A stretch of 64,000 bases of DNA. It comes from Candidatus Chlorohelix allophototropha (GTDB lineage: Bacteria; Chloroflexota; Chloroflexia; Chloroheliales; Chloroheliaceae). Under the pieces are notes generated by a model. It did not search any database. It had not been told where the DNA came from and worked only from the letters and a program-made list of their open reading frames with translations. This document shows, piece after piece, positions 1 to 64,000 of the stretch (the first letter of the stretch is position 1; the number at the start of each line of letters is the position of its first letter). Made by a program: the position numbers and the translations under genes. The stretch spans positions 1,116,001-1,180,000 of the forward strand of contig NZ_CP128400.1 in the NCBI RefSeq assembly GCF_030389965.1, read 5' to 3'.

Positions 1-913
1 AACGCTAGCGACCGGTTCGTGGGATAATACGGCGCGTTTGTGGAATTCGCAAGGCAAATCTTTTGCAACCCTCACCGGGCATACCGGCTGGGTAGTGATT
101 GTGGCATGGTCGCCCGATGGCAAAATGCTAGCAACTGGTTCGCTGGACAGCACAATCAGGCTCTGGAAAGCGGACGGCACTTTCATAAGTGAATTAAAAG
201 GACACAGCGCAGAAGTAACCAATATTGCGTGGTCGCCCGATGGCAAAACTTTAGCTTCCGGCTCGAAAGATTACAGTGTGCGCCTGTGGAGCGCGGATGG
301 CAAGCCCGTAGCAACTTTGCAAGGACATACCAATACGGTAGTGTTAGTTACTTGGTCGCCCGATGGCAAAACATTGGCTTCCGGCTCATGGGATAAAACC
401 GTCCATTTGTGGAGCGCAGAGGGCAAGCCGATAGCAACTTTGCAAGGGCATACTGGTGAAGTAAGTATGGTAGCGTGGTCGCCCGATGGTAAAGTGGTGG
501 CATCCGCTTCAAAAGACAAAACTGTGCGCTTGTGGAGCGCCGAAGGGAAAGCCATTGCAACCCTCACCGGGCATAGTGATGAGGTTTATACGCTGGCGTG
601 GTCGCCCGATAGTAAATATCTCGCTTCTAGTTCGGGTGATAAATCAATCCGGTTGTGGAATGAGGACGGAAAATACCTACTCAGCTTTAATGGACATCAA
701 GGTCCGGTCTATACGCTAGCGTGGTCGCCTGATAGTAAATACCTCGCTTCCGGTTCAGGCGATAAAACCGCCCGTATCTGGAATCCTGAAGGCAAAGAAC
801 TGGCAGTTTTGAACGGGCATACCGACCTGATCAGTACCGTTATCTGGTCGCCCGATGGCAAATCTCTGGTTACATGTTCTTACGATAAAACCGCGCGCAT
901 CTGGAAAATTTAA
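1..913 (+). CDS. WD40 repeat protein, C-terminal part (cut by left edge)
   Basis: The reading frame is open from the first bases of the window, where it encodes the end of a WD blade (ATGSWDNTARLW), so the gene begins upstream. Seven complete WD repeats follow at about 41-residue spacing. Each has a GH dipeptide, a WSPDGK or WSPDSK core and a terminal (R/H)(L/I)W. Such repeats fold into a beta-propeller used as a protein-interaction scaffold, and in Chloroflexota and cyanobacteria they are often attached to kinase, NB-ARC or caspase-like domains. No catalytic domain is visible in this part, so the role depends on the missing N-terminus. The DNA encoding successive blades is nearly identical in places, as expected for recent repeat expansion. 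A PknB-type kinase lies 1 kb downstream, but an HNH gene separates the two. Confidence 0.9.
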   Translation, partial: TLATGSWDNTARLWNSQGKSFATLTGHTGWVVIVAWSPDGKMLATGSLDSTIRLWKADGTFISELKGHSAEVTNIAWSPDGKTLASGSKDYSVRLWSADGKPVATLQGHTNTVVLVTWSPDGKTLASGSWDKTVHLWSAEGKPIATLQGHTGEVSMVAWSPDGKVVASASKDKTVRLWSAEGKAIATLTGHSDEVYTLAWSPDSKYLASSSGDKSIRLWNEDGKYLLSFNGHQGPVYTLAWSPDSKYLASGSGDKTARIWNPEGKELAVLNGHTDLISTVIWSPDGKSLVTCSYDKTARIWKI

Positions 914-991
914 AGCGACCAAACTTTTAGAGCGGATTTACGTTATATGAACGTGAATATAAATAAGACTTTTGCTTAAGGGTATTTGTTG

Positions 992-1843
992 ATGACAACG
1001 TATTTACTAACTTGGAATCCAAATAAATGGAAATGGGAGGATTTGCAAGATTGTATAAACGAAATCAAGACAAAGGGTTTTTACAAAGATAGTTGGAGTT
1101 GTGGTGTAACAAAAAGAATTGTTACTGGCGATCGAGTATTTTTGATGAGATTAGGGGAAATTCCACGTGGTATCTTTGCTTCTGGTGTCGCCAGTTCTGC
1201 TGTATATCAAGCAACACATTGGAAAAGCCATGATTCAAATACTAATGAAACGGCATTATATATTGATGTTAAATTCGATACAATATTAGATCCTGAAATT
1301 GCAATACTGGAACGTCCCAACCATACCTCAAATATAACGGAAAGAATGAATTGGTACCCTCAGAGTTCAGGTATAACAATACCGCCAAGCATAGCACAAA
1401 AATTAGAAGAGGAATGGGAAGAATTACTCAAATCACTAAAAATTATACAATCACAAAATGTTAGTGTGCAAATTGCTGAGGAAATTGAGGAAGAAATAGA
1501 ATATCCCGAAGGGGTAATTCAAAAAATAACAGTAAATGGATATGAACGCAACCGAGCAGCTAGGAAAGCGTGCCTAAATTATTACGGTTTTAATTGTTCT
1601 ATTTGTGGGTTTAATTTCAAAAATAAGTATGGTGAAATGGGGGAATACTTTATACACGTGCATCATATTGTACCGCTATCAGAAATTAGACAAGAATACA
1701 TACTAAATGCAATAAAGGACTTAAGACCAGTTTGTCCAAATTGTCATGCGATGCTTCATACAAGAAATCCTATATTTACAATTGAAGAACTTAGAGAGAT
1801 TATAAGCAAAGTCGAAACCAAGGCTAATCATAAAGATAGTTAA
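992..1843 (+). CDS. EVE-like/HNH endonuclease, probable modification-dependent restriction enzyme
   Basis: This is a 283-residue protein. The ATG at 992 is chosen because an AAGGG sequence lies about 9 bases upstream; an in-frame TTG lies two codons earlier. The C-terminal quarter is an HNH nuclease with a CSIC zinc pair, the HVHHIVPL catalytic strand, and a DLRPVCPNCHAMLH segment carrying the second CxxC and the last histidine. The N-terminal part opens with YLLTWNPNKWKW, which resembles an EVE/YTH-type modified-base reader. EVE-HNH and SRA-HNH proteins are known type IV, modification-dependent restriction enzymes, so cutting of modified foreign DNA is inferred. The gene is much richer in A+T than both neighbours and has no methyltransferase beside it, which suggests horizontal gain. 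The HNH call is firm; the reader domain is less certain. Confidence 0.75.
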   Translation: MTTYLLTWNPNKWKWEDLQDCINEIKTKGFYKDSWSCGVTKRIVTGDRVFLMRLGEIPRGIFASGVASSAVYQATHWKSHDSNTNETALYIDVKFDTILDPEIAILERPNHTSNITERMNWYPQSSGITIPPSIAQKLEEEWEELLKSLKIIQSQNVSVQIAEEIEEEIEYPEGVIQKITVNGYERNRAARKACLNYYGFNCSICGFNFKNKYGEMGEYFIHVHHIVPLSEIRQEYILNAIKDLRPVCPNCHAMLHTRNPIFTIEELREIISKVETKANHKDS

Positions 1844-1971
1844 AAGATTTATAGGATTTGTTCTAAAATAGCTTACCACAGTATTTTTGAAAATTATTAA
1901 AGAGTTCTTGTAGTAGTGAGATAGGCTTAATTCTGAAAGTAGAAATTAGGAAGTAAACCGGGGCAAGTATT

Positions 1972-4476
1972 ATGGCAGCAGGTGAAATAAAGCAAATCGG
2001 TCAATATGAGATAAAAGGGGTACTAGGTAGAGGGGGTATGGCTACGGTTTATCGTGCCTACCAACCAAGCCTTGACCGTGAAGTAGCTATTAAAGTTATG
2101 TCAAGTCAGTTTTCTGGCGACACAACCTTTCAAGAACGCTTTCGCCGGGAAGCGCGCGCTATCGGTATCCTGCGCCATCCCAATATTCTAGCAGTATATG
2201 ATTTCGGGCAAGAAGGGGCAACCCCCTATCTGATCACTGAACTGATGGAGGGCAAAACCCTACGCGAGCGCATGGGGAATCCACTCGACCTGAAAGTGAC
2301 CAACCGCATCATAACCCAAATCGCCGATGCGCTGGATTATGCGCACTCGCACGGTTTTGTCCATCGCGATGTGAAGCCTTCCAACATTCTGTTAGGAGAT
2401 AACAACCGAGCGGTACTGAGCGATTTCGGCATTGTTAAACTGATGGAAGACACTTCCAGTTTGACCGGAACGGGTATGAGCATCGGTACGCCCGATTATA
2501 TGAGTCCTGAGCAAGGTTCAGGAGAGCCGTTAGATGGACGCAGCGACCAATATTCGCTAGGTGTCATCCTATATGAAATGTTGACCGGCAAAACGCCCTT
2601 TCACGGCGATACACCGCTCAACGTCTTGATGGCGCATATCAATCGCCCCCTACCCAACCCACGCCAGTTAAACCCGAATTTATCGCCTCAAATTGTAGAG
2701 GTGTTAGGTAAGGCGCTTGCCAAAAAGAAGGAAGGGCGTTTTCAAACCACCGGAGATTTTGCTAGAGCCTTTGAACAAGCCATAAATGCGCCCGTAGTAA
2801 GCACAGGGATGCCCACTATGGTAGTACCGCCGGGCAGACCGACGACTCCGGCTATCCCTCAATCGGCACAAACCGAAATCGCGCCATTCGCAATTCCAAC
2901 CCAACAGGGCGGCTATTACCAGCCCAACCTTGCTTCTGCTTCTACCGAAATGCGTCCCTTTAACGCCCCTCCGGTAAACTATGCGACATTGCCGGTAAAC
3001 GCCTACGCTACCGGACAGCAACCTACCGCCCCTTCTAAAAAGTCGAGTGGGCTTGTAGTAACGCTGGGCATTATCGGTACTCTAGCAGTGGCGGCAGTAA
3101 TCGCGTTGGTGGTGCTGGTGATAACAAACGGCAATAAACCGACTCCTACACCCGTTGCCAATGTTACTACCACCTCAACCGGAACTACTGTATCAACCAC
3201 AGTTACGACAAGCGCAACCACAACCGCTTCCATTACGGCGACAACCCCTGCGACCACTATTGCCGACCCGGCTACTACTCAAGTACAGAGTCTCACCGGA
3301 AAGCTTTACGCAGGGCAAGCAGATTTTAAGACTACTGCCGATGGTTTGCGCAAGGTGGTTGCCCAATACCCCAATAGCTGGCTGGCTTACCGTGAACTGG
3401 GCATTCTGCTCTATTTATGGAATATCGAGGGCGGTGAGGTAGATGCCCTACAAAAAGCCATCAGTTTGAATGAGAAAGATGCTCGCAGCCACGCTTACCT
3501 AGCAATGGTTTATCACGATGGTTACACTTACGATAAAGCATTGGCAGAAGCTACTCGCGCCCTTGAGTTAGACCCCAACGATGGAAATGTGCGCGCCGCC
3601 TACTCAATGACCCTTTCAGTAGCAGGGGGTGACGACCAGCGCGTAAAAAGTGAGGCGCAGAAAGCTCTCGATATAGATAAGGATGGTTTATGGCCGCGTT
3701 GGGCTTCCTTCTTGGCTAATCAGGGTACTATAGAAGCGCTTGATCAAATCGACTTCCTGATTAAGAAGTTTCCCAATATGGCGACCTTCTATAGCGCCAA
3801 GGGTGGAAATTATTCTGACCAGAACGACTATGCAAACGCGGAGAAATGGTATCAGCAAGCGCTAGCGATTGAACCCCGCTACCCTTACGCCCTTACCGGG
3901 TTGGGCTGGATTTATTATGATCAGGATAAGCTAGATGATGCTGTCAAAAATTTCAAGAATGCGCTCGCCGTTAACGATAGCTACGATAGCAGCCACACCG
4001 GACTAGCCTATACCCTCAACGCCAAAGGCGATTACGATCAGGCGATTGACCATCTCAAACGCGCCATCCAAATAAATTCACGGTCTGCTACCGCTTATAA
4101 CGGGCTGGCTTATTCTTATCTGCTCAAGGGCGATAACGCAACCGATACTAACCTCCGCACTCAGTATTATAATCTGGCAATAGATAATGCCGATAATGCC
4201 CTGAAGTACCTAGCTACTTATACCGATGCATCTTACAACAAGGGGCGCGCCTACTATTCGCTGAAGCGTTACAAAGAAGCAGAGCCGCTGTTGCTAAAAG
4301 CGGTGGACAAAGTGCCGGATAGTTCGCTATATCGTATCACGCTGGCTTACAATTATTTTGCACAGGGTAAATATGCCGAATCAAAGGCACAAGCGCAGGA
4401 AATACTCAAGAATGATCCAGGTTATGCCAAAGCTACCAAGCTTCTGGATGATATTAAAAAAGTAACCGGCTCTTAG
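1972..4476 (+). CDS. Membrane-anchored Ser/Thr protein kinase with C-terminal TPR repeats
   Basis: This 834-residue PknB-family kinase has the domain at about residues 12-275. The Gly loop is GRGGMA (19-24), the ATP-binding lysine is K41 in VAIKVM, the helix-C Glu is E60, the catalytic loop is HRDVKPSN (131-138, base D133) and the metal loop is DFG (151-153). A Pro/Gln-rich linker leads to one membrane helix near 360-386. A Thr/Ser-rich spacer and about ten TPR-like helical pairs then run to the C-terminus, presumably outside the cell. The layout suggests a receptor kinase whose TPR part binds a partner. The FHA gene begins 22 bases downstream, so the pair is probably one transcript, with FHA as phosphothreonine reader. 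No PASTA repeats are present. Confidence 0.92.
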   Translation: MAAGEIKQIGQYEIKGVLGRGGMATVYRAYQPSLDREVAIKVMSSQFSGDTTFQERFRREARAIGILRHPNILAVYDFGQEGATPYLITELMEGKTLRERMGNPLDLKVTNRIITQIADALDYAHSHGFVHRDVKPSNILLGDNNRAVLSDFGIVKLMEDTSSLTGTGMSIGTPDYMSPEQGSGEPLDGRSDQYSLGVILYEMLTGKTPFHGDTPLNVLMAHINRPLPNPRQLNPNLSPQIVEVLGKALAKKKEGRFQTTGDFARAFEQAINAPVVSTGMPTMVVPPGRPTTPAIPQSAQTEIAPFAIPTQQGGYYQPNLASASTEMRPFNAPPVNYATLPVNAYATGQQPTAPSKKSSGLVVTLGIIGTLAVAAVIALVVLVITNGNKPTPTPVANVTTTSTGTTVSTTVTTSATTTASITATTPATTIADPATTQVQSLTGKLYAGQADFKTTADGLRKVVAQYPNSWLAYRELGILLYLWNIEGGEVDALQKAISLNEKDARSHAYLAMVYHDGYTYDKALAEATRALELDPNDGNVRAAYSMTLSVAGGDDQRVKSEAQKALDIDKDGLWPRWASFLANQGTIEALDQIDFLIKKFPNMATFYSAKGGNYSDQNDYANAEKWYQQALAIEPRYPYALTGLGWIYYDQDKLDDAVKNFKNALAVNDSYDSSHTGLAYTLNAKGDYDQAIDHLKRAIQINSRSATAYNGLAYSYLLKGDNATDTNLRTQYYNLAIDNADNALKYLATYTDASYNKGRAYYSLKRYKEAEPLLLKAVDKVPDSSLYRITLAYNYFAQGKYAESKAQAQEILKNDPGYAKATKLLDDIKKVTGS

Positions 4477-4498
4477 ACTGACAAATAGAGGAGTTATA

Positions 4499-4888
4499 AT
4501 GGCGACCAGTTTTTTAATTGTTCAACGTGGAGAAGAAATCGGACAGCGCATCAATCTGGATGAGGCGCGCATCACTTTCGGGCGCAATAACGACAATGTC
4601 ATTATTCTAAATGACCCGCTGGTATCACGGTATCACGCTATGATCTCCACCAGTGTGAATGGACAACTTACCATCGCCGATCTGGGAAGTACTAACGGGG
4701 TCATGGTAAATGACAAGCTGATAGAAGCGGGGATACCAGTAACGCTTAAGCATCGCGATCTTATAGTGATCGGCAAAAGTATCTTTTGTCTGCAACTCAG
4801 ACCGGAAGGCTATCGCGCCAGCCCACCCCCCAGTCGCGAAGACGCTCAGGCTACCCTGTATTTGCCTGCTGTAGCGTTGTTTTCTTAA
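4499..4888 (+). CDS. FHA domain protein, partner of the upstream kinase
   Basis: This 129-residue protein is essentially one forkhead-associated domain. The diagnostic residues are visible: FGRNNDN near residue 27, SRYHA (Ser and His of the phosphothreonine pocket) and the DLGSTNGVMVN loop. FHA domains bind phosphothreonine peptides, and single-domain versions next to PknB-type kinases are usual substrates or adaptors. The start is supported by GAGGAG about 6 bases before the ATG. It sits 22 bases after the kinase gene and is followed by a 10-bp-stem terminator, so kinase and FHA close a transcription unit. The C-terminal tail of about 25 residues has no recognised motif. Confidence 0.9.
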   Translation: MATSFLIVQRGEEIGQRINLDEARITFGRNNDNVIILNDPLVSRYHAMISTSVNGQLTIADLGSTNGVMVNDKLIEAGIPVTLKHRDLIVIGKSIFCLQLRPEGYRASPPPSREDAQATLYLPAVALFS

Positions 4889-4894
4889 ACGGCT

Positions 4895-4930
4895 AATTCC
4901 CCTCTAGCTGTTGTATGAGGGGAATTTCTT
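4895..4930. terminator. Bidirectional intrinsic terminator between FHA and aminotransferase genes
   Basis: Perfect 10-bp inverted arms (AATTCCCCTC at 4895-4904 and its complement at 4917-4926) surround a 12-base loop. The stem has A/T-rich ends, and TTTCTT follows on the + strand. It lies between convergent genes, so it may stop transcription from both sides. Confidence 0.7.
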
Positions 4931-6098
4931 ACAAGTGTAATTCCTGCTTCAAAGCCTCCATAAATGCCTCAATATCTTCGGGGGTGTTATAAGCTTGAAC
5001 CGAAATTCTGAAAAAGGGCTGATCATTCCACAGGATATGTGGAATCTCAATCCGGTAAGTCTCCCACAGACGCTTCTGTAACTGCGCCACATCGCACTCC
5101 GGCATGCGAATTGTCGCCATTTGGGCATACCACTCCTGCGAATCAGGGCAGATTGGTTCAAGCCCGGTAAGTTGATTAATACGTTGCCGATAATCCGTGA
5201 GCAAAGCGTGACAGCCTTCGCGCACCTTCGCCCAGTTATGTTCTTCCTGAAAAGCAATCGCGGCTGATACACTCAAGAAGGCAGCATAATCGCGTGTACC
5301 TTGCCATTCCAACCAATCCACAAAGGTATGCGCACCCGCTTCAGGGTTTTGCCAGCCCCAACTTACCACCAGTGGTTCAACCAAGTGTTGCACTTCTGGG
5401 CGAGCGTAAAGAAAAGCTGCCCCTTTAGGCGCACACAGCCACTTGTGGCAATTGCCGCTATAGAAATCCGCGCCGATTTGCTGCAAATCCACCGGAATCT
5501 GTCCCGGCGCATGCGCCCCGTCAATAATGGTTAGGATTCCAGCTTCTCGCGCTCTGCGACAGATTGCAACCACCGGAAATATCAGCGCAGTGGCGGAGGT
5601 GATATGGCTCAGGCTGATTATCTTCGTGCGAGGGGTTACGCCCTTCCAGAAATGCTCTACAAACTCGGCGGAACTGGTAACAGGCAAGGCTATCGGTTGA
5701 TTGATATAGCGTGCGCCGGTACGGTGGCAGATAAAACGCCAAGTACGGTCAATTGCGCCGTACTCATGATCGGTTCCCAATATCTCATCGCCCGATTCGA
5801 ACTTCAGCGAACGCGCCACAATATTAATTCCGGTGGTAGCGTTGGAGATATAAACCAAGTCCTCGGGCGAGGCGTTGAGGTAATTGCCGAGAACGGCACG
5901 CGCTTCGTATAACAAGGTATCGTAACGTCGCGCCAGAAACTCAACCGGCTGACGTTCCATTTCCAGTTGCCAGCGTTGGTACTCCTCAAAAACCGGACGC
6001 GGGCAAGCGCCAAACGAACCGTGATTCAAAAAAACCATATCTGGACGCAGCAAAAACATTTCTTTGAACATTGTCTGATTTATACCTGAGTTTTTCAT
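4929..6098 (-). CDS. PLP-dependent class V aminotransferase (isopenicillin-N epimerase/cysteine desulfurase-like)
   Basis: This 389-residue protein has the fold-type I, class V layout. FLNHGSFG is near residue 24, an ISNATTGIN cofactor phosphate-binding segment is near 84-92, IIDGAHAPGQ holds the ring-binding Asp (D193), and SGNCHKWLCAPKG contains the Schiff-base lysine K219. The closest recognisable group is the isopenicillin-N epimerase-like aminotransferases, which in most bacteria do not make penicillin and whose substrate is unknown. No cysteine-desulfurase loop cysteine is obvious, so an SufS/IscS role is unlikely. It starts 17 bases after the alpha/beta-hydrolase-like gene on the same strand, so the two probably share a transcript. 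No strong Shine-Dalgarno site precedes the chosen ATG. Confidence 0.85.
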   Translation of the reverse strand: MKNSGINQTMFKEMFLLRPDMVFLNHGSFGACPRPVFEEYQRWQLEMERQPVEFLARRYDTLLYEARAVLGNYLNASPEDLVYISNATTGINIVARSLKFESGDEILGTDHEYGAIDRTWRFICHRTGARYINQPIALPVTSSAEFVEHFWKGVTPRTKIISLSHITSATALIFPVVAICRRAREAGILTIIDGAHAPGQIPVDLQQIGADFYSGNCHKWLCAPKGAAFLYARPEVQHLVEPLVVSWGWQNPEAGAHTFVDWLEWQGTRDYAAFLSVSAAIAFQEEHNWAKVREGCHALLTDYRQRINQLTGLEPICPDSQEWYAQMATIRMPECDVAQLQKRLWETYRIEIPHILWNDQPFFRISVQAYNTPEDIEAFMEALKQELHL

Positions 6099-6115
6099 TG
6101 AAATCTTGTCAAAAC

Positions 6116-7108
6116 TTAGTGTACCAGCTTAAAGCCATTTTCTTCTAGCGTAATCTTGCTTTCGGGATTGCTCAGGAAAGCGGCTACCACCCGGTTAAAG
6201 GCTTCTGCACCTTCCTCGTTACAGGCAAGTTTAGTCTTTTCCAGCAATACCATGTGTGCCTTCGCGTTCTGCTTGAGCAAGCCATAACCCTCTTGAGGAC
6301 GCGAAACAGTCGCTTCTTTGCCCCACACCAGTAAGGTTGGCTGTGTTAACTTGCCAAAACTCTCGCCGATTTCGGCATTCAAGCGGTTGGCGAAAAACGC
6401 CAGAGGGGCATGCTCTGCGCCGGGTTGGTGCGAAGCGATATAGTAATAATCTGCCAGTTCAGGGGTAATAAATTTGGGGTCATAATACATAAAATTCTGC
6501 ATAAAGCTGTTTATGCCAAAGCGCGAGGAAAAGACACTGAAAAGGTTCTTACCGACTCCCGGCAATCTCAGAAACGGATAGCTACTCTTGCCGGTTATAT
6601 TCGGTCCTTTACTATTGGTAAGGTTATTAGCTCCGGCAGGCACAACCAGTACCAGTTTCTTTATCAGTTCGGGTTGGCGCAATGCCACCTGTAGGGCATG
6701 CCCGGCTGTTACCGAAACCGCTGCCACATAGGCAGGTTGCTGCACCACTTCTTGCAGGAAAGCGGTGAGCAATTTCAGGTAAGTTTCTAGCGAATATTCT
6801 AGATCAGGGCGCTGGCTCAAACCAAAGCCGAGTAAATCATAGGCAAATACCTGAAAGTGCGCCGAAAGCGGCTCAAAATTATAACGCCACTCAAAACTGC
6901 TTGCCCCCGCGCCGATGCCATGCACAAATACCAGCGGCGGTTTTTGCGGATTTCCAGCAGATTTATAAAAGATGCGGTAGCCCTTAAAGTTGAACTCTTT
7001 TGCCTCACCCGGCAATACACTTTTCATCGCAGGTACTTTGCTGCCGAATATGCCACCAGTAGTAGCTGCCAATGCCAGCGGTAACAGTATTTTTGTGGGA
7101 ATAATCAC
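6116..7108 (-). CDS. Alpha/beta-hydrolase-fold protein with an incomplete catalytic triad
   Basis: This 330-residue protein starts at a GTG preceded by AAAGGAG at about 8 bases. Residues 4-22 form a hydrophobic segment that may anchor it. The fold is clear: FVHGIGAGASSFEWR supplies the oxyanion region, FAYDLLGFGLS is the usual strand-turn, and helix-strand elements follow. The triad is eroded. The nucleophile elbow reads AVSVTAG, keeping S132 but lacking the usual Gly-x-Ser-x-Gly. The acid position (WGKEATV) has Ala where Asp is expected, and the C-terminal LACNEEGAEAFN lacks the catalytic His. It may therefore be non-hydrolytic or use other residues. It is divergent from modA and upstream of the aminotransferase gene. 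Confidence 0.8.
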   Translation of the reverse strand: MIIPTKILLPLALAATTGGIFGSKVPAMKSVLPGEAKEFNFKGYRIFYKSAGNPQKPPLVFVHGIGAGASSFEWRYNFEPLSAHFQVFAYDLLGFGLSQRPDLEYSLETYLKLLTAFLQEVVQQPAYVAAVSVTAGHALQVALRQPELIKKLVLVVPAGANNLTNSKGPNITGKSSYPFLRLPGVGKNLFSVFSSRFGINSFMQNFMYYDPKFITPELADYYYIASHQPGAEHAPLAFFANRLNAEIGESFGKLTQPTLLVWGKEATVSRPQEGYGLLKQNAKAHMVLLEKTKLACNEEGAEAFNRVVAAFLSNPESKITLEENGFKLVH

Positions 7109-7181
7109 CTTATAAACTCCTTTCCAACCCTGCTAAAGATACCTTTTGAAAGCTTCATACGCAAATCTTCACGCTACAAAT

Positions 7182-7210
7182 TTGACAGGGATTGAGTGTA
7201 CAGCTATACT
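7182..7210 (+). promoter_or_regulatory. Sigma-70 promoter of the modABC operon
   Basis: A consensus TTGACA (7182-7187) is separated by exactly 17 bases from TATACT (7205-7210). Transcription would begin near 7217, giving a leader of about 45 bases before modA. This is one of the best promoter matches in the window. It is embedded in a palindrome, which suggests repression. Confidence 0.75.
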
Positions 7211-7242
7211 CAAGCCATGAGGAGGATACTCAAAGTTTGAGT
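7192..7242 (+). promoter_or_regulatory. Two related palindromic operators over the modA promoter
   Basis: The first site (7192-7213) has 9-base arms TTGAGTGTA and TATACTCAA, complementary except at one position, around a 4-base spacer. It lies between -35 and -10 and overlaps the -10. The second site (7228-7242) is ACTCAAA-G-TTTGAGT, a perfect 7-base-arm palindrome just downstream of the expected start. Both share TTGAGT/ACTCAA half sites, so one dimeric repressor could bind both. The PadR-type protein encoded at the end of the operon is the natural candidate; a ModE-like protein elsewhere is the alternative. Confidence 0.65.
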
Positions 7243-7262
7243 TTATTTTTGGAGAAGAATCT

Positions 7263-8180
7263 ATGCATCTTTCGTTTAAGTTTGTTCAAAAAACCAGCCT
7301 CATTCTGACATTTATCCTGCTTTCTGCCCTGATAGTGGCATGTGGAGATAACACCGCCACTCCTGTAGCAACAACGACAGTCGTCTCTACTACTGCCGCC
7401 GCAACCACCACAAGTATCACTGCTGCTACAGCCACTACCAATGCTGTAACCACTTCACCAGCTACCGGAGAGATAGTAGTATTTGCTGCCTCCAGTCTGA
7501 CCGACCCGTATAACGAGATTAAAACCGAACTGGAAAATGCCAACCCCGGTTTGAAAATTACTTACAACTTTGGCGCATCCAACACCCTACGTACTCAGTT
7601 GGAACAGGGCGCAAAAGCGGATATTTTCGCCTCTGCTAATCAGACCGAAGTAGATAAAGCCTTTGATTCGGGGTTAGTGCTTAACAAAGGGACTATCTTT
7701 GCGAAAAACAGGCTGGTGGTTATACTCCCGAAAGGGAATCCCGGTAAGGTGGAAAAATTGCAGGATTTGGGCAAAGTTGGTTTGAAATTCGTGACCGCTC
7801 AGAAAGACGTGCCAGTGGGTGGATATACACTTCAGGCATTGGCAGCAATGCGCAAAGACCCCTCTTTCGGCAGCGATTTTTCAACTAAGGTACAGGCAAA
7901 CACGGTATCGCAGGAAGCGAACGTCAAGCAGGTGCTGGCGAAAGTGCAATTGGGCGAAGCTGATGCTGGTGTAGTGTACATCTCGGATGTATCACCTAAA
8001 GTTTACCCTGAAATTGTCACGCTGGACATACCTGACCAGTTCAACACCATTGCCACCTACCCTATCGCTATCCTGAAAGCGGTGCAAAATCCTAATGGGG
8101 CAAAGCTTTTCATTGATTATTTGTTAGGATCGAAAGGGCAAGCCATTCTGAAGAAAAACAACTTTGTACCCGCCGCTTAA
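7263..8180 (+). CDS. modA: Molybdate ABC transporter, substrate-binding lipoprotein
   Basis: This 305-residue protein has a lipoprotein signal (SALIVACGDN, lipidated Cys near residue 27), a Thr/Ala-rich tether to about residue 75, then a ModA periplasmic-binding fold. VVFAASSLTDPYNEI is the typical first strand with the oxyanion-contacting serines. TYNFGASNTLRTQLEQGAKADIFASAN and the AGVVYISDV hinge segment are also characteristic. It captures molybdate or tungstate outside the membrane and passes it to ModB. The start ATG follows GGAG at about 9 bases. The gene heads a tight modA-modB-modC-padR operon. Homologues binding other oxyanions exist, but the ModB/ModC partners make molybdate or tungstate the best call. 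Confidence 0.93.
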   Translation: MHLSFKFVQKTSLILTFILLSALIVACGDNTATPVATTTVVSTTAAATTTSITAATATTNAVTTSPATGEIVVFAASSLTDPYNEIKTELENANPGLKITYNFGASNTLRTQLEQGAKADIFASANQTEVDKAFDSGLVLNKGTIFAKNRLVVILPKGNPGKVEKLQDLGKVGLKFVTAQKDVPVGGYTLQALAAMRKDPSFGSDFSTKVQANTVSQEANVKQVLAKVQLGEADAGVVYISDVSPKVYPEIVTLDIPDQFNTIATYPIAILKAVQNPNGAKLFIDYLLGSKGQAILKKNNFVPAA

Positions 8181-8202
8181 GCATTAAAAGGCAAGGAATT
8201 GC

Positions 8203-9129
8203 ATGAATAAGAGCCAGCCAATAGAACCGATTGCCACAACCGCCAATAACGCTCTTTTGCTTGAAAAGGGACGGACTAAGCGGCTGAATCCCAATATAGT
8301 CTGGCTGGCTCTATCCGGCGCAGTAATGTGGCTATTCCTCAGTTTACCATTGTTGGCTTTATTGATACGCTCGGTTATAGGCGGCACGTTAGGCGAGTAT
8401 TTTTCCAAACCTTCTGTAATTAATGCGCTCCAGTTGAGTCTGCTTACCACCATGCTAACCCTTTTTTTATCCGTAATTTTCGGCACACCGCTGGCATATC
8501 TAATGGCGCGTTATCGTTTTCCGGGCTATCGCTGGCTGGATACTCTATTAGAGTTACCGATGGTATTACCTCCCGCAGTGGCGGGCGTAGCATTGTTAAT
8601 TACGCTCGGTAGGCGCGGCTGGATCGGGCAATGGCTCGACCAGCAATTCAACCTCACTATCGGCTTTACCACTACGGCGGTGGTACTGGCGCAAACTTTT
8701 GTTGCTGCCCCTTTCTACATAAAAGCCGCAAAAGCCGGGTTCGAGTCGGTTGACCGAAACCTCGAAACGGTAGCGGCATGCCTCGGTACGAGTTGGTTCC
8801 AAATCTTCTTGCGTGTAACCGTGCCACTGGCTTTACCTTCGCTGCTAGGCGGAATGGTAATGACATGGGCAAGGGCGTTGGGCGAGTTTGGCGCAACCAT
8901 TATGTTTGCCGGAAACTTCTCAGGACGCACTCAGACCATGCCGCTGGCGATATACGCCGCCTTTGATGGGTCGGGGGGATTAGACGAAGCGGTAACCCTC
9001 TCGGTTATATTAGTGGTGGTATCCTTCGCGGTTTTGCTTACCTTCAAATGGCTATCCCGCTCAGGCGCAAGAGCATGGTCGGATGAGTCGCACCCGGTCG
9101 AAGAGCACGGCTTAGAGGTTTTGCCATGA
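8203..9129 (+). CDS. modB: Molybdate ABC transporter, permease
   Basis: This 308-residue inner-membrane permease has about six membrane helices, beginning with VWLALSGAVMWLFLSLPLLALLI. The EAA loop that docks on the ATPase is visible as ETVAACLGTSWFQIFLRVTVPLALPSLLGG. The MVLPPAVAGVALL segment is typical of ModB/CysT permeases. It lies 22 bases after modA with AAGGAA before its ATG, and its stop overlaps the modC start (ATGA), which indicates translational coupling. The N-terminal cytoplasmic tail of about 35 residues is slightly longer than usual. Confidence 0.93.
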   Translation: MNKSQPIEPIATTANNALLLEKGRTKRLNPNIVWLALSGAVMWLFLSLPLLALLIRSVIGGTLGEYFSKPSVINALQLSLLTTMLTLFLSVIFGTPLAYLMARYRFPGYRWLDTLLELPMVLPPAVAGVALLITLGRRGWIGQWLDQQFNLTIGFTTTAVVLAQTFVAAPFYIKAAKAGFESVDRNLETVAACLGTSWFQIFLRVTVPLALPSLLGGMVMTWARALGEFGATIMFAGNFSGRTQTMPLAIYAAFDGSGGLDEAVTLSVILVVVSFAVLLTFKWLSRSGARAWSDESHPVEEHGLEVLP

Positions 9130-10247
9130 AACCGCTAGAACTGGCTATCCGAAAACGACTTAAAAGCTTCACGTTAGAAGCAGAATTGAGCTTGAGCGAA
9201 GAGGAAGCCAGAGTACTGGTGCTTTTCGGGGCAAGCGGCAGCGGCAAAAGTGTGACGCTCAAGTGTATAGCAGGGGTTATAGAGCCGGATGCGGGCTATA
9301 TCGCTATCTCCGGCAGAGCAATATTTGATAGCCGTCAAAACCTGAGCGTAAAGATTCAGAAGCGCAATGTGGGATATGTTCCTCAAAATTACGCGCTATT
9401 CCCACACCTTACCGTTGAGCAGAATATAGCTTTTGGGTTGCGCCACGCAGAGCGGGTAACCACAACAAAGCGTGTGCGGGAATTGCTAGGCTTGATGCAA
9501 CTTGACGGGCTAGAAAAGTTTTATCCGCGTCAGTTATCGGGCGGGCAGCAGCAAAGAGTGGCTTTTGCCCGCGCCCTTGCGCCACGCCCCTCTATTTTGT
9601 TGCTGGACGAGCCGTTCTCCGCGCTGGATGGCAATATCCGCGCCGAATTACGCCAGAATTTGGCGCATCTCAGCCGCGAGCTTGCTATTCCGGTGGTATT
9701 TATTACCCACGACCTTGAAGAAGCTTATATGCTGGCTGACAAACTAGCGGTGCTAGATAAGGGGCAACTTTTGCAAAGCGGTAGCCGTGACCAGATTTTT
9801 TACCACCCTACCAGCGAACGTGTAGCACGGCTACTGGGTATTCGTAATATAATTGCCGGGAAAGTTACAGAAGTGAGCAGCGAGAGGGGAACAGTGCTGG
9901 TGAACTGTGGCGGGTTAATGCTTGAAGCAGCCATCAGGCAAGAGCAAAAAATACCACTACCGGGAACTAAGCTTAAAGTGTGCTTGCGCCCTGAAAGTTT
10001 GGAACTTGTACGTACCAACGCGGAAGAGGCACACAATTGTTTCCGGGGAATCATCACCGAAGAAGTGGCGCGGGGTTCGCTATATACAGTATATTTTGCC
10101 CCGATTGTAGGGGATATGACAGTAGTTCCGCCCCTCGAAATAGAATTACCTGCTCGCCAGTACCTTGCGCTTAAGAGTATGGATTCCGGGCAATGGCGAG
10201 TTAGGCTGGCTTCTAGTACAGCTCATTTAATCTTTTCAGAGGTTTAA
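9126..10247 (+). CDS. modC: Molybdate ABC transporter, ATP-binding protein
   Basis: This 373-residue ABC ATPase has Walker A GASGSGKS (35-42), the Q-loop in VGYVPQNYALFPH, the signature LSGGQQQR, Walker B ILLLDEPFSALD and the switch histidine in FITHDLEE. A C-terminal extension of about 130 residues has the beta-rich TOBE/MOP-like character of ModC and CysA proteins, where oxyanion can bind and inhibit transport. The start codon overlaps the modB stop by 4 bases. The ATPase powers uptake through ModB. The C-terminal part is less conserved than the core, so direct molybdate sensing is an inference. Confidence 0.92.
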   Translation: MKPLELAIRKRLKSFTLEAELSLSEEEARVLVLFGASGSGKSVTLKCIAGVIEPDAGYIAISGRAIFDSRQNLSVKIQKRNVGYVPQNYALFPHLTVEQNIAFGLRHAERVTTTKRVRELLGLMQLDGLEKFYPRQLSGGQQQRVAFARALAPRPSILLLDEPFSALDGNIRAELRQNLAHLSRELAIPVVFITHDLEEAYMLADKLAVLDKGQLLQSGSRDQIFYHPTSERVARLLGIRNIIAGKVTEVSSERGTVLVNCGGLMLEAAIRQEQKIPLPGTKLKVCLRPESLELVRTNAEEAHNCFRGIITEEVARGSLYTVYFAPIVGDMTVVPPLEIELPARQYLALKSMDSGQWRVRLASSTAHLIFSEV

Positions 10248-10252
10248 AAGTA

Positions 10253-10849
10253 ATGACGATCGAAGCTGAAAACGTCACCAAAGGAAAAAGCAAAAAATCA
10301 CCGCTCCAACCAGAACGCCCCGCTACTGAACTTGCTTTGCTAGGGTTGTTATGCGAAGGAGCAAGTCACGGCTACGAACTGACGCGCCATTTCAGCGAAG
10401 ATACCGAACTGGCACAGGTATGCCAACTGGAAATGAGCCTGCTCTATGCCCTACTCAAGAAGTTGGAAAAGGAAGGTTTGGTGATAGGGCATGAAGAACC
10501 TGTAAGCGAACACAAAACCCGCCATGTGGTTGAGTTGAGCGAAGAAGGCAAACAGCTATTTGAGAAATGGCTCGCGCAACCCGTAAAACGCACTCGCGAG
10601 ATGCGACTCGATTTTCTGGTCAAACTCTATTTTGCGCGGAGGCGAGGAGGCACGGAGGCAATTGCGCTAGTAAAACGCCAATACGATTACAACCTCAGTT
10701 TGTTAAACCACCTCAAGGAAGAACGCAAGAAATTACAAAACCAAGAGAGTAACATGTACACACGCTGGGTGCTAGAATTCAGAATGGAACAGAATGAAGG
10801 CTCGTTGCGGTGGTTAGCTTCTTGTCAGAAAGAGCTTGCCGGGGAATAA
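10253..10849 (+). CDS. PadR-family transcriptional regulator of the mod operon
   Basis: This 198-residue protein begins 5 bases after modC and is surely co-transcribed. Residues about 22-105 form the PadR winged helix: ATELALLGLLCEGASHGYEL, then LEMSLLYALLKKLEKEGLV as recognition region, then the wing KTRHVVELSEEGKQLFEKWL. The C-terminal half (about 110-198) is helical and probably dimerises, as in PadR subfamily 2 or Vir-type members. It has no molybdate-binding MOP domain, so it is not a ModE. The palindromes at the operon promoter make autoregulation the simplest model. The inducing ligand is unknown. Confidence 0.85.
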   Translation: MTIEAENVTKGKSKKSPLQPERPATELALLGLLCEGASHGYELTRHFSEDTELAQVCQLEMSLLYALLKKLEKEGLVIGHEEPVSEHKTRHVVELSEEGKQLFEKWLAQPVKRTREMRLDFLVKLYFARRRGGTEAIALVKRQYDYNLSLLNHLKEERKKLQNQESNMYTRWVLEFRMEQNEGSLRWLASCQKELAGE

Positions 10850-11246
10850 ACTTCATTTCTAACTCTGGTATAGAGGCAAGTTGCTCAAGCAAGTTGTCTG
10901 GAATTTTCCTCTTCTAAATAAAAGGGGGCAACCCCAAAAGGTCGCCCGGCAAACCACACAATACACGGCTTAAAAGGGACAGGTACAGGGCTTTAAGACT
11001 GCGATGGGTGTAAACGTGGACGTAGCATCTTAACGAGCATCCATATCGTGCCCCATGATTTTTGCTTGAAAAAAAGTAATCCGATAAATGCTTCCATTCC
11101 CAACCACCTGTAGTTAAAATTCAAATAGATAATAGGAAAATGAATTATGTGTGCTCCTTTATATTATCCGCTATACTGCTTTTGTATCGAGTAGCTTTTA
11201 CTACAAAAAAAGATGTTTAGAACCTGTATTTTCTTCACAAGAATAT
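10850..11246. other. Intergenic region between mod operon and DraG-like gene
   Basis: This stretch of about 400 bases holds one possible 34-codon ORF on the minus strand (10993-11097) and a very short GGGG/CCCC hairpin at 10925-10935 that might end it. An in-frame extension of the downstream gene reaches 11151 but encodes no recognisable domain. No RNA gene or clear promoter was seen. Confidence 0.5.
10993..11097 (-). CDS. Possible 34-residue small membrane-associated protein
   Basis: The minus strand encodes a 34-residue peptide beginning MEAFIGLLFFKQKSW and ending with a basic, Pro-containing tail. AGGTGG lies about 8 bases before the ATG, a plausible ribosome-binding site. The N-terminal half is hydrophobic with a Trp, and the C-terminal half is basic, a layout common in small membrane peptides. 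The window contains other small membrane proteins with good ribosome sites, which makes this worth recording. It has no recognised family and could be chance. Confidence 0.3.
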   Translation of the reverse strand: MEAFIGLLFFKQKSWGTIWMLVKMLRPRLHPSQS

Positions 11247-12002
11247 ATGACAAACTATTTAGATAATTTTAAGGGCGCTTTGTTGGGTTTCAGCCTGAAT
11301 AGCGCTAACCAAACGAGCGCGGTATTCGAAAGCCTTCGCGCCGGGTTGCGTGCCGGGCTGTACAAGGTTTTTGCGCCGTTAACCGAAGAGGATAAAGCGC
11401 TGGCACGCCAACCAGCCGACCCGCTTAAGGTGGCGCAGGCGTTGGGAATTGCAGATACCACGCAAGCAATGCTGGTTTTTGAAAGTCAAATACTATTGGG
11501 GCATGCGGTGCGCCTAATGTGCCGCCATGAACTGTTGCCCGAAGATTTGATGAGCGCGGTAATCGACTTTCTACCGCCCGGTGGCATTTTTGAGAATCCG
11601 TTGCGGGCAAAGTTGCTGGTGGCTCAGGATTATCTCGAAGAGCGGCAAACGCTGGTTGATAATATGCTGGCGGGCGATTTGGAACTTGATTTGTTAGAAA
11701 TTGACGGGCGAAATGCCAGACGTTGCGGGGCGGGCGCAAATATCGAAGAAGCAGTAGCAGCGGCTTTCTACGCTGTAACCGCACGCAAAAACAGCTTTGA
11801 AGAGGCAGTTACGGTGGCGCTTTCAGCCGGAAATCCCACTTTAAGCGCTGCTATTTGCGGAGCAATTGCCGGAGCATATCATGGCATAAAAGCCATCCCG
11901 ACCGAATGGTTGGACAAATTGGAGATTCGGGCTATAATCGAGGAAACCGCGCGCGAATTGCATGCCAATTCAATTAAAAACATCGAAAAGGATACCCAAT
12001 GA
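11247..12002 (+). CDS. ADP-ribosylglycohydrolase (DraG)-family protein lacking the metal-binding motifs
   Basis: This 251-residue protein is read from the ATG at 11247, because the family domain starts with YLDxFKGALLG right after Met; upstream codons look unrelated. The all-helical DraG fold is recognisable at both ends: LDNFKGALLGFSL at the start and SAAICGAIAGAYHGIKAIPTEWLDKLE near the C-terminus. True enzymes have GDAxG and DDT motifs near the N-terminus and GGDTDT before the AAIxGAIAGA helix, which bind two metals. Here these read LNSAN and AGNPTLS, so the di-metal site is gone. It is probably a non-catalytic ADP-ribose-fold or structural protein. Its last four bases overlap the translin gene, giving tight coupling. 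Confidence 0.72.
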   Translation: MTNYLDNFKGALLGFSLNSANQTSAVFESLRAGLRAGLYKVFAPLTEEDKALARQPADPLKVAQALGIADTTQAMLVFESQILLGHAVRLMCRHELLPEDLMSAVIDFLPPGGIFENPLRAKLLVAQDYLEERQTLVDNMLAGDLELDLLEIDGRNARRCGAGANIEEAVAAAFYAVTARKNSFEEAVTVALSAGNPTLSAAICGAIAGAYHGIKAIPTEWLDKLEIRAIIEETARELHANSIKNIEKDTQ

Positions 12003-12655
12003 GTGACAACAGCAGCGCTATTGAAGCCACTATTTCGGCTATTGCAGCGCGCATAGAGCAAAAAAACGCCGCCCGTGAAAAGGCTTTAGCCGAATCGCGG
12101 CAGGTAATTCGCAACGCCGCTAATTCCATTCGGGCACTCCATCGCCACGAGTTTGAACAAGCGGCGGAAATGTTGGAACAAGGGCGTACTTTATTGCTCG
12201 GCTTGAAAAATGTCCTATCCTCTTTCCCGGATATATACTGGGCGGGCTATGTACAAGACGCGCAAAAGGAATATTCGGAAGCTCGCCTGACCTATGCGCT
12301 GGTTCGTGGCGAAGTTTTGCCCTTACCGGAAACGCTAGGGGTGGAAGATGCGCCCTACCTGAATGCACTTGCCGAAGCCGCCAGCGAACTGAGGCGCTAT
12401 ATTCTTGATCTAATCCGGCATGGCGCAGAACACAACGAAGAATGTGAAAAATTGCTGGAAAAGATGGACGAAGTATATAGCCGTCTCGTTACGGTAGATT
12501 ACCCGGATGTGCTTACCGGGGGCTTGCGCCGTACTACCGACCAGTTACGGGGGGTGCTAGAACGCACCAGAGGCGACCTTACCCTTACCCTACGTCAGCG
12601 CGTGCTTGAGCTTGCTCTCGCAAGATATAATGCGTCTGTAGATGGAAAGCTCTAA
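11999..12655 (+). CDS. Bacterial translin-superfamily protein
   Basis: This 218-residue, mostly helical protein matches the prokaryotic translin group. GRTLLLGLKNVLSSFPDIYWAGYVQDAQKEY (split here by family blocks), EARLTYALVRGEVLPLPETLGVEDAPYLNALAEAASELRRYILDLIRHG, and the C-terminal VDYPDVLTGGLRRTTDQLRGVLERTRGDLT are characteristic. Translin proteins form ring-like oligomers that bind RNA or single-stranded DNA, and with TRAX act as an endoribonuclease in eukaryotes. Acidic residues in the GEVLP/YLNALAEA helix could be the equivalent site, but activity is not proven from sequence. ATG overlaps the stop of the upstream DraG-like gene (ATGA), so equal expression and perhaps physical contact are likely. 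Confidence 0.85.
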   Translation: MSDNSSAIEATISAIAARIEQKNAAREKALAESRQVIRNAANSIRALHRHEFEQAAEMLEQGRTLLLGLKNVLSSFPDIYWAGYVQDAQKEYSEARLTYALVRGEVLPLPETLGVEDAPYLNALAEAASELRRYILDLIRHGAEHNEECEKLLEKMDEVYSRLVTVDYPDVLTGGLRRTTDQLRGVLERTRGDLTLTLRQRVLELALARYNASVDGKL

Positions 12656-12712
12656 CCTTACTAAAACTCTGATTAATTCAAGCATGAAACCGTATAAAGG
12701 ATACGGACAAGA

Positions 12713-14014
12713 ATGGAAGCTACTACTGTTTCAGTTCAGAAACCCAATAAATTGCTCGAAGCGCTAAACCGTGCGGTTGATGAAATTTGGGATGTGCCGC
12801 CCCTGTGTGTCAGTCCCGTTGGGCGACCCAGACCCTATCCCCTTTTTACCTTTATCGGACCAACCGCTACTGACCCAGAAAAAGGGCATGTTTTTATCTC
12901 TAATACTTTCGACCTCATGCTGGAATCAGCCTCTTTTGACAAAGAGGCATTGACCCTGCAAGCTGCTATCCTGTATTACCGCCCCGGTCAATGGATCGAG
13001 CAATATAGCTGGAATTTTAACTTGCCCGACCTTGAGCGATACATCCGCCACGCTAAAGGCGAAATTATCCAATCTGTGTTAGGACTGTGGCTACGCCATA
13101 ACACGTCAAATGCCAGCTATGCGTTGATGAGTGAGCGTATATCGCAACTCCTGCGAGACTCTTCTAGCCATAGCAAGCCCGACCTTTACAAACCCACTTT
13201 GATTGACCTGATTTTGAGCTTGCTGGAAGATCAATCGCTTGAAGCTTCGGAAATAATCCAACAAATGATTGCCGGAGCGATGGGCATTGCAAAACCGGGG
13301 GCGGTGGAAGAGCCTGAATTGAGAAAATATTACCCGCAGCTATTTTATCGGCTGTGGAAGGAAAAGATTTTCGACTACTCTGAATACAAACAAGCTATTT
13401 ATGCCCTTCCCAGCGTAATTGAAGACTTTAATCTCGCACCCGGTAATAGCACAGTAGCAGATGCCTACCACGACCTACCAAGCGATTTCGTGGCAGTTTT
13501 GAAAAGCTTCAGGCGTTCACTGGCAGTGGAGTTGGTAGAAAAGGTGACACAAGGGGATGAGCAAGCGGCAGCACTGCTCAAGCTTTACAATGATTTGCAC
13601 GGCAGCGAGTGGCTGTTGAGGGCGTGCGCCTATATTGAAGAAAAGAAGTTGGGGCATTTGCCTCCTTCTAATCGCTGGCGCACCAACAAAAGCCCCGCCA
13701 GCGCCATCGTTAAGTTGTGCATGGCATTGCACGACCCTGACGAAGATAAAGGGCAGGCAATCGAGTTCTTAAGACAGTACCAAGCTAAAACCCTGCTCGA
13801 AGTGCTACCTTACGCCCATGATTTTCAAAGCTGGATTTGCGAAGCGTTAGGTTGGCAGGGCGCGGCGGAACTTGTGCGCCTCGTAGAACACAATATCACC
13901 GATGAAGATTTACCGCGCATTGCCAAAGAGCATTTTGAGGCAATTTACGACACTTTTCACTACCATTTCCCTACCCGGCGCAAATTGCTGGATCAGTTCA
14001 AAGCCCAACTTTAG
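12713..14014 (+). CDS. Uncharacterised 433-residue cytoplasmic protein
   Basis: I do not recognise this protein. It has no signal peptide or membrane segment and is rich in predicted helix. The first part has VPPLCVSPVGRPRPYPLFTFIGP and a VFISNTFDLMLESASFDKEALTLQAAILYYRPGQW stretch (family unknown). The middle is acidic and leucine-rich (LIDLILSLLEDQSL), and the end has FLRQYQAKTLLEVLPYAHDFQ. An AAGGA sequence lies about 11 bases before the ATG, 57 bases after the translin stop. It therefore probably shares a transcript with the DraG-like and translin genes. The N-terminal third faintly resembles helical metalloprotease-type proteins, but no HExxH is present. Function is unknown. Confidence 0.75.
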   Translation: MEATTVSVQKPNKLLEALNRAVDEIWDVPPLCVSPVGRPRPYPLFTFIGPTATDPEKGHVFISNTFDLMLESASFDKEALTLQAAILYYRPGQWIEQYSWNFNLPDLERYIRHAKGEIIQSVLGLWLRHNTSNASYALMSERISQLLRDSSSHSKPDLYKPTLIDLILSLLEDQSLEASEIIQQMIAGAMGIAKPGAVEEPELRKYYPQLFYRLWKEKIFDYSEYKQAIYALPSVIEDFNLAPGNSTVADAYHDLPSDFVAVLKSFRRSLAVELVEKVTQGDEQAAALLKLYNDLHGSEWLLRACAYIEEKKLGHLPPSNRWRTNKSPASAIVKLCMALHDPDEDKGQAIEFLRQYQAKTLLEVLPYAHDFQSWICEALGWQGAAELVRLVEHNITDEDLPRIAKEHFEAIYDTFHYHFPTRRKLLDQFKAQL

Positions 14015-14017
14015 TTA

Positions 14018-14665
14018 TCAGGCGAAACGCAGAAATTGCAGCAACTCTTGATAATGACTAAAGACGAAATCCGGTTGGGTGGCGCGTAAAGCTTCAAAAT
14101 CATAGTAAGGGGCGTTTTGTTTTGGCAGGAACAGGGCAGTAGCGGTTCCTGCCGCCTTCCCTGCCTTTATATCCACTTCATAGTCGCCTACGAAAATCGT
14201 ATCTTCGGCATTAACCTTGAGCCTATCCAAAGCCAGCCAAACCGGTTCAGGGCTAGGTTTGAATTCTATAGTATCGCCCGCCGCTACTACCGCCCCGAAA
14301 TACTTTGCGATACCTAGCTTCTTCAGTGAATGTTCTACCTGATTGCGGTAGGAAGAAGTGACCATCCCAATATTCATGCCCGCATTCCGGCAACTCTCCA
14401 GCAATTCCACTACCAACGGATAAAGTTCAGCATGCGTCCATGCTTGCGCTAATCCTTCCTCCACCAATTTATCCACTATTTCAGGAGAAGGCAGCTTATA
14501 ATAAGCGCAAAGCTCGGTATAGGAAGTATAAAACCAATGTTCGATTAGCTCTGAATCATCCAGATTCAGCCCACACACACGAGTAGCATAGCGGTAGGCT
14601 TCTAGCCATAAATCCAACGAAGGGGTGAGTGTGCCGTCAAAGTCGAAAAGAATCGTTTTGTACAT
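14018..14665 (-). CDS. HAD-superfamily phosphatase (phosphoglycolate phosphatase-like)
   Basis: This 215-residue HAD hydrolase has motif I FDFDGTLTP (nucleophile and acid/base Asp at residues 8 and 10), motif II MVTSSY, motif III lysine in EFKPSPEPV, and motif IV VGDYEVDIKAGKAAG. The helical cap inserted after motif I fits the Gph/PGM-like subfamily, which acts on small phosphate esters. The start is backed by GAGG 5 bases before ATG. It is convergent with the 433-residue gene, and only 3 bases separate the stops. The substrate cannot be read from sequence; phosphoglycolate or another sugar phosphate is typical. Confidence 0.88.
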   Translation of the reverse strand: MYKTILFDFDGTLTPSLDLWLEAYRYATRVCGLNLDDSELIEHWFYTSYTELCAYYKLPSPEIVDKLVEEGLAQAWTHAELYPLVVELLESCRNAGMNIGMVTSSYRNQVEHSLKKLGIAKYFGAVVAAGDTIEFKPSPEPVWLALDRLKVNAEDTIFVGDYEVDIKAGKAAGTATALFLPKQNAPYYDFEALRATQPDFVFSHYQELLQFLRFA

Positions 14666-14703
14666 TTATTCCTCAATCTCTAAATTTAGCCTAGCTCTGA
14701 ATC

Positions 14704-16272
14704 TCAAGTAATCCCATAAACTTCAAAATCCCCTTTTGGGCTGCGATACAGCAGGGGAAAGAGTTTGTTTTCGGGCGCTTGCAACAAAGCGGGATACAAG
14801 CCCATGCGCTCGGTTATAACAATATAACCTGCCTTATAGCGGTGCGCTACTTCCAACAGCGTGGTAAGGCTCTCATTGGCGGGAAGACGAATACCGGGCA
14901 ATCCGCTTACATAATTCAGGGTAGAGGGTTGGTTGGTGATTACCGGAACGGGTGGGTGCTGCGATAACCAAATATTTATCTCGTTAAACAGGGCAGTTTC
15001 AGTGCGATGGGTTTGCACCACACTCACCGCGCTGGTTGCCAACCATAAAATGCTTGCCAGCAAAAAGAAGCCCAACAGAAACCCGTAAATTGAGCGGGAA
15101 GCCACTTTGAGGTGAGGTGACAACCACAAGGCGAAGCGTTGTAGCGCGTAAATTTCTCCCACTGCCAGAAAGGGGGCACAACTCCCGGCAGAGTGATAGT
15201 AACTGCCGTTGGTGCTGGCGACTCCAAAGATTAGCGGCAAACCCAGAAAAAGTAGCAGCGTATAAAAAGCAGCAGGACGAACCCCTGCGAACCGTCGCGC
15301 CAGTAGCCACAAGCCGATTGCGGCAGGTATAACACTGGGTATAAACATTATGTCAAGTGTACCACGCCACGCTACCAGCAAGGCTTCCACCCGAACCATC
15401 GCTATCTTTCCTAAGCCACCTTCCAACCATGTCTGAAAGTTTAAGGGAGTGGAGTAGTTAAAAAGGCTCTCATAATCGAACAGGAAAATAGTTTGAGTTC
15501 CGGCAGGCGAGGAGATATAGCCAAATTCCAGCAGATTGCGCAGCGACCAAATTCCAACCGGGATAGCTACCCCTATCGCTCCAAAAACTGCTTCGCGCCA
15601 GCTTTCGTGGTTGGCACGTTTCCCAAATAGGCGCGGCAACAACAGCATAAACCATACCAACCCTGCAAAAAGAGCGGGAGTGCGCGCCAGATAAGCGATG
15701 CCCAGCAATAGACCGGTTGCAAAAGCGGTGAGCGGTTTTAGCGGTGGACGGGTGAGCAGCAGGAAAGCAACCACCACCGGAACAGCGTACAACATTGAGC
15801 TATCCGGTAGAGTGGATTGATAAGCCAACAAAGGGCTAAAAACCAGCAAAGCCCCTGCCAGCACGCCAACCCAAGCGGCATTTTGCAAAGACAGACGGCG
15901 TGCAAATAGGTAGGCAAATGGCGGTAAAAGCGACCCGGCTAAAAGGCTGGGTAGTTGCGCCGCAAATAGATTATCTCCAAACAGCAAAAAACTAAGAGCA
16001 ATGGCAAAGGAAGAAAGCGGTTGCCAGAACTCCATGCCGGGGTGAGTAACGTTTTCAAAGCGCGGATTAAAGTTCCAGAGTATCGAAACATCCAGATTGC
16101 CGTTATGGTAAAGGCTGCGGGCTACCTGAATATAATATGCCGGGTCGTCCAGACCGGGGGAAGGCAATTGTAGCGCGTACAGCAGGCGCAGCAAAAAAGA
16201 AAGCGCAAATAACCCGAATATCACCGTTCCGGTGCGCTCAACCAGCGGCAAAGCACTTCCCCGCTTATCCAA
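14704..16272 (-). CDS. GT39-like (GT-C fold) membrane glycosyltransferase
   Basis: This 522-residue integral membrane protein has about ten hydrophobic helices. The first extracytoplasmic loop carries SPGLDDPAYYIQVARSLYHNGN, whose paired acidic residues match the catalytic loop of PMT/ArnT-type GT-C enzymes that use polyprenyl-phosphate sugars. The HPGMEFWQPLSS segment after it is also typical. The C-terminal 90 residues (after about 430) form a soluble domain. It starts at a TTG overlapping the stop of the ITPase-like gene by 8 bases, so the two are coupled. It probably transfers a sugar to a protein or lipid at the outer face of the membrane; donor and acceptor are unknown. Confidence 0.82.
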   Translation of the reverse strand: MDKRGSALPLVERTGTVIFGLFALSFLLRLLYALQLPSPGLDDPAYYIQVARSLYHNGNLDVSILWNFNPRFENVTHPGMEFWQPLSSFAIALSFLLFGDNLFAAQLPSLLAGSLLPPFAYLFARRLSLQNAAWVGVLAGALLVFSPLLAYQSTLPDSSMLYAVPVVVAFLLLTRPPLKPLTAFATGLLLGIAYLARTPALFAGLVWFMLLLPRLFGKRANHESWREAVFGAIGVAIPVGIWSLRNLLEFGYISSPAGTQTIFLFDYESLFNYSTPLNFQTWLEGGLGKIAMVRVEALLVAWRGTLDIMFIPSVIPAAIGLWLLARRFAGVRPAAFYTLLLFLGLPLIFGVASTNGSYYHSAGSCAPFLAVGEIYALQRFALWLSPHLKVASRSIYGFLLGFFLLASILWLATSAVSVVQTHRTETALFNEINIWLSQHPPVPVITNQPSTLNYVSGLPGIRLPANESLTTLLEVAHRYKAGYIVITERMGLYPALLQAPENKLFPLLYRSPKGDFEVYGIT

Positions 16273-16858
16273 AACGTTTCACCAGTTCCGACAATACCCC
16301 CCAGCGATACCACTCGGCGCGAATCTCGGCGCGTCTTTCTTGCAACGTTTCGGCATTGCCAATGCGAACGGCGGTGAGCGGTGAACCGGGCAAAATTGGG
16401 CGGAACGGTTCGCTGGCAATCGTAAAGGGGAAACGCACCTCACGATAGTGCGCAGCGCCATCAGGAGCAAGCAGCGCCCATGCTGCGAAAATATTGGCAG
16501 TGCGGCGTTCGAGCGGTACGCCTTGCATACGCTTCATCAGGTAATCAAGCCAAGTTTGGTCGTCCACCTCTTCGTTGAATTGTCCGCCCCAACGTCGGGT
16601 TTCCACGCCCGGTTCGCCGTCTAGCGCATCAATTGCCAACCCGGCATCATCGCCAAATACCCAAGGATAGTCAGGCGAATGAAAATAGCGCGCCTTTATC
16701 AGCGCATTTTCAAGCGTGGTAGCGCCCGTTTCCAGCCCACCGATATGATTCAGCCCGGCAGCAGCCAGCGTAAGGGTTTCAAAACCGGCTTCCTCAAACA
16801 AGGGCTGGAATAATAGGTACTTCATCTGATTTCTGGTTGCCATCAACATTCGGGGCAT
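16265..16858 (-). CDS. Divergent non-canonical purine NTP pyrophosphatase (RdgB/HAM1-like)
   Basis: This protein of about 197 residues has the ITPase signature in weakened form. MATRNQMKYLLFQPLFEEAG matches the N-terminal phosphate-binding segment (canonical xTxNxxK). NALIKARYF and VFGDDAGLAIDALDGEPGVETRRWGG match the metal-binding DDSGLxVDAL block followed by PGVxSARYxG. Such enzymes hydrolyse ITP, XTP or dITP to the monophosphate and protect nucleic acids. The C-terminal part is less like RdgB, where the SHR motif is not evident, so the substrate may differ. Several in-frame starts exist (16858, 16849, 16843); family alignment favours one near 16843. It is coupled to the downstream glycosyltransferase gene. 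Confidence 0.72.
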   Translation of the reverse strand: MPRMLMATRNQMKYLLFQPLFEEAGFETLTLAAAGLNHIGGLETGATTLENALIKARYFHSPDYPWVFGDDAGLAIDALDGEPGVETRRWGGQFNEEVDDQTWLDYLMKRMQGVPLERRTANIFAAWALLAPDGAAHYREVRFPFTIASEPFRPILPGSPLTAVRIGNAETLQERRAEIRAEWYRWGVLSELVKRFG

Positions 16859-17070
16859 AAGCAATTTATAATCTTCTATTTCAACAATCGTCGGAATTCA
16901 CATATTGCCAAAAGCCAGAATTGCAGTTTTAGGACATGCCAATTATAGCGTATCCACCGCCGGAATTTTTGGAAACCCAACGCCTCGATAGAATTTTATA
17001 AAAGAGTCGGGAATTTGCATTTGACTATATTTACAACCTAACACGACATAGTGAGCAGTAAATAAGTCTA

Positions 17071-17508
17071 TCATTTTATCATCAGATAAGAACCGCAAAG
17101 CAATAAGCCCATAGCAAGGATACGGGTAAAATCGATGGGGCGAGTTGCCAAGCCAAACCAACCAAAAGTGTCAAGCAATAAACCCATAAAAAGCTGACCC
17201 ACCACTATAAGCGACAAAGCTGATGTTGCTCCCAGTTTCGGAATGGTATAGCTTAAGGTTAGATAAAGCACCACTCCTAAACTTCCTAGTCCGAACATAT
17301 ACCAAGGCAGACTTCGCCAATTTTGAATCTTTTCACCACCACGCACCAGCAATAACACCCCTGACACAATGGCACCGCTAACGTGAATAATGAAACTGCT
17401 AGAGGTACCACCCACTCGCTCACTTATAACCCCTGATAGGGGTGATTGGATACCAACTGCTACTCCACCTAACAAGCCGAGAAACACGCCTAAAATAGTT
17501 TCTATCAA
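17071..17508 (-). CDS. DMT-superfamily transporter of the YdcZ (DUF606) type
   Basis: This 145-residue, very hydrophobic protein has about five membrane helices. The half-size length and the LGGVAVGIQSPLSGVISERVGG opening, together with GATSALSLIVVGQLFMGLLLDTFGWFG, are typical of the DMT_YdcZ family. These small drug/metabolite transporter relatives usually act as dimers. It starts at a TTG with AAGGTG about 10 bases upstream. The next divergent gene is more than 1 kb away. The substrate is not predictable. Confidence 0.82.
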   Translation of the reverse strand: MIETILGVFLGLLGGVAVGIQSPLSGVISERVGGTSSSFIIHVSGAIVSGVLLLVRGGEKIQNWRSLPWYMFGLGSLGVVLYLTLSYTIPKLGATSALSLIVVGQLFMGLLLDTFGWFGLATRPIDFTRILAMGLLLCGSYLMIK

Positions 17509-17893
17509 TTAATTTTTGCACCTTACCTTCAACATACATTAACGCAACAACTTGCACCAAATAAATCTGCAAGGCTTGCATTCTATAATTCTACGTACTC
17601 ACAGGCAAATTGTGGGTTTTGATAGCCGAGGAACACTAAGCGCTTGAAATCTAGGCTAGGTGTTGGAATATATTTGCCATACTATAAACTGTTTCTCTTC
17701 GGTCACCGTGGGAACGGTTCAGTAATAAGCGTATTGGTAAAAAAATAAAGCAATTAAATCATGTTCAAGTTGTGTCGAGCTTAATTTTTGTTCAACTTTT
17801 AGCAATTGTGAAAATTTGGTAAAAAATCGATCTCATCTACGTTTAATATTTATTCAACATTGTTAATTATTAATACATTGTAATTTTACTGTC

Positions 17894-17922
17894 TTGACGA
17901 AAGTATATAAATTTGTTAATAT
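17894..17922 (+). promoter_or_regulatory. Candidate promoter of the Pel-like locus
   Basis: TTGACG (17894-17899) and TAATAT (17917-17922) are separated by 17 bases. If used, the transcript would have a leader of about 755 bases before the deacetylase gene. The region is very AT-rich, so chance matches are easy; this is a moderate call. Confidence 0.35.
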
Positions 17923-18495
17923 CTTTTTATATATTTAACGTCTTTAAATTTAACATCTTTTTATGGTGATGGTAAAACTCTTAGTTAGTTTAGAGACTGG
18001 TATGTTACTTTAATAAGTAGCATTTTGTTGGGCAAGGTTATGATGGATCAACGTTACACTAATCACTAGCACGTAAGATTCCACCTTACGGTTGGTACTA
18101 TCTGCAAACCCCGTTACCTCCCTACATCCAGCATTTGTTGTAAAACAGTTTCGTCAGCTTCAATTGCCAACGAAACAGACCCGCAGTAACACACATTTTA
18201 AACCGGATGTGAAATTGCAAACATTTTGCAAGCCAGAATACTGGTTATTTAGCTATGTGACATTGGCATAATGCTAACCAAACAGGCTATTTATTCGATT
18301 TGATTTGTGACCGAAATGAAGAACAGAAATTATCAGCGATGAACAGCCTGGGACTAGGTTAAAATAATCGATTGGTTTTCTCTAGTTGGAATTAGTAAAT
18401 AATTAAGTGTGTTTTTTACCAAATTTTTATCTAGATTAACCTATTATTTAATCTTTTTTCCTCAGTGCAATAATTATTCAAGGGGTTTTAATATG

Positions 18496-18530
18496 CCTAA
18501 TCAAATGTTGTAAATTAGCATTTGATTAGG
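18496..18530 (+). promoter_or_regulatory. Perfect 12-bp inverted repeat upstream of the polysaccharide locus
   Basis: CCTAATCAAATG (18496-18507) and its exact complement (18519-18530) flank an 11-base loop. It is not followed by a run of T, so it is more likely an operator or a leader-RNA hairpin than a terminator. It lies about 155 bases before the deacetylase start, the right place to control this operon. Confidence 0.6.
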
Positions 18531-18684
18531 TGTTAATTTTCTATCGGCTTCTAGCTTTTTCTATCTACTGTAGCTAGAGGTTTAGTTTAGTATTGCCAAA
18601 AATCAAAGGATTCCCCAGACCAATATTTGGATTCTGGCATATGAATCAAACAGTGAAAGTATATCCTTGAGGAGAACTAGAAAC

Positions 18685-20832
18685 ATGAGACAAAAAAAAC
18701 TACAGCGTATTTTTATTATTCTGGCGGTATATCTTTTGGTGGCGGCGGCGCTAGCACCGGCGTTCACTGTGGAAGCAGCTGGTAAGAAAAAGAACGCCAC
18801 CCACACCATCTCGAAGGCTCCTGTAAGCGCCCCTGTAGTGCGCTCTGTACCACAAGTACCGGTTTCAATACCTGACAGCAATAAAAGAAATACAAGAGGC
18901 GCGACTGGCAACGGATTTCAGGGGGCTGCCAGTGCAATAGCGGCTGGTTCATCCCAAATCTTGGCAACTGCGGCTCCTCTTGCAGTTACCGCAGCAGTTA
19001 CACCTGTAGCAAATCCCATCATTGATGCAAACATTTTGGTGATTGCAGCAGACGGCACCGATGTAGAACTGCCGGCTATTACTCAGATTTTGGATAGTAT
19101 CGGTACGCCATATACCGTTTTCAAAGGATCCTCCCCCGCTCCTGATACAACCGTTAATCGGCTTACCAGTTTGCTTTCGGATAGCAGCAGCCACGGCTAC
19201 TTTCAGGGCGTAATATTGACTACGGGTAATCTTGGTTATACTCCCGATAATGGCGCTACTTGGCTCAGCGGATTGACTGCCGACGAGTGGGCTAGCCTGT
19301 GGAACTATGAAGCCAGCTTCGGTATCCGCCAGTTAACTTGGTACACTTTTCCGACCGCTGATTACGGTTTCCAAACCGCAATAGCCGGAATTAGTACTGA
19401 TACAACTGCTCTACCCGGTACACTAACTACAACTGGAAAAACAATATTTACCAGTGTTAATTCTGCTAATCCGGTAAATATTAGTCAAGCTTGGACTTAT
19501 CAATCAAAACCTGCCGCCAGTGACGCTACTGGAACTGTCACGGCTTTGATGACTGATATGCAAGGTAATGCTCTGATAAACCTCAAGAATTACCCGGACG
19601 GGCGACAGAACATTGCGTTGACCTTTGACGGCAATCAATATTTGATACACACTATTCAGCTTTCGTACGATTTAATCAGTTGGGTTACCAAAGGTCTGTT
19701 CTTGGGCGACCGCCACGTTTACGTCAGCCCTCAGATTGATGATATCTTTATCCCGGATGATATCTGGACACCTACTACTCCCTGCGGCACCAACGTGGAG
19801 CTAACTGGCGCTAGTTATAGAATGAGCGGCGCTGATGTTAAGGCTAATGTCAGATGGCAACAAACTAAGCAACTTAATACAATCAGCAAAACTCTTCGCC
19901 TGAATATGGTCTACAACGGAACCGGTATGGCTGGACAGTTGGAAAGCCCAGACCTCACCACCGACAGAAATTCACTAACGAGCGTGGCTGTTGCAAATCA
20001 ATCCCAGTTCTACTGGATTGACCACACCTACTCGCACGCCAATCTTGATGCAATTACTTATGCAGATGCTCTATCGGAATTCAGCCAAAACATTGCCCTT
20101 GGCAAATCGAAATTTAGCAAATTCAGCCCTCTAAACTTGGTACAACCGGATGTATCTGGTCTGAATAATCCTGCTGCTATGCAAGCTGCCTACGATAGCG
20201 GGATACGCTATGTGGTATCGGATACTTCCAAGTTGACTTCCGCTACCATTACCCAAGCGCAGTATGTAAATACTACGTCAGGCAAGCAAATCTTGGCTAT
20301 GCCGCGCTATCCCGTCAACCTGTTCTACAACGTATCTTCTCCTCAAGAATGGGTCGCTGAGTACAACTGCTTGTACAACGGCTTCTGGGGACGGAACCTG
20401 ACCGTAAGCGAAATTATCGACAAAGAGAGTAATACTCTGTTGCTCTATATGCTGAAGGGTGACCTTAACCCTTGGATGTTCCACCAATCCAACTTACGCG
20501 CTTACGATGGAACCCACTTTTTGTTAGGCGATCTAGTTGATGCAGCCTTGGCGAAGTACAGCAAACTTTCGACTGTTCCGATCGTCAGCCCTAGCATGGA
20601 TCAATTGGCAACAAGTTTCGCAAACCGTTTGACTTATAGCCAAGCAGGTGTGACGGCAACCATCCAGAATGGCGCTGTAGCTGGTACCAAAACTATAACC
20701 CTGACCGCGAAAAAAGCCACTAAAGTACAGGTCACCGGGTTAAAGATTAGCGGGGCTGAAACTTATGGCGGTAAATCCATCGCCACCATCACTCTGAAAG
20801 CTAATCAATCCGTTACTTACCAGATAGTATAA
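18685..20832 (+). CDS. Agd3-like (CE18-type) exported polysaccharide deacetylase
   Basis: This 715-residue protein starts at the ATG at 18685, with GAGGAG 10 bases upstream, and has a Sec signal (hydrophobic residues 9-27). After a low-complexity linker, ILVIAADGTDVELPAITQIL opens the Rossmann-like N-terminal domain of this family. The deacetylase core follows: SPQIDDIFIPDD (metal and base Asp at D352/D353) and DHTYSHANLD (metal ligands H447 and H451). A C-terminal beta-domain (about 640-715) may bind sugar. Agd3 deacetylates N-acetylgalactosamine polymers in fungi, and bacterial Pel uses the equivalent domain of PelA. It is first in a cluster with PelF, a PelG-like protein and a GH114 enzyme, so deacetylation of a secreted GalNAc polymer is the inferred role. 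Confidence 0.78.
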   Translation: MRQKKLQRIFIILAVYLLVAAALAPAFTVEAAGKKKNATHTISKAPVSAPVVRSVPQVPVSIPDSNKRNTRGATGNGFQGAASAIAAGSSQILATAAPLAVTAAVTPVANPIIDANILVIAADGTDVELPAITQILDSIGTPYTVFKGSSPAPDTTVNRLTSLLSDSSSHGYFQGVILTTGNLGYTPDNGATWLSGLTADEWASLWNYEASFGIRQLTWYTFPTADYGFQTAIAGISTDTTALPGTLTTTGKTIFTSVNSANPVNISQAWTYQSKPAASDATGTVTALMTDMQGNALINLKNYPDGRQNIALTFDGNQYLIHTIQLSYDLISWVTKGLFLGDRHVYVSPQIDDIFIPDDIWTPTTPCGTNVELTGASYRMSGADVKANVRWQQTKQLNTISKTLRLNMVYNGTGMAGQLESPDLTTDRNSLTSVAVANQSQFYWIDHTYSHANLDAITYADALSEFSQNIALGKSKFSKFSPLNLVQPDVSGLNNPAAMQAAYDSGIRYVVSDTSKLTSATITQAQYVNTTSGKQILAMPRYPVNLFYNVSSPQEWVAEYNCLYNGFWGRNLTVSEIIDKESNTLLLYMLKGDLNPWMFHQSNLRAYDGTHFLLGDLVDAALAKYSKLSTVPIVSPSMDQLATSFANRLTYSQAGVTATIQNGAVAGTKTITLTAKKATKVQVTGLKISGAETYGGKSIATITLKANQSVTYQIV

Positions 20833-20845
20833 CAGGAGAGCAGTT

Positions 20846-22462
20846 GTGGCTAAACCAATCTCAGTGCTTATGACAACTGAGGGCACTTACCCCTTCTTCG
20901 AAGGAGGGGTAAGTACCTGGTGCGATGTGCTGATTCGGGAAATGCCGGATATTCAATTTGAGCTTTTATCTATGGTTGCTCAGCCGGGATTAAAACCCCG
21001 CTATACCCTCCCCACAAACGTTAAGCATTGTGCAGCTATGCCATTGTGGGGCACCGGGGGTGTCAACGAACTTCGTTCTGAAATCGGCACGCGCAAATTG
21101 CACCGCATGCGTAGTGGCATTAATGACAGTGTTATGAAATCCGATTTTGAAAAACCCTTCAAGATGCTGCTAAAAGGTTTGTTGGAAGATAAACCTGACT
21201 TTTTCAAGCTGAAGGAAGCGCTACGGATACTGGTACGGTTTTTTCAGAAACACGATTACGATAAGGTTTTTCGACATCCACTTACGTGGGAAATCTTTAA
21301 AAACCAAATCGATGATATCAGCCCGATTTTAAAGGAGCAGTTTCCTGAAGCTTGGCCTCCTTCACTTAGCGATGTAATTGAAGCGCTACGCTTACTATAT
21401 CGCTGGTTAACCCCACTGGCATTGCCGGTTCCTCAAGCCGATTTGGTACACGCCAGCGCAGCCGGGTTGTCTAGTCTGCCGGGCATTATCGCGAAACTAG
21501 AACATGGAACGCCCCTATTACTTACCGAACATGGAGTTTACTTGCGCGAGCGTTTGTTGTACTGGGCTAAAGAAGATTTGAAGCCGTTTATAAAGTTTTT
21601 CCTCGGTCGTGTTACCCATCGTCTGGTTGAATTGAGCTATGAGATGTCCGATATCATCGCTCCGGTGGCAAATTGGAATGCACGTTGGGAACAACACCTT
21701 GGGGCAGACGTCGAGCGGATTAGACCTATCGCCAACGGAATTGACCCTAATCGCTTTTCGCCCCAACCAATGCCCGACCGATCTGTTCCTACCCTAGTCT
21801 GGGTTGGTAGGATCGACCCGCTTAAAGATGTAGTGACACTGATTGAGGCAATGGCGCTAGTGAAAAAGGCTATCCCGAACGTAAGCTTGTTGATCTACGG
21901 CAAAGCTCCCGTCGGCAACGAGGCTTACAATCAACTTTGTCTAGACCGCCAACAAGAACTAGGACTAGAAGAAACAATTAAGTTTATGGGCTTTGCGCAA
22001 AGCCCCGAACACGCCTACGCAAAAGGGCACGTAGTAGTGCTTTCCAGTATTTCAGAAGCGCTTCCATTTTCGTTAATAGAAGCAATGTTTTGCGGACGAC
22101 CCGTAGTAGGGACAGATGTAGGGGGTGTACCGGAAGTAGTAGGCAAGGCAGGGCTAGTAGTTATGCCCCGCGACCACAAAGCTATGGCGGAAGCCTGTAT
22201 TGAACTGTTGAGCGATCTGTCCCACTGCGAGGTGTTGGGGGAACGCGCCAGAGAGCACGCTCTAGAAAAGTTCACACTGAAGCGTTGCATCGATTCCTAT
22301 GCGGAAACTTATCAGCAATTAGCGCTTCAGAAACATAAAGTTGCCGAAATGCCTACTGTCGATAACAGAGGTAGCGAAAAGAAACTCAAAGGTTTTGCAT
22401 TCCCCAAACTAGCTTTTAACGGTGTGTTCAATAGTTTGAGTGTCAATCTCAAAGAAGATTAG
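20846..22462 (+). CDS. pelF: PelF-type UDP-GalNAc-dependent glycosyltransferase
   Basis: This 538-residue cytosolic GT4 enzyme starts at a GTG with AGGAG 9 bases upstream. The N-terminus MTTEGTYPFFEGGVSTWCDVLI (family block) and the roughly 290-residue first half match the PelF-specific N-terminal domain (DUF3492). The GT-B C-terminal half has VWVGRIDPLKD, LLIYGKAP, VVLSSISEALPFSLIEAMFCGRPVV (EX7E-like nucleotide-sugar site) and DVGGVPEVVG. PelF polymerises GalNAc/GlcNAc in the Pel pathway from UDP-sugars. It is 13 bases after the deacetylase gene and just before the PelG-like gene, so synthesis and export are encoded together. Confidence 0.9.
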   Translation: MAKPISVLMTTEGTYPFFEGGVSTWCDVLIREMPDIQFELLSMVAQPGLKPRYTLPTNVKHCAAMPLWGTGGVNELRSEIGTRKLHRMRSGINDSVMKSDFEKPFKMLLKGLLEDKPDFFKLKEALRILVRFFQKHDYDKVFRHPLTWEIFKNQIDDISPILKEQFPEAWPPSLSDVIEALRLLYRWLTPLALPVPQADLVHASAAGLSSLPGIIAKLEHGTPLLLTEHGVYLRERLLYWAKEDLKPFIKFFLGRVTHRLVELSYEMSDIIAPVANWNARWEQHLGADVERIRPIANGIDPNRFSPQPMPDRSVPTLVWVGRIDPLKDVVTLIEAMALVKKAIPNVSLLIYGKAPVGNEAYNQLCLDRQQELGLEETIKFMGFAQSPEHAYAKGHVVVLSSISEALPFSLIEAMFCGRPVVGTDVGGVPEVVGKAGLVVMPRDHKAMAEACIELLSDLSHCEVLGERAREHALEKFTLKRCIDSYAETYQQLALQKHKVAEMPTVDNRGSEKKLKGFAFPKLAFNGVFNSLSVNLKED

Positions 22463-22490
22463 TTGTCTAGCTCTGTCAGCAAGGAAGTAT

Positions 22491-24035
22491 ATGAAAACTC
22501 TCGGGATTTTTGAGAATACCTTAGAACAAACGTCTCTAGCACTCCCTTCCGAAATGCTCCTAGAGTTGGCAGCAGTTTTGGAAACACAGGGCATCACCGA
22601 TGCAGTAGCAGTAAAACAGGGAGCCAATAATGTGTTTGACTTGGCGCATCGCCAGTTAAGCATTAAAAAAGAACCAGCGCCACCAACTCCAATTACTCCT
22701 TCTAAAGCAACTAACCCAACGCTTTTGAAAAATTGGGTGGTCTACTTGCGGGGTCCACTAACGGTGTGGGTGATGGTAGTACTCCTAGTCTCGGTTAATT
22801 TTTACCAGATTACTCTTCAGGATTTGGGCATACCTAGCTTATCTATTATGCTGGGTCTGGTTTGCGGAATAATTCTGGTTGGTGGTCTGATGCAGGTGCT
22901 AGGCTGGCGCCTTTCTATGATCCATGGCAAAGATACCGGGCATCCTCGGCGTTTGCTATTAGTAATGGGGTTAACGGCTTGTTTGAGCCTAGTTTTGTTA
23001 GTCACCTTAGCTATTGAAGGGTTGCTAATACTCGCGGACTCCCCTGTTTCTAGTCTCTGGGGCTTTGGAATTAGCTGCTGTGGTATTGCCATTCTGCAAC
23101 TTATGAGCGGTATCCTGATGTTATTAAAGCAGCAAATCCAAATGGGTATCGGAATAAGTATCGGAATGGTCGTTACATGGCTACTGCATGTGACATGGCT
23201 AGGGCAATTTGGAGCACTTACCACCGTGATTTTTGGATATTTGCTGATTTCTACTATTCTGGTGGGTTTAATGGCAAAGACCTTCCGAAAGGTAGTCCGG
23301 CAGTCACAAAAACAGGAACATCTCTTCCTCCCACCTAAAGGTCAGTTTCTATACAAAGCCCTTCCTTACATAGTATACGGGGTGTTATCTATTTGCTATG
23401 TAGTAATAGGGCAACTTGGCGGCTGGTTTTCTCAATTGCCTGTTGGTTGGACTAAAGATCGGGCTATCGGAGCCTTGAATATTGTGCATATGCTGGGTCT
23501 GATATCGGTACTGTTAACTCAGGGCATCTCCGAGTCAACCCTAAACAACTTCTGGCCTTTCATCAACAATGCTCAGCAGCGGTTGCGTTTCAATCATCAA
23601 TCTGAAATCAACAGCGAGGCACGCTATTTTATTAAAAGCCACCTGAAAAAACTACTAGTAATGCAGGTAATTATTTCTACCACGCTTGGCTTGGCAATAT
23701 TTTGCATCTGGGAAGTAGCCGGGTTAAACCAGTCCCTAGGACAATTGCTACCTAATCTACTGGTACTCAGCCTGATTAGTTATGGCTTGCTGGCGTGGGG
23801 TCTTTATATCTGTGGTTTGCTTATAACAGTAATTCACACCTGGTCTGCTGTACGAGCGTTCTTCGCATCTATTGTTGCGGAAATTAGCGGTAGCCTGTTA
23901 TTAGGCTTCTGGTTCGGTTTTGAAGCCAGTATTCTGGGAATGATACTTGGTGGGGTTTGTTTGGTGCTGCTAACCCAGCGTTGGCTGAACCGACTGCTGA
24001 AAACAACCGATTACATGTTATACCAAGCATTTTGA
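22491..24035 (+). CDS. PelG-like polytopic membrane protein, probable polymer exporter
   Basis: This 514-residue protein starts at the ATG at 22491, preceded by AAGGAAG; an in-frame GTG at 22440 would overlap pelF. The first 80 residues are soluble and acidic (GIFENTLEQTSLALPSEMLLELAAVLETQGI) and unlike known PelG. About twelve membrane helices follow from residue 85. PelG belongs to the MOP flippase superfamily and pairs with PelF to move polymer across the membrane. Assignment here rests mainly on position directly after pelF, size and topology; clear sequence signatures are weak. The odd N-terminal extension could replace contacts normally made by PelD/PelE. An unrelated O-antigen flippase-like protein is the main alternative. 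Confidence 0.6.
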   Translation: MKTLGIFENTLEQTSLALPSEMLLELAAVLETQGITDAVAVKQGANNVFDLAHRQLSIKKEPAPPTPITPSKATNPTLLKNWVVYLRGPLTVWVMVVLLVSVNFYQITLQDLGIPSLSIMLGLVCGIILVGGLMQVLGWRLSMIHGKDTGHPRRLLLVMGLTACLSLVLLVTLAIEGLLILADSPVSSLWGFGISCCGIAILQLMSGILMLLKQQIQMGIGISIGMVVTWLLHVTWLGQFGALTTVIFGYLLISTILVGLMAKTFRKVVRQSQKQEHLFLPPKGQFLYKALPYIVYGVLSICYVVIGQLGGWFSQLPVGWTKDRAIGALNIVHMLGLISVLLTQGISESTLNNFWPFINNAQQRLRFNHQSEINSEARYFIKSHLKKLLVMQVIISTTLGLAIFCIWEVAGLNQSLGQLLPNLLVLSLISYGLLAWGLYICGLLITVIHTWSAVRAFFASIVAEISGSLLLGFWFGFEASILGMILGGVCLVLLTQRWLNRLLKTTDYMLYQAF

Positions 24036-24145
24036 TAAAACGCTTGCCCACCGACAAACTTGAGCAAATACAAAGGCTATCCGAAAACAGGTAGCCGCAT
24101 CAAATCAAGCGGTTTAGACCCAGTGTTTAGTAGTGTCACTTTATT

Positions 24146-25261
24146 ATGAATTCAAAGTTGTTCCAAAGACTATTGTTAAGCCTGTTATGTGCGTCATTGT
24201 TGGCAGTAGCAACCGGATGTACCAATGAAACCGACATAAGCACACAGGTTAGCGGCACTGCTAGGCAAACCCGCGCGGTTACTCTCGGTATAACGGCAGC
24301 AGAAAGGCGCGTTACTATAAACACGCCCAACTCTATTAGCTCTTCAGCAGCGCAAAGTCGCCCTACTACTGCGGTACTACCGTCTTTTGATTCGCAATGG
24401 CAAACAGTTAAATCTTTCGCGTATCAGCTCCAAAACATAGAGCTGAACCAACTAGAGCGCTCCAATTATGACCTTCTTATCCTAGATTATTCCAAGGATG
24501 GTAGCGAAGAAACCCGCTTCACTGCCAGCGAGATCAACGCGCTGAAAACTCGTCCGGGGAAATCGCCCCGACTGGTGCTGGCTTATCTGAGTATTGGTGA
24601 GGCAGAAGATTATCGCTGGTACTGGAATAACGCCTGGGATTCGGCTAAAACCGGCATTCCCTCTACTGCTGCGCCAAGTTGGTTAGGGACTTCCAATCCA
24701 GATTGGCAAGGTAATTACAAGGTGAAATACTGGGAGCCCGGTTGGCAAACGCTGCTATTTGGCACTCCAAACAGCTACATGGATAAAATTATCGAAGCGG
24801 GCTTTGATGGGGTTTATCTAGATATTATCGATGCCTATGAATATTGGGGTCCCGATGGGGAAAGTGGGTTGAATCGCCGCAGCGCAGAGCAGGAAATGGT
24901 AAATCTGGTAGAGGCAATAGCACAATATGGGCGACGCGAGAAGCCAGAGTTCGGGATATTCCCGCAGAACGGCGAGGCATTAGGGCGATACCCAGATTAT
25001 GTGCAAACAGTTACCGGAATAGGGCGCGAGGATACTTGGTACGATGGCAATAAAGCCAATGCCAGTAGCGAGATAAAGGGAACACTTGCCGACCTAGATT
25101 TGTTCAAACAGGCAGGAAAATTGGTTTTGGCTACAGACTATATTACAAGTCGCCCTTTGATAGACGATTTTTACACTAAAGCTCAGGCTAAAGGCTTCCT
25201 TGCTTATGCTACCACCCGTGATCTTGACCAATTGACCATAAACTCAGGACATGAACCTTAA
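24146..25261 (+). CDS. GH114-type endo-alpha-1,4-polygalactosaminidase lipoprotein
   Basis: This 371-residue protein has a lipoprotein signal (LLAVATGC, Cys25), a Thr/Ser-rich linker, then a TIM-barrel of the TM1410/GH114 type from about residue 80. Family marks are YDLLILDYSKDG, LVLAYLSIGEAEDYRWYW, AGFDGVYLDIIDAYEYW (D226 and D229) and FGIFPQNGEAL (E277). GH114 and the related PelA hydrolase cut alpha-1,4-galactosaminogalactan and Pel. Here it would trim or release the polymer outside the cell. No good ribosome site precedes the ATG. It follows the PelG-like gene by 110 bases on the same strand. Confidence 0.85.
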   Translation: MNSKLFQRLLLSLLCASLLAVATGCTNETDISTQVSGTARQTRAVTLGITAAERRVTINTPNSISSSAAQSRPTTAVLPSFDSQWQTVKSFAYQLQNIELNQLERSNYDLLILDYSKDGSEETRFTASEINALKTRPGKSPRLVLAYLSIGEAEDYRWYWNNAWDSAKTGIPSTAAPSWLGTSNPDWQGNYKVKYWEPGWQTLLFGTPNSYMDKIIEAGFDGVYLDIIDAYEYWGPDGESGLNRRSAEQEMVNLVEAIAQYGRREKPEFGIFPQNGEALGRYPDYVQTVTGIGREDTWYDGNKANASSEIKGTLADLDLFKQAGKLVLATDYITSRPLIDDFYTKAQAKGFLAYATTRDLDQLTINSGHEP

Positions 25262-25381
25262 GAAAAATAGATGCGCTCAACAAGTAACAAACTGGTGAGG
25301 TTTAGTCCAGATAAAGGCAAACCGTGAGCGAACTGCCAAGAAACCTGACCGTTAATAAAATAAGTAGGAGGTGTAAATAAA

Positions 25382-27253
25382 ATGTGCGGCATAATCGGTT
25401 ATATAGGTAATAAACCCGCGCTTCCGATTATCATCGGGGGATTGGAACGGCTTGAATATCGCGGGTATGACTCAGCTGGAGTGGCTTTGCTAGAAAACAG
25501 CGGTAAATTTCAATTGCACAAACGGGTGGGCAAATTATCCAACCTAACCACCAGCCTTAAAGAAGAGTTACTGAACGAGGAAGCGTATGATTGCAAGTTG
25601 GGAGTAGGGCATACCCGCTGGGCTACCCATGGGAAACCGACTGAAGGCAACGCACATCCCCACCGCAGCCCCAATGAACAGGTAATTGTGGTACATAACG
25701 GTATTATCGAAAACTATGTGGGGCTAAAAGAACGTCTCGCCAATGACGGTTATCGCTTTAGCTTTCTGAGCGAAACCGATACCGAGGTTTTAGCGCACTT
25801 GCTAGAACGCTATATGACGGTGGAGGGTTTATCGCTAGAACTAGCTATGGAGGAAGTGCTAGGCGTAATCAAGGGTACGGCTGCCATTGTGGCTTTCACT
25901 ATTAATGAGCCGGATAAAATTGTATGCGCCCGTCTTTCTAATGCGGGTGCTGTAGTCATAGGTTACGGTCAGGAAGGGGAAATGTTTGTCGCCAGCGATA
26001 TACCCGCCATTTTACCCCACACCCGTCGTATGTCTTTTCTGGACAGTGGCGAAGTAGCAGTTCTTACCAGAGAGGGCGCTAGTTTTTTCAACCAAAAACA
26101 CGAACTGGTGCAAAAAGAAATTATTACCAGTACCGCAGATGCTATCAGCGCAGCTAAGGGTGGTTACAAACATTTTATGCTGAAGGAAATCCACGACCAA
26201 CCGCAGGCTATCAGCGATACCTTACTGGGTCGGGTGGATTTACAAGCTGGAAAAGTTAGGCTAGATACCATAAAACTCTCGGAGAATGAACTTGCCGAGA
26301 TAGAGAAAGTCACTATTACCGCTTGCGGTACAAGTTGGCACGCTGGATTAGTGGGGAAATTCCTGATTGAAGAACTGGCAGGATTACCAGTGGAAGTGGA
26401 TTATTCCAGCGAGTTTCGCTACCGTGACCCGATCCTTTCCAGTAAAAACCTATTGGTGGCAATTACCCAGTCAGGTGAAACGGTGGACACGCTGGCGGCA
26501 ATGGAGGAAGCCCAACGCAAGGGAACCAAACTTATTTCCATTGTGAATGTGGTGGGAAGCCAAGCAGCCCGGATTGCCGATGGAGTAATTTATATGCAAG
26601 CGGGACCGGAAATCGGAGTGGCTTCTACCAAAGCTTTTACCGCTTCGCTGGTGGATTTGGTGTTGTTAGCGGTTTATCTGGGGCAGCTTAGAAAAGTGAT
26701 AAAGCCGCAACGGGCTTTAAGTTTGTTAAATAGCTTGGTTCTTTTGCCAAAACTGATAGAAGCAACCATTTCCGAAGATCGAATATACGATCAGATTGCC
26801 CGCAAGATAACCAATGCCAACGATTTCTTGTATCTGGGACGCTGGATTAATTACCCGGTGGCGCTGGAAGGAGCCTTAAAACTAAAAGAGTTGTCCTATA
26901 TTCATGCCGAAGGTTATCCGGCAGGTGAAATGAAACACGGTCCGATTGCTTTGGTGAACAAAGATTTGCCAGTGGTAGCAATTGCCACCAAAGATAAAGT
27001 ATATGATAAGGTTGTTTCAGCCATAGAACAGGTAAAAGCTCGCGATGGATGGGTACTGGCGATAGGCACTGAAGGCGATAATCTGCTGGCTGAAAAAGCC
27101 GACCAGATTATTTACCTACCCGAAACCGACCCTCTGCTTACTCCGGTGTTGGCGGCATTACCGATGCAATTGCTCAGCTACTATATAGCGGTGCGGCGAG
27201 GTTGCGATGTGGATCAACCCCGCAATCTGGCTAAAAGCGTTACGGTGGAATAA
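25382..27253 (+). CDS. glmS: Glutamine-fructose-6-phosphate aminotransferase (GlcN-6-P synthase)
   Basis: This 623-residue, two-domain enzyme starts MCGIIGYIG, with the N-terminal nucleophile Cys2 of the glutaminase domain. HTRWATHGKPTEGNAHPH and HNGIIENY are the glutamine-binding segments. Two SIS isomerase domains follow (TACGTSWHAG, ITQSGETVDTLAAM, ASTKAFTASL) and it ends with the typical DQPRNLAKSVTVE. It makes glucosamine-6-phosphate from fructose-6-P and glutamine, the first step to UDP-GlcNAc. AGGAGGTG precedes the ATG. The 120-base leader shows no glmS ribozyme. Position between the GH114 and epimerase genes suggests a dedicated precursor supply for the galactosamine polymer as well as cell wall synthesis. 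Confidence 0.96.
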   Translation: MCGIIGYIGNKPALPIIIGGLERLEYRGYDSAGVALLENSGKFQLHKRVGKLSNLTTSLKEELLNEEAYDCKLGVGHTRWATHGKPTEGNAHPHRSPNEQVIVVHNGIIENYVGLKERLANDGYRFSFLSETDTEVLAHLLERYMTVEGLSLELAMEEVLGVIKGTAAIVAFTINEPDKIVCARLSNAGAVVIGYGQEGEMFVASDIPAILPHTRRMSFLDSGEVAVLTREGASFFNQKHELVQKEIITSTADAISAAKGGYKHFMLKEIHDQPQAISDTLLGRVDLQAGKVRLDTIKLSENELAEIEKVTITACGTSWHAGLVGKFLIEELAGLPVEVDYSSEFRYRDPILSSKNLLVAITQSGETVDTLAAMEEAQRKGTKLISIVNVVGSQAARIADGVIYMQAGPEIGVASTKAFTASLVDLVLLAVYLGQLRKVIKPQRALSLLNSLVLLPKLIEATISEDRIYDQIARKITNANDFLYLGRWINYPVALEGALKLKELSYIHAEGYPAGEMKHGPIALVNKDLPVVAIATKDKVYDKVVSAIEQVKARDGWVLAIGTEGDNLLAEKADQIIYLPETDPLLTPVLAALPMQLLSYYIAVRRGCDVDQPRNLAKSVTVE

Positions 27254-27312
27254 TAACGGGGCTAAAATAAACTTCAAGTTCAAGATTACATTAAACTAGG
27301 AGAAATAAATTT

Positions 27313-28341
27313 ATGAGAGTGCTTGTCACCGGGGGAGCGGGGTATATCGGTTCGCATACTATTATGGAATTACTGAAGCAGCAGCATGAGGTAATCGTGC
27401 TGGATTCGCTCGAAACCGGATATATCGAAGCGTTAGTAGAATTGGGAATAGTAAATAGGCTCGTTGTAGGCAGCACCCAAGATGCGCAATTATTAGATCG
27501 GGTTTTTCGCGAGTATAAGCCAGAAGCGGTAATCCATTTTGCCGCCTACAAATCGGTAGCCGAGTCTATCGAGAATCCCAACCGATATTTTCAAAACAAT
27601 GTGTTCGGCACCACCACCCTGCTGGATACGATGGTACGCCACGGGGTAAAAAATCTGGTTTTCTCCTCTACCTGCGCAATTTTCGGGACACCAAGCTACT
27701 TGCCCGTACAGGAACACAATAATAACACCAATCCTGAAAACCCATACGGGGAGAGCAAATTAATTGTAGAACAAATTCTGCGCTGGTATGACCGAGCGTA
27801 TGGGTTAAAAAGTGTCTGCCTACGTTACTTTAATGTGGCAGGAGCAGCGGAAGGTGCTAGAATCGGGGAGGATTGGACTAAAGCCCAAAACCTGATACCG
27901 GTGGTATTAAAGGCGGCGCTGGGAGTAATCGACAGTGTACAGGTATTCGGTTCGGATTATCCAACCCATGATGGAACCTGCATCAGGGATTACATTCATG
28001 TAGTTGATTTGGCGCAAGCTCATATCCTGTCAATGGAATATTTGCTAACAACCAATACCGCCACCTGTTATAATCTTGGAACAGGCAAGGGCAGTTCGGT
28101 TATGGATGTTATCCAGACGGTTCGAAATATAACCGGCGAGAATTTCAAAGTAATAATGAGTCCGCGTCGTCCGGGTGACCCGGCAGCAATTTGGGCAGAT
28201 AGTTTTAAAGCGGTTCAGGAATTGGGTTGGAAAACCAGATACAACCTAGAGGATATGATCCGAAGTGCGTATCAGTGGCATAAGTCACATCCCAACGGCT
28301 GGCGTCAATCGGATAGCGAAGTATTAATTCCAATGGGTTAA
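27313..28341 (+). CDS. galE: UDP-glucose/UDP-N-acetylglucosamine 4-epimerase
   Basis: This 342-residue extended short-chain dehydrogenase has the NAD motif GGAGYIGSHT (7-16), the catalytic Ser/Tyr/Lys set (SST at 118-120, YGESK with Y145 and K149), RYFNVAGA, and the C-terminal RRPGDPAAIWADS block. GalE interconverts UDP-Glc and UDP-Gal. Many members also act on UDP-GlcNAc/UDP-GalNAc when the gate position, Tyr299 in the E. coli enzyme, is smaller. By alignment that position is Ile293 here. Together with glmS and pelF next door, UDP-GalNAc formation for the polymer is the likely job. A strong terminator 58 bases downstream ends the operon. Confidence 0.9.
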   Translation: MRVLVTGGAGYIGSHTIMELLKQQHEVIVLDSLETGYIEALVELGIVNRLVVGSTQDAQLLDRVFREYKPEAVIHFAAYKSVAESIENPNRYFQNNVFGTTTLLDTMVRHGVKNLVFSSTCAIFGTPSYLPVQEHNNNTNPENPYGESKLIVEQILRWYDRAYGLKSVCLRYFNVAGAAEGARIGEDWTKAQNLIPVVLKAALGVIDSVQVFGSDYPTHDGTCIRDYIHVVDLAQAHILSMEYLLTTNTATCYNLGTGKGSSVMDVIQTVRNITGENFKVIMSPRRPGDPAAIWADSFKAVQELGWKTRYNLEDMIRSAYQWHKSHPNGWRQSDSEVLIPMG

Positions 28342-28398
28342 TAACTAACAAAAAGACTGTCCCCATTTATAGAGAGATATAATAAGCGGTCACAACAA

Positions 28399-28444
28399 AC
28401 CAATAATACCGGCAGCAATTATCTTACCGGTATTATTGGTTTTT
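28399..28444 (+). terminator. Intrinsic terminator ending the galE/Pel-like operon
   Basis: Perfect 14-bp arms (28399-28412 and 28427-28440, ACCAATAATACCGG and complement) enclose a 14-base loop, followed by TTTT. It is the strongest simple hairpin in this part of the window and separates the cluster from the HAD gene. Confidence 0.85.
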
Positions 28445-28475
28445 GCTCAAAATAAAATATTTTAGGGATAAATGT

Positions 28476-29165
28476 ATGAGCCAACCAAACCAATATGTAT
28501 TTCTGTTGGATGTTGATAACACGCTGCTGGATACCGACAGCATTTCCGCCGACCTACGCGCTTATCTTGAACAGATTTTCAGTAAGGAAGCCCAACAACG
28601 ATACTGGCAGATTTTTGATGAACTAAGAGAGGAATTGGGCTATTCCGACCATTTAGGAACATTACAACGCTTTCGCGTGGAGAACATGAACCAACCCAAC
28701 TTGATTGATGTTTCTCTTTATTTGTTGAACTATCCTTTCAAGGCGCGCTTGTTTCCCGGGGCACTGGAATTAATCGAGCGTTTTCGTAGTTGGGGAACGG
28801 TTGTTATCCTGACAGACGGGGATGCGGTATATCAGCCACACAAAATAAACTGCGCTGGTCTGTTAAAAGCAGTGAACAGAAAGGTACTTGTTACAATCCA
28901 TAAAGAACAACAATTAGATCAAGTAGAATTGCGCTATCCGGCAAGCCATTACATTATGGTTGATGATAAGTTGCGTCTATTAACCGAAATCAAAAAAAGA
29001 TGGGGTATGGGCGTAACCACCATTTTCGTGCGCCAAGGACACTACGCCCATGAGCCTGATATCTTTTTAAAATATCCCCCCGCCGATTTAATGGTGGAAA
29101 ACCTCGCTGCCCTCCTTGACTATGACCTAGAGCTTATACATGTGGATAAAGGAAGGTCAAGATAG
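28476..29165 (+). CDS. HAD-superfamily hydrolase
   Basis: This protein of about 229 residues is read from the ATG at 28476, with weak AGGG upstream. Motif I is FLLDVDNTLLDT (a DxDxT core), motif II is VVILTDGD, and motif III/IV are near PASHYIMVDDKLRLLTEIKKRWG, where the acidic pair binds Mg. The helical cap region HLGTLQRFRVENMNQ fits a C1-capped HAD phosphatase. It is isolated between two terminators, so it is not part of the polysaccharide operon. The substrate is unknown. Confidence 0.82.
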   Translation: MSQPNQYVFLLDVDNTLLDTDSISADLRAYLEQIFSKEAQQRYWQIFDELREELGYSDHLGTLQRFRVENMNQPNLIDVSLYLLNYPFKARLFPGALELIERFRSWGTVVILTDGDAVYQPHKINCAGLLKAVNRKVLVTIHKEQQLDQVELRYPASHYIMVDDKLRLLTEIKKRWGMGVTTIFVRQGHYAHEPDIFLKYPPADLMVENLAALLDYDLELIHVDKGRSR

Positions 29166-29700
29166 ACTATGCAAGGTAAATAAAACCGGGTTAAACCCAA
29201 ATGGCAAACCTTGTTAACTCCAGTAGTACGTATGCCGATAGGGGTAAAGTGCTGAAGCGAGCGCTTTCCAGCCCAACTCACACTATTTGCTGTTTCCTGA
29301 ACTCAGGCAATACCTGTATTTAACCAACTCGATATTTCTCACGCACATATATGCAATAGTGAGCAAAGTCAGATGCAAGCCTTGTTCTTTCCACCTAAAC
29401 CCCAGAAACTACATCAAAAGTACTAGTTTTTCGATTAGCGTGCTACTTTTCAGTGCTATTTGAGTTTAGGTATAGGACAAATGCTAGTTCATCAAAATCG
29501 GTAAAGGGAGGTTGAATATTACTACGACTCCTAGGGGTACTTATTGGTTATACACGTTGGGCTTCATTCCATAACTTAAATATTGGTTCTTTTTCCGACT
29601 TCTTCTAGCCTTTTTCCTATCCATATTCTTAACCCAACAGTGTCAAAAGCCCGGTCAATGTGACTGGGCTTTTTTTGAGCATGTACAAATTTGATTCCTA
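29166..29700. other. Intergenic region between HAD and deoxyhypusine-synthase-like genes
   Basis: This region of about 535 bases lies between convergent genes. A hairpin terminator sits at 29645-29677. A weak inverted repeat CTCAC/GTGAG lies near 29338-29362. No coding potential, RNA gene or repeat was recognised in the rest. Confidence 0.5.
29645..29677. terminator. Bidirectional terminator between convergent genes
   Basis: The stem AAGCCCGGTCA/TGACTGGGCTT has one G-U pair and a 3-base loop. It is followed by seven T on the + strand and by TTTTG on the minus strand. It most likely ends the minus-strand deoxyhypusine-synthase-like transcript and can also stop read-through from the left. Confidence 0.8.
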
Positions 29701-30807
29701 TCAGTTGCCTTCTTGTGAGAGATAGTGCTTCCGAGCGGTTTCACGTAAGTTGGAAACCAGTTCATCTCGGCGGTCGTAAAGTCGTTTCAGAGGACGTTGC
29801 GGAGCGCGATCAATTACATAGGATGCCATGACGGGTATCGCCACCGTGCTATCGAGGTAACACACTATGCTGTCCGGCAACTGTTCGGGGTCAACCTTGC
29901 CCCATGTCATAGCCTCGGAGGGAGTCGCACCGGAGAGACCACCCGTATCAGCCCGCGCATCTGTTACCTGAATAAAGTAATCATGCCCCTTCTCGGCAAT
30001 GCCCAATACTTCCTGAATCTGTGGCTCAGTTTGCAGGATAAAATTCTTGGGACTACCACCGCCAAATATCAGCACTGCGCTTTTGCCGCCTTTAGCTTTA
30101 GCATCATATACAATTGCGGTTGTCTCGTTCACATCCGCTTCCGGGTCGAAGCCAATCTCAAGCCCCATCAACTGTAGCGCAGCAACGTTCATACCTAAAG
30201 TGGAATCACCCGGACTAGAGGTATAAATCGGTACGCCTGCCTCGTAGGCTGCCCCTAGCACAGAACGATATTCAATGCCCAACACTTTTTCCCGCTCGCG
30301 TAAGTATTTGCCTAAGCCGTTGTGCAATTCTGAGGTACTCATGCGCTTCTGAAATTCCGGCAAACGCATCACCTCACGCAGGTAAGCATCGGATTTCAGC
30401 AACACTTCCTGATCGAAAAGAATGTCGTAAATGCGAATGACATGCTCTTCCCGCAACGCCAAGTCATCGGTAAAAGGGGTACTCTGGAAAAGCTCAAACC
30501 CAAGAGAACGATGAATATCGTGGTATAGGTTCGCACCCGTTGAAATAATCCAGTCGATATAACCACCCTCTATCAGTGGAACGAGCGCGGAATAACCCAA
30601 CCCGGTGGGAGTCAATGCGCCGGAGAGAGTCACCCCCACCGTTACATCCGGCTGCATTACCTTGCGCGCCAGCAGTTGGCAGGCTTCGCGCAGACGGGCA
30701 GCATTATAGGCAAACAGATGTTCATCTACCATCTGCGCCACCGTCAAACCCTTCTGGATTGGGCGCGGGTCTAGTTTGCGCCCATAAACCCTCTTTTCAT
30801 CAGCCAT
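29701..30807 (-). CDS. Deoxyhypusine-synthase-family protein (bacterial, polyamine-related)
   Basis: The protein is about 368 residues from the Met at 30807; an in-frame ATG at 30837 is possible. AAAGGAG lies rather far (about 13 bases) from the 30807 start. The DHS fold is visible: GVTLSGALTPTGLG, DWIISTGANLYHDIH, IYTSSPGDSTLGMNVAAL, then GGGSPKNF holding the lysine that forms the enamine intermediate in deoxyhypusine and homospermidine synthases, and DARADTGGLSGATPSEAMTWGKV. Bacteria lack eIF5A, and their DHS-like proteins act on polyamines, for example homospermidine or carboxyspermidine chemistry. No polyamine genes lie beside it, so the exact reaction is open. Confidence 0.85.
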   Translation of the reverse strand: MADEKRVYGRKLDPRPIQKGLTVAQMVDEHLFAYNAARLREACQLLARKVMQPDVTVGVTLSGALTPTGLGYSALVPLIEGGYIDWIISTGANLYHDIHRSLGFELFQSTPFTDDLALREEHVIRIYDILFDQEVLLKSDAYLREVMRLPEFQKRMSTSELHNGLGKYLREREKVLGIEYRSVLGAAYEAGVPIYTSSPGDSTLGMNVAALQLMGLEIGFDPEADVNETTAIVYDAKAKGGKSAVLIFGGGSPKNFILQTEPQIQEVLGIAEKGHDYFIQVTDARADTGGLSGATPSEAMTWGKVDPEQLPDSIVCYLDSTVAIPVMASYVIDRAPQRPLKRLYDRRDELVSNLRETARKHYLSQEGN

Positions 30808-30983
30808 TTGCGAGAAAAACTCCTTTTGTTTCAACATTTTGAAAGTTTGCCGTCTAATATTATATACCAATCAGATAAGAGGGATATTGAAAAACAAGTC
30901 GCCTGAAATTCAGAATAGGGATTTACTTATCCGGCTATAATAGAAATAAAAGTGTGCCAAAAATAGTATGAAAGGAGCATTGG

Positions 30984-31718
30984 ATGTATCCACCGTCTGG
31001 ACAACATGAAAATCCCCAAGAAAACCAGCCACAATACGGTTTCCCACCACCAAACGGACAACCCGGCAGTTATCCACCCCCTAACTATCCACCGCCGCAA
31101 GGAGCTTACCAACAGCCACCACCCCAAAATGGTTTCCAGCAACAGGGTTATGGTTATCAACAACCGCCCGGCTATTACCAACCGCAATATGTTCGCACTC
31201 CGGTTGGATTAAACAATCAGCGCACCGGGCTGCGCTTGTTAATTTTTCTGGTATTTTTTCTGGTTATTTTTGGCGCGGTAGGTTATTTTAGCTGGAATAT
31301 TTTTAATCAAGCCAATGGAGTGATAAAAACGGTTGCCAACAGCATCGGAGAACTGAGCGTATATCCCGGGGCGGTAAAACTGAACCTGAAGGATAGCTAT
31401 AAAAGTACCATCACTAACTTCCCCAACCTAAAAATAGAGGTGTACGCAACCGGAGATTCGCCTGATAAAATAGCCGATTTCTTTTATAACAAAGAGTTTG
31501 ACCAGAAGGGTTATAACGTGGCTATGACCGATACCAGTACGCCAAGCCGAGGATTTGCACGTTTGCTTCAAGGTTTTGGCAGTAATGGGGCGCGCGCCGA
31601 AGTGCGAATCCTGACTCCGGCAGCAATCTCCGATGCTACAAATGATAGTGCGCAAACCCAAAATAAAACGGTATTTGTGGTGTTGTCTTCCAACCCATTG
31701 GAAGGAGTGTTCAAATAG
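30984..31718 (+). CDS. Membrane-anchored protein with Pro/Gln/Tyr-rich N-terminus
   Basis: This 244-residue protein follows AAAGGAG, with TATAAT at 30936-30941 as a likely -10. Residues 1-75 are a disordered, cytoplasmic, Pro/Gln/Tyr/Gly-rich tail with repeated YPPP and PPQ patterns. One membrane helix runs about 82-105. The outer part (about 110-244) begins ANSIGELSVYPGAVKL and contains IEVYATGDSPDKIADFFYNKEF, a pattern seen in small uncharacterised secreted domains that measure a difference such as Chloroflexota 'PGA' proteins. Function is unknown. Proline-rich cytosolic tails of this kind often bind WW-like or FHA partners or form condensates, which is only a suggestion. Confidence 0.75.
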   Translation: MYPPSGQHENPQENQPQYGFPPPNGQPGSYPPPNYPPPQGAYQQPPPQNGFQQQGYGYQQPPGYYQPQYVRTPVGLNNQRTGLRLLIFLVFFLVIFGAVGYFSWNIFNQANGVIKTVANSIGELSVYPGAVKLNLKDSYKSTITNFPNLKIEVYATGDSPDKIADFFYNKEFDQKGYNVAMTDTSTPSRGFARLLQGFGSNGARAEVRILTPAAISDATNDSAQTQNKTVFVVLSSNPLEGVFK

Positions 31719-31755
31719 CTTTTCGAGGCAGTAGCGCGAGAATAAAGAGTGGCTT

Positions 31756-32676
31756 CTAGCTCAATTCGAGTTTGAAGAAGGCAGTAACGCGGCTAATATA
31801 CTCTTGGGGATATGTCTCAAAAGCCTGTACATGCTCCACGCCGGGCAAAAGCCATGTTTCGGTTATGTTTTTGCCGCCTGCCTCTTTTAGCGTATAAAAA
31901 TTCTCAACCGGAACGGTAGTGTCTGCTTCCCCATGAATTAGAAATAAATGGCGGTCGCCGAGGCTTTTTATAGCTTGCACAGGTTTGGAAGCCTCAATAT
32001 CCACATCGTAAAATAGCCGTCCGAACACCAACACACCCGGAAATACAAACTGGAGTAGCAAAGGATAGGTCGCAACGCGAGAGGCTTGTAGGTGGGCGAA
32101 ATCGGCGTATGCCGAGTCGCTAACGGCGGTTTTCAAGTCGGGTATATCGCTCATTGCCATTATGGTTGAGGACGCACCCATACTCCATGCAAGTGCGCCA
32201 ATATGCTGGGACGCAAATCCTCTGCTTTTGAGGTAATTAACCGCCCCTACCACATCCCATTGTTCACGCTGCCCAAAAGAGTAGTGATCGCCATCGGATT
32301 GACCGTGTGCCTCTAGATCGAACAAAAGCAGGCTATAGCCAGCGTCCCAGAGCGGTTTTGACAAGGACAGACCAAATCTGCGCGTGGCATCGCGCCCATG
32401 TACCAACACCAATACTTTGTTTGAAGCGGAGTTAGGTACAAACCAGCCCCGCAATGTCGGTTTTTTATCACTTGCAGCGGGAAAAGATACATTTTCGTAA
32501 GTTAAACCGTAAGTAGCGGGGGTTTTATCACCAAGCGAGCGGTCTTTTGAGGTGGTAAAAGCGTTGGCATACAAATAGCTTGCCCCAAGATAGCTAGAAA
32601 CCAACAGACAAAAAAAGACGAAAAGGCTAAGCCTTAACAGGCGCAGCCCTTTTTTCTTTTCTCCGGAAGTTCTCAT
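31756..32676 (-). CDS. Membrane-anchored alpha/beta hydrolase
   Basis: This 306-residue protein has an N-terminal basic stretch and signal anchor (residues about 12-32, LSLFVFFCLLVSSYLGASYLY, probably uncleaved). The hydrolase fold has VLVHGRDATRR, LFDLEAHGQSDGD, the nucleophile elbow LAWSMGAS, the acid strand FLIHGEADTTVP and the last histidine in PGVEHVQAF. It belongs to the group often labelled alpha/beta hydrolase or S9-like family, with unknown small-ester or peptide substrates. In contrast to the hydrolase at 6116-7108 the triad is complete. It lies convergent to the Pro-rich membrane protein and downstream of the G3E GTPase gene. Confidence 0.85.
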   Translation of the reverse strand: MRTSGEKKKGLRLLRLSLFVFFCLLVSSYLGASYLYANAFTTSKDRSLGDKTPATYGLTYENVSFPAASDKKPTLRGWFVPNSASNKVLVLVHGRDATRRFGLSLSKPLWDAGYSLLLFDLEAHGQSDGDHYSFGQREQWDVVGAVNYLKSRGFASQHIGALAWSMGASSTIMAMSDIPDLKTAVSDSAYADFAHLQASRVATYPLLLQFVFPGVLVFGRLFYDVDIEASKPVQAIKSLGDRHLFLIHGEADTTVPVENFYTLKEAGGKNITETWLLPGVEHVQAFETYPQEYISRVTAFFKLELS

Positions 32677-32716
32677 TGTTAGCTACTGATGATGTTGATT
32701 ATAGATCAGGCAAAAC

Positions 32717-33715
32717 TCACGCTACAATGCAGGCTTCGATTTGTTCCAAAATCCAAGCTTTATCCAGATTTTGCCCGATGAATACCCCACGCATTAGCGA
32801 AGGACGGTGACGCTGGAATGGCAAAACGCGCACATAACCCGGCATTTGCTGAAATACATGGGGACGCTCATCTCCTTCAACCCACAAAAAGCCTTTAGCT
32901 CGATATACATTAGACGGCAGATTTTTAAGGAATTGTTCAAAAGCGTCTTTGTTTAGCCTCAAATCCATATCAAAATCCAGCGTGTGCAAGGACATATGCG
33001 CATCCGCCTCACCATGGTGATTATGAGAATGGTCGTGTTGGTGATGGGTATGTTCTTTTTTGGCAGCGTTTCCAGCCCCAACACTACGCGCCAAATCAAG
33101 TAAAGCCTCAATTCCGGCTTCCGGCAAACCTTGCTGCGCGGGAAATATCTGGGCTTTCGGATTAAAACCGATCAATTGCTCTTTCAAAGTCAGAGCATCT
33201 GCTTCGGTTACCAAGTCGCATTTATTCATCACCAGCACATCGGCATACTCTACCTGACGTTGGGCAAGGCGGGTTTTCTCGGCAAGGTCATCAAAACGTA
33301 GAGCATCTACCACCGAAATAATGCCGCCTACTTCTACCGCTTCCCACAGAGCAGGATCGGTTAATTCATCCAGCATATCGGCAGGGTCAGCCAGACCGCT
33401 CGCCTCCAATATTATCAAATCGACTTTAGGATGAATAGACATTTGGATAAGGGCGGGTATCAAATCACCTTCGGCTGTGCAGCAAATACAACCGTTGGAA
33501 AGCTCGGAGAGCATCATACCCTCTTGCCGCATCATTTCACCATCAATTGAAACCGCACCGAATTCATTTACTATCAAGCCGGGTGTCATGCCGTTCTCCA
33601 GACACCAACCGATAAGTTTTCCTAAAAGGGTAGTCTTGCCACTTCCCAAAAAACCTACCAGTACATAAGCAGGTTTGCGATTTAATTTGGTTTCTTTTAC
33701 GGGCGAATCTATCAT
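32717..33715 (-). CDS. G3E-family GTPase (CobW/YjiA-type metallochaperone)
   Basis: The 332-residue protein is read from the ATG at 33715, because GAGG lies about 9 bases upstream; two earlier ATGs in frame lack a site. GTPase motifs are GFLGSGKTT (21-29), the CxCC metal motif GCICC (C76, C78, C79), EASGLADP and the NKCD base-recognition motif. A His-rich insert (HTHHQHDHSHNHH) near the middle could bind Zn, Co or Ni. The C-terminal CobW domain ends the protein. These proteins insert or traffic metals such as Zn, Co or Fe. The substrate protein is not obvious from neighbours. Confidence 0.9.
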   Translation of the reverse strand: MIDSPVKETKLNRKPAYVLVGFLGSGKTTLLGKLIGWCLENGMTPGLIVNEFGAVSIDGEMMRQEGMMLSELSNGCICCTAEGDLIPALIQMSIHPKVDLIILEASGLADPADMLDELTDPALWEAVEVGGIISVVDALRFDDLAEKTRLAQRQVEYADVLVMNKCDLVTEADALTLKEQLIGFNPKAQIFPAQQGLPEAGIEALLDLARSVGAGNAAKKEHTHHQHDHSHNHHGEADAHMSLHTLDFDMDLRLNKDAFEQFLKNLPSNVYRAKGFLWVEGDERPHVFQQMPGYVRVLPFQRHRPSLMRGVFIGQNLDKAWILEQIEACIVA

Positions 33716-33793
33716 TAGCATTATCCTCATTTTATTTTTTGTTACACAGCTTTAATTATAGCTTTTTGTTAAGGCTTACTGCAAACCCGACAA

Positions 33794-33820
33794 TAAAAAA
33801 AGAGGGGTTACTTTCCCCTC
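33794..33820 (-). terminator. Intrinsic terminator of small membrane-protein gene
   Basis: On the minus strand GAGGGG and CCCCTC (33815-33820 and 33802-33807) pair over a 7-base loop and are followed by TTTTTTT. It lies 26 bases after the small gene at 33846-33995. Confidence 0.8.
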
Positions 33821-33845
33821 AACAAGTATATTCTATTATAGTAGC

Positions 33846-33995
33846 TTAGCTTTGCGCGTTCCAATCGTCGCGAGGGTCATAGCACCCACTCACAAAACCG
33901 TTTCGGCGCTTATCTGCGCCCCATTTCAACGCCGCGAGATCGAGAAGCGCAAACAGCAATACTATTACTACAAATCCAACCATTACTTCCAACAT
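33846..33995 (-). CDS. 49-residue single-pass membrane protein, paralogue 1
   Basis: This is a small gene with strong support: GGAGGG stands 8 bases before ATG, and a terminator follows. The protein begins MLEVMVGFVVIVLLFALLDL (one membrane helix, residues about 4-22), then AALKWGADKRR on the cytoplasmic side, and ends with CYDPRDDWNAQS. It is clearly paralogous to the protein at 34175-34318, sharing LxDxxAxKWGxxxRR and YDPRxDWN at the same spacing. The family is short, conserved and uncharacterised as far as I can tell. Two copies in tandem suggest a real function, perhaps as a subunit or regulator of a membrane complex. Confidence 0.8.
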   Translation of the reverse strand: MLEVMVGFVVIVLLFALLDLAALKWGADKRRNGFVSGCYDPRDDWNAQS

Positions 33996-34124
33996 TTTAT
34001 TACCCTCCAGTACTATAAAATCAGCCTGTGAAGTTTATATATTTAGCGCGAACCTGTTAATTATCGGCTCAGCAGTATTCTTTTATAAATTCGTCTATAT
34101 CTAGTGGTGTGCGATTGAGGTAGA

Positions 34125-34149
34125 AAAGAGGGATAAATTATCCCTCTTT
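34125..34149 (-). terminator. Palindromic hairpin terminator after small membrane gene 2
   Basis: Two perfect 12-base arms (34125-34136 and 34138-34149, AAAGAGGGATAA and complement) are separated by a single base. On the minus strand it is followed by TCTACC after a CTCTTTTC end. It lies 26 bases after the stop of the gene at 34175-34318. Confidence 0.7.
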
Positions 34150-34174
34150 CCTGATTATGTATGTGAAATCTCGC

Positions 34175-34318
34175 CTAGTAGTGGGGATTCCAGTCCTCGC
34201 GAGGGTCGTAGCCATTTGAATTTTCGCCCCGACGCATGTTTTTACCCCATTTTACAGCCACGAAATCAAAAAGGGCGATCATAGTAACTATTAGAGTGAT
34301 TGCTAATATCAGTTCCAT
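34175..34318 (-). CDS. 47-residue single-pass membrane protein, paralogue 2
   Basis: This small gene has AGGAG 8 bases before ATG. The protein starts MELILAITLIVTMIALFDF (membrane helix), continues VAVKWGKNMRR, and ends GYDPREDWNPHY. Alignment with the protein at 33846-33995 shows the same helix position, the conserved Asp in the helix end, the KWG turn, paired Arg and a YDPR(E/D)DWN tail. Each gene has its own terminator, so they are separately regulated copies. Function unknown. Confidence 0.8.
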   Translation of the reverse strand: MELILAITLIVTMIALFDFVAVKWGKNMRRGENSNGYDPREDWNPHY

Positions 34319-34356
34319 TTTGTATCTCCTAAATTCCGATAACAACTTTGTTCCGG

Positions 34357-34542
34357 TTAATGCGCTCTTCGAAGCCGAAGATTGTGACGGTGTTGCGTTT
34401 TATTATTAGTATTGCTTACTTTTTCATTTTTTGAACGGGCTTCTAACGCCTCAGCAACCTGACGATCGTGATCGGCAGATTTTATATACTCGCTAACTCG
34501 TGAGATTCCAATCTTTTCAAGATCATAGTAAGTTAACGTCAT
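34357..34542 (-). CDS. Small protein of 61 residues, uncharacterised
   Basis: The ATG at 34542 follows AGGG closely; an in-frame GTG at 34554 is weaker. The protein begins MTLTYYDLEKIGISRVSEYIKSADHDRQVAEALEARSK and ends with a basic tail rich in His and Arg. It looks helical and soluble, without a membrane segment. It is upstream of the two small membrane genes on the same strand, 38 bases before paralogue 2, so the three may form a small functional group. I do not recognise the family. Confidence 0.6.
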   Translation of the reverse strand: MTLTYYDLEKIGISRVSEYIKSADHDRQVAEALEARSKNEKVSNTNNKTQHRHNLRLRRAH

Positions 34543-34742
34543 TGTTTCCCTCACTTTTAATAACTATTTGTGTTTGTTAAGTTTAATTCTTTCACAGGAT
34601 AATCATACTAACCGAATGAGTTTTATGTAACAGCCAAATAACCGGGTTTAAAGACTGGTTTTATACTACATAATTGCACGTGTCTAGGCTAAACGGCTTA
34701 GTAACCATATAAGCCTATTTAATTCTTTTTTCGAATATTAAC

Positions 34743-34751
34743 TGTTATAAT
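34743..34751 (+). promoter_or_regulatory. Extended -10 promoter of the AI-2E transporter gene
   Basis: TGT-TATAAT (34743-34751) is an extended -10 element about 68 bases before the transporter ATG. No good -35 is present, which is usual for extended -10 promoters. Confidence 0.4.
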
Positions 34752-34818
34752 GGGCTAAACAATTGGAAAGCTGAGCAAATTTACTTCCGTAGTAAAAAAT
34801 AGAACAGGATTCTGGAAA

Positions 34819-36153
34819 ATGCCAAAAAATAACCAGAACGCAGCGGTATCAGCAAAGCCTCAACCTGAGGACAAACCGCAAGAACCCACCCTTTTGAATT
34901 GGGCGCAAAGCAAGATACTCCGTACCGAAAAATTAGGGCGACTGGCGCTGGTGATGGTCATTGTCCTTCTTACCTTTACCCTTTTCTCAATTGCTTGGGG
35001 TATATTTGCTACCTTCTCTGGGCTTATCTTGCTATTTGTAAGCGCATGGCTTTTAGCCTTATTGTTGACCCCCATTACACGTCTTCTTATCAATATGGGT
35101 ATCCCAAAACTGGTATCCGTCGTCGGCAGTTATCTAAGTGTGCTGGCATTGTTGGCTATTTTTATGGTGTTGGTTGTGCCGGGTTTGATAACCCAAACCC
35201 AAGACCTTATAGGCAGCCTTGGCTCAATCTCCAACGAAATCCAAAAATCGCTCAATGATTGGCTTAAAGGGCTAGGGCTAGGCAGTATTAGCATTAACGA
35301 TTTCGTAGGGGCATTGCAAACCTTCGGCACCGATGTATTGAAAAACGCCCTGAACACTATCACCGGAATAGCCGGGTTTATAATCCAGTTATTATTGGTA
35401 TTTATTATTTCTTTCAGCTTGCTAGCAGGTCGCAGATATACAGATACAAATCCTTATAGTAATGATATAGATGATCGTTCTAGGCTCTGGAGGAAATTTC
35501 CACCAAGTTGGCTCCAATTCTACAAACGTTTGCAACAAAGCCTTGAAAGCAATTTTGGCGTTTTTCTTGGCGGACAGCTTACAGTCGCGGTTATTTATGG
35601 CATAACCGTAGGTATATTAATGTCGGTTACCGGCTTTAAATATTCTGTTACCACCGCGTGTGTGTGTGGTTTACTAATGATAATTCCCTTCTTCGGAGGA
35701 CCACTTTCATTATTACCACCTTTGCTGGTAAGTTTTGGTAGTAAAGAAGATAGACCAATAATTATTGTCCTGATTATTCTCTTTGTAATTCAAACTGCCT
35801 TGTTGAATGTTATTCTTCCAAAACTTGTGGGCGGCAAAGTCGGAATCGGACCGCTTACCACACTTTTTGTGTTGTTAGCAGGCTCACAGGTGGGTGGCAT
35901 ATTTGGAGTCTTGCTGGCAGTACCTCTGGCAGGGGTTGTAAAAAATATGACAGAATACCTACTGATAAAAATTGAAGAGGATGCCGATAAAGTGAATCCC
36001 GCACCTACTACCGTTACCGCCCCCTCAAAAGCTCAGACCAAAGCTGAGCAGACCAAAGCAATGGAGCAGGGCAATAAACTGACACCTAATGCCGAACCTC
36101 CTAGTCAGGTTGATATAGCCCTTGAAGCGCTTATCAAAAGTAATGACTCTTAG
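34819..36153 (+). CDS. AI-2E family transporter
   Basis: This 444-residue membrane protein has about eight helices. Two helices near the N-terminus (residues about 40-85) and a third at about 100-120 are followed by an amphipathic, soluble segment (TQDLIGSLGSISNEIQKSLNDWL), and then by five helices including FLGGQLTVAVIYGITVGILM, AGSQVGGIFGVLLAVPLAGVVK. This organisation is typical of AI-2E/TqsA family exporters, whose substrates range from autoinducer-2 to sodium. A long Gln/Lys/Thr tail at the C-terminus (about 390-444) is cytoplasmic. A perfect terminator 64 bases downstream isolates the gene. Confidence 0.88.
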   Translation: MPKNNQNAAVSAKPQPEDKPQEPTLLNWAQSKILRTEKLGRLALVMVIVLLTFTLFSIAWGIFATFSGLILLFVSAWLLALLLTPITRLLINMGIPKLVSVVGSYLSVLALLAIFMVLVVPGLITQTQDLIGSLGSISNEIQKSLNDWLKGLGLGSISINDFVGALQTFGTDVLKNALNTITGIAGFIIQLLLVFIISFSLLAGRRYTDTNPYSNDIDDRSRLWRKFPPSWLQFYKRLQQSLESNFGVFLGGQLTVAVIYGITVGILMSVTGFKYSVTTACVCGLLMIIPFFGGPLSLLPPLLVSFGSKEDRPIIIVLIILFVIQTALLNVILPKLVGGKVGIGPLTTLFVLLAGSQVGGIFGVLLAVPLAGVVKNMTEYLLIKIEEDADKVNPAPTTVTAPSKAQTKAEQTKAMEQGNKLTPNAEPPSQVDIALEALIKSNDS

Positions 36154-36216
36154 AGTTTTTACAAAACCTTACCAGCGGTAAGCCAAGTTATTTTCAATAA
36201 ACCTCGGTTTAATATT

Positions 36217-36246
36217 AGAGTGGCACAATAATGCCGCTCTTTTTTT
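36217..36246 (+). terminator. Intrinsic terminator after the AI-2E transporter gene
   Basis: The stem AGAGTGGCA/TGCCGCTCT (one G-U pair) has a 6-base loop and is followed by seven T (36240-36246). It is a textbook Rho-independent terminator. Confidence 0.85.
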
Positions 36247-36417
36247 ACCCCAAAGACCACCCCAACTAATACTTTTGACCTACCTTATTCCAAAGCAAAA
36301 GCCCTAGCCGCTTTATCACCCATCGACGCATCACAAGCGCAGATTACTGCCCTAAAATCAACCCTGTAACCACTGACATTATTTAACAAGCATACAAGAG
36401 AGAAATGAGGTTTACAA

Positions 36418-38691
36418 ATGGCGAGAAATTACATCGGTAGAAACGCCAAACCTGTTACAGTAAAAATAGCAGCGTTTAGCGCACGGCACCGCTGGCTTGT
36501 ATTCGGACTCTGGTTCGTATTGATAGCCGGACTGGTTTTTGGCAGCAGCGTAGTACCTGCCACTGATAAAAAATATGACGCTTATGCAAGCTTTGATTGG
36601 GAATCGGTAAAGGGCTGGAAAGCATTAACGGCTGATGGTGGCGAAACCAATCCGCAGATGGATTTCTATCTGCTTGTATCTAAATCCGGTCAAAATGTCT
36701 CCGACCCGGCTTTCAAAGAAACAGTCGGTAAAATGACGCAAGCTTTAGGTAATTTCAAATATACGGAAAATGGCGCAACTCAACCAGTCTTTACCAAACT
36801 GGTCAATCCTTACGAAGCACCAGCCGAGGCAGGATTAATTTCTCAGGACGGTACAACCGTTAGAATTTACGGTCAGATCGAAGAACTTGAGAGCTGGCAA
36901 AATATGAAGGAGCGCCTCGAACCAGTCGAACCAAAATTGACCGATTTGAAAGCACAATTCTCTGATTATAATTTGCTGGTTAAAAATACTTATTTTAACT
37001 GGGCTTCTGCCTCGAAAGAGGGTAGTAGCGAAGCAATGCAATCGATGCTGATAACGCTTATACCTACCTTCCTAATATTATTCTTTGTCTTCCGCGCTTT
37101 CGTAGCTTCGATTGTGCCTCTAATCCTAGCAATTACCGCCATTGTAGGCACTACCGGCGTAATGAGTATTTACACACGCCTCACTGGAAATAATGATATT
37201 ACACAGGCGTTGATGCTGGGAATTTTGATGGGATTAGCGGTTGCAGTAGATTACTCTTTGTTTGTAATTAGTCGTTATCGCCACGAGCGGCAATTGGGTC
37301 GCGATAAGCTGACTGCCATTGAGATTGCCAGCGGTACGGCTGGCAGAGCAGTATTTTTCAGCGGCGTGTTGGTAGCAATCTCAATCTCTGGTTTGTTCAT
37401 TCTGGGTAGCATCTTCATCCCGATGGCGATTGGGGTTATCTCAGTGGTGTTGTTGTCGGTACTAGGCAGCATAACGTTCTTACCTGCAACACTCTCTATA
37501 CTGGGTAAAGGCATTGAGTTTGGTCGTGTACCTTTCCTGAATAAGGGTAGCAACGATGGTAAAGGCTTCTGGGCTGCTATAGTAGGCGCTTCAATGCGCC
37601 GCGCAGTAGTTATCACAGTATTGGCGATTACCCTGTTAGTGGTACTTGCCAGCCCGTTATTACACATAAAACTGGGCATAAGTGTAAGCGCCGATCCAGT
37701 AACCGAAGGTCAAAAAGCTACTGCGTTGATCCAGCAGAAGTGGCCCCAGAGCGCCGACCTGCGATTGACTGTTACCGTTACCCAAGCTGACAAAGCGGAT
37801 ACCCAAGCAGCTATGAAGCAATTTGAAGTGGCATTGTTGCAAAAGCCCGGTTTGAGTGGTCCGGTGAGTTACATGTCCTCTCGCGATGGCAAGGTAGTAA
37901 TGATGTCATTCTATCAATCCGGTACTTGGAATGACGACCGCAACATTGAAGTGGTCAAGCAATTGCGAAGTGAGGTTGTTCCTGCTTACTTTAAGAGCTT
38001 GCCGAATGTGGAAGCATATGTAGGTGGTATGACCGCCCAGAACATTGACCAGACCCAATTCTTTATGAACCCAACGGTATGGCTGTTTGTACTAGGCTTG
38101 AGCTTCCTTGTACTGCTAATGGTCTTCCGTTCGGTGGTAATACCGGTAAAAGCGATCATTTTGAACTTGCTTTCTACTGGTGCTGCCTACGGTGTGGTTA
38201 TCCTGTTCTTCCAAGACGGGCGCGCTTGGATCAAGGGTATCGGTGTAATGGAATCTTGGTTGCCGGTCTTTATCTTCGCCATTATCTTCGGGCTTTCGAT
38301 GGACTACCATATGTTCATCCTGACCCGGATCAAGGAACTGCGAGATGCCGGTTTCAAATCCAACATGGCAGTGCTGAAAGGTATTAGCAGCACTTCCGGT
38401 ACAATAACCGGAGCAGCCGCAATTATGGTAGTAGTGTTCGGCGACTTCTTCGTGAGCTTGTCGGATGTGCAAATCCAACAGTTCGGGCTTGGTCTAGCAG
38501 TCGCCGTCTTCCTAGATGCTACAATAGTGCGCTGTATGCTGTTGCCGGCTGTAATGCGCTTGATGGGCGAGTTCAACTGGTATATGCCTAAGTTCCTGAA
38601 ATGGTTGCCTACAATCACCGTAGAAAGTGAACCGGAACATCTCCCGACTCATACCACAGGTGAGAAAGAGACGGACTTGGCAGCCGCTTGA
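36418..38691 (+). CDS. MMPL/RND-type membrane transporter
   Basis: This 757-residue protein has two repeated halves, each with one helix, a large outer domain and five helices, twelve in all. MMPL features include the GLAVAVDYSLFVISRYRHE stretch after helix 4 and the matching FGLSMDYHMFILTRIKE in the second half, with Asp/Tyr residues that carry protons. Such proteins export lipids or other hydrophobic molecules. GAGG lies 8 bases before ATG. No regulator or lipid-synthesis gene is adjacent, so the cargo is unknown. A hairpin at 38715-38752 follows. Confidence 0.9.
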   Translation: MARNYIGRNAKPVTVKIAAFSARHRWLVFGLWFVLIAGLVFGSSVVPATDKKYDAYASFDWESVKGWKALTADGGETNPQMDFYLLVSKSGQNVSDPAFKETVGKMTQALGNFKYTENGATQPVFTKLVNPYEAPAEAGLISQDGTTVRIYGQIEELESWQNMKERLEPVEPKLTDLKAQFSDYNLLVKNTYFNWASASKEGSSEAMQSMLITLIPTFLILFFVFRAFVASIVPLILAITAIVGTTGVMSIYTRLTGNNDITQALMLGILMGLAVAVDYSLFVISRYRHERQLGRDKLTAIEIASGTAGRAVFFSGVLVAISISGLFILGSIFIPMAIGVISVVLLSVLGSITFLPATLSILGKGIEFGRVPFLNKGSNDGKGFWAAIVGASMRRAVVITVLAITLLVVLASPLLHIKLGISVSADPVTEGQKATALIQQKWPQSADLRLTVTVTQADKADTQAAMKQFEVALLQKPGLSGPVSYMSSRDGKVVMMSFYQSGTWNDDRNIEVVKQLRSEVVPAYFKSLPNVEAYVGGMTAQNIDQTQFFMNPTVWLFVLGLSFLVLLMVFRSVVIPVKAIILNLLSTGAAYGVVILFFQDGRAWIKGIGVMESWLPVFIFAIIFGLSMDYHMFILTRIKELRDAGFKSNMAVLKGISSTSGTITGAAAIMVVVFGDFFVSLSDVQIQQFGLGLAVAVFLDATIVRCMLLPAVMRLMGEFNWYMPKFLKWLPTITVESEPEHLPTHTTGEKETDLAAA

Positions 38692-38714
38692 TAAAAAGGG
38701 CTTAGTAACAGGGA

Positions 38715-38757
38715 GAAAATTGGCAAGTGGTTCGTACCTCTCGCCAATTTTCATTTG
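38715..38757 (+). terminator. Hairpin terminator after the MMPL gene
   Basis: 10-bp arms GAAAATTGGC (38715-38724) and complement (38743-38752) with an 18-base loop are followed by ATTTG. The stem is strong but the U tract is short, so this is a moderate call. Confidence 0.55.
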
Positions 38758-38763
38758 TAATTA

Positions 38764-38772
38764 TGCTATAAT
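38764..38772 (+). promoter_or_regulatory. Extended -10 promoter of parA
   Basis: TGC-TATAAT (38764-38772) is an extended -10 sequence 48 bases before the parA ATG. A clear -35 is absent. Confidence 0.4.
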
Positions 38773-38819
38773 CTGCTACAAGTACAGGTGTTCTTAGCTT
38801 TCTCAAGGGAGAAACCATA

Positions 38820-39608
38820 ATGGCAAAAAATTCCGGGCGGGCTTATTCGTTAGGCTTGAGCAACCAAAAAGGTGGAGCCGCCAAAACTACCTCTGCTGCT
38901 GCACTTGCCGCCATATACGGGGAAAAGGGCTTCAGGGTATTAGGTATTGATAGCGACCCACAGGCACACCTGAGCCTACAACTGGGAGTAGATTTTCTGC
39001 GGGAAGAAACCTTGCGTGGTACGGTTTCCGACCTATATCTGGGAAAAGCCAGTGCAGAAGAGGTCACCGTACATACTCGCTTTCAGGGAGTTGATTTGAT
39101 TCCCGCTTCCGTTGATCTGGCGGCGGTAGAAATCAACCTACCCGGTATGACCGGTTGTGATCTGCGACTCAGACGCGGTCTCGAGCCAATTCGAAACCTT
39201 TACGACCTGATTATACTGGATAGCCCCCCTAACTTAGGCAAGTTTGCAGTAAATGTGCTGAATGCTTCAGATTTTTTCATAGTACCGGTGGATGGTCCTT
39301 GGGGGCTACGCTCTGTCGATACTCTTTTGACATTGGCGCAGGACAACGCCGCCATTTATAACTTGCCCACCACCCTGCTGGGTGTATTCATTACCATGGG
39401 TGACCGTACCCGTATCATGCAAGGAGTTCGGGAAGAAGCAGAGCGTCGTTTTCCTAAGCATCTTTTTAAAAGCGAGATTCGACGTTCCACGCTTGCCCGT
39501 GAAGCGGCTGCCCTTGAAACTCCGGTGCCGCTCTACGCCTCTGATAGTGCCCTTGCCGGAGATTATCGCAGTTTGGCTGAGGAAATCGCCACTCGAATGG
39601 GACTTTAG
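38820..39608 (+). CDS. parA: ParA-type partition ATPase
   Basis: This 262-residue protein has the deviant Walker A KGGAAKTT (17-24, with the signature lysine K17), the GIDSDPQAHLSLQLG motif A', the LIILDSPPNLG Walker B and the typical C-terminal GVFITMGDRTRIMQGV and ALAGDYRSLAEEI region. It lacks the N-terminal HTH of plasmid type Ia ParA, so it is like chromosomal Soj/ParA or type Ib. GGGAG precedes the ATG. ParB lies 1.3 kb downstream, separated by two unrelated small genes, an unusual arrangement. Role: ATP-driven segregation of the replicon with ParB and parS. Confidence 0.92.
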   Translation: MAKNSGRAYSLGLSNQKGGAAKTTSAAALAAIYGEKGFRVLGIDSDPQAHLSLQLGVDFLREETLRGTVSDLYLGKASAEEVTVHTRFQGVDLIPASVDLAAVEINLPGMTGCDLRLRRGLEPIRNLYDLIILDSPPNLGKFAVNVLNASDFFIVPVDGPWGLRSVDTLLTLAQDNAAIYNLPTTLLGVFITMGDRTRIMQGVREEAERRFPKHLFKSEIRRSTLAREAAALETPVPLYASDSALAGDYRSLAEEIATRMGL

Positions 39609-39622
39609 AAAAGGAACGAGCA

Positions 39623-40141
39623 ATGGAAGTCTCCCTCACCCTTGCAACCGGGAAAGATCTCCAAGCATTACACCATTTCTTTGTCTTTTACTTTACCGAC
39701 CTGTCCGAGTTCGAGGAAAATATCATCCTGAATGAATACGGTTTACCCACTTGGGCACCCGATGGATTACCCGGACCTTCCAACATTGAAGAATGCGTGC
39801 GTATGAACTGGTGGATTCGCGACAATTGCCTGCTCTACCTGATTCGAGTGGAGGGCATACCGGCGGGCTTTACCATTATCTGTACCGACAAAGCGCATTT
39901 ACTACCAAATGTAGATTTCGAACTGATGGATTTCTATATTGCCCCTAAATTCAGACGACAAGGAGTTGGACGCTGCGCTGCAAATATGGCGTTCAATCTT
40001 TTTCGGGGGGGAATCTGGCAGGTTTACGAGCTAGAGCGTAATTTTCGAGCGCGCTCTTTCTGGAAATCGGTTATTGAAGAGTACACCAAAGGTAATTTCC
40101 AACAACTTGATAGTGGCACTCAACAGCGGTTCCGCAATTAA
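39623..40141 (+). CDS. GNAT-family N-acetyltransferase
   Basis: This 172-residue protein starts 14 bases after parA, with AAGGAACGAG before ATG, and is probably co-transcribed. The GNAT acetyl-CoA site is DFYIAPKFRRQGVGRCAANMAF (R/Q-x-x-G-x-G/A loop), preceded by the LLYLIRVEGIPAGFTII strands. The C-terminus YELERNFRARSFWKSVI is typical of the family. The acceptor is unknown. It may have no relation to partition. Confidence 0.85.
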   Translation: MEVSLTLATGKDLQALHHFFVFYFTDLSEFEENIILNEYGLPTWAPDGLPGPSNIEECVRMNWWIRDNCLLYLIRVEGIPAGFTIICTDKAHLLPNVDFELMDFYIAPKFRRQGVGRCAANMAFNLFRGGIWQVYELERNFRARSFWKSVIEEYTKGNFQQLDSGTQQRFRN

Positions 40142-40204
40142 CCTCTGCTTCCATTGGAGCAGGCTAACCGGAGTTCCATTCAGGATTTGCCACTTGCCGA
40201 GCTT

Positions 40205-40642
40205 TTAAGAAAGCTTGCCTTCAAGTAGCCCTTTTAAAATTTCTAAATCTCTGGAAATTTGAGGCGACAAGGTAGGGTTAAAGACCAGCTCAAGAAATTT
40301 TAGATAGCCCTTTGGCACGACCTCCATTGAAAGACTCAAAATAGTGCCATTTTCCGATGGCTTAAATACATAATCATATACCCCTTCAACTGGTCCGCTA
40401 GTGCTTTTGACAATAAACCTTCTATCTTGCTCCAGCTCGGTAATCAACCAACCCACCTCGGCACGTTTCCAAAGAAGCTTCATCCGATTTATTCCATGCG
40501 AACCAACCAGAATAGGTCCACTGGAAGTTACTATAACTGCTTCTATCAAACCCGCCCATTGAGGCGCATTTGTAACATCTGTAACAAAGTTAAACACTTC
40601 AGATACCGGTTTGATAATCTTCACCTTTTGTACTATTTTCAT
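40205..40642 (-). CDS. SRPBCC-fold (polyketide cyclase/START-like) protein
   Basis: This 145-residue protein is one SRPBCC domain, a helix-grip hydrophobic pocket. VQKVKIIKPVSEVFNFVTDVTNAPQWAGLIEAV is the diagnostic N-terminus (V-F-x-x-V-x-D-x-x-x-x-P-x-W). DRRFIVKSTSGPVEGVYDYVF and GTILSLSMEVVPKG form the central strands. Such proteins bind lipids or catalyse cyclisations, and the ligand is unknown. AGGATAGG precedes the ATG. It is convergent with the GNAT gene and divergent from parB. Confidence 0.85.
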   Translation of the reverse strand: MKIVQKVKIIKPVSEVFNFVTDVTNAPQWAGLIEAVIVTSSGPILVGSHGINRMKLLWKRAEVGWLITELEQDRRFIVKSTSGPVEGVYDYVFKPSENGTILSLSMEVVPKGYLKFLELVFNPTLSPQISRDLEILKGLLEGKLS

Positions 40643-40923
40643 TTGCCTATCCTTTCCAAAGTGCCGGGTTTATCAATAAGGACTTTGCCAGGTTGCCAAA
40701 GATTGTAGCACTTTTCTCCATTAATTTAACACCAGTAATACTCATATAATATTCATAATTTGGGATATGTATTGTTCTCTAATCGCGTAATTTATCGAAT
40801 ATTTGTTCTTTGTCATGTCGAGTCTCCTATCTAACATGGGGTAAGCCTGTTGCAAATGATAGTTAGTTCTGTTATTGTATTCTTGGATAACTGAAGATAA
40901 ACAGCCGATTAACTGAGGTAAAT
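40643..40923. other. Intergenic region upstream of parB
   Basis: These 281 bases separate divergent genes. They contain TTGCAA (40850-40855) with TATTGT (40873-40878) at 17-base spacing, a possible parB promoter. A 24-codon minus-strand ORF with a GGAG site (near 40742-40816) is noted but not called a gene. Confidence 0.4.
40850..40878 (+). promoter_or_regulatory. Candidate promoter of parB
   Basis: TTGCAA and TATTGT are spaced by 17 bases, about 46 bases before the parB ATG. Both boxes are one or two bases from consensus, so this is a moderate call. Confidence 0.4.
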
Positions 40924-41922
40924 ATGCCTTCAAAAGACTTTACAGGTGCAATGAATCGTCAACGCTCATCGCTGGCTAATGGTACAGGTCAGGGACGTTT
41001 GGGTGTGGTAGGAGAAATTGCAAACCCGGTTCGGGATGAATTGGAACGCGCATCGGAGAATCTGCCTGTTCAGGAAATCTCCCTCGATCGGTTACATGAT
41101 AACCCTTTCCAAGAACTGGCACGCCCGATTATTGACGAAACAGCCTTACAGGAACTAGTCAATTCAATCCGGCAGAACGGTTTCTATGGGGCATTGCTGG
41201 CAAGACAAAAGCGGGGCGCAGGTGACGAGTACGAACTTGCTTACGGTCATAGGCGGCGAGAAGCTGCTAGGCGCGCCGGGTTAGCAACCTTGCCGGTTAA
41301 GGTTATCGAGTTGAGCGATGCCCAAATGGCACGCATTATGGCAAGCGAAAACTTTTCCCGCGAGGATTTAACCCCACTTGGAGAAGCTAACATTATCGGA
41401 TACCTTTATACTAGCCAGAATTTATCTGCCGAAGCAGTAGCAGAAACAGTGGGTAAAGGTCGCGGATGGGTACAGACTCGTTTAGCGCTATATCAAGCTC
41501 CCCAAGATGTGAAGCAGATGGTTGAAACCAAGCCGGAAACCATGAGCCACGCCAAGCTGTTAGCGCAGGTTAATGACCTGAAAAAGCGCGCTTTATTCAT
41601 TAAAGATATTCTGGAAAACAACCTTACCGTTGAACAGTTAAGGGAAAAGCTACAGGATAAAAAACCTTCCCAGCCTCACATTGATAATAATTTCACAAGC
41701 AGCATCACTGATGCAGATAGTGATATTAATCACAATGTTTCACGTGAAAGCAACCGTGACCCTCTACTTGAGCGCGATTCCACTCTGCGCCGCCTCGATA
41801 AGCTAGCGTCTCGCTTTGAATTGCATGTTGCCGAAAGAAATTACAAGCTCGCAGAGGACGAAATTAGTTATCTAGAAGAAATTGTAGAGCGTTTGAACAC
41901 TCTTCTAAGCAAGCTGAAATGA
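40924..41922 (+). CDS. parB: ParB-type partition CTPase/DNA-binding protein
   Basis: This 332-residue protein has the ParB N-terminal box (residues about 55-145: ISLDRLHDNPFQ, LVNSIRQNGFYGALLARQ, YELAYGHRRREAARRAG with the GxRR CTP-binding motif, ASENFSREDLTPLGEA) and a central HTH (SAEAVAETVGKGRGWVQTRLAL) that reads parS. A C-terminal coiled coil dimerises it. GAGG precedes the ATG. The last four bases overlap the next gene (ATGA). The coding sequence contains a parS-like site near its 3' end. Confidence 0.93.
   Translation: MPSKDFTGAMNRQRSSLANGTGQGRLGVVGEIANPVRDELERASENLPVQEISLDRLHDNPFQELARPIIDETALQELVNSIRQNGFYGALLARQKRGAGDEYELAYGHRRREAARRAGLATLPVKVIELSDAQMARIMASENFSREDLTPLGEANIIGYLYTSQNLSAEAVAETVGKGRGWVQTRLALYQAPQDVKQMVETKPETMSHAKLLAQVNDLKKRALFIKDILENNLTVEQLREKLQDKKPSQPHIDNNFTSSITDADSDINHNVSRESNRDPLLERDSTLRRLDKLASRFELHVAERNYKLAEDEISYLEEIVERLNTLLSKLK
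41736..41751. promoter_or_regulatory. parS-like centromere site inside parB
   Basis: TGTTTCACGTGAAAGC matches the bacterial chromosomal parS consensus at 14 of 16 positions; the core TTTCACGTGAAA is perfect. It lies within parB. One close parS inside or next to parB is common in chromosomes and some plasmids. I found no second copy by eye in this region. Confidence 0.75.
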
Positions 41923-43424
41923 CCGAAGCAGAACTAAAAAAAATCATTGCACAGGATGAAGCCCTGACTGTTGAGTTCAAACTGGATAGTGAAAAGCAAC
42001 AGGCTCTGGCAGAAGTGCTGGGTGCAATGGCAAATTCGATAGGTGGGTGGTTGCTGGTAGGGGTTAATGACAGCGGTAAAATTGTGGGAGTCACTCGCCC
42101 CAAGATGATAATAGACCGCTTGTATTCCGCCGCTGCCACAATTGAACCACCTCTGCATGGACGCATAAAAGTGGAAAGCGTAGATACAAAGGATGGGATG
42201 GTAGTAGCTGCCTATGTGCCGGAGGGATTACTTGCCATCCACTCGGTAGCAGGCGTTTACCGCTTAAGAATAGGTTCATACAATAAAATCCTCACTTTTG
42301 ATCAGGCACAAGCGCTAGCCTATCGGCGCGGTATCTTGCACTATGAGCAATCTTCAATCCAAACTCTGCGACTCGAAGACTTGAGGCAAGCCAGTATTGA
42401 AAGATATATGGAGCGGCGCTTGAGCGATTATGAGGACGGTTCATACGCCAATATGTCGCGTTTTGAAATATTGCGAAATCTGGGATGCGCAGTGGAAGAA
42501 AACGGTAAGCAATTGCCCAATGTTGCCGCTGCACTCTTTTTCAGTGGTACACCAGATTTATTTGTACCGGGCGCACAGATTATAGCAGCACGTTTTGCAG
42601 GAACCAATAGTGACCGAGTACTCGATCGTATAACCGTTCGCGGCACTCTACCTCAAATAATAGATACTACCGCCCGTTTTGTAGAAAAAAACATTCGTTA
42701 TCGGGTGCAATTACCCGATACAGTAGGCGAAAGTATGGCAGCGCAGGATGTGCCAGAATATCCGGTTGCCGCCTATCGTGAAATGATTGTAAATATGGTG
42801 GCGCATCGCGACTACTATAATATTGTGCCTGCCCATCTTATGATTTTTGATGACCGAATAGTGGCAGAAAATCCCGGTGGATTGCTACCGGGGCTTTCAC
42901 TAAAAACCCTAGAGAATCGCCACCGTCCACGCAACCCGCGTATAGTCGAAATGCTTCACACGATGGGCTATGTGGAAAGGTTCGGCAGTGGCATCGGGCG
43001 CATGCGCCGTGCTATGGAAGAAGCAAATTTACCCAAGCCAATTTTCGAAGCGGACGAAAATTATTTTCGAGTGACTCTACAAAATAGCTCCCTCTTTGTG
43101 CAGGAAACCACTACTGTCCAGCCTTTCCCCACCCGAAAGAAACCTTCCGCTCCCCCTGACCCTGCCGAAATCAGCCTGCATGAAAAAGCATTGCTCCAGA
43201 AAATGCCGTTGGCACGACTCAAACATCGCCAAAAAGAAGTTCTAAGATACCTTATCAGGAATGGCAAAATTAACAACACCACTTACCGGGAGATTTCCGG
43301 TTTATCGGTAGATGCCACGCTCAACGACCTGCGCGAATTGCTTGACCTCAAACTGATAATGAAAATTGGCACCACTGGTAGAGCGGTTTATTACATCCTG
43401 AATCCGAACCTCGATAAGGAATAA
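41919..43424 (+). CDS. AlbA_2 (Schlafen-like)/ATPase-domain regulator
   Basis: This 501-residue protein starts at an ATG overlapping the parB stop by four bases. Residues about 1-120 form an AlbA_2 DNA/RNA-binding domain (LTVEFKLDSEKQQALAEVLGAMANSIGGWLLVGVND). A GHKL-like ATPase domain follows with YREMIVNMVAHRDYY (Asn/His box), ENPGGLLPG and GSGIGRMRRAM. A C-terminal winged helix follows (RQKEVLRYLIRNGKINNTTYREISGLS). This COG2865-like layout is found in transcriptional regulators and defence-related helicase-like proteins. Translational coupling to parB is unusual and implies a role tied to partition or its control. Function is not known. Confidence 0.85.
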   Translation: MTEAELKKIIAQDEALTVEFKLDSEKQQALAEVLGAMANSIGGWLLVGVNDSGKIVGVTRPKMIIDRLYSAAATIEPPLHGRIKVESVDTKDGMVVAAYVPEGLLAIHSVAGVYRLRIGSYNKILTFDQAQALAYRRGILHYEQSSIQTLRLEDLRQASIERYMERRLSDYEDGSYANMSRFEILRNLGCAVEENGKQLPNVAAALFFSGTPDLFVPGAQIIAARFAGTNSDRVLDRITVRGTLPQIIDTTARFVEKNIRYRVQLPDTVGESMAAQDVPEYPVAAYREMIVNMVAHRDYYNIVPAHLMIFDDRIVAENPGGLLPGLSLKTLENRHRPRNPRIVEMLHTMGYVERFGSGIGRMRRAMEEANLPKPIFEADENYFRVTLQNSSLFVQETTTVQPFPTRKKPSAPPDPAEISLHEKALLQKMPLARLKHRQKEVLRYLIRNGKINNTTYREISGLSVDATLNDLRELLDLKLIMKIGTTGRAVYYILNPNLDKE

Positions 43425-43672
43425 GGTTGGCTTAAGACCTGTATGCGAAATATTAAAAGCAATTTCCCTATTTCCGGTAACTAAAATGTAAGCTTTACCC
43501 CGCAAAGTGGAGATAGTAAAGCTAAAAGCAGACTACCGCCCACTGCGGAAGTACCTCAAATAGTGCCTTACATGGCTAGCTTGGCTGAGCAATTTATTTG
43601 CATCTAATAGGTTTGTCTGGTTTGCTATCTGGCAATGTGGAATCATTGCAAATATGCTGCCCGCCAAACCTC

Positions 43673-44530
43673 TTAAACCCGTGCAAGGTAGGCATATTTA
43701 CCTCCCGGCATATATTTAGACCAATCAATAGCTCCGCCCTTACCTGTTCCAAGCGGTGCTGTAGCCTGTGGAACGACTGGTTCTGCATTCTGGCGTACTA
43801 ATGTAACCAGATAGCCGACAGGGTTAGTCAGAGCAGGGTTATTCTCAACTCGTTGTCGAAGGTTATTAATGTAATGGCTATCACGTCCGTTGCTGGTAGC
43901 GAGGGTAGCAAGAGTACGAGCAACATCATGTTTAATTCCGGCTTTTCGCAATTCTTTTTCTACCTCAGTAATACTATTGTTTGTAGCCTCTTTCTCTTCC
44001 TCACTCTTCTTAGCATTAACAGTTTCAGCAACAACCTTTTCCGTCATGTTTGAATCTGATTCTTTTAAATATGATTCAACATGTGATTCAGCGGAAGTTA
44101 TGTTCCTACCATGTGCGGAATCTTTCTTCCGCTTAGCAGGTAACTTTTCTTCCGGGGTAGTGGCGGTTTGACCTCTAAGACGGAAGCGGTGCAGCCGATA
44201 TATGTTGGTTTTTCCGGCGCGATGCGCTACCGAAAGTAACTCAACTTCTTGTAATTCTCCTAGCACTATCCGAACTCGTCTTTCGCTCAAACCCATATCT
44301 CGTGCCAGTCGTGCCTGACCCGGAAACGCTGTTTCACCCCTGCCGCAATAAGAAAGTAACACCAGATAAAGTTTCAAGGCGGTTGGGCTACAAATATCAC
44401 TCTTAAGTAATTCTACCGGAACCTGTACAAAGTAGCCGCCTTCTTGCTCTTGCTCGAAGACGAGCGTGGAAGAAGCCTGTTTTGAAGAAAGATTGGCAGC
44501 AGAATATGCTGAAATCGGTGTTTTGGGCAT
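43673..44530 (-). CDS. Rep-like replication initiator with HTH domain
   Basis: This 285-residue protein starts at the ATG at 44530, 9 bases after GGAGG. A winged helix-turn-helix (about residues 45-105: CSPTALKLYLVLLSYCGRG, PGQARLARDMGLSERRVRIVLGEL) is of the HTH_36/RepA type. A charged, low-complexity linker follows (about 120-190), then a C-terminal helical domain (IKHDVARTLATLATSN, NPVGYLVTLVRQ) resembling DnaD-like or Rep C-termini. It is probably a replication initiator or replication-coupled regulator of the replicon carrying parAB. A transcription regulator is the alternative. Its 5' leader carries a divergent promoter and hairpins (see 44550-44677). Confidence 0.65.
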   Translation of the reverse strand: MPKTPISAYSAANLSSKQASSTLVFEQEQEGGYFVQVPVELLKSDICSPTALKLYLVLLSYCGRGETAFPGQARLARDMGLSERRVRIVLGELQEVELLSVAHRAGKTNIYRLHRFRLRGQTATTPEEKLPAKRKKDSAHGRNITSAESHVESYLKESDSNMTEKVVAETVNAKKSEEEKEATNNSITEVEKELRKAGIKHDVARTLATLATSNGRDSHYINNLRQRVENNPALTNPVGYLVTLVRQNAEPVVPQATAPLGTGKGGAIDWSKYMPGGKYAYLARV

Positions 44531-44549
44531 AAAAAATCCTCCATAACCC

Positions 44550-44578
44550 TTGACATGGAGAATCTCTTATGTTATTCT
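44550..44578 (+). promoter_or_regulatory. Strong promoter firing away from the Rep-like gene
   Basis: TTGACA (44550-44555) is followed after exactly 17 bases by TATTCT (44573-44578). Expected start is near 44585, on the + strand, i.e. opposite to the Rep-like gene. No protein gene follows; a hairpin unit does. Confidence 0.65.
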
Positions 44579-44584
44579 GTAAAC

Positions 44585-44677
44585 GACAGAAAACAAAAGA
44601 AAGTCCTCCCTGTGAGGGCTATCGTACCTAGTGAAGATCCCCAATGGTTTAGCGGGCCGCGGGGATTTTCTTATTTT
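44585..44677 (+). ncRNA. Candidate small counter-transcribed RNA in the Rep leader
   Basis: The inferred transcript of about 90 bases has an A-rich 5' end, a first stem AGTCCTC/GAGGGCT (44602-44608 and 44614-44620, 5-base loop, one G-U pair), and a terminator-like second stem GAAGATCCCC/GGGGATTTTC (44633-44642 and 44661-44670, one G-U pair) followed by TTATTTTAT. It has no useful ORF. It is antisense to the leader of the Rep-like mRNA if that mRNA starts at the promoter at 44947-44974. Plasmid copy-control RNAs have this shape. No sequence family was recognised, so this is inferred only from sequence structure. Confidence 0.55.
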
Positions 44678-44710
44678 ATAGACCTTTTAATCGATCATTT
44701 TCAGACAAAC

Positions 44711-44733
44711 ACCCGTTTAAACACGGGTTTATT
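44711..44733 (+). terminator. Second hairpin terminator behind the candidate RNA
   Basis: ACCCGT (44711-44716) and ACGGGT (44723-44728) pair over a 6-base loop and are followed by TTATTTAT. It could back up the first terminator or shape the antisense Rep leader. Confidence 0.5.
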
Positions 44734-44946
44734 TATATCCTCGGTTAGTCTTTGAAACTCCTTCCCCTCATAATAAGGGGTTATGCTTTGTCCTAAACAT
44801 TTCCCGACTGATGTTATTCTACTAATTATTCAACCAATGAGTACAGGTTGTGAGAAAAATAAAGTCGGAACAAACGAAAATACACCCAGATTAGGTATAA
44901 TTATCCCCTGAGCCGACCCCACTTATGAGCTGTATTGATGAGTCCC

Positions 44947-44974
44947 ATTTTAGAGTGAATCTGAATTTTGTCAA
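44947..44974 (-). promoter_or_regulatory. Candidate promoter of the Rep-like gene
   Basis: On the minus strand TTGACA (44969-44974) is followed after 16 bases by TAAAAT (44947-44952). It would give a leader of about 410 bases before the Rep-like ATG, fully covering the candidate counter-transcribed RNA. Confidence 0.45.
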
Positions 44975-45266
44975 GACATGAAAATAGTCGCATGGAATAA
45001 TTGGATTCATATGCTTTATCATTGAATATTTTTGGGAAAAATAATATTGTCAGAAGGCTTAAGTAACAATCAGGTTACTAGAGTTTTTGGTCTTTATCCT
45101 CTATGTAATTCACCTGAAACATTGGCATGCTTTCAAACGGCAGGATATTGGGAAATTCCGCCAGAAAGTCGCTTATCTGGCGGTGACGGTTTATTGGAGG
45201 GTTTGGAATTACTGAAGCTGCTTGCGTAGCCCGCTTTTTCAAAAAGACATATCCCTTGCATTTAAT

Positions 45267-45320
45267 ATCAGAAATAAAAAAGGAGAGGCACCGAGCGCCT
45301 CCCACTTTTTTATTTCTGAT
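45267..45320 (-). terminator. Long bidirectional hairpin terminator after trxB
   Basis: Perfect 16-base arms (45267-45282 and 45305-45320, ATCAGAAATAAAAAAG and complement) surround a GC-rich inner stem GGAG/CTCC. The A/T-rich outer part gives U-tracts in both directions. It lies 16 bases after the trxB stop. Confidence 0.8.
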
Positions 45321-45335
45321 TTTGTCTTTAATTCC

Positions 45336-46298
45336 TTAATTCGCAGCGGTTAAGGCTTCCTCAGACTCGCTATGTAAGCCTTCTAGATACTTCTCCGCTT
45401 CTAATGCCGCCTTACAACCGCTACCAGCGGCTGTAATAGCCTGTCTGTACCGGAAATCGAAGACATCGCCTGCTACGAACACACCAGTTTCGCTGGTAAG
45501 GGTTTCCCCTCCCACTGCCTCGATATAACCGGACTCGTTCATTTTTAAAGCACCATTAAATATCGAGGTGTTAGGCTGGTGCCCGATTGCTACAAATACT
45601 CCACTTAGTGGTAACTCGGTTACCTCATCGGTTTTTAGATTGCGCAGCTTAACCCCGGTGACATTAGTTTCGCCTAACACTTCTTCTATAGCGGTATCAT
45701 AAATGATATTGATTTTCGGGTGACTGCTGGCGCGTTCCTGCATAATCTTACTGGCGCGGAACTTGTCGCGGCGATGAATCAAGCTGACTTTGCTGGCGAA
45801 CTTGGTAAGGAACAAGGCTTCTTCCAGTGCGGTATCCCCCCCACCGATAACAGCAATCTCTTTGTTGCGGAAGAAGAAACCATCACAGGTAGCGCAACTT
45901 GAAACTCCACGTCCCACCAAGCGTTGCTCGCTTTCCAACCCTAACCATTTGGCGCTTGCTCCGGTAGCTACTATAACTGCCTCGGCTTCGTAAACTTCAT
46001 CTTCGATCCAAACCCGGTGTACAGTGCCGGAGAAGTCTACCTTGCTCGCATCGGCTTCGATAAAGCGTGTACCGAATCGCTCTGCCTGTGCGCGCATATT
46101 TCCCATCAATTCAGGTCCCATAATGCCTTCCGGGAATCCCGGAAAGTTTTCAACTTCGCTGGTAAGCATTAGTTGCCCGCCGCTGGCATAACCTGCGATA
46201 CATAGCACGTCAAGATTTGCCCTGCTAGTATAAATTGCGGCGGTGAGTGCTGCTGGACCACTTCCGATAATAATCACTCGATTCTTTTCCGAGGACAT
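45336..46298 (-). CDS. trxB: Thioredoxin reductase
   Basis: This 320-residue protein starts at the ATG at 46298, with AGGAG about 10 bases upstream. It is a two-dinucleotide fold: FAD motif IIIGSGPAALTAAIY (9-23), NADPH motif IAVIGGGDTALEEALFL, and the redox CATC (C135 and C138) in SSCATCDG. The C-terminal GVFVAGDVFDFRYRQAITAAGSGC is the FAD-binding end. It reduces thioredoxin with NADPH in the cytoplasm. No thioredoxin gene lies beside it. In some bacteria trxB lies near parAB, which fits this neighbourhood. Confidence 0.95.
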   Translation of the reverse strand: MSSEKNRVIIIGSGPAALTAAIYTSRANLDVLCIAGYASGGQLMLTSEVENFPGFPEGIMGPELMGNMRAQAERFGTRFIEADASKVDFSGTVHRVWIEDEVYEAEAVIVATGASAKWLGLESEQRLVGRGVSSCATCDGFFFRNKEIAVIGGGDTALEEALFLTKFASKVSLIHRRDKFRASKIMQERASSHPKINIIYDTAIEEVLGETNVTGVKLRNLKTDEVTELPLSGVFVAIGHQPNTSIFNGALKMNESGYIEAVGGETLTSETGVFVAGDVFDFRYRQAITAAGSGCKAALEAEKYLEGLHSESEEALTAAN

Positions 46299-46385
46299 TT
46301 TCAATTTACTCCTTTTGAATAAGGCAGGTAAGTAGTATTCTTCGATTAACCGTTACCTGCCCACATATATAAATAAGTCTTTTTG

Positions 46386-47378
46386 CTATTCGCCGTAATC
46401 TATCTCACTGTTATCCCCAACGTTTAGATGGTGGAAAGTACCCGCCACACTTGCGTTGCTGCCTATTACCGAGTTGCTTAGCGTAGAGGCTTTTACCACC
46501 GCCTTTTCGTTGATAATGCAATCTCGCAAAATAGAATCGATTACCTCTGCGCCTGCTGCAATACTGACATATGGTCCTATCACGCTTCTTTCGATTTTAG
46601 CGTCAGGTGCAATATAAACCGGCGGTACAATAACCGAATCATGATATTCATCCTTGTGAAATTCTCCGCTAAGCTTACCTAACAAATAGCGATTCGTAAG
46701 TAATAATGCATCTATTTTACCACAATCTTCCCAGACTTCTAGGGTAAATGCATTAAATTTTGCTTTCTCTTCGATCATTATTGAGATAGCGTCTGCCAGA
46801 AAATATTCACCGCCCAACTGAATGTTACGTTCCACCTGTTTATTGATAGCGCTAAAGAGCCATTCGCTTTTTTTAAAGTAGTAAATCCCTACTACCGCAA
46901 GGTTGGAAACAAAGGTTGTAGGTTTTTCTACCAACCGGGTGATAATTCCATGTTCATCCAGTTCAGTGACCCCAAAGCGACTGGGGTCTTCCACCCCTTT
47001 GGTATAAATGACACCATCGGTTGAAAGGTTCTTTAAGAGACTCAAGTCGGTTTTGAAGATTGTATCGGCGAATATAATTAGCACATCGCCCTGTATATAA
47101 TCTTGCGCCAAGTTCACCGCATGTGCTTGTCCCAGCATTTCCGACTGAACTATATAGCGAGCTTTATACTGCGGATAATTTTTTGATACATACTTTTCAA
47201 TCTGATCACCGAGATAACCGACAATGAAAATAATTTCTTCAACATCAAGTATAGCCAACTCATCAAGAATATGACCTAGTACGGGTTTGCCGGCTACAGT
47301 TACCAGCGGCTTGGGTTTGCTGAAGGTATGTGGTCTGAGACGTGTACCAAGACCTGCCAGCGGAATGATGATTTTCAT
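46386..47378 (-). CDS. Sugar-1-phosphate nucleotidyltransferase (RmlA/GlmU-like) with C-terminal beta-helix
   Basis: This 330-residue protein has the nucleotidyltransferase signature PLAGLGTRLRPHTFSKPKPLV near the N-terminus (LxGGxGTRLRPLT-x-x-x-PKP type), the catalytic Asp region VLIIFADTIF, and EKPTTFVSNLAVVGIYYF. The last 80 residues (VIVPPVYIAPDAKIERSVIGPYVSIAAGAEVIDSILRD, with repeated hexapeptide-like turns) form a left-handed beta-helix. It activates a sugar phosphate with NTP, perhaps dTDP-glucose or UDP/GDP sugar. It may supply precursors for surface polysaccharide. The exact sugar is not readable. Confidence 0.85.
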   Translation of the reverse strand: MKIIIPLAGLGTRLRPHTFSKPKPLVTVAGKPVLGHILDELAILDVEEIIFIVGYLGDQIEKYVSKNYPQYKARYIVQSEMLGQAHAVNLAQDYIQGDVLIIFADTIFKTDLSLLKNLSTDGVIYTKGVEDPSRFGVTELDEHGIITRLVEKPTTFVSNLAVVGIYYFKKSEWLFSAINKQVERNIQLGGEYFLADAISIMIEEKAKFNAFTLEVWEDCGKIDALLLTNRYLLGKLSGEFHKDEYHDSVIVPPVYIAPDAKIERSVIGPYVSIAAGAEVIDSILRDCIINEKAVVKASTLSNSVIGSNASVAGTFHHLNVGDNSEIDYGE

Positions 47379-47439
47379 AAGAGTAAATATCTCCGATAGC
47401 TTGTGATTAATATAATAATGACATCAGACACGAACTGGC

Positions 47440-48945
47440 TTAGTCATCTTCCCAATCCAAAGAGCGCTCTACCGCTCTTTTCCAAGTACGGTAGAATTTG
47501 TTGCGCTTTTCTTCATCGATCTGGCTTTCAAACTCGCGGTCTACTTTCCATAGCCGCGCAATTTCGCTCTGAGAATCCCAATAGTTTACGGTCAACCCTG
47601 CTAGGAAAGCTGCTCCTAGTGCAGTGGTCTCGATAATTTTGGGTCTGATAACCTTAATCCCCATCATATCTGCTTGGAATTGCATTAGAAAGTTATTGGC
47701 AACTGCCCCTCCATCCACTCTGATTTCAGGGAATTCAGCATTACTGTCAAGCTTCATTGCTTCAACCACATCGCGGGTCTGGTAAGCGATGCTTTCCAGA
47801 GCTGCTCGCACCAAATGGTTTCTATTGCTGCCGCGTGTCAGACCAAAAATCGCTCCACGTGCGCGGCTATCCCAGTATGGCGCGCCTAAACCGACAAAAG
47901 CAGGTACTATATAAACCCCGCCGTTGTCCGGTACACTCACCGCCATTTGCTCGGTTTCGGCAGCGTTACCGATTATCTTTAGCTCATCTCGTAACCATTG
48001 CACCGCTGCCCCCGCAATGAAAGTGCTGCCCTCAAGCGCATATTCCACTTTATTTTTATAGCCCCACGCAATAGTGGTTAGCAACCCGTTTTGGGAGTCT
48101 ACCGGTTCAGTGCCGGTATTCACCATCAGAAATGCGCCTGTGCCATAGGTGATTTTCAATTCCCCTTTTTGAAAGCCTGCCTGTCCAAAAAGAGCTGCTT
48201 GCTGGTCGCCTGCAACACCGGCGATAGGAATGGCAGGGCTATCTGGCGCAAGCAACCCCGGTTGTACTTCACCAAAGGGGAAAGAGCTATAGCGTACATC
48301 CGGCAGCATACTGATTGGGATACCCAAATAGTTGAGAATATCTTCATCCCACTTTAGTTCGTGGATATTATAAAAGAGGGTGCGACTGGCATTGCTCATA
48401 TCGGTCAGGTGCAGTTTACCGCCGGTGAGATTCCATATGAGCCAACTATCAATGGTTCCAAGAAGAATTTCGCCCTTTTTGGCACGTTCTTTCAGTCCAT
48501 CAACATTTTCAAGCAACCAAGCAACTTTAGTAGCGCTGAAATAGGGGTCTAATACCAAGCCCGTTTTATGATGCAATTCGGCTTCCAGACCTTCTGCCTT
48601 CAACCGTTCGCACATTGCCAAGGTACGCCTGTCTTGCCACACGATAGCGTTGCCGATCGGACGTCCGGTTTCACGTTCCCAAAGTACAACTGTCTCGCGT
48701 TGGTTGGTAATGCCGATACCAGCAAGCTCATTGTAACCAATTTGCGCTTGACTCATTGCTTGTTGGATTGTAGAAATAGTCCCGTTCCATATTTCCACCG
48801 GGTCATGTTCTACTAAGCCGGGACGCGGGTAAATTTGCCTTATCGGGTTATAGCCTCGTCCTATAATATTTGTATCATGATCAAATATGATAGTAGTTGT
48901 GCCGGTTGTACCCTGATCTATGGCTAGAATGTAGCCATCCGCCAT
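47440..48945 (-). CDS. glpK: Glycerol kinase
   Basis: This 501-residue FGGY kinase has the N-terminal DQGTTGTTTIIFD phosphate loop, the ITNQRETVVLWERETGRPIGNAIVWQDRRT substrate segment, GTIDSWLIWNLTGG and the C-terminal VDGGAVANNFLMQFQADMMG block. It phosphorylates glycerol to glycerol-3-phosphate for lipid and central metabolism. AAGGGGGG precedes the ATG. The gene has no GlpF or GlpD beside it and is followed on the same strand by the nucleotidyltransferase gene. Confidence 0.96.
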   Translation of the reverse strand: MADGYILAIDQGTTGTTTIIFDHDTNIIGRGYNPIRQIYPRPGLVEHDPVEIWNGTISTIQQAMSQAQIGYNELAGIGITNQRETVVLWERETGRPIGNAIVWQDRRTLAMCERLKAEGLEAELHHKTGLVLDPYFSATKVAWLLENVDGLKERAKKGEILLGTIDSWLIWNLTGGKLHLTDMSNASRTLFYNIHELKWDEDILNYLGIPISMLPDVRYSSFPFGEVQPGLLAPDSPAIPIAGVAGDQQAALFGQAGFQKGELKITYGTGAFLMVNTGTEPVDSQNGLLTTIAWGYKNKVEYALEGSTFIAGAAVQWLRDELKIIGNAAETEQMAVSVPDNGGVYIVPAFVGLGAPYWDSRARGAIFGLTRGSNRNHLVRAALESIAYQTRDVVEAMKLDSNAEFPEIRVDGGAVANNFLMQFQADMMGIKVIRPKIIETTALGAAFLAGLTVNYWDSQSEIARLWKVDREFESQIDEEKRNKFYRTWKRAVERSLDWEDD

Positions 48946-49147
48946 TGGTGACCCCCCTTCTGCGCGTCATTGTAACCATTCTTGTTTTCTTGAAAATGCA
49001 TTTACATTATAACAGAGATGTTTTGTTAGCCAATACTATTTGTTGTATTGAGTTTACAGAGGTTTTACAATCCGGTCATTTACCTTTTACAAAAACGTTC
49101 TATCCTAAAATAGGAGGAAGTTTTATACGCTGGTTGGAGTTTTACTT

Positions 49148-50779
49148 ATGCGGTTGCGTTCAAGCTTGATAATATCCTTTTCAGCGGTAGTGCTGCTTGC
49201 TGTTGCAATAATGGGCGCACTAATATTACCGTTGGTTCAAGGATACCAAGAAGATCGCAGTTGGGCAGATCGTGAAAATGATATTCGCGATGCCGCTAAT
49301 CAGCTTGAAAATTTCCGCCTCCGCGCCAATCAAGATGCTACTACCAACGCCTTTGCCCCTTACATTTGCAATACCACTAAAACCAAGCCTTGTCGCCAGA
49401 TAACGCCCCCTACTCATGAAGAACTAGATGCTGCCTTTCAGCAAATGTTGGGTGGAAAAAACATTCGTGTTTTGATGGTAGAAACACTGACTCGTCAGAT
49501 TTTGTATGATACTGAAGGGAATCCGAGTCGCAATATTATCGGGCAACAGCTTCCGGTGATTCGCCCTCGCCAGATTTCACCCACACCCAGTTCAGGAAAT
49601 GCCCTTGCGCCAACTCCAGTTCCCGATATTCTTGTTGGTAAGCAGCCCTATCTGCGAGATGATTTCACTTCCTCTCAGAACGAGCATTTTGATCTGATCT
49701 ACACTCGTTTTGAGAGCACTCAAATTAATCTGTTCGGGTTACTTAATGCCCGTGGTGATGTGCGCTCTGTTTTGATAGTCAGTTTAGTGCCTGTCCAACC
49801 TGTGCCGAATGTGCTACAAGATTTAGGTCCTGTTCTGGCAATTTCCGGTCTGGTGGCGTTGCTGGTTTCATTTATTGTGGGCTTGTTCATTGCCCGAACT
49901 ATCAGCCGTCCTCTTGCCAAAGCAACCGTAGCCGCTCAGGCAGTAGCGCATGGGGATTATAGCTATTCCGTACCGCCCGGTGGGAGCTATGAAATTAGAA
50001 AAATGGCTGAGAGCTTTAACCAGATGTCGAAGGAAATCGAACAATATCAGCGGATGCAACGAGAACTGATCGGTAATGTTTCCCATGAATTGAAAACTCC
50101 GCTTACCGCAATTCGTGGTTTTTCTCAAGCTATGCTGGATGGGGCTTTGCGCCGCCCCGAAGATTTTGCCTATTCTGCCGAAATTATCAACAACGAAACC
50201 GAGCGTATGATTAGGCTGGTACAAAGTTTGTTGGATCTCTCTCGCCTTGAAAGCGGGCAGGTTAAAATGGCGCAGGAAAAATTGCAGTTAAGCGAAATAA
50301 TCGAAGAGTCCTTAAGTACCTTTGAGCAACGCGCCTTATTACAAGAAGTAACTCTGGCAAAGCATCTTTACCCGGTGCTGCCTATGTTGGGTGATTACGA
50401 TCGCTTGCGCCAGGTATTCAATAATTTGATTGATAATGCTCTACGTTACACTCCTCCCGGTGGAAGCATTGTAGTCAGTTGTCGGACTGCCGGGCAAAAT
50501 CTAGTAGCTACCGTTAGTGATACCGGACAAGGCATTTCTCCAAAAGATTTACCCCATATTTTCGAGCGTTTTTATCAGGCGGAAAAAAGTCGTAGCAAAG
50601 AACATGGCGGGTTAGGCTTGGGGTTGGCTATTAGCAAAGAAATCATCCATGCCCATCACGGGCGCATTGAAGTCAGCAGCGCCTCTGGGAGCGGTACAAC
50701 TTTCACCATCGTTTTTCCGATTGCGCCCGGTTTCAATGAACAAACCACCAAACCGCTCCAATTTGTCGCTCGCTCTTGA
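49148..50779 (+). CDS. Membrane sensor histidine kinase
   Basis: This 543-residue protein has two membrane helices (about 7-29 and 232-258) around a 200-residue extracellular sensor, a HAMP linker (ARTISRPLAKATVAAQAVAHGD), a HisKA dimerisation domain with the phosphorylated H313 in NVSHELKTPLTAIRGFSQ, and an HATPase domain (NLIDNALRYTPPGG N box, DTGQGISPKDLPHIFERF, GGLGLGLAISKEI). It is a classic two-component kinase, but no response regulator gene adjoins it, so it is an orphan or its partner is elsewhere. The sensor's ligand is unknown. Confidence 0.93.
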   Translation: MRLRSSLIISFSAVVLLAVAIMGALILPLVQGYQEDRSWADRENDIRDAANQLENFRLRANQDATTNAFAPYICNTTKTKPCRQITPPTHEELDAAFQQMLGGKNIRVLMVETLTRQILYDTEGNPSRNIIGQQLPVIRPRQISPTPSSGNALAPTPVPDILVGKQPYLRDDFTSSQNEHFDLIYTRFESTQINLFGLLNARGDVRSVLIVSLVPVQPVPNVLQDLGPVLAISGLVALLVSFIVGLFIARTISRPLAKATVAAQAVAHGDYSYSVPPGGSYEIRKMAESFNQMSKEIEQYQRMQRELIGNVSHELKTPLTAIRGFSQAMLDGALRRPEDFAYSAEIINNETERMIRLVQSLLDLSRLESGQVKMAQEKLQLSEIIEESLSTFEQRALLQEVTLAKHLYPVLPMLGDYDRLRQVFNNLIDNALRYTPPGGSIVVSCRTAGQNLVATVSDTGQGISPKDLPHIFERFYQAEKSRSKEHGGLGLGLAISKEIIHAHHGRIEVSSASGSGTTFTIVFPIAPGFNEQTTKPLQFVARS

Positions 50780-50916
50780 GTTTACTAATTTCCACATATT
50801 TAAAGTTACGCAAAATTTGTTTCATTCCAACCTCGCTTAAGGTATAATATTCGATTGGATAAATAAGAATTCATCGGGGTAACCCCATAATATAGATTCT
50901 TGAGGTTGTATCAAAA

Positions 50917-52893
50917 GTGGATTATATAAACGCAGGCGAGTATGATGTAATTGTGGTTGGTGCGGGACACGCTGGCTGTGAAGCAGCGTTGGCAGCGGCT
51001 CGCATGGGTTGCCGAACTATGCTGGTAACGCTAAATCTCGACAGTGTCGCGCTTATGCCGTGTAACCCCTCAATCGGCGGTCCGGCGAAAGGGCATGTTG
51101 TACGCGAGATTGACGCGCTGGGTGGTCAAATGGCGCGCAACACCGATCGCACCCTGATTCAGATTCGCTTGCTCAACACTTCAAAAGGTCCTGCCGTACA
51201 GGCTTTGCGGGCGCAGGCTGATAAAAAGCTCTATCAACTCGCTATGAAAGAATCCATTGAAAATACCCCTAATCTCACCTTGCGCCAAGCTCAGGTCGAA
51301 GAGTTACTCATTCAGCGAGATGAACAAACCGGGAATTTGCAAGCTTGTGGCGTAGTAATCGCCAATGGGCTAACCTATCATTCTCGGACGGTAGTGCTGA
51401 CCACCGGCACTTTTCTCAAGGGGCGTATTATCATGGGCGATTATATCGCCAGCGCTGGGCGTGCCGGTGAGCCTCCCAGTGTACAGGTTTCCAATAATCT
51501 GGCTGGTTTGGGTTTTCCACTTCATCGCTTGAAAACCGGGACTCCTCCGCGTATTGATGCCCGTACCATTGATTTTTCAAAAACGATAGTGCAACGTGGT
51601 AGCGCGGAGCCACTCCATTTCAGCTTTACCTACTTTGAAAATGACCGGGTAGAATTTATGCCCCCGCCCACTATCCCCAAAGCTTTCCCACATTCAACAC
51701 TGGATGGTTGGCGACCTCAGTTACCTTGTTATCTGGTGCATACCACTTCCCGCACCCACGAAATCATCCGTAACAACTTTCATCGCGCCCCTATGTTTAC
51801 CGGAGTAATCGAGGGAGTCGGTCCGCGCTACTGTCCTAGTATCGAGGATAAAGTTAATCGCTTCTCCGATAAGGAATCGCACCAACTGTTTCTTGAGCCG
51901 GAAGGCTGGGTAACTAACGAAGTTTATGTGCAGGGCGCAAACACCAGTTTGCCCGCTGATGTACAGATTGACCTGATTCATTCAATCCCCGGTTTGGAAA
52001 AAGCCGAAATTATGCGCTTTGGTTATGCGGTTGAGTATGATGCGGTTCCTAGCACCGAGATTCGCGCCAGCATGGAAACCAAACGTATTTCGAACCTGTT
52101 TTTGGCAGGGCAAATCAACGGAACCAGCGGCTATGAAGAAGCGGGTGGTCAGGGAATTTTGGCGGGGATTAATGCAGCGTTACGAGTACAGAGTCGCCCT
52201 CCCTTTATTCTAAAGCGGGAACAGGCTTATATCGGGGTGATGATTGACGACCTTACTACCAAAGAAATCAAAGAGCCTTACCGCTTGATGACCAGTCGCG
52301 CCGAATATCGCTTGTTGCTGCGCACCGATAACGCCGACCTGCGCCTGACTCCACTTGCCTATGAGATGGGTTTGGTTTCAAAGGAACGCTATATGGCGGT
52401 CGAGAATAAGCGAGATAGTATTGCCTATTACCTCAAGAAGCTGGAAAAAACCAGTCTTACGCCCAGTGTTGAGCGTAATGCGATACTAACCGCTGCTGGG
52501 CTTCCTGCTCTTTCAGGCGAGACTCGTGGTTTTGAATATCTGCACCGCCCTGATGTAGGCACGCGAGCCTTTGCGGTGCTTTTCCCCGATGAGCAACCTA
52601 CCCCGGATGTAGCCGAACAAGTTGAAATCGCAGCCAAGTACACCACCTATATTAACAAGCAAGAGCAAGCAGTCGGGCGTATGCGCCGCCTTGAAGATAG
52701 TAGCTTACCAGACGACCTCGATTATAGTGTGGTGGTTGGCTTGCGAAATGAGGCAAGAGCGCGTCTTGCCCAATTTAAGCCCGCTACTCTAGGGCAAGCT
52801 TCTCGGTTGAATGGGGTGAATCCAGCAGATATAGCGGTTTTGCTGGTGCATCTTGAAAAAAACCACCGTCAAAATATTGCTAAAGCCGGATAG
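50917..52893 (+). CDS. mnmG: tRNA uridine-5-carboxymethylaminomethyl modification enzyme
   Basis: This 658-residue protein starts at a GTG with GAGG about 11 bases upstream. Hallmarks are VVGAGHAGCEAALAAARMG (FAD), GPAKGHVVREIDALGG, GEPPSVQVSNNLAGLGF, GPRYCPSIEDKV (MnmG signature) and LAGQINGTSGYEEAGGQG. With MnmE it makes the cmnm5 modification at the tRNA wobble uridine using FAD and NADH. MnmG (GidA) is often near the chromosome origin beside parAB, which fits this window. MnmE is not here. Confidence 0.96.
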   Translation: MDYINAGEYDVIVVGAGHAGCEAALAAARMGCRTMLVTLNLDSVALMPCNPSIGGPAKGHVVREIDALGGQMARNTDRTLIQIRLLNTSKGPAVQALRAQADKKLYQLAMKESIENTPNLTLRQAQVEELLIQRDEQTGNLQACGVVIANGLTYHSRTVVLTTGTFLKGRIIMGDYIASAGRAGEPPSVQVSNNLAGLGFPLHRLKTGTPPRIDARTIDFSKTIVQRGSAEPLHFSFTYFENDRVEFMPPPTIPKAFPHSTLDGWRPQLPCYLVHTTSRTHEIIRNNFHRAPMFTGVIEGVGPRYCPSIEDKVNRFSDKESHQLFLEPEGWVTNEVYVQGANTSLPADVQIDLIHSIPGLEKAEIMRFGYAVEYDAVPSTEIRASMETKRISNLFLAGQINGTSGYEEAGGQGILAGINAALRVQSRPPFILKREQAYIGVMIDDLTTKEIKEPYRLMTSRAEYRLLLRTDNADLRLTPLAYEMGLVSKERYMAVENKRDSIAYYLKKLEKTSLTPSVERNAILTAAGLPALSGETRGFEYLHRPDVGTRAFAVLFPDEQPTPDVAEQVEIAAKYTTYINKQEQAVGRMRRLEDSSLPDDLDYSVVVGLRNEARARLAQFKPATLGQASRLNGVNPADIAVLLVHLEKNHRQNIAKAG

Positions 52894-52986
52894 CACCTAC
52901 AAAAATATAATAAATTTAATAGTAGTAAACTAAAACTAACCTCTATTATTAACCCCGTCTAGGGGTTATAATTCCCATGTAGTTTT

Positions 52987-53009
52987 AAAGTACATTGGCT
53001 CTGTACTTT
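52987..53009. promoter_or_regulatory. 8-bp inverted repeat upstream of the 7TM sensor gene
   Basis: AAAGTACA (52987-52994) and complement (53002-53009) with a 7-base spacer lie 34 bases before the start of the 7TM-PAS protein. It may be an operator or a leader hairpin. A small AACCCC/GGGGTT hairpin at about 52955-52970 may end the mnmG transcript. Confidence 0.4.
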
Positions 53010-53042
53010 TGAAATGAACGACTTAAATTTAAAAGGGGTTAT

Positions 53043-54356
53043 ATGTTCCAATTTACCCCATATTTATTGCCTTTTATTTTTTCTGCGGTATCCATATTTA
53101 TTGTTGCCCTTTTGATTTGGCGGTTACGTCATAATGTAACTGTTAAATTGATGTTGGCTTTTATTGCCTGCCTTGAGCTTTGGATAATAGGCTTTATATT
53201 TGAAATCGCTGCCACTACTTTAGATGCAAAAATCACTTTGGCTAACCTACAATTTATCGGTATTGATTTACTGCCGATCGTTTGGGTGGGTTTGATTCTG
53301 AGTTACTTAGGGTATTTCGAGAAAGTACGCCGCTTTTTTATACCGATGATTTTATATCCGGTAATTAGTCAGTTTGTTATCTGGACTGATCCTCTCCACC
53401 ACCTGTTTCGCAAACAACCTTTGTTAGATATTACCACTACCTCAATCCCAATTCTACAAAACAATTATGGTATCTGGTATTACTTTGTTCAGATGCCTTT
53501 ACTATATATCTTTAGCTTTAGCATTATTGGTTTATTGGTTAACACTCTATTATCTGCTTCTGGTCCATACCGCAGCCAGATAATTTTTTTATTGATTAGC
53601 GCTTTAATTCCGCTCGTAATAAATGTTTTCTATGTATTTGGTATCTCTCCTATTCCAAATCTTAATCTCTCAGCAGTTGGCTTGAGTTTTACCACCATGC
53701 TGATTGTAGTAAGCTATTATCGTTATCAATTCCTCGATCTTTTGCCTGTAGCACGTAGTATGCTTGTAGATGTGCTGCAAGATGCTTGGATTGTGCTTGA
53801 TCGCTTGGGACGTATAGTTGACCTTAATCAAACTGCTCAAGAAATTGTGAAACAACCCAAACAAAAATTACTCGGTCAAGGTGCTGATACTGCTCTGCAA
53901 AACACTCCTGAACTTCTCAATTATTTATTGGCTAAGACAGATAAAAGAGGTGAACTACAACTTAGTAAGAATGATCAGACCAATTATTACGATGTCAATG
54001 TCACTATAATTCGCAGCAAAGGTACTGCAACAAATGGCAGTTTGGTTGTTATGCGTGATATATCCCAACGGGTACAGATTGAGCATGAACGTGAGCATCT
54101 CATTGCCGAATTACGCGAGGCATTGGAACAAATAAAGTTACTCTCAGGTTTGTTGCCTATTTGTGCCAGTTGCAAGAATATTAGGGATGATCAGGGTTAC
54201 TGGCATCAGGTTGAAACCTACCTCGAAGATAATTCTGATATGCGTTTCAGTCACGGTATCTGTCCCAATTGCATGCAGAAACTCTACCCTGATTTGGTTG
54301 ACTTGGTTTATAAAGATATGAAGGATGAGAGAAGCCTCAAAGAACTTGAGAACTAA
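53043..54356 (+). CDS. 7TM-PAS sensor with C-terminal Cys-pair motif, no kinase domain
   Basis: This 437-residue protein has about seven membrane helices in residues 1-230 (family of N-terminal histidine-kinase 7TM sensors). A PAS domain follows (about 235-345, VLQDAWIVLDRLGRIVDLNQTAQEIV, ending SLVVMRDISQRVQIE), then a short coiled coil. The tail is LPICASCKNIRDDQGYWHQVETYLEDN and FSHGICPNCMQKLYPDLV: two CxxC pairs, a common tail of PAS and receiver proteins probably binding Zn. No histidine kinase or GGDEF domain is present. It must pass its signal to another protein. GGGG precedes the ATG. Confidence 0.85.
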   Translation: MFQFTPYLLPFIFSAVSIFIVALLIWRLRHNVTVKLMLAFIACLELWIIGFIFEIAATTLDAKITLANLQFIGIDLLPIVWVGLILSYLGYFEKVRRFFIPMILYPVISQFVIWTDPLHHLFRKQPLLDITTTSIPILQNNYGIWYYFVQMPLLYIFSFSIIGLLVNTLLSASGPYRSQIIFLLISALIPLVINVFYVFGISPIPNLNLSAVGLSFTTMLIVVSYYRYQFLDLLPVARSMLVDVLQDAWIVLDRLGRIVDLNQTAQEIVKQPKQKLLGQGADTALQNTPELLNYLLAKTDKRGELQLSKNDQTNYYDVNVTIIRSKGTATNGSLVVMRDISQRVQIEHEREHLIAELREALEQIKLLSGLLPICASCKNIRDDQGYWHQVETYLEDNSDMRFSHGICPNCMQKLYPDLVDLVYKDMKDERSLKELEN

Positions 54357-54504
54357 TCCGCATCTTTGATTTCCCTACCCCATTAAATTATTCTACAAAA
54401 ATAAAATATTTTTCTATACCTAAATATATTAATAAAACCTCTTATCCGGTTTATAATGGATTCCAGAAATTTGGAGAACCTGAACCGTAGAGGGGAAAAT
54501 ATAT

Positions 54505-56307
54505 ATGCAACAGACACAAGCTAAACCAGTCAGTACCGATGGGAAGTGGGTTTCGGTTGCTTCCGCTTCCGAAGTTTTCGAAAGTGGTTGTAAGACAGTC
54601 TATGCCTGGGGCTACACCATTGCTTTATTCAAGTTCGACCGCCAGATTTATGCCGTTGATAATCGCTGCCCTCACATGGGCTTTCCATTGGATAAGGGCA
54701 ACGTGCGTGAAGGAATCCTTACCTGCCACTGGCATCACGCCCGTTTTGACCTAGCCAGCGGTGGAACCTTTGACCTGTGGGCGGATGATGTCCGCGCCTT
54801 TCCGGTTAAGCTTGAGGATGGGTTAGTGTGGCTCGACCTTACTCCGCTACCGGGCATGCACGTCCGCTATCTAAAAAACCTTTCCAGTGGATTGGAACGC
54901 AATATCAGGTTGGTTATCGCCAAAGCTACGCTCGGTTTGCTAAGCGGACAGGCTAACTTGGATACCGCTGCCCTAGAACCGTTTCGCGCTGGCTTGAAGT
55001 TTGCTGCTACGAATCGGCGTGGCGGTTGGAGTATCGGCGCAACTACTCTAGCGGTGATGCAAAACTTACTGCCCCATCTTGATGAAGAGGATAAGCCACG
55101 CGCGCTCTTTACCGGACTTAATGCCGTTTCGCGTGATTGTGATGGACAACCCGCTCGATTTGCCGTTGAACCTTTACCGGATGCTTCCGCTGACATTGCC
55201 CTTTTGAAAAAGTGGTTTCGCCAGTTCATAGAAGTGCGCGACTCTGAAGGCGCTGAACGCTGCATTGTAACGGCGGTGCGTGCCGGTTACTCGCCTGCAC
55301 AGGTGGTGGACATTTTCTATGCTGCTGCTACGGATCACCGCTACATTGATATTGGTCATCCGCTCGATTTTACTACCAAAGCCTTTGAAGCCCTTGATCT
55401 GGCAGGTTGGGATACTGACCTAGCTGCCCCGGTGTTAGCAAGTCTTGTTCCGAATTATACCGGCGCAGACCGCATGGAAGAATCTAACGAGTGGCGGCAT
55501 CCCATTGATCTCGTAGCTTTACTGGAGAATACTTTCGGGCAAATTGAACAAGCCGCTGCACAAGGTGCTGGCAAAGAGTGGCGCTGGCACTCGGATGATT
55601 CCTTAATAGATGTTTTGCTTGGTGATGACCCTGTAGCAATCGTTACCTTTCTGTTGGAAGCTTTGAGGCAAGGTGCAACTTACGAGCAACTGGCAGGGAT
55701 AGTGGCATATACCGCGCTGCGAAGAATAGTACATTACGGCATTACAAACGAATACCCAGATTGGAATACAGTACACCATACCTTTACCTTTGCCAATGCG
55801 GTTCATATGGGAATGCGACGTGCTCCTTCGGTTGAACTGGTGCGTGGTGTATTTGATGCCGCGCTGAGTATTTATCTCGACCGCTTCCTGAATATTCCAC
55901 CCACTCGTTTGCCTGCGCCATTATTGGAACAGCAGGTTGTGGCTACTCCTGATGAGCTTTTGAAAAAGCTTTTTGATTTGTTCAATCTACAACAACAGGT
56001 GAACGAGGCAGCAGAATTGGTGGCGCTTTATCTCAATATGGGTGGCGCACCGGATAAGTTGCGGGCGACTCTCGGCAAGGCGCTTTTGCGAGAGGATGCC
56101 GGATTTCATCCTATCCAATCGCTCGAAGCTTGTTTTCGCCAGTACGCTATGCTGCTGGAATTTCCCGGCGATCCTAAAATAGCCAACCACGCCTTGCTTG
56201 CGGCGGTGCGTTACCTAGCGGCGCATTCCCCCACTGCCCGCAGCGCCAACCAGACTTATCAGATAGCTTTGCGACTCAACCGAGGAGAGAAGGTTTTTGA
56301 GGAATGA
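54505..56307 (+). CDS. Rieske 2Fe-2S protein with large helical C-terminal domain
   Basis: This 600-residue protein has an N-terminal Rieske domain (about 1-110) with ligands C55/H57 in RCPHMGF and C74/H77 in LTCHWHHARF. The remaining 480 residues are helical with His-rich turns (RIVHYGITNEYPDWNTVHHTFTFANAVHMG) that could hold a second metal or substrate site. I do not recognise this part beyond a loose likeness to questin-oxidase-like helical proteins. It has no membrane helix. A stand-alone oxygenase or a redox regulator is possible. GAGGGGA precedes the ATG. Confidence 0.82.
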   Translation: MQQTQAKPVSTDGKWVSVASASEVFESGCKTVYAWGYTIALFKFDRQIYAVDNRCPHMGFPLDKGNVREGILTCHWHHARFDLASGGTFDLWADDVRAFPVKLEDGLVWLDLTPLPGMHVRYLKNLSSGLERNIRLVIAKATLGLLSGQANLDTAALEPFRAGLKFAATNRRGGWSIGATTLAVMQNLLPHLDEEDKPRALFTGLNAVSRDCDGQPARFAVEPLPDASADIALLKKWFRQFIEVRDSEGAERCIVTAVRAGYSPAQVVDIFYAAATDHRYIDIGHPLDFTTKAFEALDLAGWDTDLAAPVLASLVPNYTGADRMEESNEWRHPIDLVALLENTFGQIEQAAAQGAGKEWRWHSDDSLIDVLLGDDPVAIVTFLLEALRQGATYEQLAGIVAYTALRRIVHYGITNEYPDWNTVHHTFTFANAVHMGMRRAPSVELVRGVFDAALSIYLDRFLNIPPTRLPAPLLEQQVVATPDELLKKLFDLFNLQQQVNEAAELVALYLNMGGAPDKLRATLGKALLREDAGFHPIQSLEACFRQYAMLLEFPGDPKIANHALLAAVRYLAAHSPTARSANQTYQIALRLNRGEKVFEE

Positions 56308-56373
56308 AAGATCAAATTTGCTTGCTTGACGAGGTTAAGGTGTAATCCTTGCGGTTACATTGGGGCGCGCTCA

Positions 56374-56691
56374 TTAGTAATCAAAACTTTCTTCGCGTTT
56401 GCGCTCGTGGCGCGCCTGCCTCGACTCTTGTACTACCCGCTTGACTCTACCCCAACCCTCGGTGTAGAGCTTGAAATTCTCGTTTAGAGTGCGGTGTAGG
56501 CGTGTTATTTCGGCTTCGTCAGTCTGCGCCCGCAGCAGCTCATAAATTTCATGGCATTTAACGAGCTGCGCGAAAGCCTCCTCGTAAGCGTGGACACGAC
56601 GCAATTTGGGAATACCCCCGTTTCCGGCATTATCCATCAACAAACGAAATTGCTGCGAGGCATAATTAAATTGTTTGACTAATTCACGCAT
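56374..56691 (-). CDS. 105-residue helical protein, uncharacterised
   Basis: The protein begins MRELVKQFNYASQQFRLLMDNAG and is rich in Lys, Arg and Glu with a basic tail (VVQESRQARHERKREESFDY). It is probably a short soluble helical bundle. There is no clear ribosome site; TATAAT is a few bases before the ATG, so a leaderless start is conceivable. No family recognised. It is isolated from neighbours. Confidence 0.5.
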   Translation of the reverse strand: MRELVKQFNYASQQFRLLMDNAGNGGIPKLRRVHAYEEAFAQLVKCHEIYELLRAQTDEAEITRLHRTLNENFKLYTEGWGRVKRVVQESRQARHERKREESFDY

Positions 56692-56844
56692 AATATTATA
56701 TAACCAACGTTATAGAGACATATCCCCAGTACGTATAAATGAGTAATTCCAGCATTGTATAATTGATTCTAACCAGCGTAACCGCATAGAGCTTGGTTAG
56801 CAGAATATAGTATATAACTATATGAGGTTCTAGTCAAGTGGTGT

Positions 56845-56872
56845 AATAAAAAAGGCGGAGCTTAACTCCGCC
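56845..56872 (-). terminator. Intrinsic terminator of the 92-residue protein gene
   Basis: On the minus strand GGCGGAG/CTCCGCC (7 bp, 5-base loop; 56866-56872 and 56854-56860) is followed by a T-run (56848-56853). It lies 22 bases after the stop of the gene at 56895-57173. Confidence 0.85.
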
Positions 56873-56894
56873 AGCGGACGTAGCTTTGACCGAT

Positions 56895-57173
56895 CTATAG
56901 TTTTGTTTCGTAGGAATCATTTTCTATTGGTTGGTTCCAAGCAGATGCGGCAATTGCTTCTGCCTCACTCACAATGTCGAGGCGAGGTTCAGCGTTGGTA
57001 GCGATGCTCTGTTCCAATTCGTTTGTGATAAGGGCTTTAGCGGCACGATTCGCTTTCCAGCGATTCCAGCCACTCATTGCTAAAGTTATTACGAAGGGGG
57101 CGAGAATCAGACCGATAACCAGCGGCAAAGCTGACATCATTGCGCTTCCTGAAGCGGCAGCATATGGGCACAT
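56895..57173 (-). CDS. 92-residue single-pass membrane protein
   Basis: The ATG at 57173 follows AGGAGG by about 7 bases; a TTG two codons upstream is also possible. A short N-terminus MCPYAAASGSAMMSA leads into one membrane helix (LPLVIGLILAPFVITLAMSGW, residues about 15-35) and a cytoplasmic tail with KANRAAKALITNELEQ and an acidic end. It has its own terminator. No family recognised. Confidence 0.65.
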   Translation of the reverse strand: MCPYAAASGSAMMSALPLVIGLILAPFVITLAMSGWNRWKANRAAKALITNELEQSIATNAEPRLDIVSEAEAIAASAWNQPIENDSYETKL

Positions 57174-57268
57174 ATTCAAACCTCCTGAACTGCTATTTAT
57201 TAGTTTGGGTAATGTTAAGGATACCTTCTTTTTTTCGCGCTGACAAGACCTTTTTTCAAAATAAATTG

Positions 57269-57292
57269 AGCGTGAGGATTACTCCCCACGCT
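57269..57292 (-). terminator. Hairpin terminator after the alpha-2-macroglobulin gene
   Basis: On the minus strand the arms at 57284-57292 and 57269-57277 pair over 9 positions with one mismatch and are followed by CAATTTATTTT. It lies 25 bases after the stop codon. Confidence 0.55.
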
Positions 57293-57316
57293 TGAGAAAT
57301 TATTAACATACTTATG

Positions 57317-60300
57317 CTAGCCGTTAACTACAATTGCGCCTCCCAACGACTCGCCTTTCCAATCCGGGCGGTAGTAAGAATACGCCTGTGAAGTAACTGC
57401 CTGTGCCTTAATGGGGTAGAGCGCTACCGCCTTGAACTCGAAGGTTAGAGTTTCGTTTGGTGACATGTCCTCGATATACAGAATCACCTTGCGCCCTGCT
57501 ACATCGTAGCGTTTGATTTTGGGTTGCTGTTTTGCCAATGCCGCTAACGTGTCAGTTACAGGCGCAAAGCCGGTTGGCAACGCCACGTCCAGTACTACCA
57601 TACCCGCCTTGATAGGTTCGGGCGGCGTGAATTGCACTGTCGCTTTTACATTAAGCTGATTGCTCAACTCAATTTGTGACGCGCCGTAATCCACACTCAA
57701 TTGGAAAGTAGCTTGCTCTTTGCGCTCTGCCTCCGGTACATTAAAGCGACGAACCGTTTGCAGAACTGCCTGCCCGCGCCCTGCTACCTCTACGCTTACC
57801 GTACCGCCCAATTGCGCCTCGATCGTTTGTAGTACATCGGCGTTATCGGGATTGACCCGAACCTCTTTTTGCCAGTTCCCGTTGCGGAATGTAATGGTAG
57901 CATCCACGTCCGTTTTGCTGCCTGCGACATATTGGGATAATGCTTGCAAGCCCACCACCGTATCTTGAGTTGAATCCCAGCCGCCATAAGAATTACGCTT
58001 TGAAACCAACCAGCGCGCTGCCTGTGCTGCCGTTACCCGGTCGCCGTGAGCGACAAGCGCCAACAGTGCGTAGCCGGTAGTTTCGATAGTGGCGCTGCGG
58101 TTTGGTGGGTTATAGCGATTAGCCCCTGTTTGTGGATTTACAGGTATCTGCTCTAATTCACCCCAGTACAAACCGTTCTCGTCCTGTTTCGCCAGCTTGA
58201 CCAGCATATCGAAGGCTTTGCCCGCTTGTCCGCTTTTTGCCAGTTCCAGCGCGTAAGAGGTAAGAGCCAATGTATAGGGGTCGCTCATGCCATCCAGATT
58301 CTTTTCCAGATAGGCAATCGCTTTGCCTGCTCCGGTTTTATCGCCCGACTCCTGCAATGCCACTGCTAAATAAGCCGTTAGTGCTTGGTTGCCTTTTAAA
58401 CCGCCTAGCAAATCCTGATGGTGCAAGAAACCCACCGGCTCGAAAGAACCATCCGCTTTTTGCTGCTTGAGTAGCCAGCTGCGGGTTACATTCAAAACGT
58501 TGTCATCTATGAAGATAAAATCTTTAGCGATAGCCAGCGTTTTCAGTACAAAGGCTGAAAGCCACAAGCTGCCGATTTTATCGCTATTGCCGAAAGCAGA
58601 GAAACTGCCGTCAGTGCGCTGGTAGGTCAGTTCGCGTTGGTAGCCCGTCACCATAAGGCTTTCCGCTTTTGCCTGCAATTCGGGTTTAATCTGCCCGGTT
58701 TCTTTCAGGTAACGCGCCACAAAAACGTTTGGCGCGAATAAAATCATGTTTTGCTCGCCACAGCCGTAGGGCATCCGCAGCAGATTTTCCAATCCCTCGA
58801 TTGTTTGCGTCAGGTAGTTGCCTGTTACTGCCAGATACGCTCGCGCCGAATCTGCTACGATTCCAGCCGGAACGCTCATATCCAGTTGCAGATTCTTACC
58901 CGCTGTTATTACATAGTTTTCCACCACTTCGCGCGCTACGCCTTCCGGCTCAATCAGCAATTCTTTGATCACTGCGTCTGCCCGGTTGCGCGATCGTGCC
59001 GTGATTTTGAGTTGCTTATTGCCTAGCTCTTTCGCCTTAATGGTGAAGGATACCCCGCCTGTGCCGTTTGCGCCCACTTTAATCGTTTTAGAACTCTGAT
59101 CCAGCAACTCGAACCAGCTTTCAGGATTTAGCTCAACTGTGAACTGTTCCTCCTGCGAGGTGTAATTGTAGAGCGCCACTTTAACCGGAAATTGCTCGCC
59201 CCGAATGGCGGAATATACTAAGTCAACCGTTACAAAGAAAGGTTGCAGCACTTTTAGTTGCGCTTCTGCCATGCCCATGCCCAATTTGGGAGAGAGCGCC
59301 ACCGCATGCAGCATCCATGTGGTGATGCTGTCAGGCGCTTGAAATTTCTTGCTGGCTGTGCCGTCTGCTCCGGTTTTGAAATCCTCCCAAATCCATGTTT
59401 CGGGAAAGAACTGCCGTACTCGCTGCACTTCCGCCAATGTACCAACTTGATCGGCGGCTTTGCTGGCATCGGCGGCTGAATTTTGGGCCGCAGCGGTGGT
59501 GGCAGCAGCAGTGTTAGGCGCAGCGGCAAGCGGCGCACCTCTTACTACTCCGCCCGCTTCGGCAAAGAATTGTTGCTGATAGCTCTTGCCCTGTGGTACA
59601 TTTTTGTTGGTCAGCACCACTACCCCGGCGTTAGCGAACATCTCTTTGCTGCTTAGCGTGTCCATTTTCCCGCTCATACCGGGCGCTGGTATTACATCTC
59701 CCGCTACAGGTTGTGCATCGTGCAACTCAATCTGCGGTTTTTGATACAGCTTTTCCAGTTCGTCAAAGACTTGTTGCAGATTCAAGCGATTCTCAGCCAG
59801 AATAAAGACCGAGCGGTCAACAACCGCCACGCCCACTTTTGCTGCTCCTTCGGTTTTTAGACTCAAACTGACTTCCTGCCCCGGTTCTACCTCTGCCTTA
59901 TCAAATTTGGCTTCAACCTTGTGGGTATAGCTCGCTTCAACCGAGAAGGGCAGATAATCGGCAGCTACTTCGGCGTTGGGCATAATCTGGTAAACCAACA
60001 AACGCGCTTGTGGCGCCATCTGTGGCGTAACGGTGAAAGCTAGGTCGGGTGAGGCGGAGTAATCGGAAAAAACCAAAGTGCCATGTGCCATTATCTCGTA
60101 ATAGAAGCCGCTCGCCTGTTTGGTAGCGTTTACTTTGAAACTGGCGGTATCGCCCACTTTTAGCCCACCCTTGCTGACCTGTTGCAAGCTGATAAAATTG
60201 CCCGAAGGCGAGTATCCGGCTTGCATGGTGAGCGAGGTATAGGCTTTACCCGAACTGGTATTGCTGGAAGCCGAAAGCGTGAGTGAAATCGCATCACCGG

Positions 60301-61588
60301 GCGGATTAACTTTCACCGAACCTGTACCCTGCTTTACTTCCGCTTGCCGGGTTTCGCGACTGGTGCTGTAATCGGCTTTGGTATATATCACTTCGATGCT
60401 AACTTGTGCGTCTGCCGGGCTTTTATCGGGAGTTTGCGCTACCAGCAATAGCGATAAGGGCAATGCCGGTTTGAAAATCACGCTTTCGGGTATCACCTTT
60501 AAGGTTATCGGTGCAGAAGCGATGGTTAGCAACTCGGTGGTTTTTTCCTCATAGCCGGTGTCTTTCTCTCGCACCGTCACTTCTAGGCGTACATTCCCTT
60601 GTCCGCCTGCCCCCGGCACTCCCACCACATAATTTACTGCGGGTAATTCAAAATCCACTTGCCCGTTGATGGTTTTGGTAAGGGTGGAAAATTCCTGCCA
60701 AGTCCCCGTGTATTTGAAGGCGTGAATTTCTGCCTCGCCCTGCACCGCTTTGCCATAGCTGTATTCTGCCTTGATTGTGCCTTTGATAGACTCGTTTACC
60801 AACGCCCAACCTTTGGTAAATTGGGTAGTGATTTCGTATTTGGGCAGCACGTATTTTTCGATTCGGATGTCCAGTTGCGCGCGCCGTTTGCCTGTTACTC
60901 CTGAAATTTTCCATGTGCCGAGGTTCGGTTCACTTGAGAGCGGCAAATCGGCAGTTGCCATGCCGTATTCATCGGTCTGTAGATTTTTCTTGTAGATTTT
61001 AATACCCTTCGCGTCTTGCACTTCGACCGTGACTTGTTCGCGCACAGGCATCAGGCGCGGGTCAAGCGTCATGGCGCGGATATGCACTGTTTGACCCGGT
61101 TTGTAGATCGGCTTGTCGGTTTCCAGAAAAACCAATGTGCCGCTTTCTACTTTAACCTGTGCTTGCGCCTGAAAATTAGAGGTAGCAAGTTGTAGGGTAT
61201 AAGTACCCTCACTTAACGCAGGCAGATTTAAAGCTAAATCCCCCCGCCCTTGTATAACGCCTGTTATATTGGCTTTGCTTTGTCCGTTTAGCAGCAAATC
61301 CACCTTTACGTTATCGGTTCCCAACGCTACGCCGCTGAACAGCGAAACGGAAACTTTTTCGACCTGTCCAGCCCGCATAGTGCCGGGCGCTAAAGCCATG
61401 TAGCTATCAATGGGATTGCCCACCGGTAACACTGTAGGCTTGGTGGTTGAAATAATAGGGGTTATCCCGGCGGTAGGGCTGCTGTTATTATCGCTGCATG
61501 CTCCCAGCGCCCCTAACGCTGCCGAACCTGTTACGATACCGGCTATTCTTATAAAGTGTCTACGACTGAAATCTTTGTTGCTTATCAT
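57317..61588 (-). CDS. Bacterial alpha-2-macroglobulin, Tat lipoprotein
   Basis: This 1423-residue protein starts at the ATG at 61588 with GGAG 8 bases upstream; the longer frame upstream lacks support. A twin-arginine signal SRRHFIRIAG is followed by a lipobox LGAC (C31), so it is exported folded and lipidated. MG-type beta domains follow, then an Ala-rich bait-like segment, the FPETWIWEDF macroglobulin block, and the thioester CGEQ with C943 in MPYGCGEQNM. The C-terminus has the alpha-helical TED barrel and receptor-like domain. Such proteins trap proteases covalently. The usual PBP1C neighbour of proteobacterial homologues is absent. Confidence 0.93.
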   Translation of the reverse strand: MISNKDFSRRHFIRIAGIVTGSAALGALGACSDNNSSPTAGITPIISTTKPTVLPVGNPIDSYMALAPGTMRAGQVEKVSVSLFSGVALGTDNVKVDLLLNGQSKANITGVIQGRGDLALNLPALSEGTYTLQLATSNFQAQAQVKVESGTLVFLETDKPIYKPGQTVHIRAMTLDPRLMPVREQVTVEVQDAKGIKIYKKNLQTDEYGMATADLPLSSEPNLGTWKISGVTGKRRAQLDIRIEKYVLPKYEITTQFTKGWALVNESIKGTIKAEYSYGKAVQGEAEIHAFKYTGTWQEFSTLTKTINGQVDFELPAVNYVVGVPGAGGQGNVRLEVTVREKDTGYEEKTTELLTIASAPITLKVIPESVIFKPALPLSLLLVAQTPDKSPADAQVSIEVIYTKADYSTSRETRQAEVKQGTGSVKVNPPGDAISLTLSASSNTSSGKAYTSLTMQAGYSPSGNFISLQQVSKGGLKVGDTASFKVNATKQASGFYYEIMAHGTLVFSDYSASPDLAFTVTPQMAPQARLLVYQIMPNAEVAADYLPFSVEASYTHKVEAKFDKAEVEPGQEVSLSLKTEGAAKVGVAVVDRSVFILAENRLNLQQVFDELEKLYQKPQIELHDAQPVAGDVIPAPGMSGKMDTLSSKEMFANAGVVVLTNKNVPQGKSYQQQFFAEAGGVVRGAPLAAAPNTAAATTAAAQNSAADASKAADQVGTLAEVQRVRQFFPETWIWEDFKTGADGTASKKFQAPDSITTWMLHAVALSPKLGMGMAEAQLKVLQPFFVTVDLVYSAIRGEQFPVKVALYNYTSQEEQFTVELNPESWFELLDQSSKTIKVGANGTGGVSFTIKAKELGNKQLKITARSRNRADAVIKELLIEPEGVAREVVENYVITAGKNLQLDMSVPAGIVADSARAYLAVTGNYLTQTIEGLENLLRMPYGCGEQNMILFAPNVFVARYLKETGQIKPELQAKAESLMVTGYQRELTYQRTDGSFSAFGNSDKIGSLWLSAFVLKTLAIAKDFIFIDDNVLNVTRSWLLKQQKADGSFEPVGFLHHQDLLGGLKGNQALTAYLAVALQESGDKTGAGKAIAYLEKNLDGMSDPYTLALTSYALELAKSGQAGKAFDMLVKLAKQDENGLYWGELEQIPVNPQTGANRYNPPNRSATIETTGYALLALVAHGDRVTAAQAARWLVSKRNSYGGWDSTQDTVVGLQALSQYVAGSKTDVDATITFRNGNWQKEVRVNPDNADVLQTIEAQLGGTVSVEVAGRGQAVLQTVRRFNVPEAERKEQATFQLSVDYGASQIELSNQLNVKATVQFTPPEPIKAGMVVLDVALPTGFAPVTDTLAALAKQQPKIKRYDVAGRKVILYIEDMSPNETLTFEFKAVALYPIKAQAVTSQAYSYYRPDWKGESLGGAIVVNG

Positions 61589-61824
61589 TGTACCCGCTCC
61601 TGTTTTTTGACTGACAAACATTGATCGGCGGAAGAGATTAATAATTGCTTTTGTTGTTCCTAATTTTAGAAACGCAAACTTATAGCAAAAAATTACAGCA
61701 CTTGCGGACGAGTTTTTAGACGGGTTATTTTCTTGACACCGTTCGTTGCGAGTGTTAAATTTGCCTGCGTTAGCCAGCCTTTCCAACAGGTATTCATAAA
61801 AGTAAAATAGAGCGAGGATATAGA

Positions 61825-63180
61825 ATGCGCTACCTGACCTATCGGCGGAGCGGTATTAACCGTCTCGGTTCTTTGCAACAGGGCTATATTGTAGATGTAG
61901 AGCAAGTTGCCGGAGTTGGCGATTTACTGTCTTTGATAAAAGGCGGGATTGCTTTGTGGGACACGGTTGCTGAGAAACTAAAGTCCGCAAATCTGGCTGA
62001 GTTAAAGGCAAAGGGCGCGGCGGTACTCTATCACGAAGGTCTGGTGTCTGCACCTTATACTAACCCGCCAAAAAATGTCATCTGCCTCGGTCGCAATTAC
62101 TACAAGCATTATTTGGAAGGAGCAGTTGCGCGTGGTGAGAGTGGAGAAAAGCCCCCCGAAGCGCCTATCTATTTCACCAAACCGCCTACCAGCATAACAG
62201 GCGCTTTTGACCCCATCCCGCTTGATTATGAGATAACCCAGAAGTACGATTGGGAAGTAGAATTTGGGGTGATTATCGGGGTAGGCGGCAAGAAAATAGC
62301 CCAAGAAAATGCCCTTAAGCATGTTTTCGGCTACACTATAATTAATGACCTGAGCGCCAGAGACGTGCAATACAAACACCAGCAATGGTTTAAGGGAAAA
62401 GGTTTGGATGGCAGTTGCCCAATTGGTCCGTTTGTTGTAACCCCCGATGAACTGCCCGAATCGTTGCATGTACCTATCAGCCTCAAGGTTAATGGCATTA
62501 TCAAACAGGAGGCTAACACCGGACAGTTGATGTTCGATATTCCTACTATCATTGCCGACCTTTCGACAACTATGACGCTTGAACCGGGCGATATTATTTC
62601 TACCGGGACACCGGATGGCGTGGGTAACTTCCGCAACCCGCCCGAATACTTAGCACATCGGGATGTGATGGAGACCATTATTGAGGGCATTGGCACGATG
62701 CGCCACCTGATTGCTTCCCCTGAGCGGGTGGCATTGGTAGCAGCTTTTGACAGGGCGCGGGACGAATTACTCCAGACTTTAAGTCTGGTACAACCCCAAC
62801 ATTATGACCTTGCCACTGTCAATCCGGATTGGTCGGTAAAAGAATTGGTGGCGCATCTGGCAGGTGGTATTACCTTTGCCGCGACCGCCATTCAGCGCCA
62901 TCTCGATGGTACTCTTGTAGCCGGAATCCAAGCCATGAATGAGCGCAATGCCAGTCAGGTACAGGAACGCGCCGTAAAGAGTTTGCAAGAATTGGTGGAT
63001 GAACTGGTAAAATCACACTATCAGGTTGCAGATTTATATCTTTCGCTGACTGACGAGCAAACTCAAACTACGTCAACTATGTCCAGTGGCGCAAAGGTTA
63101 CTATTCATGAGCGGTTGCAGCGCTATACTAACCACTATCGAGAACATAGCGCGGAAATCATTCAGGTTATAAAAGCTTAA
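61825..63180 (+). CDS. Fumarylacetoacetate hydrolase-family enzyme fused to a DinB/MDMPI-like domain
   Basis: This 451-residue protein has an FAH domain in residues about 1-290. NVICLGRNYYKHYLEGA opens the core, DWEVEFGVIIG and INDLSARDVQ supply the metal-binding acidic residues, and EPGDIISTGTPDGVG is the substrate loop. A helical DinB-like domain (about 300-451) has ELVAHLAGGITFA and YTNHYREHSAEI, with His residues fitting the metal triad of mycothiol-dependent maleylpyruvate isomerases and related thiol transferases. FAH enzymes hydrolyse fumarylpyruvate or similar 2,4-diketo acids, so the fusion may link isomerase and hydrolase steps of aromatic breakdown. GAGCGAGGATA precedes the ATG. 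Confidence 0.82.
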   Translation: MRYLTYRRSGINRLGSLQQGYIVDVEQVAGVGDLLSLIKGGIALWDTVAEKLKSANLAELKAKGAAVLYHEGLVSAPYTNPPKNVICLGRNYYKHYLEGAVARGESGEKPPEAPIYFTKPPTSITGAFDPIPLDYEITQKYDWEVEFGVIIGVGGKKIAQENALKHVFGYTIINDLSARDVQYKHQQWFKGKGLDGSCPIGPFVVTPDELPESLHVPISLKVNGIIKQEANTGQLMFDIPTIIADLSTTMTLEPGDIISTGTPDGVGNFRNPPEYLAHRDVMETIIEGIGTMRHLIASPERVALVAAFDRARDELLQTLSLVQPQHYDLATVNPDWSVKELVAHLAGGITFAATAIQRHLDGTLVAGIQAMNERNASQVQERAVKSLQELVDELVKSHYQVADLYLSLTDEQTQTTSTMSSGAKVTIHERLQRYTNHYREHSAEIIQVIKA

Positions 63181-63181
63181 A

Positions 63182-64000
63182 CTACACAGGCAAGCCTAAT
63201 TCCCGGTATTTGGGCTTAACTCGTTCGCTGAATAGTCCGGTTCTATCTAGATTCGTGGCGAGGTGGTTGTAAAAAGTATCGTGCTGGAACTCTATCATTG
63301 CGCTGCTGTTATAAACTTTATGCTCAAATTCGGCGCGGGTTAGTCCGGTACGCCCTTGCGACATCTCCCAGTATTTATTTAACTGGCTGCGGAATCCGCC
63401 TCGTTCTCGTCCGAAAAAGAGAGTGCGACAAAGGCTGTAGGCGTAATCTTCCAGTTCTTGCCGCTCATCCACCAGCATATCGCGTACTTCTTCGGCAATA
63501 CTTTCAATGCCAAAACCTACATGCCGCCCCTCATCCTGCATCACAAAATCGAGTATTTGCAATAAACAGGGGTCGAGTGTAGCTCGCTTTACATAACTAA
63601 AGACACCCATCGCATAGCCTTCTATCAAGATGAGCATACCGATGGCTTTCTTATACCAGTTAGCCGTGCCAAGCAAACTATCAATGATGAACTTGATATT
63701 AACATCGGGCGGTACTACTTTGAGGCTATCCAGATAATGACGGAAAACCTCAGTATGGCGCGCCTCATCCATAACTTGGCTTGCCAGAAATAACTTCCCG
63801 TCCATATCGGGGCGCATATCCACCAGTTGCGCACAAATCAATAACGAACCTTGCTCACCATGCATTAGTTGGCTGATAATCCAACCTAAGTCGTAGCGAT
63901 TCAGTTCCAGTGTTTCTTCCTCAGTCAGCACTTCGGTGAGTCCCATCGAAGCCGCTCCCCAATATTCATCTCGCATCAAGGGTTGGTCTGATGAGGTAAT
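63182..64000 (-). CDS. Ferritin-like di-iron (R2lox-type) oxidase, 5' end beyond window
   Basis: The visible part has the four-helix di-metal core: GEQGSLL (first Glu), VMDEARHTEVF (ExxH), EGYAMGVF (Glu) and DEGRHVGFG (ExxH), all six ligands present. The layout matches R2-like ligand-binding oxidases and related ribonucleotide-reductase-fold proteins. The frame is open through the right edge of the window; an ATG at 63976 exists, but the usual N-terminal 40 residues are missing, so the gene probably begins outside. It is convergent with the FAH-DinB gene, stops 2 bases apart. Substrate unknown. Confidence 0.8.
   Translation of the reverse strand: MTSSDQPLMRDEYWGAASMGLTEVLTEEETLELNRYDLGWIISQLMHGEQGSLLICAQLVDMRPDMDGKLFLASQVMDEARHTEVFRHYLDSLKVVPPDVNIKFIIDSLLGTANWYKKAIGMLILIEGYAMGVFSYVKRATLDPCLLQILDFVMQDEGRHVGFGIESIAEEVRDMLVDERQELEDYAYSLCRTLFFGRERGGFRSQLNKYWEMSQGRTGLTRAEFEHKVYNSSAMIEFQHDTFYNHLATNLDRTGLFSERVKPKYRELGLPV

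Follow-up and report, generated by a model that had tools for sequence, protein, structure and literature searches.

The locus considered here raises the question of whether a Chloroflexota bacterium makes a cationic galactosamine polymer and, if so, with what kind of machinery. Such polymers (Pel, galactosaminogalactan or GAG) are major biofilm glues whose export is poorly understood, and Pel export in Pseudomonas aeruginosa and Bacillus cereus is under the control of c-di-GMP-bound PelD. The original prediction described a hybrid, in which a fungal-style deacetylase and hydrolase work together with bacterial PelF and PelG. The window, a stretch of 64,000 nucleotides, comprises bases 1116001-1180000 of contig 2 of Candidatus Chlorohelix allophototropha, whose genome amounts to 6.09 Mb in five contigs. 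Strain L227-S17 of this species (Chloroflexota) has chromosomes of 2.96 and 2.45 Mb, a chromid of 375 kb, and plasmids of 241 and 55 kb (PMC10972752). The host of the CE18-PelF locus is a green photosynthetic bacterium.

All six genes predicted between 18685 and 28341 were found in place on the plus strand, where they consecutively encode a CE18 deacetylase, PelF, a polytopic membrane protein, a TM1410-type hydrolase, GlmS, and GalE, with the membrane protein as the one product that does not exceed a curated profile cut-off. The intergenic gaps are, in order, 13, 28, 110, 120, and 59 bp. The genes may be cotranscribed, and the gaps of 110 and 120 bp flanking the hydrolase gene make separate transcripts possible. 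A hairpin terminator does close the locus (28397..28442, plus strand; 14-nt loop and T run; folding energy -22.8 kcal/mol, z -5.5 versus shuffles), but its stem is 16 bp rather than the 14 bp first reported. Genes for PelD, PelE, PelA, PelB, and PelC are all absent from the locus and, because PelD, PelE, and PelA are missing too, the lack of PelB and PelC, which had been called expected for a single-membrane cell, says little. The PF16963 profile had no match in the whole genome, but its control was silent too, and HMMER is reported to miss Gram-positive PelD; the absence of PelD is solid at the locus, not genome-wide.

The first gene (18685..20832, plus strand, starting at ATG 18685) encodes a CBM87-CE18 protein of the Agd3 type, a predicted secreted polysaccharide de-N-acetylase with an N-terminal signal sequence (Pfam PF25115 and PF25116). 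Both domains score above their Pfam cut-offs (Agd3_CE, 120 bits; CBM87, 67 bits), and the protein matches the Agd3 structure 6nwz with an E value of 1e-28. The four catalytic motifs CM1-CM4 are intact (D352/D353, H447/H451, PR540-541, and M598/H600), CM3 reading PRYPVN and CM4 reading MFH, and the Asp pair and the HxxxH at 447-451 lie exactly where they had been placed. Agd3 de-N-acetylates alpha-1,4-GalNAc oligosaccharides, according to passages of PMC7229062, and metal-dependent de-N-acetylation of alpha-1,4-GalNAc is predicted for the locus enzyme.

The second gene (20846..22462, plus strand) encodes a PelF-type glycosyltransferase (DUF3492 plus GT4), the predicted polymerase. As had been claimed, it is a PelF, scoring 174 bits against NCBIfam NF038011, for which the equivalog cut-off is 100, and its E404-x7-E412 motif is present. 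In a tree built by a quick method with few canonical rows, PelF proteins from loci with the divergent membrane family described below, together with Streptomyces PelFs, were separated, at full SH-aLRT support, from the four canonical PelFs; the window PelF fell inside a Chloroflexota clade.

The third gene (22491..24035, plus strand) encodes the protein that had been called PelG-like. Its start is taken as ATG 22491, which is preceded by AGGAAG; a start at GTG 22440, which would lengthen the frame, is less plausible. On its own, the protein matches nothing in Pfam (PelG: none at E<=1), NCBIfam, or PHROG. A first comparison of profiles, with five and four sequences, gave no signal (hhalign, 1.7%), a negative attributable to shallow profiles: when membrane proteins gathered at other loci were combined into a 14-member family profile and aligned to a 10-member PelG profile, the E value was 5.3e-8 across 406 columns, while reversed, column-shuffled, or block-shuffled PelG profiles reached 0.006 at best. 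The Psychrobacillus member of the family has PelG as its sole Pfam match, nearly full length at an E value of 2e-6, just under the cut-off. Against the curated 29 bits of PF16933 (PelG), the best member scores 27.4 and a fusion protein from a second locus of the same genome 23.7. The AlphaFold2 model of the window protein (pLDDT 80) predicts a MOP-flippase fold, and its best Foldseek matches are all MATE, MOP, WzxE, or MurJ proteins, with no match among viral structures. A model of canonical PelG, of lower confidence (pLDDT 65), also matches MOP-superfamily transporters. With near-full-length similarity to the PelG profile and this fold, the protein is filed as PelG-like rather than PelG: the kinship that had been proposed is probably real but remote, below the family threshold, and the protein belongs to a separate, very divergent, and previously unnamed family for which Pfam has no model.

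A cytoplasmic N-terminal signature of about 45 residues (22545..22664, plus strand), reading LELAAxLExxGxxDxxAxxxGAxxVFDLA in an alignment of 14 members, forms three short helices in the AlphaFold2 model and is missing from true PelG. It was also seen in diverged proteins on Kocuria, Thermus, and Deinococcus plasmids, yet a tblastn search of plasmids with the PelG-like protein returned none of them. The family co-occurs with PelF across seven phyla, and in every clear member the membrane gene is near PelF or fused with it.

The fourth gene (24146..25261, plus strand) encodes a predicted lipoprotein (VATG-C) that had been assigned to GH114 as a polygalactosaminidase. Pfam GH114 is matched and the protein is of the polygalactosaminidase family, but it belongs more specifically to the TM1410 family (TIGR01370, 267 bits against a cut-off of 181), that is, CAZy GH191, a family newly split off and so far known from bacteria. 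It aligns to TM1410 (PDB 9eux) with an E value of 2e-51, and its D226 and E295 fall on the catalytic D156 and E225 of TmGH191. GH114, GH135, GH166, and one GH191 enzyme have been reported as endo-galactosaminidases; Env-GH191 cleaves Pel at GalN-rich stretches, while the Thermotoga maritima GH191 enzyme had no activity on GAG (PMC12054363), so that membership in GH191 does not guarantee the substrate. Cleavage of a galactosamine polymer, by endo-alpha-1,4-galactosaminidase activity, is predicted for the locus enzyme.

The last two genes encode, as had been stated, glucosamine-6-phosphate synthase (GlmS, glutamine-fructose-6-phosphate aminotransferase; 25382..27253, plus strand; TIGR01135, 759 bits) and a GalE-type UDP-sugar 4-epimerase (27313..28341, plus strand; TIGR01179, 424 bits). 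In a by-eye alignment, Ile293 of this GalE occupies the position of Tyr299 in E. coli GalE, a residue that confines the pocket to non-acetylated sugars, and Ile293 is compatible with use of UDP-GlcNAc/GalNAc. The genome holds two full copies of GlmS, the other lying on chromosome 1 with 69% identity, and a second, intact GalE with 57% identity, in which an apparent break proved to be the natural stop. The locus thus carries additional copies, consistent with a dedicated precursor supply without proving one. The idea of a locus with its own precursor enzymes holds in part, since an SDR sugar epimerase is common to many related loci, but GlmS was found at the window locus only.

Gene order is conserved in relatives, as the original prediction would have it: CE18, PelF, membrane protein, and hydrolase recur in this order in Chloroheliaceae L227-5C, genome G045, the HOT.Cluster.3 MAG, and Kocuria and Thermus plasmids. 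(The CE18 protein alone had no match when used as a query against genome contigs, and a PelF alignment was used as the query instead.) What occupies the hydrolase position varies. The window has GH191, L227-5C has GH135, and in G045 GH114 is accompanied by another, GH135-like frame; the remaining cases are GH135 on the opposite strand in the HOT.Cluster.3 MAG, Spherulin-4 with an annotated polygalactosaminidase on the Kocuria plasmid, where the locus lies between transposase genes, and a weak GH114-like gene with an annotated polygalactosaminidase on the Thermus plasmid. As judged from these gene neighborhoods, the slot is interchangeable among GH191, GH114, and GH135. In Myxococcota, Actinomycetota, and Acidobacteriota, loci with CE18, PelF, and the membrane protein also include GH114, but the genes are rearranged, and a Dormibacterota contig has a PelF-membrane protein fusion with CE18 at the contig end. 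Three Bacillota loci and one from Oscillochloris have PelF and the membrane protein, with no CE18 within reach. The same genome also carries a second locus, near C2:2252000-2274000, with CE18, a UDP-sugar dehydrogenase, an SDR protein, a PelF-membrane fusion of 1166 residues, and a second CE18, and with two GH114 genes and one GH135 gene within about 10 kb. Its PelF clusters with those of Myxococcota, Dormibacterota, and Actinomycetota, so the second locus did not arise by recent duplication of the one in the window. CE18 was found in five of the 400 Chloroflexota genomes sampled. None of the three findings named at the outset as fatal to the prediction (a membrane protein unrelated to PelG, a first gene other than a CE18-like deacetylase, and an order not conserved in relatives) was encountered, because the deacetylase is CE18, kinship with PelG is remote but present, and the order is kept.

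These protein families, catalytic residues, and gene orders are best explained, as originally proposed, by a cationic galactosamine polymer. The locus likely directs synthesis, export, and maturation of an alpha-1,4-linked GalNAc/GalN chain of the Pel/galactosaminogalactan kind that is extracellular and partly de-N-acetylated. GlmS would boost the flow of hexosamine, GalE would convert UDP-GlcNAc to UDP-GalNAc, either by itself or together with other epimerases, and PelF would polymerize UDP-GalNAc at the inner membrane face. The PelG-like protein, its N-terminal motif docked to PelF, would carry the chain outward, where the secreted CBM87-CE18 enzyme would strip acetyl groups to leave a positively charged, adhesive polymer. 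Cleavage of GalN-rich stretches by the membrane-anchored GH191 enzyme might then set chain length or free the polymer.

The membrane protein could instead be a Wzx-like flippase of another pathway whose resemblance to PelG reflects shared MOP ancestry alone. Foldseek returns MATE, MurJ, and WzxE alike, the window protein alone lacks a PelG match, and, with depth-matched Chloroflexota profiles, alignment of the family to Wzx is suggestive (hhalign E value of 1.6e-5 over 199 columns; MurJ, 0.045). Nevertheless, PelG is the best profile match, with nearly full-length coverage, the Psychrobacillus member matches PelG alone in Pfam, and every clear member has its gene near PelF or fused with it, so that a flippase of another pathway is doubtful. 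A polymer other than a GalNAc/GalN homopolymer is unlikely, whether true galactosaminogalactan, in which Gal and GalNAc are mixed, or some other amino-sugar heteropolymer. Pel of P. aeruginosa is reported to be mainly alpha-1,4 GalN/GalNAc (PMC9135694), and the polymerase here is PelF; moreover, GlmS points toward amino sugar supply, and the locus has no second glycosyltransferase. On the other hand, GalE-type enzymes can yield both UDP-GalNAc and UDP-Gal, the locus has a GAG-type deacetylase, and galactose is part of GAG (PMC4817252).

That the cluster scavenges Pel- or GAG-like polymers of neighboring organisms, with a catabolic hydrolase and deacetylase, is highly improbable. While a degrader would equally need a secreted deacetylase and a lipoprotein hydrolase, a biosynthetic glycosyltransferase and a MOP exporter sit between the two here and co-occur with them across phyla, and the locus contains GlmS and an epimerase instead of an uptake transporter or GalNAc catabolic genes.

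The proposed fungal-bacterial hybrid did not survive comparison with known systems. CE18 is widespread in bacteria: passages of Bamford et al. (2020; PMC7229062) report CE18 genes in 45 bacterial species, with Deinococcus-Thermus among the carriers. Of those included in their tree, the majority belong to, or lie close to, operons that also encode a cytoplasmic glycosyltransferase, a multi-spanning membrane protein, and in most cases GH114; pel-like genes accompany CE18 in Gram-negatives, and Spherulin-4 (GH135) genes do so in some Actinobacteria. The window locus has all four components of this operon type, its hydrolase matching Pfam GH114 and now falling in CAZy GH191; thus, the kind of operon was already known in 2020. 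It differs from those described in these passages in its GH191 enzyme, the added GlmS, a membrane protein traced to PelG/MOP, and a phototrophic host from the Chloroflexota, a phylum that the same passages do not name. True pelFG likewise has CE18 as a neighbor in other Chloroflexota, and CE18 is present in three of the four sampled genomes that encode true PelG. In one (G111/L035), a GAF/DUF4118 gene and a HEAT/TPR gene, in the positions of PelD and PelE, precede PelF, PelG, CE18, and then GH114; in another (G262/L039), one small gene follows PelF and PelG, and a CE18 gene then begins where the locus ends. Both resemble the window locus in having CE18 near PelF and an exporter, but their PelG exceeds the Pfam cut-off.

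Like the B. cereus pelDEADAFG operon (PMC7112168), the window locus combines PelF, a membrane protein in the PelG position, a separate deacetylase and hydrolase, and a GalE accessory, with no PelB/PelC. In contrast to that operon, it lacks PelD/PelE and its PelF and membrane protein lie on a separate branch; relative to pel operons of either layout (pelABCDEFG or pelDEADAFG), CE18 takes the place of the PelA-type deacetylase, and GH191 that of GH166 or PelAh. It shares with the Aspergillus fumigatus galactosaminogalactan cluster an Agd3-type deacetylase, separate endo-galactosaminidase genes, and a UDP-sugar epimerase, but has PelF and a separate MOP-fold protein instead of a fungal-type GAG synthase, and its hydrolase is GH191. 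It is best described as an uncharacterized bacterial CE18-PelF operon type whose representative in the window has GH191 and a divergent PelG-like exporter. To what was known, the analysis adds a GH191 member, the relationship of the membrane protein to PelG/MOP together with its motif, the fusion with PelF, the exchange of hydrolases in one slot, and the host; in the open-licence literature, no paper was found that deals with Chloroflexota or with the exporter family.

A tentative wider reading is that PelF systems fall into two deeply separated branches that differ in their exporter. One would be canonical PelF-PelG with PelD/PelE; the other would be a cross-phylum pairing of PelF with the PelG-like protein, beside which no PelD/PelE was found. 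In the second branch, the motif of the exporter might dock PelF, and at fusion loci the two are a single chain. This branch would use CE18 with interchangeable GH114, GH135, or GH191 enzymes and may be the bacterial relative that gave rise to the fungal galactosaminogalactan genes. A CE18-PelF-PelG-like module with no adjacent PelD would offer a simpler, PelD-independent route, and the copies in which polymerase and exporter form one chain could be purified. Sharing of the hydrolase slot by three glycosidase families provides a genomic argument that GH191 may act on the same polymer, a point left open in the 2025 paper that founded the family. For Ca. Chlorohelix, the locus is a testable adhesion-matrix candidate. 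As to its regulation, a search of the leader with Rfam found neither a c-di-GMP riboswitch nor another RNA regulator. Upstream of the CE18 gene lies a hairpin (18493..18533, plus strand; 18-bp stem; folding energy -21.2 kcal/mol, z -6.2) that matches no Rfam family and is possibly an attenuator or operator.

PelF and the PelG-like membrane protein, a remote PelG relative and putative exporter, are fused in frame in the second CE18/PelF locus of Chlorohelix (L017:7849-11349 on G000:C2, minus strand; 1166 aa) and in a Dormibacterota MAG (L046:76-3570; about 1160 aa), and the fusion is a predicted polymerase-exporter in a single chain. Adjoining the second Chlorohelix CE18 locus is an N,N-dimethylformamidase-beta-like (DMFA2_C) gene (L017:3302-5436), which is spread across two overlapping reading frames, reflecting a frameshift or a sequencing error. 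Within about 10 kb of this locus, the same genome carries a cluster of three hydrolase genes, two of them GH114 and one Spherulin-4 (GH135) (L033:13841-18574, corresponding to G000:C2 about 2251840-2256574).

In two other Chloroflexota (L036:2552-3946; L037:426-1808), the CE18-adjacent gene product is apparently secreted; that of L036 matches GHL15 (hypothetical glycosyl hydrolase 15) and is a possible further occupant of the position otherwise filled by GH191, GH114 or GH135. The Bacillota loci of Paenisporosarcina (L047:10770-17702) and the similar L048 and L049 have no CE18 nearby and encode PelF, two small genes, the exporter and then two large proteins (about 670 aa), neither of which had a Pfam match. 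On a Kocuria rosea plasmid, the cassette CE18-pelF-membrane-Spherulin-4-polygalactosaminidase (L131:7717-16785) is flanked by two transposase genes sharing one protein accession, which suggests that this module is mobile.

Within the window, a very stable 18-bp hairpin (18493-18533), with a T-rich tail after it, lies about 150 nt 5' of the CE18 start; it had no Rfam match and is a candidate attenuator or operator. Downstream of the CE18-PelF locus is a deoxyhypusine-synthase-family gene (29701-30870) that matches the homospermidine biosynthesis equivalog at 526 bits (cut-off 450).
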